Positions 1 through 11,079 of a stretch of DNA of 11,079 nucleotides are shown in pieces. The notes under the pieces are model-generated. The model was not told the DNA's origin. It saw nothing but the letters and a program-made list of their open reading frames with translations, and did not search any database. The translations under genes and the position numbers were made by a program. The DNA comes from Actinomycetota bacterium. Its GTDB lineage: Bacteria; Actinomycetota; Acidimicrobiia; Acidimicrobiales; Ilumatobacteraceae. The stretch is from NCBI GenBank assembly GCA_009703975.1, contig WLFB01000021.1, positions 1 to 11,079 on the forward strand, in the 5' to 3' direction. Positions within the stretch are counted from its first letter, which is position 1. Each line of letters begins with the position of its first letter.

Positions 1-372
1 CAGATATTGCGTTCTGGGGCAATATCGATAATTGAACTTGAAGAGATCGGCAAAATCAAGATCGCTCAGTCTGATGGCATTTCTCGAGCTTCGGGAATGC
101 TCGAAAAGCATTATGCACCAAACTGCCAGGTTGAACTCGTAGATAGTTCGCAACAGGCTCTGCAACGTTTTGATGAGATTTCTGATCAGGGATTGACGGC
201 TGAAATCATTGATTTTCAAGATGATTTAGAAATGTATGCGAAGCAACTTTATGCACGATTGCGTCAAGCCGACGAGCGAAAAATTCATACGGTTCTGGCT
301 GTTATGCCCAGCAAAGGTGGCTTGGGTGATGCGATTCGAGACCGGCTGATCAAGGCCGCTGCATCGAATTAG
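1..372 (+). CDS. sua5: L-threonylcarbamoyladenylate synthase (Sua5/YwlC type), C-terminal part
   Basis: Partial gene: the reading frame is open at the left edge and 123 residues plus a TAG stop are visible, against roughly 320 or more for full Sua5 proteins. The family makes threonylcarbamoyl-AMP from threonine, bicarbonate and ATP, the first step of the tRNA t6A37 modification. The visible part begins with ILRSGAIS, the end of the catalytic YrdC-like domain. It continues with a linker carrying SGMLEKHYAPN (residues 31-41), which matches the conserved G-M-x-x-x-H-Y-A-P motif joining it to the C-terminal Sua5 domain. The end, LAVMPSKGGLGDAIRDRL (about residues 99-116), matches the usual Sua5 C terminus. 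A TTG at position 7 is not a plausible start because it lies inside the conserved ILRxGAI motif. The catalytic core lies outside the window. Identification is confident from motif order. Confidence 0.88.
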   Translation, partial: QILRSGAISIIELEEIGKIKIAQSDGISRASGMLEKHYAPNCQVELVDSSQQALQRFDEISDQGLTAEIIDFQDDLEMYAKQLYARLRQADERKIHTVLAVMPSKGGLGDAIRDRLIKAAASN

Positions 373-504
373 GGCTTGTATTTCGTTTTGAGTCATTTGT
401 TATAACTTTCGATAGTTGCCAAAGTTCATGGGGTTCAATACCCTTAGAAGTTCCTAACTAATGGCCAGCATCCCGCTGTCCTACTCCTAGGGGGAGAAAA
501 ATAA
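373..504 (+). promoter_or_regulatory. Leader/promoter region of the substrate-binding protein gene
   Basis: This 132-nt gap should hold the promoter of the downstream lipoprotein gene. The best sigma70-like match I can find is TTGAGT (388-393), 17 nt, GATAGT (411-416), four of six bases matching in each box, so it is only a weak candidate. A small hairpin is possible at 463-481 (GGCCAGC/GCTGTCC with one mismatch, loop ATCCC). The Shine-Dalgarno is strong: GGGGGAG at 490-496, 8 nt before the ATG at 505. A CTCC at 484-487 could pair with the GGAG of that site. I recognise no known riboswitch class. Confidence 0.35.
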
Positions 505-1857
505 ATGAAGAAAACTACAGCGAAACGCTTCAGCGCGCTTGTTGTTGGTCTCAGCCTTTTGGCTGCGGCTTGCGGCGGCTCCGATGCAGCAACAGAAGAC
601 ACAACAGCAACCGCTGAGACTGCAGCACCTGCTGCATCAGGTGGGGAGTTAGCTGGAATGAAAGGTACAACTCCACTTGTTGAGTTGACTCCAGAGTTCA
701 AAGATGCAGTCAATGCATTTTGGACAGGCAAAGGCAACGAAGCACTTGTTGACTTCAACTACACAGCAGAATCATTTGACGCTGTAATGTTGATCGCACT
801 TGCAGCAGAAGCCGCAGGAACAGATGGCAGCGCACTCGCTGACCAACTTGTTGCTGTTTCAAAAGATGGTACTAAGTGCACAGCAGCCACATGGGCTGAT
901 TGTCTTGCAACAATCAAAGCGAAGGGCGACGTCGACTTTGACGGTTTCTCTGGTCCAAACACATTGAATGGTAACGGCGAGCCACTTGAGGCTTCGTACG
1001 GCATCCTTCAATTCGGTGCAGACAATCGTCTTGATAGCACTCTTACTACATATCAACTTGCAAATGCTCCAGAATCTGCAGTATTGCCACTTTCAAAGAC
1101 TGAAGTTACTCGTAAGGGTAATGGAGTTCTTAAAATCGGTGGACTTCTTCCAGAAACTGGCAACCTCGCATTCCTTGGCGCTCCAATGATCGCTGGTGTT
1201 GAGTACGCAATTGATTACCTAAACAAGGCCGGCGGCGTTCTTGGCAAGCCAGTTGAGTACAGCGCAGGAGATTCCGGCGACACTTCAACTGACACAGCCA
1301 GCGTGACTGTTGATCGATTGCTCGCAGAAGGTGCAGACGCCATTATTGGTGCAGCATCATCTGGTGTATCGCTCACAGTTATCGACAAGATCACTGCAGC
1401 AGGTGTAATTCAGTTCAGCCCAGCGAACACTTCGCCGAAGTTGACTTCATACGCCGACAAAGGTCTCTTCTTCCGTAACGCACCACCGGATGACCTCCAA
1501 GGTGCAGTACTCGCAGAAGTAATCGTCGCTGACGGAGCACAGTCTGTTTACATCTTGGCGCTTGACGATGCTTACGGCACCGGACTTGCAACAGTTGTAG
1601 AAGAAGTTCTTACAGCAGCTGGTGTAAAAGTATTGGGCAAGAAAATCTACGATCCAAAGGCAACAACATTTGATGCCGAAGTCGGAGAAGTTGTTGCTGC
1701 TAACCCAGACGCAATCGTCTTGATTACATTCGATGAGGGCTCACGTATTCTCCGCACAATGGTGGAGAACGGCGTTGGACCAACAGCGAAGAAGGTCTAT
1801 GGCGTTGACGGAAACATTGGTAACGCACTCGGCGAGAACTTTGACGCTGGTAAGTAA
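505..1857 (+). CDS. livK: ABC transporter substrate-binding lipoprotein, branched-chain amino acid type, apparently circularly permuted
   Basis: 450-residue exported lipoprotein, the solute receptor of a HAAT-type importer (Peripla_BP_6). Residues 1-22 form a lipoprotein signal (KK, hydrophobic core, LLAAA) before lipidated Cys23, then a low-complexity Ala/Thr tether to about 46. The fold segments are out of order. Residues 48-185 (GMKGTTPLVELTPEF, SFDAVMLIALAAEAAGTDG, DGTKC...DC with a likely C125-C133 disulfide, SYGILQFGADNRL) match the C-terminal part of LivK proteins. After a 21-residue linker (186-206), VLKIGGLLPETGNLAFLG (208-225), AGGVLGKPV, IIGAASSGVSLTVIDKITAAG, FSPANTSPK and YDPKATTFDAEV match the N-terminal and middle parts. 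The protein then stops at VYGVDGNIGNALGENFDAGK, exactly where the canonical protein would run into ELAGMKG. Strong SD; ATG start is clear. Codon use looks alike in both halves. The ligand is unproven; amino acids are inferred from family and neighbours. Confidence 0.85.
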   Translation: MKKTTAKRFSALVVGLSLLAAACGGSDAATEDTTATAETAAPAASGGELAGMKGTTPLVELTPEFKDAVNAFWTGKGNEALVDFNYTAESFDAVMLIALAAEAAGTDGSALADQLVAVSKDGTKCTAATWADCLATIKAKGDVDFDGFSGPNTLNGNGEPLEASYGILQFGADNRLDSTLTTYQLANAPESAVLPLSKTEVTRKGNGVLKIGGLLPETGNLAFLGAPMIAGVEYAIDYLNKAGGVLGKPVEYSAGDSGDTSTDTASVTVDRLLAEGADAIIGAASSGVSLTVIDKITAAGVIQFSPANTSPKLTSYADKGLFFRNAPPDDLQGAVLAEVIVADGAQSVYILALDDAYGTGLATVVEEVLTAAGVKVLGKKIYDPKATTFDAEVGEVVAANPDAIVLITFDEGSRILRTMVENGVGPTAKKVYGVDGNIGNALGENFDAGK

Positions 1858-1883
1858 TCAATAATTCCAAAGATTAAATGTTC

Positions 1884-1912
1884 AGGCCCCGGGCGAAAGC
1901 CCGGGGCCTTTT
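1884..1912 (+). terminator. Strong intrinsic terminator after the binding-protein gene
   Basis: A perfect 11-bp GC-rich stem (AGGCCCCGGGC at 1884-1894 with GCCCGGGGCCT at 1899-1909) is capped by a GAAA tetraloop and followed by TTTT (1909-1912). It lies 27 nt after the stop codon. It also separates the convergent livF end. No comparable T-run follows the stem on the minus strand, so it should act mainly in the plus direction. Confidence 0.93.
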
Positions 1913-1963
1913 CATTTGTACAAGAATTATCAATTTTCTAGCAACCTCAAAAGGTTGAAGATT

Positions 1964-2695
1964 TCAGCCGCCAGTTGATTTGGCGAGTGTGCCGAGATAC
2001 AACTTGATTACGTTCGGGTCTGTCAAAAGATCTTTGCCGGTCCCCGTGTAGGCGTTCTTACCTTGGTCTAAAACGTAGGCGCGATTCGAGACTTGCAAAC
2101 ATCTGCGAGCATTCTGCTCAACCATCAATATCGCGATGCCTTCAGCATTGATCTTCTTACACTGAATAAACACTTCATCTTGTAGCACTGGTGATAATCC
2201 TGCAGATGGTTCATCAAGTAACAACAGTTTTGGCTCCATCATCAGTGCCCGGCCCATAGCGACCATCTGACGCTCTCCGCCTGAGAGCGAACCAGCCTTT
2301 ACCAATGCGCGTTCAAGTAACCGAGGGAAAAGTGTCGAAACATATTCAAATCGATTCTTAAAAACTGATGGTTTAAGAAAACAACCCATCTCAAGGTTTT
2401 CAGTGACTGTAAGACTTGGGAATACATTTCGATTTTGCGGCACATAGCCAACGCCGCGCTCAACTAATTCGTGTGCTTTGAAACCTGTGATGTTTAATTC
2501 GCCTAAGTTGATTTCTCCACCACGAACTGAACATTCACCTAAAATCGCTTTAAGTACAGTCGACTTGCCGGCACCATTTGGTCCGATGACTCCAACGAAT
2601 TCACCTTGATCTACGGTGATGTTGCAACCATTTAAGATATTTACTTCAGGGATGTACCCGGCAATTAGATCTTTTACATCGAGAACCGAACTCAT
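1964..2695 (-). CDS. livF: Branched-chain amino acid-type ABC transporter ATP-binding protein LivF
   Basis: 243-residue cytoplasmic ATPase, one of the two nucleotide-binding subunits of the HAAT importer. All ABC motifs are intact: Walker A GPNGAGKST (38-46), Q-loop Gln87 (YVPQNRNVF, a LivF hallmark), signature LSGGERQ (137-143), Walker B LLLLDEP (157-163) and SAGLSP after it. The H-loop position reads VEQNA (193-197) with Gln instead of His, which is normal for LivF proteins and not a defect. Length is typical. The ATG at 2695 overlaps the livG stop by 4 nt (ATGA), indicating translational coupling; it is the last gene of the run. Downstream there is only a short 6-bp hairpin (CAACCT/AGGTTG, 1942-1957) without a clear T-tract, so the end of the transcript is not obvious. 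Confidence 0.95.
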   Translation of the reverse strand: MSSVLDVKDLIAGYIPEVNILNGCNITVDQGEFVGVIGPNGAGKSTVLKAILGECSVRGGEINLGELNITGFKAHELVERGVGYVPQNRNVFPSLTVTENLEMGCFLKPSVFKNRFEYVSTLFPRLLERALVKAGSLSGGERQMVAMGRALMMEPKLLLLDEPSAGLSPVLQDEVFIQCKKINAEGIAILMVEQNARRCLQVSNRAYVLDQGKNAYTGTGKDLLTDPNVIKLYLGTLAKSTGG

Positions 2696-3570
2696 ATTTG
2701 TACCTCATCCAAGAGAGATGACCCTTGGTGTAGGCCAAGATATGCCTCGACAACTCTTTCGTTATTTGAAATTTGACTTGGCGTACCTTCAGCGATGACT
2801 ACTCCTTCTGCCATCACTACAACCCAGTCTGCAACGTCGTTGACCATATCCATATCGTGCTCGACGAAAAGTACAGTCATTCCATCATCGCGTAATCCCC
2901 TGATGTGTTCATTCAAGCTTTGTTTCAGTGCTGGGTTAACTCCAGCCATTGGCTCATCTAGCATCACGAGTTTTGGCTCCGTCATCAGCGCTCGTGCCAT
3001 CTCTAGCAATTTACGTTGACCACCAGAAAGTGTGCCGGCGTATTCATTGCGCATGTGATCCATTTTGAAACGTTTCAACAGAGCATCAGCACGTTCTTCG
3101 ATTTTGGCTTCTTGAGATTTCCATAAATATGGCAATAAACCATTCCACCACTTCTCGCCCACTTGGTGCATAGCGCCCAGTTTCATATTTTCAATGACTG
3201 ACATTTTTGTCAAACTTTTAGTCAATTGAAATGTCCGGACCATTCCCATACTGGCAGTTTGATGTGCTGCAACGCGCGACATGTTGTGCCCGTCAAAACG
3301 CCACTCACCGACATCGGGTTTATCAAAACCAGAAAGAAGATTGAATAACGTTGTCTTGCCAGCTCCGTTAGGGCCGATCAATGCTGTAATTGAACCTCGT
3401 TGTACTTCAATATGTGAAACATCTACAGCAACTACTCCGCCGAAGTGGCGTCGAACACCGTCTGCTACCAAAATTGGATCGGGCTTAGAAACACCCGGTG
3501 TTGAATCAATTGTCGCTAACGCCGCACGAACTGTTGTTGCGAGTTCACCGTATTTTCGTTCAGCGTCCAT
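2692..3570 (-). CDS. livG: Branched-chain amino acid-type ABC transporter ATP-binding protein LivG
   Basis: 292-residue cytoplasmic ATPase, partner of LivF. Motifs: Walker A GPNGAGKT (66-73), Q-loop Gln115 in RTFQLT (the LivG signature), LSGGQ (181-185), Walker B LVMLDEP (201-207), AGVNP, and His238 in VEHDMD. The helical insert containing WWNGLLPYLW (141-150) is typical of LivG. About 30 residues precede the usual start of the ATPase domain, so it is slightly long at the N terminus. I chose the ATG at 3570, which overlaps livM by 11 nt. An in-frame TTG at 3621 would add 17 residues but would overlap livM by 62 nt and is unlikely. No clear Shine-Dalgarno precedes either, so coupling to livM translation is likely. 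The stop overlaps the livF start. Confidence 0.94.
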   Translation of the reverse strand: MDAERKYGELATTVRAALATIDSTPGVSKPDPILVADGVRRHFGGVVAVDVSHIEVQRGSITALIGPNGAGKTTLFNLLSGFDKPDVGEWRFDGHNMSRVAAHQTASMGMVRTFQLTKSLTKMSVIENMKLGAMHQVGEKWWNGLLPYLWKSQEAKIEERADALLKRFKMDHMRNEYAGTLSGGQRKLLEMARALMTEPKLVMLDEPMAGVNPALKQSLNEHIRGLRDDGMTVLFVEHDMDMVNDVADWVVVMAEGVVIAEGTPSQISNNERVVEAYLGLHQGSSLLDEVQI

Positions 3571-4564
3571 CGAGCGCCATTTCTTGTCGGTTACCGAAAA
3601 GCCCTTGTGGCCTGAAAACAATTAACAGCATCAATCCGATGCCGACGAACATGTAGTTGACAGCGCCGACCTGATTGCTCTCGATAATTGTTACACCGCT
3701 AATTCGTAATGGTCCGTTGCGAGTCATCTCACGCAAGACATTGTCGGAGAAGACAAATAACAACCAAAACAACATCGAGCCAACGACTGACCCTGCGACC
3801 TTTGCCAGACCACCCAAGACGAGTGCAGTGAGAATATAGAACGTCACCATTCGGCTGTAATTATCTGGTTGAACAGATCCACGATCGAGCGCCAAAATCA
3901 TTCCTGCGAACATTCCGATAACGCCACCAATTACAAGCGCTTGCATCTTGTATGCGTAGACGTTCTTTCCGAGGCTTCGCACCGCATCTTCGTCTTCGCG
4001 AATACCTTTAACAACTCTGCCCCAGGGGCTGCGCATCAACTGCCAAGTGAACAGTGAGAAGATCCCGACCAATCCCCAGCCAATAAGGATTGTGTAAAGC
4101 GAATATCCCGTATACGTAAAAGGCCCAAATCCATATTCTTTACCTGGTTCAAAAGGACTGAGATCGCGATACTGGCTACTGAAACTGCTGATGCCCTCGG
4201 TGCCACCAAAAACTTTTCTGAATTTGACCGAGCGCACAAATAGTCGCACAATCTCTGCGGTTGCAATCGTGACAATTGCTAGATAATCGGCTCGCAGCCG
4301 CAAAGTTGGAATACCAACAATTAGCGAAAGAATTATTACAAAAAATATTCCAAGTGGAATACCCCACCACAGACCTACACCAAAGTATTGCGCCGTCATA
4401 CCTAAGCCGTATGAACCACAGGCCATAAATGCGGCCTGACCAAAGTTGAGCATGCCCGTATAACCGAAATGAATATTTAGACCCAACGCAGCAATCGCAA
4501 AATAGATTGCGTCAACTCCGATTGATGCTCGAATCGTATTTTCGATGATCTTTATTAAGTCCAC
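3560..4564 (-). CDS. livM: Branched-chain amino acid-type ABC transporter permease LivM
   Basis: Integral membrane permease, second of the two membrane subunits of the importer. The family hallmark GLNIHFGYTGMLNFGQAAF (residues 28-46) is intact. So are LRLRADYLAIVTIATAEIVR (88-107) and the cytoplasmic coupling (EAA-type) loop WGRVVKGIREDEDAVRSLGK (181-200), followed by several further hydrophobic segments and the closing RPQGLFG. A polar segment at about 111-150 should be an external loop. Start choice: a GTG at 4564 gives 334 residues beginning MDLIKIIENT and lies just after the livH stop, with AAAGGG 9 nt upstream. A TTG at 4591 (343 residues, overlapping livH by 26 nt, AAGG 5 nt upstream) is the alternative. 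I prefer GTG from similarity in length to LivM proteins; this is not certain. Confidence 0.93.
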   Translation of the reverse strand: MDLIKIIENTIRASIGVDAIYFAIAALGLNIHFGYTGMLNFGQAAFMACGSYGLGMTAQYFGVGLWWGIPLGIFFVIILSLIVGIPTLRLRADYLAIVTIATAEIVRLFVRSVKFRKVFGGTEGISSFSSQYRDLSPFEPGKEYGFGPFTYTGYSLYTILIGWGLVGIFSLFTWQLMRSPWGRVVKGIREDEDAVRSLGKNVYAYKMQALVIGGVIGMFAGMILALDRGSVQPDNYSRMVTFYILTALVLGGLAKVAGSVVGSMLFWLLFVFSDNVLREMTRNGPLRISGVTIIESNQVGAVNYMFVGIGLMLLIVFRPQGLFGNRQEMALDGR

Positions 4565-4565
4565 G

Positions 4566-5897
4566 TCAACCAACCCTTTGACTTCTGCCAAAAATACCTT
4601 GCGGGCGAACGATCAGCACCAAAATCAGAATAAACAAGGCTGGTGCAACCTTCAACTCACTTGGGATGAACAGTGCGGACATTTCAACAAAAATACCGAT
4701 GAAAAAACCACCTACGAGCGCGCCATATGCAGAGCCGAGGCCCCCGAGTGTGATGCCGGCAAACATTAAGAAAACCAAATCTGAACCCATTGAAAAACTG
4801 ACCTGTTCATCTAAGCCTCGAAAAATACCGCCAGTTGCAGCCAACGCGCCACCGGCAAACCAAACTATGCGGATTACTTTTTGTGTATCAATACCCGTTG
4901 CGGACGCAAGTTGCACGTTGTCACTAACAGCACGAATTGCTTTACCCAGCCTTGATCTTTGCAATGAAAATGCTACCGAAAGCAAAATAATTATCCCAAG
5001 AATTGCAGTTGTCAAATCTCTTGGCGTAATACCGATTGGACCAATCTCAAGATTGACTTGCTTTGAGAAACTAGTCAATTGTTTTGTGCGCCCACCGAAT
5101 AGAAATAGAAACAAATTGATCAGCATCAGTGATAGACCAAGCGACACGACCAATTGCGAATTAGAACCGATACCGCGTTTTGTCAAACGGGCAAAAATAC
5201 CCCAGTTGATAAGCAGCCCGAAACATCCCCCCAACAAAATCACAAGCGGTCCAGAAATCAGAATCGGAATATTTAGATGGACGTTAAAGAAAAACGCCAA
5301 GAGTGCACCAAACGTAACCATCTCGCCGTGAGCGAAATTCGTTACACCCGTGGTGCCGATAACTAGTGAGAGTCCAACCGAACACATTGCGATAATGATT
5401 CCGAGACGAATACCGTCAGTTAATCTTTGCAGATAGCGCTCTATTTCGGTTGAGCCAGAAACGCCACTGTCACCCGTAAAAAAAGTGACTCGTTTTGTGT
5501 TTGTCGTAAACAAAACTTGGTCGACCTTGACTTGCGCTTTAGCGGCGTCAATGAGCGTGAGACCGTTAGGCAGTGAAGTTGTGTCGATGTCAATTAAATA
5601 GTTGTCACGTGTCGGTACTGCAACTTTGCAGAGTCCATCTGCACCAGTTATGCCTTCGCCGATCAAAGTGCCGTCAGATGTTGTGACTTTGATAGATGCC
5701 CCGGCAACTGGTGTTCGCTCTGGCACATCGTTAACCAAAACCTGGTTTTGCACACTGGCGATAATAAAAAATTCGCCATCATCTGCTGCGCTTACCGAAC
5801 TTGATGCGAAACCAAGACCCGCAACAGTTGAGCAGATCACGGCTAATAAAACTTTGAGCCAGATGTGACCAACGCCAGGACCAGTTTGCTTCAACAT
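4566..5897 (-). CDS. livH: Branched-chain amino acid-type ABC transporter permease LivH with an N-terminal secreted domain
   Basis: 443 residues, about 150 longer than a usual LivH (about 290-300). The permease occupies about 156-443: hallmark GTTGVTNFAHGEMVTFGALL (181-200), EAA-type coupling loop SRLGKAIRAVSDNVQLASATG (315-335, one residue beyond), GGLGSAYGALVGG (385-397) and the closing RPQGIFG. Ahead of it lies a signal-peptide-like segment (about 14-38: KVLLAVICSTVAGLGF then SSVSAAD). Next comes an approximately 100-residue polar region that reads as beta-strands, with PVAGASIKVTTSDGTLIGEG (63-82) and TGADGLCKVAVP (84-95). That pattern matches carboxypeptidase-regulatory-like/Ig-like sandwich domains. 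It would sit outside the membrane, next to the binding protein. ATG at 5897; the SD is weak (AGAG). The stop sits 1 nt from the preferred livM GTG, and ctaA ends 23 nt upstream. Confidence 0.92.
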   Translation of the reverse strand: MLKQTGPGVGHIWLKVLLAVICSTVAGLGFASSSVSAADDGEFFIIASVQNQVLVNDVPERTPVAGASIKVTTSDGTLIGEGITGADGLCKVAVPTRDNYLIDIDTTSLPNGLTLIDAAKAQVKVDQVLFTTNTKRVTFFTGDSGVSGSTEIERYLQRLTDGIRLGIIIAMCSVGLSLVIGTTGVTNFAHGEMVTFGALLAFFFNVHLNIPILISGPLVILLGGCFGLLINWGIFARLTKRGIGSNSQLVVSLGLSLMLINLFLFLFGGRTKQLTSFSKQVNLEIGPIGITPRDLTTAILGIIILLSVAFSLQRSRLGKAIRAVSDNVQLASATGIDTQKVIRIVWFAGGALAATGGIFRGLDEQVSFSMGSDLVFLMFAGITLGGLGSAYGALVGGFFIGIFVEMSALFIPSELKVAPALFILILVLIVRPQGIFGRSQRVG

Positions 5898-5920
5898 CGT
5901 GGCTCTAATCTAAGCACAAT

Positions 5921-6826
5921 TTACGAAATCTTTGGAAGTTTTGAGTTCCAATACAAATCGAGCGCCCCAAGCCACACAGCCACGGATAGAGCGACATGAA
6001 CAGCGACCAGCAACACTGGTAGCCCAGAAAAGTATTGAACGTAACCGATTAACCCTTGCAAGAAGCCAATGGCGAGAAATCGCTCAAGTGGATGAGCCAG
6101 AATGCGCCAAGATACCTGATCTCTTCGGCTCATCAAAAACAGGACCAATGCCGTAATGAGGCAGATGATCACTGTGATGCTGTGAATCTTTGCGGCTGTG
6201 TTTATCGCCAAGCGGATTCGAATCGCGTTTTCGTCACCTGCATGTGGTCCGGAGCCAGTTACCACCGTGCCTGTGACGACTGCCGAGCCGGTCAGAAACA
6301 AGACGATACGCACCAGCAACAGAATTTTCGAATTAGATATTTCTGGTTCACGACGCGGCAAAACAGTTTCTTCGGTTCGAAATATTCTTGCATGCTGAAG
6401 CAACATGTAGGCATTGCTCATCAGCACCATACTCACCAAAAAGTGCGCAATATTTGAGAACGGATTTAACCCAGTCAGCACAACTAGGCCCCCGAGTAAA
6501 ACTTGGGCAAGAACGCCGATGACGAGTCCGATAGACATGGCGACTAGATCGCGACGCTTTGGTCGTAATTTAACCGAAAGCAAAACCGCGAGAATTACGC
6601 TCGCCGCAACAACACCCGTGAACAGACGATTGACTTGCTCAATAGCTGCGTGTGAGTTCGACACATCAACAAACTTTGATTCACTACAACGTGGCCAATC
6701 CGCACAGCCCAACCCTGAGCCTGTTAGTCGTACCAACGATCCGGTGATGATTATCAAATAGAGTGAAGCGAATGCAGTCTGCGCAACTCGAAGAAAGCCT
6801 TTTGGTGTGATACTTAACTTACGCAT
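5921..6826 (-). CDS. ctaA: Haem A synthase (CtaA/COX15 family)
   Basis: 301-residue polytopic membrane protein that oxidises haem O to haem A for aa3-type cytochrome oxidase. The diagnostic GSLVRLTGSGLGCADWPRC (29-47) is present, with Cys41 and Cys47 corresponding to the redox Cys pair of the first external loop. The usual E-x-x-H-R of the first half reads E63-Q-V-N66-R67; I recall Asn here as common in actinobacterial CtaA, so it is probably not a defect. Other haem-ligand histidines are at 128 (NIAHFLVSM), 215 (KIHSITV) and 277 (VAVHVAL). GSGPHAGD (191-198) is also characteristic. About eight hydrophobic segments, as expected. ATG at 6826. It is the promoter-proximal gene of the run into livHMGF, although function does not link it to amino acid import. 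Divergent from the TetR gene across 42 nt. Confidence 0.93.
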   Translation of the reverse strand: MRKLSITPKGFLRVAQTAFASLYLIIITGSLVRLTGSGLGCADWPRCSESKFVDVSNSHAAIEQVNRLFTGVVAASVILAVLLSVKLRPKRRDLVAMSIGLVIGVLAQVLLGGLVVLTGLNPFSNIAHFLVSMVLMSNAYMLLQHARIFRTEETVLPRREPEISNSKILLLVRIVLFLTGSAVVTGTVVTGSGPHAGDENAIRIRLAINTAAKIHSITVIICLITALVLFLMSRRDQVSWRILAHPLERFLAIGFLQGLIGYVQYFSGLPVLLVAVHVALSVAVWLGALDLYWNSKLPKIS

Positions 6827-6852
6827 GACTAGTCATTTTCTATCAGTAAAAT
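6825..6852. promoter_or_regulatory. Shared ctaA/tetR control region with a perfect palindrome
   Basis: ATGACTAGTCAT (6825-6836) is a perfect 12-bp palindrome that overlaps the ctaA start codon. A plausible plus-strand sigma70 promoter for the TetR gene uses ATGACT (6825-6830, TGAC matching -35) and TAAAAT (6847-6852, -10) with a 16-bp spacer, placing the palindrome over its -35 box. Autoregulation by the adjacent TetR protein, with possible control of ctaA, is an inference from position and symmetry. The minus-strand promoter of ctaA is not clear. Confidence 0.4.
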
Positions 6853-6868
6853 CATCTGAGTTTCGGCC

Positions 6869-7960
6869 ATGCCCCAAGCAAAGTATCGTGCGCAAGAAGT
6901 GAAAAAAGAAACAGTTGAGCAACGTCGCATTGAGATTCTTGAGGCTACCTGCGACGTAATCATTGAACGAGGTTTTGCCGGTACGCGTGTGGCTGATGTC
7001 GCAAAGCGACTCGGAGTTTCAAACAGCCTTATTCATTATCACTTCGCATCTAAAGAAGAATTGTTGGCGGCAGCTTTTGAACATTATGCAAATAAAGACC
7101 TCGCCGATATGCAACGCGACAGCGCATCGGCGCCCACGGCAGTAGCAAAATTGTGGCGACTGATTGAGAGTTACGTGCCTGAAGGTAGTGACGACGTCGA
7201 GTGGATGTTATGGATTGATGCTTGGGGCGAAGCATTAAGGAATCCAAAAATGAAACCGATTAGTCAAGAGCTCGACGCGCAATCAATCGCTGTATTCGAA
7301 AAAGTTCTTCGAGCAGGTAACGAATCAGGCGAGTTTCACTGTGTTCACCCTCGCGAATCTGCGACTCGTATCTCAGGCTTGATTGACGGATTGGCTGTGC
7401 AATATGCCGCTCATGAAGGGGTACTCAAACGCAAAGAATTTATTCGGCTGATGAGGCAACTTGCGGCGGCAGAGACCGGCTTATCACCAGACGACATTCG
7501 TGACTCACGGAGATCACCAAAATCACTAAATGGCACAACTAAACAAAATGACGAAGATGCTCCCCGACCTGCTTCTCTTGCCACTGACTTTGATTTGCGC
7601 CAGTTAATAACGATGTATGCCGACGCGTTAAGTCGTTCAGAGATTGACTCGGTAATGCGATATTTCACTGACGACGCTGTGATCAGTGTCAATAACGCTG
7701 ATGCATTGAATACTCCCGAGCAGATTCGTCAAAGTTTTATTGAGCAGTTTTCGGCCAATGAATTGATTATTGAAGTTCCACTAGTCATGGCATTTTTTGC
7801 AGACGAAGGCAATGGCACGGCATACGGAAACCTGACAATTGAGCGGCGTCAAAGCAAAGCAGGCGCAAAGCCGGTAATCGACTTGGTCCGCGGAGTCGAT
7901 ACTTTTCGCCGTACATCAAATGGCTGGCGATGTAATCAGCGCCAGCGAACCACTATCTAA
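6869..7960 (+). CDS. TetR-family regulator with C-terminal SnoaL/NTF2-like domain
   Basis: 363 residues, against about 200 for ordinary TetR proteins. Residues 21-67 are a typical TetR DNA-binding region: RRIEILEATCDVIIERGFAG, then TRVADVAKRLGVSNSLIHYH and FASKEELL. Residues about 80-200 are helical and fit a TetR ligand-binding and dimerisation domain of the BetI/TetR_C_6 kind (WMLWIDAWGEALRNP; FIRLMRQLAA). A polar linker (204-238) leads to residues 239-358, which read as a SnoaL-like alpha+beta barrel: LRQLITMYADALSRSEID, SVMRYFTDDAVISV, NTPEQIRQSF, GNLTIERR, DTFRRTSNGWRC. That fold usually binds small molecules. The ligand is unknown. The gene is divergent from ctaA and 17 nt upstream of a methyltransferase gene, so the two are probably co-transcribed. 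ATG at 6869 has only a weak SD; no better upstream start was seen. Confidence 0.85.
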   Translation: MPQAKYRAQEVKKETVEQRRIEILEATCDVIIERGFAGTRVADVAKRLGVSNSLIHYHFASKEELLAAAFEHYANKDLADMQRDSASAPTAVAKLWRLIESYVPEGSDDVEWMLWIDAWGEALRNPKMKPISQELDAQSIAVFEKVLRAGNESGEFHCVHPRESATRISGLIDGLAVQYAAHEGVLKRKEFIRLMRQLAAAETGLSPDDIRDSRRSPKSLNGTTKQNDEDAPRPASLATDFDLRQLITMYADALSRSEIDSVMRYFTDDAVISVNNADALNTPEQIRQSFIEQFSANELIIEVPLVMAFFADEGNGTAYGNLTIERRQSKAGAKPVIDLVRGVDTFRRTSNGWRCNQRQRTTI

Positions 7961-7977
7961 GAGACTCAGAGAACTCG

Positions 7978-9162
7978 ATGCCAATTGAATTTGAAGAAGC
8001 AACTGCCGAGGCTTTTGCCCTGATCAACAACTTAGAAACGTTCGTCAGAGCGGTTCTTTCGGGCCGTCGCAGAAATATGATGCCCGAAGCTGAAAAAATT
8101 GAAATCAGGCCGGTCAAACTTAAAGATGAGATTAAATTACAGATGATTGAACTCTCTGGAACGAGTTCTAAAACAGTAAACCTTGATGTTGGGTCAGAGA
8201 TAGTCAAGAAATTAATGAACTCGGGTTTCGCCAACATTTTGATCGAATCTGTTTCGCAATCAATGACAATCAGATTTACAAAGAAAGGCGATGCCCAGGT
8301 TTTCGTTGAGCAGTCAAAAAAGTCGCAATCGCTAGATCACGATAAGCACAAGTCGAGATTGCTTGACCCTAGCGATTCGTTTCTTCGCGAAGTTGGTATC
8401 TCTGATGCACAAGGACGCATCAAGCCGACAAAGCAAGACAAGTATCTTCAGGTTGAAGAGTTTCTTCGAATTCTTGCTCCGACGCTAAAGAATGCGATCG
8501 AATCTGGTCATATATCAGTCGACGATGACAAGCCAATTTCGATCGTAGATCATGGATGTGGCAATGCATATTTGACATTTGCGGCGCATCAGTACTTGAT
8601 AAGCACGCATCACAAAATCAAAGTAATTGGAATTGATTTGCGTGAGCAATCGAGAATTCGAAACATTGCGATCGCAAGTCGGCTCGAAATTTCTGATTCG
8701 ATCGAGTTTCGAGCTGAGAAAATTTCAGAGACCGATATTCCGGCTGCAGATATAACCATTGCACTGCACGCTTGTGACACGGCAACCGACGATGCAATTG
8801 CATGGGCGATCAACAACAACTCAAAGTTATTGCTGATCGCACCGTGTTGTCATCATGATCTTCAGACACAAATACGAGAAGTACCTGAGCCATGGTCAAC
8901 AATCACCAAACACGGAATCCTTAAGGAGCGCCTTGGCGACATGTTGACAGACGCTCTTAGGGCCCAAATTTTGCGCTTGATGGGTTACCGCACTGAGATT
9001 ATTGAATTCGTTGGCGACGAGCACACACCGCGAAACCTGATGATTCGGGCGGTTAAGACGGGTGCTCGCCCAGAGCAAAATGAGTTCGAGCGCTACCAAG
9101 AAATGCTCAAACTCTGGAAGATCGTGCCAAAACTCAGTGAATTGGTCCAAATACCGCTCTAA
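7978..9162 (+). CDS. Class I SAM-dependent methyltransferase, Methyltransf_32-like
   Basis: 394-residue predicted cytoplasmic methyltransferase of unknown substrate. The N-terminal part (about 1-150) has RPVKLKDEIKLQMIEL (44-59) and RLLDPSDSFLREVGISDAQG (127-146), which I associate with a conserved family of bacterial proteins of this architecture. KQDKYLQVEEFLRILAP (152-168) leads into the Rossmann core: SAM motif I ISIVDHGCGNAYLTFAA (187-203), an acidic strand end GIDL (218-221), ALHACDTATDDAI (262-274) and a distinctive APCCHH (288-293). The ALHACD and PCCHH motifs resemble the Methyltransf_32 group (METTL25/GSTCD-like in eukaryotes). Some relatives act on RNA, but nothing here fixes the substrate. 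ATG at 7978 with a weak purine-rich SD, 17 nt after the TetR stop, suggests an operon with the regulator. Confidence 0.83.
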   Translation: MPIEFEEATAEAFALINNLETFVRAVLSGRRRNMMPEAEKIEIRPVKLKDEIKLQMIELSGTSSKTVNLDVGSEIVKKLMNSGFANILIESVSQSMTIRFTKKGDAQVFVEQSKKSQSLDHDKHKSRLLDPSDSFLREVGISDAQGRIKPTKQDKYLQVEEFLRILAPTLKNAIESGHISVDDDKPISIVDHGCGNAYLTFAAHQYLISTHHKIKVIGIDLREQSRIRNIAIASRLEISDSIEFRAEKISETDIPAADITIALHACDTATDDAIAWAINNNSKLLLIAPCCHHDLQTQIREVPEPWSTITKHGILKERLGDMLTDALRAQILRLMGYRTEIIEFVGDEHTPRNLMIRAVKTGARPEQNEFERYQEMLKLWKIVPKLSELVQIPL

Positions 9163-9300
9163 TTGTGTTCATATAAACACTTTAAGTAACTAAAAAAGTC
9201 CTTGATTTAGGCACTTTATACTCGGTTGTCTTGTTTCATCACTCTGAGTGGTGGAATACACATTTTAAGTGAGAAATATCTCAAGTTTATTTATCTAGTG
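9163..9300. promoter_or_regulatory. Upstream region of the M23 peptidase gene
   Basis: AT-rich 138-nt stretch between the methyltransferase stop and the structured leader. A weak hairpin GTGTT/AACAC (9165-9180) followed by only three T could be a poor terminator. An 11-bp interrupted palindrome CACTCTGAGTG (9239-9249 by register of CATCACTCTGAGTG) and a TGAGA/TCTCA inverted repeat (9270-9283) are operator-like. TATACT at 9217-9222 resembles a -10 box but has no convincing -35 at the right distance. The promoter of the peptidase gene should lie here but I cannot place it. Confidence 0.3.
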
Positions 9301-9347
9301 CCGATCCCTTAATCGGATCTCGAAAGAGGTCCGATCTCACAAGGGAG
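9301..9347 (+). promoter_or_regulatory. Nested hairpin leader that can mask the Shine-Dalgarno
   Basis: Inner stem: ATCGGATCTC (9312-9321) pairs with GAGGTCCGAT (9326-9335), 10 bp with one G-T wobble, closed by a GAAA tetraloop. Outer stem: TCCCTT (9305-9310) pairs perfectly with AAGGGA (9341-9346), which is the core of the Shine-Dalgarno AAGGGAG sitting 5 nt before the ATG at 9353. An alternative hairpin CCGAT (9301-9305)/ATCGG (9312-9316), loop CCCTTA, would break both stems. The pairings are direct observations; a regulatory switch is inference. It does not match known riboswitch consensus that I can recall. Confidence 0.45.
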
Positions 9348-9352
9348 CACAT

Positions 9353-10666
9353 ATGTTACGAATTAATGGTCGGATCCTTAAATCCGTTATCTCGGTTGTT
9401 GCTGGGTCAATTCTCAGCCTTGCCATGTCAACTACGGCTGTCAATGCAGCTACAGAGTCCTTGCCAGTTTTAGGCGACTCTGGTGCTTCAGTAATTCAAC
9501 TTCAAGAGGCACTAATTTCTCGTGGGTTCACTCTTAAGGGTGGCGCTGATGGCGTCTTCTCAACCACGACTCGAAACACACTCAAGAGTTTTCAACGTAT
9601 CGTCGGATTCAAAGCCACTGGAACTGTTGATGAGCGAACCGCAAAGTTTCTCGGATTAGTAGCGCCGAAACAACTTGACTCAAAGGCTTTGCCAGTTGCA
9701 GGAACAAAGAGTGAAGAAGTGTGGTCACTTCAGCAGGCTCTTGCAAATAATGGCGTTCCGGTTAAGGGTGGCGCCGATGGCGTATTTGGTTTAGCTACCA
9801 AAATTGCGATTGCGAAATTTCAATCAGCTAAATCTCTGCCAATCACACAAATTTTAGACACGGCTACTGCTGCAGCACTCGGATTAATTTCAGAAGCGGC
9901 CGTAGAAAAAACCGTAGTGTCTACTGGAGCAGTAAAGGCTGCGGCCCAACCAGTGGTTGTTAGTGCAACGGTTACAAGTAACGAGATGTTAACGATTGAC
10001 ACTCTTCCAACACGTGGTCAGAGAAGTGACGCGGTTCGTCTCGTGCAAGAAAAATTGATCGCAAATTCGATCGAAGTTAAAGGTGGCGTTGATGCAATTT
10101 TCGGTCTTGCAACTTCAATTGCAATCGCTTCATTTCAAACGAGTCGTGGCCTCAAAGTAACTTCGGCGATTGATCTCCCTACTGCTATTGCGCTTGGTGT
10201 TCTACCTGATATGGCTACTCTCGGAATTCCACAAATCAGTGTTTTCCCATCGCAAGGTCGTTGCAGTTTTGCTGATACTTGGCAACAATCTCGACCTGGT
10301 GGACGCTTTCACGAAGGTGTTGACATTATGGGTGTTAAAGGTCTAGCTCTGTATGCGGTTGTTGACGGCACGATTACGAAAATGTATGGAGCTGATGCTG
10401 TATTGAGTGGAAATGCACTTCGATTGACTGCAAGTGATGGCACATACTTTTTCTACGCACATCTAGATTCATTCGCACCAGGAATCGCAGTTGGTTCAGT
10501 TGTCAAAGCTGGTCAGATTATCGGCTACATGGGTTCAACTGGTTTTGCTGGTTCGCCTCACTTGCACTTTGAAGTTCATCCAAAGGGCGGAGCGCCAGTT
10601 AGTCCGTACCCAATTGTAAAAGCTGTCGACGCTTGTGACGTTACGGATGTGCTCCCACAACCGTAA
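9353..10666 (+). CDS. Secreted M23 metallopeptidase with three peptidoglycan-binding domains
   Basis: 437-residue exported cell-wall hydrolase, predicted to cut peptide cross-links of peptidoglycan. Residues 1-32 form a signal peptide ending TTAVNA, with cleavage likely before Ala33. Three PG_binding_1-type repeats follow at about 37-102, 112-178 and 217-283, each with V-x-x-L-Q-x-x-L, a KGG(A/V)D(G/A)(V/I)F turn and a closing FQ...GLxxT stretch. The catalytic domain spans about 317-411, with the zinc ligands of M23/LytM in place: His320 and Asp324 (HEGVDI), His370 (YAHLD), His403 and His405 (HLHFEVHP). Cys304 and Cys428 flank the domain and may form a disulfide. All catalytic residues are present, so it should be active rather than a degenerate divisome activator. 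Strong SD AAGGGAG 5 nt before ATG, but that SD can be buried in leader structure. A terminator follows at 10685. Confidence 0.93.
   Translation: MLRINGRILKSVISVVAGSILSLAMSTTAVNAATESLPVLGDSGASVIQLQEALISRGFTLKGGADGVFSTTTRNTLKSFQRIVGFKATGTVDERTAKFLGLVAPKQLDSKALPVAGTKSEEVWSLQQALANNGVPVKGGADGVFGLATKIAIAKFQSAKSLPITQILDTATAAALGLISEAAVEKTVVSTGAVKAAAQPVVVSATVTSNEMLTIDTLPTRGQRSDAVRLVQEKLIANSIEVKGGVDAIFGLATSIAIASFQTSRGLKVTSAIDLPTAIALGVLPDMATLGIPQISVFPSQGRCSFADTWQQSRPGGRFHEGVDIMGVKGLALYAVVDGTITKMYGADAVLSGNALRLTASDGTYFFYAHLDSFAPGIAVGSVVKAGQIIGYMGSTGFAGSPHLHFEVHPKGGAPVSPYPIVKAVDACDVTDVLPQP
9536..10098 (+). repeat. Triplicated KGG(A/V)D turn within the peptidoglycan-binding repeats
   Basis: The DNA for the central turn of the three domains is repeated at 9536-9555, 9764-9783 and 10079-10098. 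The first two 20-mers differ at one base (AAGGGTGGCGCTGATGGCGT versus ...GCCGATGG...); the third is more diverged. This is consistent with internal duplication of the domain, the first two copies being closest in this segment. Confidence 0.7.
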
Positions 10667-10684
10667 TAACAAGCTCGATTATCG

Positions 10685-10718
10685 GGTGGCGGAGAGGTGA
10701 GATCCTCCGCCACCTTTT
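10685..10718 (+). terminator. Intrinsic terminator after the M23 peptidase gene
   Basis: A 10-bp perfect stem GGTGGCGGAG (10685-10694)/CTCCGCCACC (10705-10714) with a 10-nt loop is followed by TTTT (10715-10718). It begins 18 nt after the stop and sits between convergent genes. The minus-strand side has no T-tract, so it is directional. Confidence 0.9.
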
Positions 10719-10731
10719 CATTGCTGCGTAT

Positions 10732-11079
10732 TTAGTTGGTTCGGTCTTCGCGAGGAATGTGCTCAAGATCGGAAAGTGGTGATAGTGCAAAAACATATCC
10801 ATCACCTATTTTTAACGCCTCTAGTCGAGTAACCGAAGCGTGACCTAGAACAAATCTCTCCCACTCCCACGGTGTCGGGGCAAGACCCAATAAATGACAA
10901 ATCACTGCACTGTTAGTTCCAGCGTGGGCGACAAAGGCGATTCGTTCGCCATGGTTGTCGATATGCCAAATTGGTAGTTCATGTTCAATTCTGTAAATAC
11001 CTCGGTCGCCAAGAAACTTTTCAGCTCCCGCATGTATCCGAGCGATAAAATCTTTTACCGACTCGCCACCCTCTAATCC
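10732..11079 (-). CDS. Histidine phosphatase (phosphoglycerate mutase-like), C-terminal part
   Basis: Read on the minus strand, the frame is open from the right edge to a TAA at 10732-10734, giving 115 residues with no start in the window. GLEGGESVKDFIARI (1-15) matches the conserved GGES-x-x-D-F segment of the histidine phosphatase superfamily. IAFVAHAGTNSAVI (47-60) carries the second catalytic histidine, His52, in the usual strand-then-loop setting. The rest, LLGLAPTPWEWERFVLGHAS and SRLEAL-like VTRLEALKIGDG, fits this superfamily's C terminus. The N-terminal R-H-G catalytic motif lies beyond the window. Substrate cannot be told from this half: sugar phosphates, nucleotides (cobalamin-type or adenosylcobalamin phosphatases) and general acid phosphatases share these motifs. 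Convergent with the M23 gene, 65 nt apart. Confidence 0.85.
   Translation of the reverse strand, partial: GLEGGESVKDFIARIHAGAEKFLGDRGIYRIEHELPIWHIDNHGERIAFVAHAGTNSAVICHLLGLAPTPWEWERFVLGHASVTRLEALKIGDGYVFALSPLSDLEHIPREDRTN

Follow-up and report, generated by a model that had tools for sequence, protein, structure and literature searches.

Does the receptor gene at 505..1857 of this contig encode a LivK-type binding protein whose parts stand in swapped order, and, if so, how was that order acquired and what might it mean for the importer beside it? The window (the whole stretch analysed, 11,079 nucleotides) is one of the 257 contigs (C124) of a 1.49-Mb draft genome, which also encodes a Peripla_BP_6 protein in ordinary order (profile positions 1–323). 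The gene lies on the forward strand as an open frame of 450 residues, its letters as quoted in the initial annotation, which had read in that one frame a C-terminal part standing before an N-terminal part. We find that this reading is correct. The annotation underestimated the case, since the receptor belongs to a large family in which the swap seems to have arisen on more than one occasion.

The protein is made of five consecutive parts, all encoded on the forward strand. A signal peptide (residues 1–23; 505..573) with the lipobox LAAAC and the lipidated Cys23, assigned by eye and seen in the same pattern in relatives, is followed by a low-complexity tether (residues 24–45; 574..639); residues 1–39 have pLDDT values below 50 in the predicted structure. 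The segment that is C-terminal in ordinary LivK comes next (residues 46–187; 640..1065), then a linker between the old ends (residues 188–207; 1066..1125), and finally the segment that is N-terminal in ordinary LivK (residues 208–450; 1126..1854). A bridging linker had been proposed at residues 186–206; the linker exists, and relatives and the structural model place it better at 188–207.

The swapped order is seen most readily with Pfam profiles. Peripla_BP_6 (PF13458) matches the protein with 127.7 bits against a cut-off of 31.7, and in native order the match covers just positions 2–224 of 343, on residues 209–433. Residues 46–186 searched alone match positions 235–350 of the 353 of ANF_receptor (E = 8.7e-7), which places the C-terminal part of the profile in front. 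Once the protein is re-ordered as 208–450 followed by 46–186, ANF_receptor gives a single unbroken match (6–350), and three Pfam profiles score 134.6, 106.3 and 48.5 bits against 127.7, 100.3 and 45.3 for the native string. The same is found with a solved structure: Streptococcus LivJ (4gnr) aligns to the native protein mainly over residues 208–437 (54.6 bits) and to the re-ordered protein over chain residues 8–324 with the joint unbroken (70.5 bits). By the profiles and 4gnr, the receptor departs from the N-to-C order of the ordinary LivK-type (HAAT) fold.

Searching the two pieces separately, a check proposed with the initial annotation, gives swapped positions on the same subject. In two-sequence comparisons with L086, the window's ordinary-order relative, the front piece falls on residues 391–524 (E = 2e-40) and the rear piece on 149–387 (E = 6e-95). 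The cut ends fit together as had been claimed, L086 reading GENFPGGELAGMKGT where the window protein has GENFDAGK followed by the stop and, at its other end, GGELAGMKG. Against 78 canonical-order relatives the front piece scores 34.3–129 bits, the best of 500 shuffles reaching 29.3 bits. These relatives were sorted by order and admitted only when both pieces matched, so that finding all 78 of 78 swapped is no separate test; independent support for the ordinary order comes from Pfam and the solved structures.

Structure prediction, also proposed at the outset, yields a confident two-lobe model (mean pLDDT 88.9, pTM 0.85). A sequential structure alignment matched the rear part only, and by itself cannot show permutation. 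Alignment to the lobes of LIVBP puts the new ends at the second lobe-to-lobe crossing (3ipc residue ~241) and would make the linker a fourth crossing. The suggestion of a true circular permutation stands, with the small correction that its new termini, first placed in a surface loop of the second lobe, fall at that crossing. Taken together, profiles, pairwise matches, relatives and the confident model support a true circular permutant with a bridging linker.

As the window is one contig of a 257-contig draft, the gene might have been misassembled or be a chimera. We consider this extremely improbable and reject an assembly artefact, because the order recurs in independent assemblies. It was looked for in related genomes and is present in 120 of 120 homologues listed (the best 120 of 7,971, at identities of at least 63%; one of them, P0002, may be the window's own protein). 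Of 80 named loci retrieved by a query built from aligned permuted proteins, which favours permuted relatives, 78 contain a permuted ORF and two (L174 and L177) a canonical one. Cultured strains are among the carriers: Desertimonas flava SYSU D60003 (L150) and strains of Blastococcus, Modestobacter, Geodermatophilus, Goekera and Trujillonella (L160–L172). Within the window's family, at least 35 of 101 genomes, the window's own counted, match both halves in permuted order.

The neighbourhood is that of a LivK-type (HAAT) system, with LivHMGF-type importer genes near the receptor. Tail to tail with the receptor gene lies a livF-type ATPase gene (1964..2695; ABC_tran), a neighbourhood kept in relatives. 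It is followed by a livG-type ATPase ORF (2692..3621; ABC_tran, BCA_ABC_TP_C), a livM-type permease ORF (3560..4591; BPD_transp_2) and a livH-type permease ORF (4566..5897), all on the reverse strand. The last matches BPD_transp_2 on residues 160–428, with UrtB and LivH models below cut-off, and carries an N-terminal extension of ~150 residues for which Pfam gave no match. An extension of similar length is present in most stretches of both kinds, an upper bound since the ORFs run from stop to stop. Among the stretches that hold livH, similarity to the window's extension was found in 16 of the 20 with a permuted receptor and in 3 of the 11 with a canonical one; a tie to the permuted receptor is not established by these counts, which relatedness alone could explain.

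The same locus houses both forms of the receptor. Across 40 stretches, livF-type genes lie tail to tail with the receptor in 20 of 26 permuted and 12 of 14 canonical cases, and often sua5 is at one side of the locus with ctaA beyond livH. Eight of the 40 lack livF-type neighbours, most being short or ending nearby; L078, L079, L080 and L087 hold receptors without livFGMH in reach. Further loci, as printed, have the same neighbours in 23 of 29 named and 8 of 10 other cases. Genus g5 has a permuted receptor in L061 and a canonical one in L097 with the same neighbours, and over the longer part ordinary and permuted relatives at the same locus are ~60% identical. Between sua5 and ctaA, stretch L079 holds two diverged permuted receptors in tandem (6686–8056 and 8060–10291) that share ~45% identity with the window's, and the fetched stretch has no livFGMH. 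Elsewhere in the window, 6869–7960 (+) encodes a TetR-type regulator fused with a SnoaL-like domain, and 9353–10666 (+) three peptidoglycan-binding stretches followed by an M23 peptidase domain.

Permuted receptors fall into groups that we named PA, PG, PC and M by gene order and cut. The window's receptor is of type PA, which ends in GNALGENFDAGK and starts with GELxGMKG. The PG cut lies ~22 residues earlier than that of PA, and the strand with YGxDGN is therefore in front; it comprises Geodermatophilaceae strains, and a search at class level found it in 8 of 246 genomes. A PG-type protein was modelled less well (mean pLDDT 73.1, pTM 0.72, 11 sequences), and nothing here is based on that model. 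PC has nearly the PA cut and is represented by G418 (protein P0242, recorded as Salsipaludibacter albus) and G617; it occurs in 2 of 35 genomes of that family, with nine more such proteins among the matches. M (G274) is canonical except for its last strand, IDESLTVYKFAKI, which is placed between the tether and the core; in G121, a genus mate, the IDESLTVYKFAKI strand is at the end. Within its family, M turned up in one genome of 14; its protein is recorded on three contigs (the longest of 90 kb), behind all of which one sample may lie.

Trees of the core, built without the linker and the cut segment, place these groups separately. Tree 1 holds 80 of 82 thinned rows, two having been dropped, and tree 2 holds 98, obtained by thinning 175; before that, 10 that were incomplete or odd had been removed. 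On trees 1 and 2, respectively, PA is one clade (99/97 and 100/98), PC joins the canonical receptor of L086 (99/96 and 100/98) and M joins the canonical receptor of L090 (100/99 and 100/100). On tree 1 PG holds together only weakly (25/6), and on tree 2 it stands in four places; its subgroups PGa, PGb, PGc and PGgeo, the last being the Geodermatophilaceae type, were defined after the tree was seen. The canonical label needs seven changes on tree 2, six of them forced by well supported branches.

Approximately unbiased (AU) tests reject PA+PC (1.3e-6) and PA+PG+PC (7.6e-5) as clades on tree 1. On tree 2 they reject all PG (1.2e-7), PA+PGab (3.2e-5), PC+PGab (3.1e-9) and PC+PGa (4.6e-5). Hence PA, PC and PGab are pairwise separate, giving at least three full permutations in addition to M. 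Tests on tree 2 keep PGc+PGgeo (0.50) and PGa+PGb (0.053). PA may also form one clade with the Geodermatophilaceae type, as PA+PGgeo+PGc (0.25) and PA+PGgeo (0.107) are kept on tree 2 and PA+PG on tree 1 (0.077), so that the origins may be only three. Trees and AU tests thus fit best with at least three full permutations in two cut registers and one move of the last strand only.

The permuted order might instead have arisen once, and then returned several times to the ordinary order or been exchanged as a locus between lineages. The clade of PA and the Geodermatophilaceae type that the tests keep and the presence of both forms at the same place in genus g5 lend this some weight. So does a quick LivF+LivG tree of 57 rows, to which long-branch warnings apply: PA loci need two changes, nearly staying together, as expected if whole cassettes were exchanged, and cassette and receptor mostly travel together. 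We nevertheless regard a single origin as improbable. It has to contend with the rejected clades (PA+PC, PA+PGab, PC+PGab and all PG) and the forced changes of the canonical label on tree 2, the linkers differ between the permuted groups, and going back to the ordinary order is itself another permutation.

Repeated permutation calls for a route. Permutation by duplication predicts tandem-fused proteins, according to a review (PMC3320104), and tandem-fused or partly trimmed forms are present here. In P0128, a protein of 759 residues, a single lipobox precedes two canonical receptors arranged head to tail, the second of them truncated; over 322 residues the two copies are 97.8% identical. P0328 (567 residues, true start uncertain) begins inside a first copy and runs through a full second one; it is among the 12 in permuted order of 209 sorted matches, the other 197 being in ordinary order. 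A paralogous receptor exists as a complete double protein, two similar copies in one lipoprotein, in G218 and G846, two genomes of one genus among 34 searched (L302:1362–3950, 863 residues; L303:3177–5861, 895 residues), and Pfam finds two stretches in the 895-residue protein. These double receptors come from draft metagenome assemblies; their copies differ, and the two genomes share the paralogue. Relative to the process as reviewed in PMC3320104, the permutation here is recurrent, in one receptor at one conserved locus and with different cut registers.

The initial annotation had offered tandem duplication and trimming as a possible origin. The in-frame double receptors (P0128, L302 and L303) lend this support; the branch leading to the window's group yielded none, and neither did the 121 large matching ORFs of the loci examined. 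No remnant of the former arrangement was seen by eye next to the gene in three-frame translations of the flanks of the window, G274 and G418, or of the downstream flanks of G121, G515 and a Blastococcus. The permuted gene would descend from an ordinary gene at the same locus, and tandem duplication in frame, then trimming at both ends, is most likely the source of the window's group.

The window's receptor shares with LivJ/LivK-type (HAAT) proteins, the Peripla_BP_6 family, its sequence family, its two-lobe fold (in the model), its lipoprotein nature and its livFGMH-type neighbours, and differs from them in its swapped parts, the linker on the old ends and a tether on the C-lobe side. Being LivK-type by sequence and neighbourhood and failing the defining order, it is called a permuted variant. 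No permuted LivK-type receptor, or repeated permutation of one, was found among the papers listed in searches of the open-licence PMC literature, in line with the annotation, whose author knew of none. A permuted receptor of another family is known. PMC4990184 describes TpMglB-2 (Tp0684) of Treponema pallidum, a glucose-binding MglB relative, as a type-I binding lipoprotein that is circularly permuted in nature and crosses between its lobes a fourth time, and proposes for it a ‘Type Ic / Cluster Bc’ class; its first three N-lobe strands have moved to the end, leaving both ends in the N-lobe. The window's protein is likewise a circularly permuted type-I lipoprotein, for which the LIVBP lobe alignment predicts a fourth crossing. 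It differs from TpMglB-2, as described there, in its LivK-like family and in cuts that lie at the second crossing or in the C-lobe: the whole first half of the N-lobe and most of the C-lobe stand after the window's linker. We came across no published account of the recurrence, the shared locus or the candidate intermediates.

The gene would encode a binding protein, lipid-tethered and serving the adjoining LivHMGF-type importer. Cleft positions, among them Ser285–Ser286, Asn308–Thr309, Tyr357, Glu411 and Asp435, are invariant in 47 permuted sequences and fall within motifs that have aligned counterparts in solved LivJ relatives. The permuted receptor should still fold and, with these residues kept, close on a small ligand and hand it over to LivHM for transport. 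It is very unlikely that permuted receptors have become sensors or scaffolds that no longer serve the importer. Permuted genes of group g23 that have no livFGMH in the fetched stretch (L078, L079 and L080) and a permuted receptor fused to an Hsp70-like domain in L158 could be read in that way; the invariant cleft and the livFGMH-type genes adjoining the window gene and those of the 20 permuted stretches argue for continued service to the importer.

Several relatives carry additional domains. The L158 fusion (1031–4000, +), from an Acidimicrobiales draft genome, is an ORF of 990 residues in which Pfam HSP70 matches residues 48–394 (E = 1.2e-37), with a proline-rich stretch and, by eye, a membrane-helix-like segment ahead of the permuted receptor; it would be unusual for a chaperone-like ATPase of the cytoplasm to be connected to a receptor outside. 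Two relatives of the permuted receptors, P0095 (536 residues) and P0043 (548 residues), are extended at the N terminus; in P0095 a zinc ribbon is present (PF13240, E = 8.8e-7), and a membrane-helix-like segment takes the place of the lipobox.

The ligand may, judging from sequence, be an amino acid. The receptor's best curated model is a branched-chain amino-acid model (65.6 bits, cut-off 477), and its best solved relatives are LivJ-type proteins, neither being decisive. Urea, a short amide or another small compound, bound by the receptor of an otherwise ordinary importer, is the less likely choice and still one of some weight: the receptor has weak matches to urea models too, and the LivH-type permease scores higher with UrtB (124.7 bits, cut-off 250.3) than with LivH (93.4 bits, cut-off 379), both below cut-off.

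Ordinary receptors carry the tether on the first N-lobe strand. In all of PA, PG, PC and M, the tether leads instead into an element aligned with the C-lobe. In the window's receptor, new ends opened at the second crossing would let the flexible, lipid-anchored tether enter at the C-lobe side, and the tether may thereby present the receptor differently to the permease, as had been suggested. Anchoring at the C-lobe may have been selected for, or may carry some advantage.

We consider it very likely that the window's gene encodes a functional lipid-tethered receptor of a LivHMGF-type importer, a true permutant most likely made by tandem duplication and trimming, in a family with at least three full permutations and one last-strand form. 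More tentative, and to us slightly short of an even chance, is a wider reading in which permutation by duplication and trimming is recurrent among tethered LivK-type receptors of Actinomycetota, with three to five full permutants and a single-strand form, their C-lobe tethers suggesting selection for anchoring at the opposite lobe.

Circular permutants are usually encountered as isolated ancient events, remote from their unpermuted relatives. In this family both forms share a locus, several permutations are found and there are fusions that resemble the missing intermediate, which makes the origin of permutants testable, along with why the same segment was cut and whether the anchoring point of a receptor matters to its importer. 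Profile-based annotation detects just about two thirds of such receptors, which offer a rare look at how a protein may be rewired with its shape kept.
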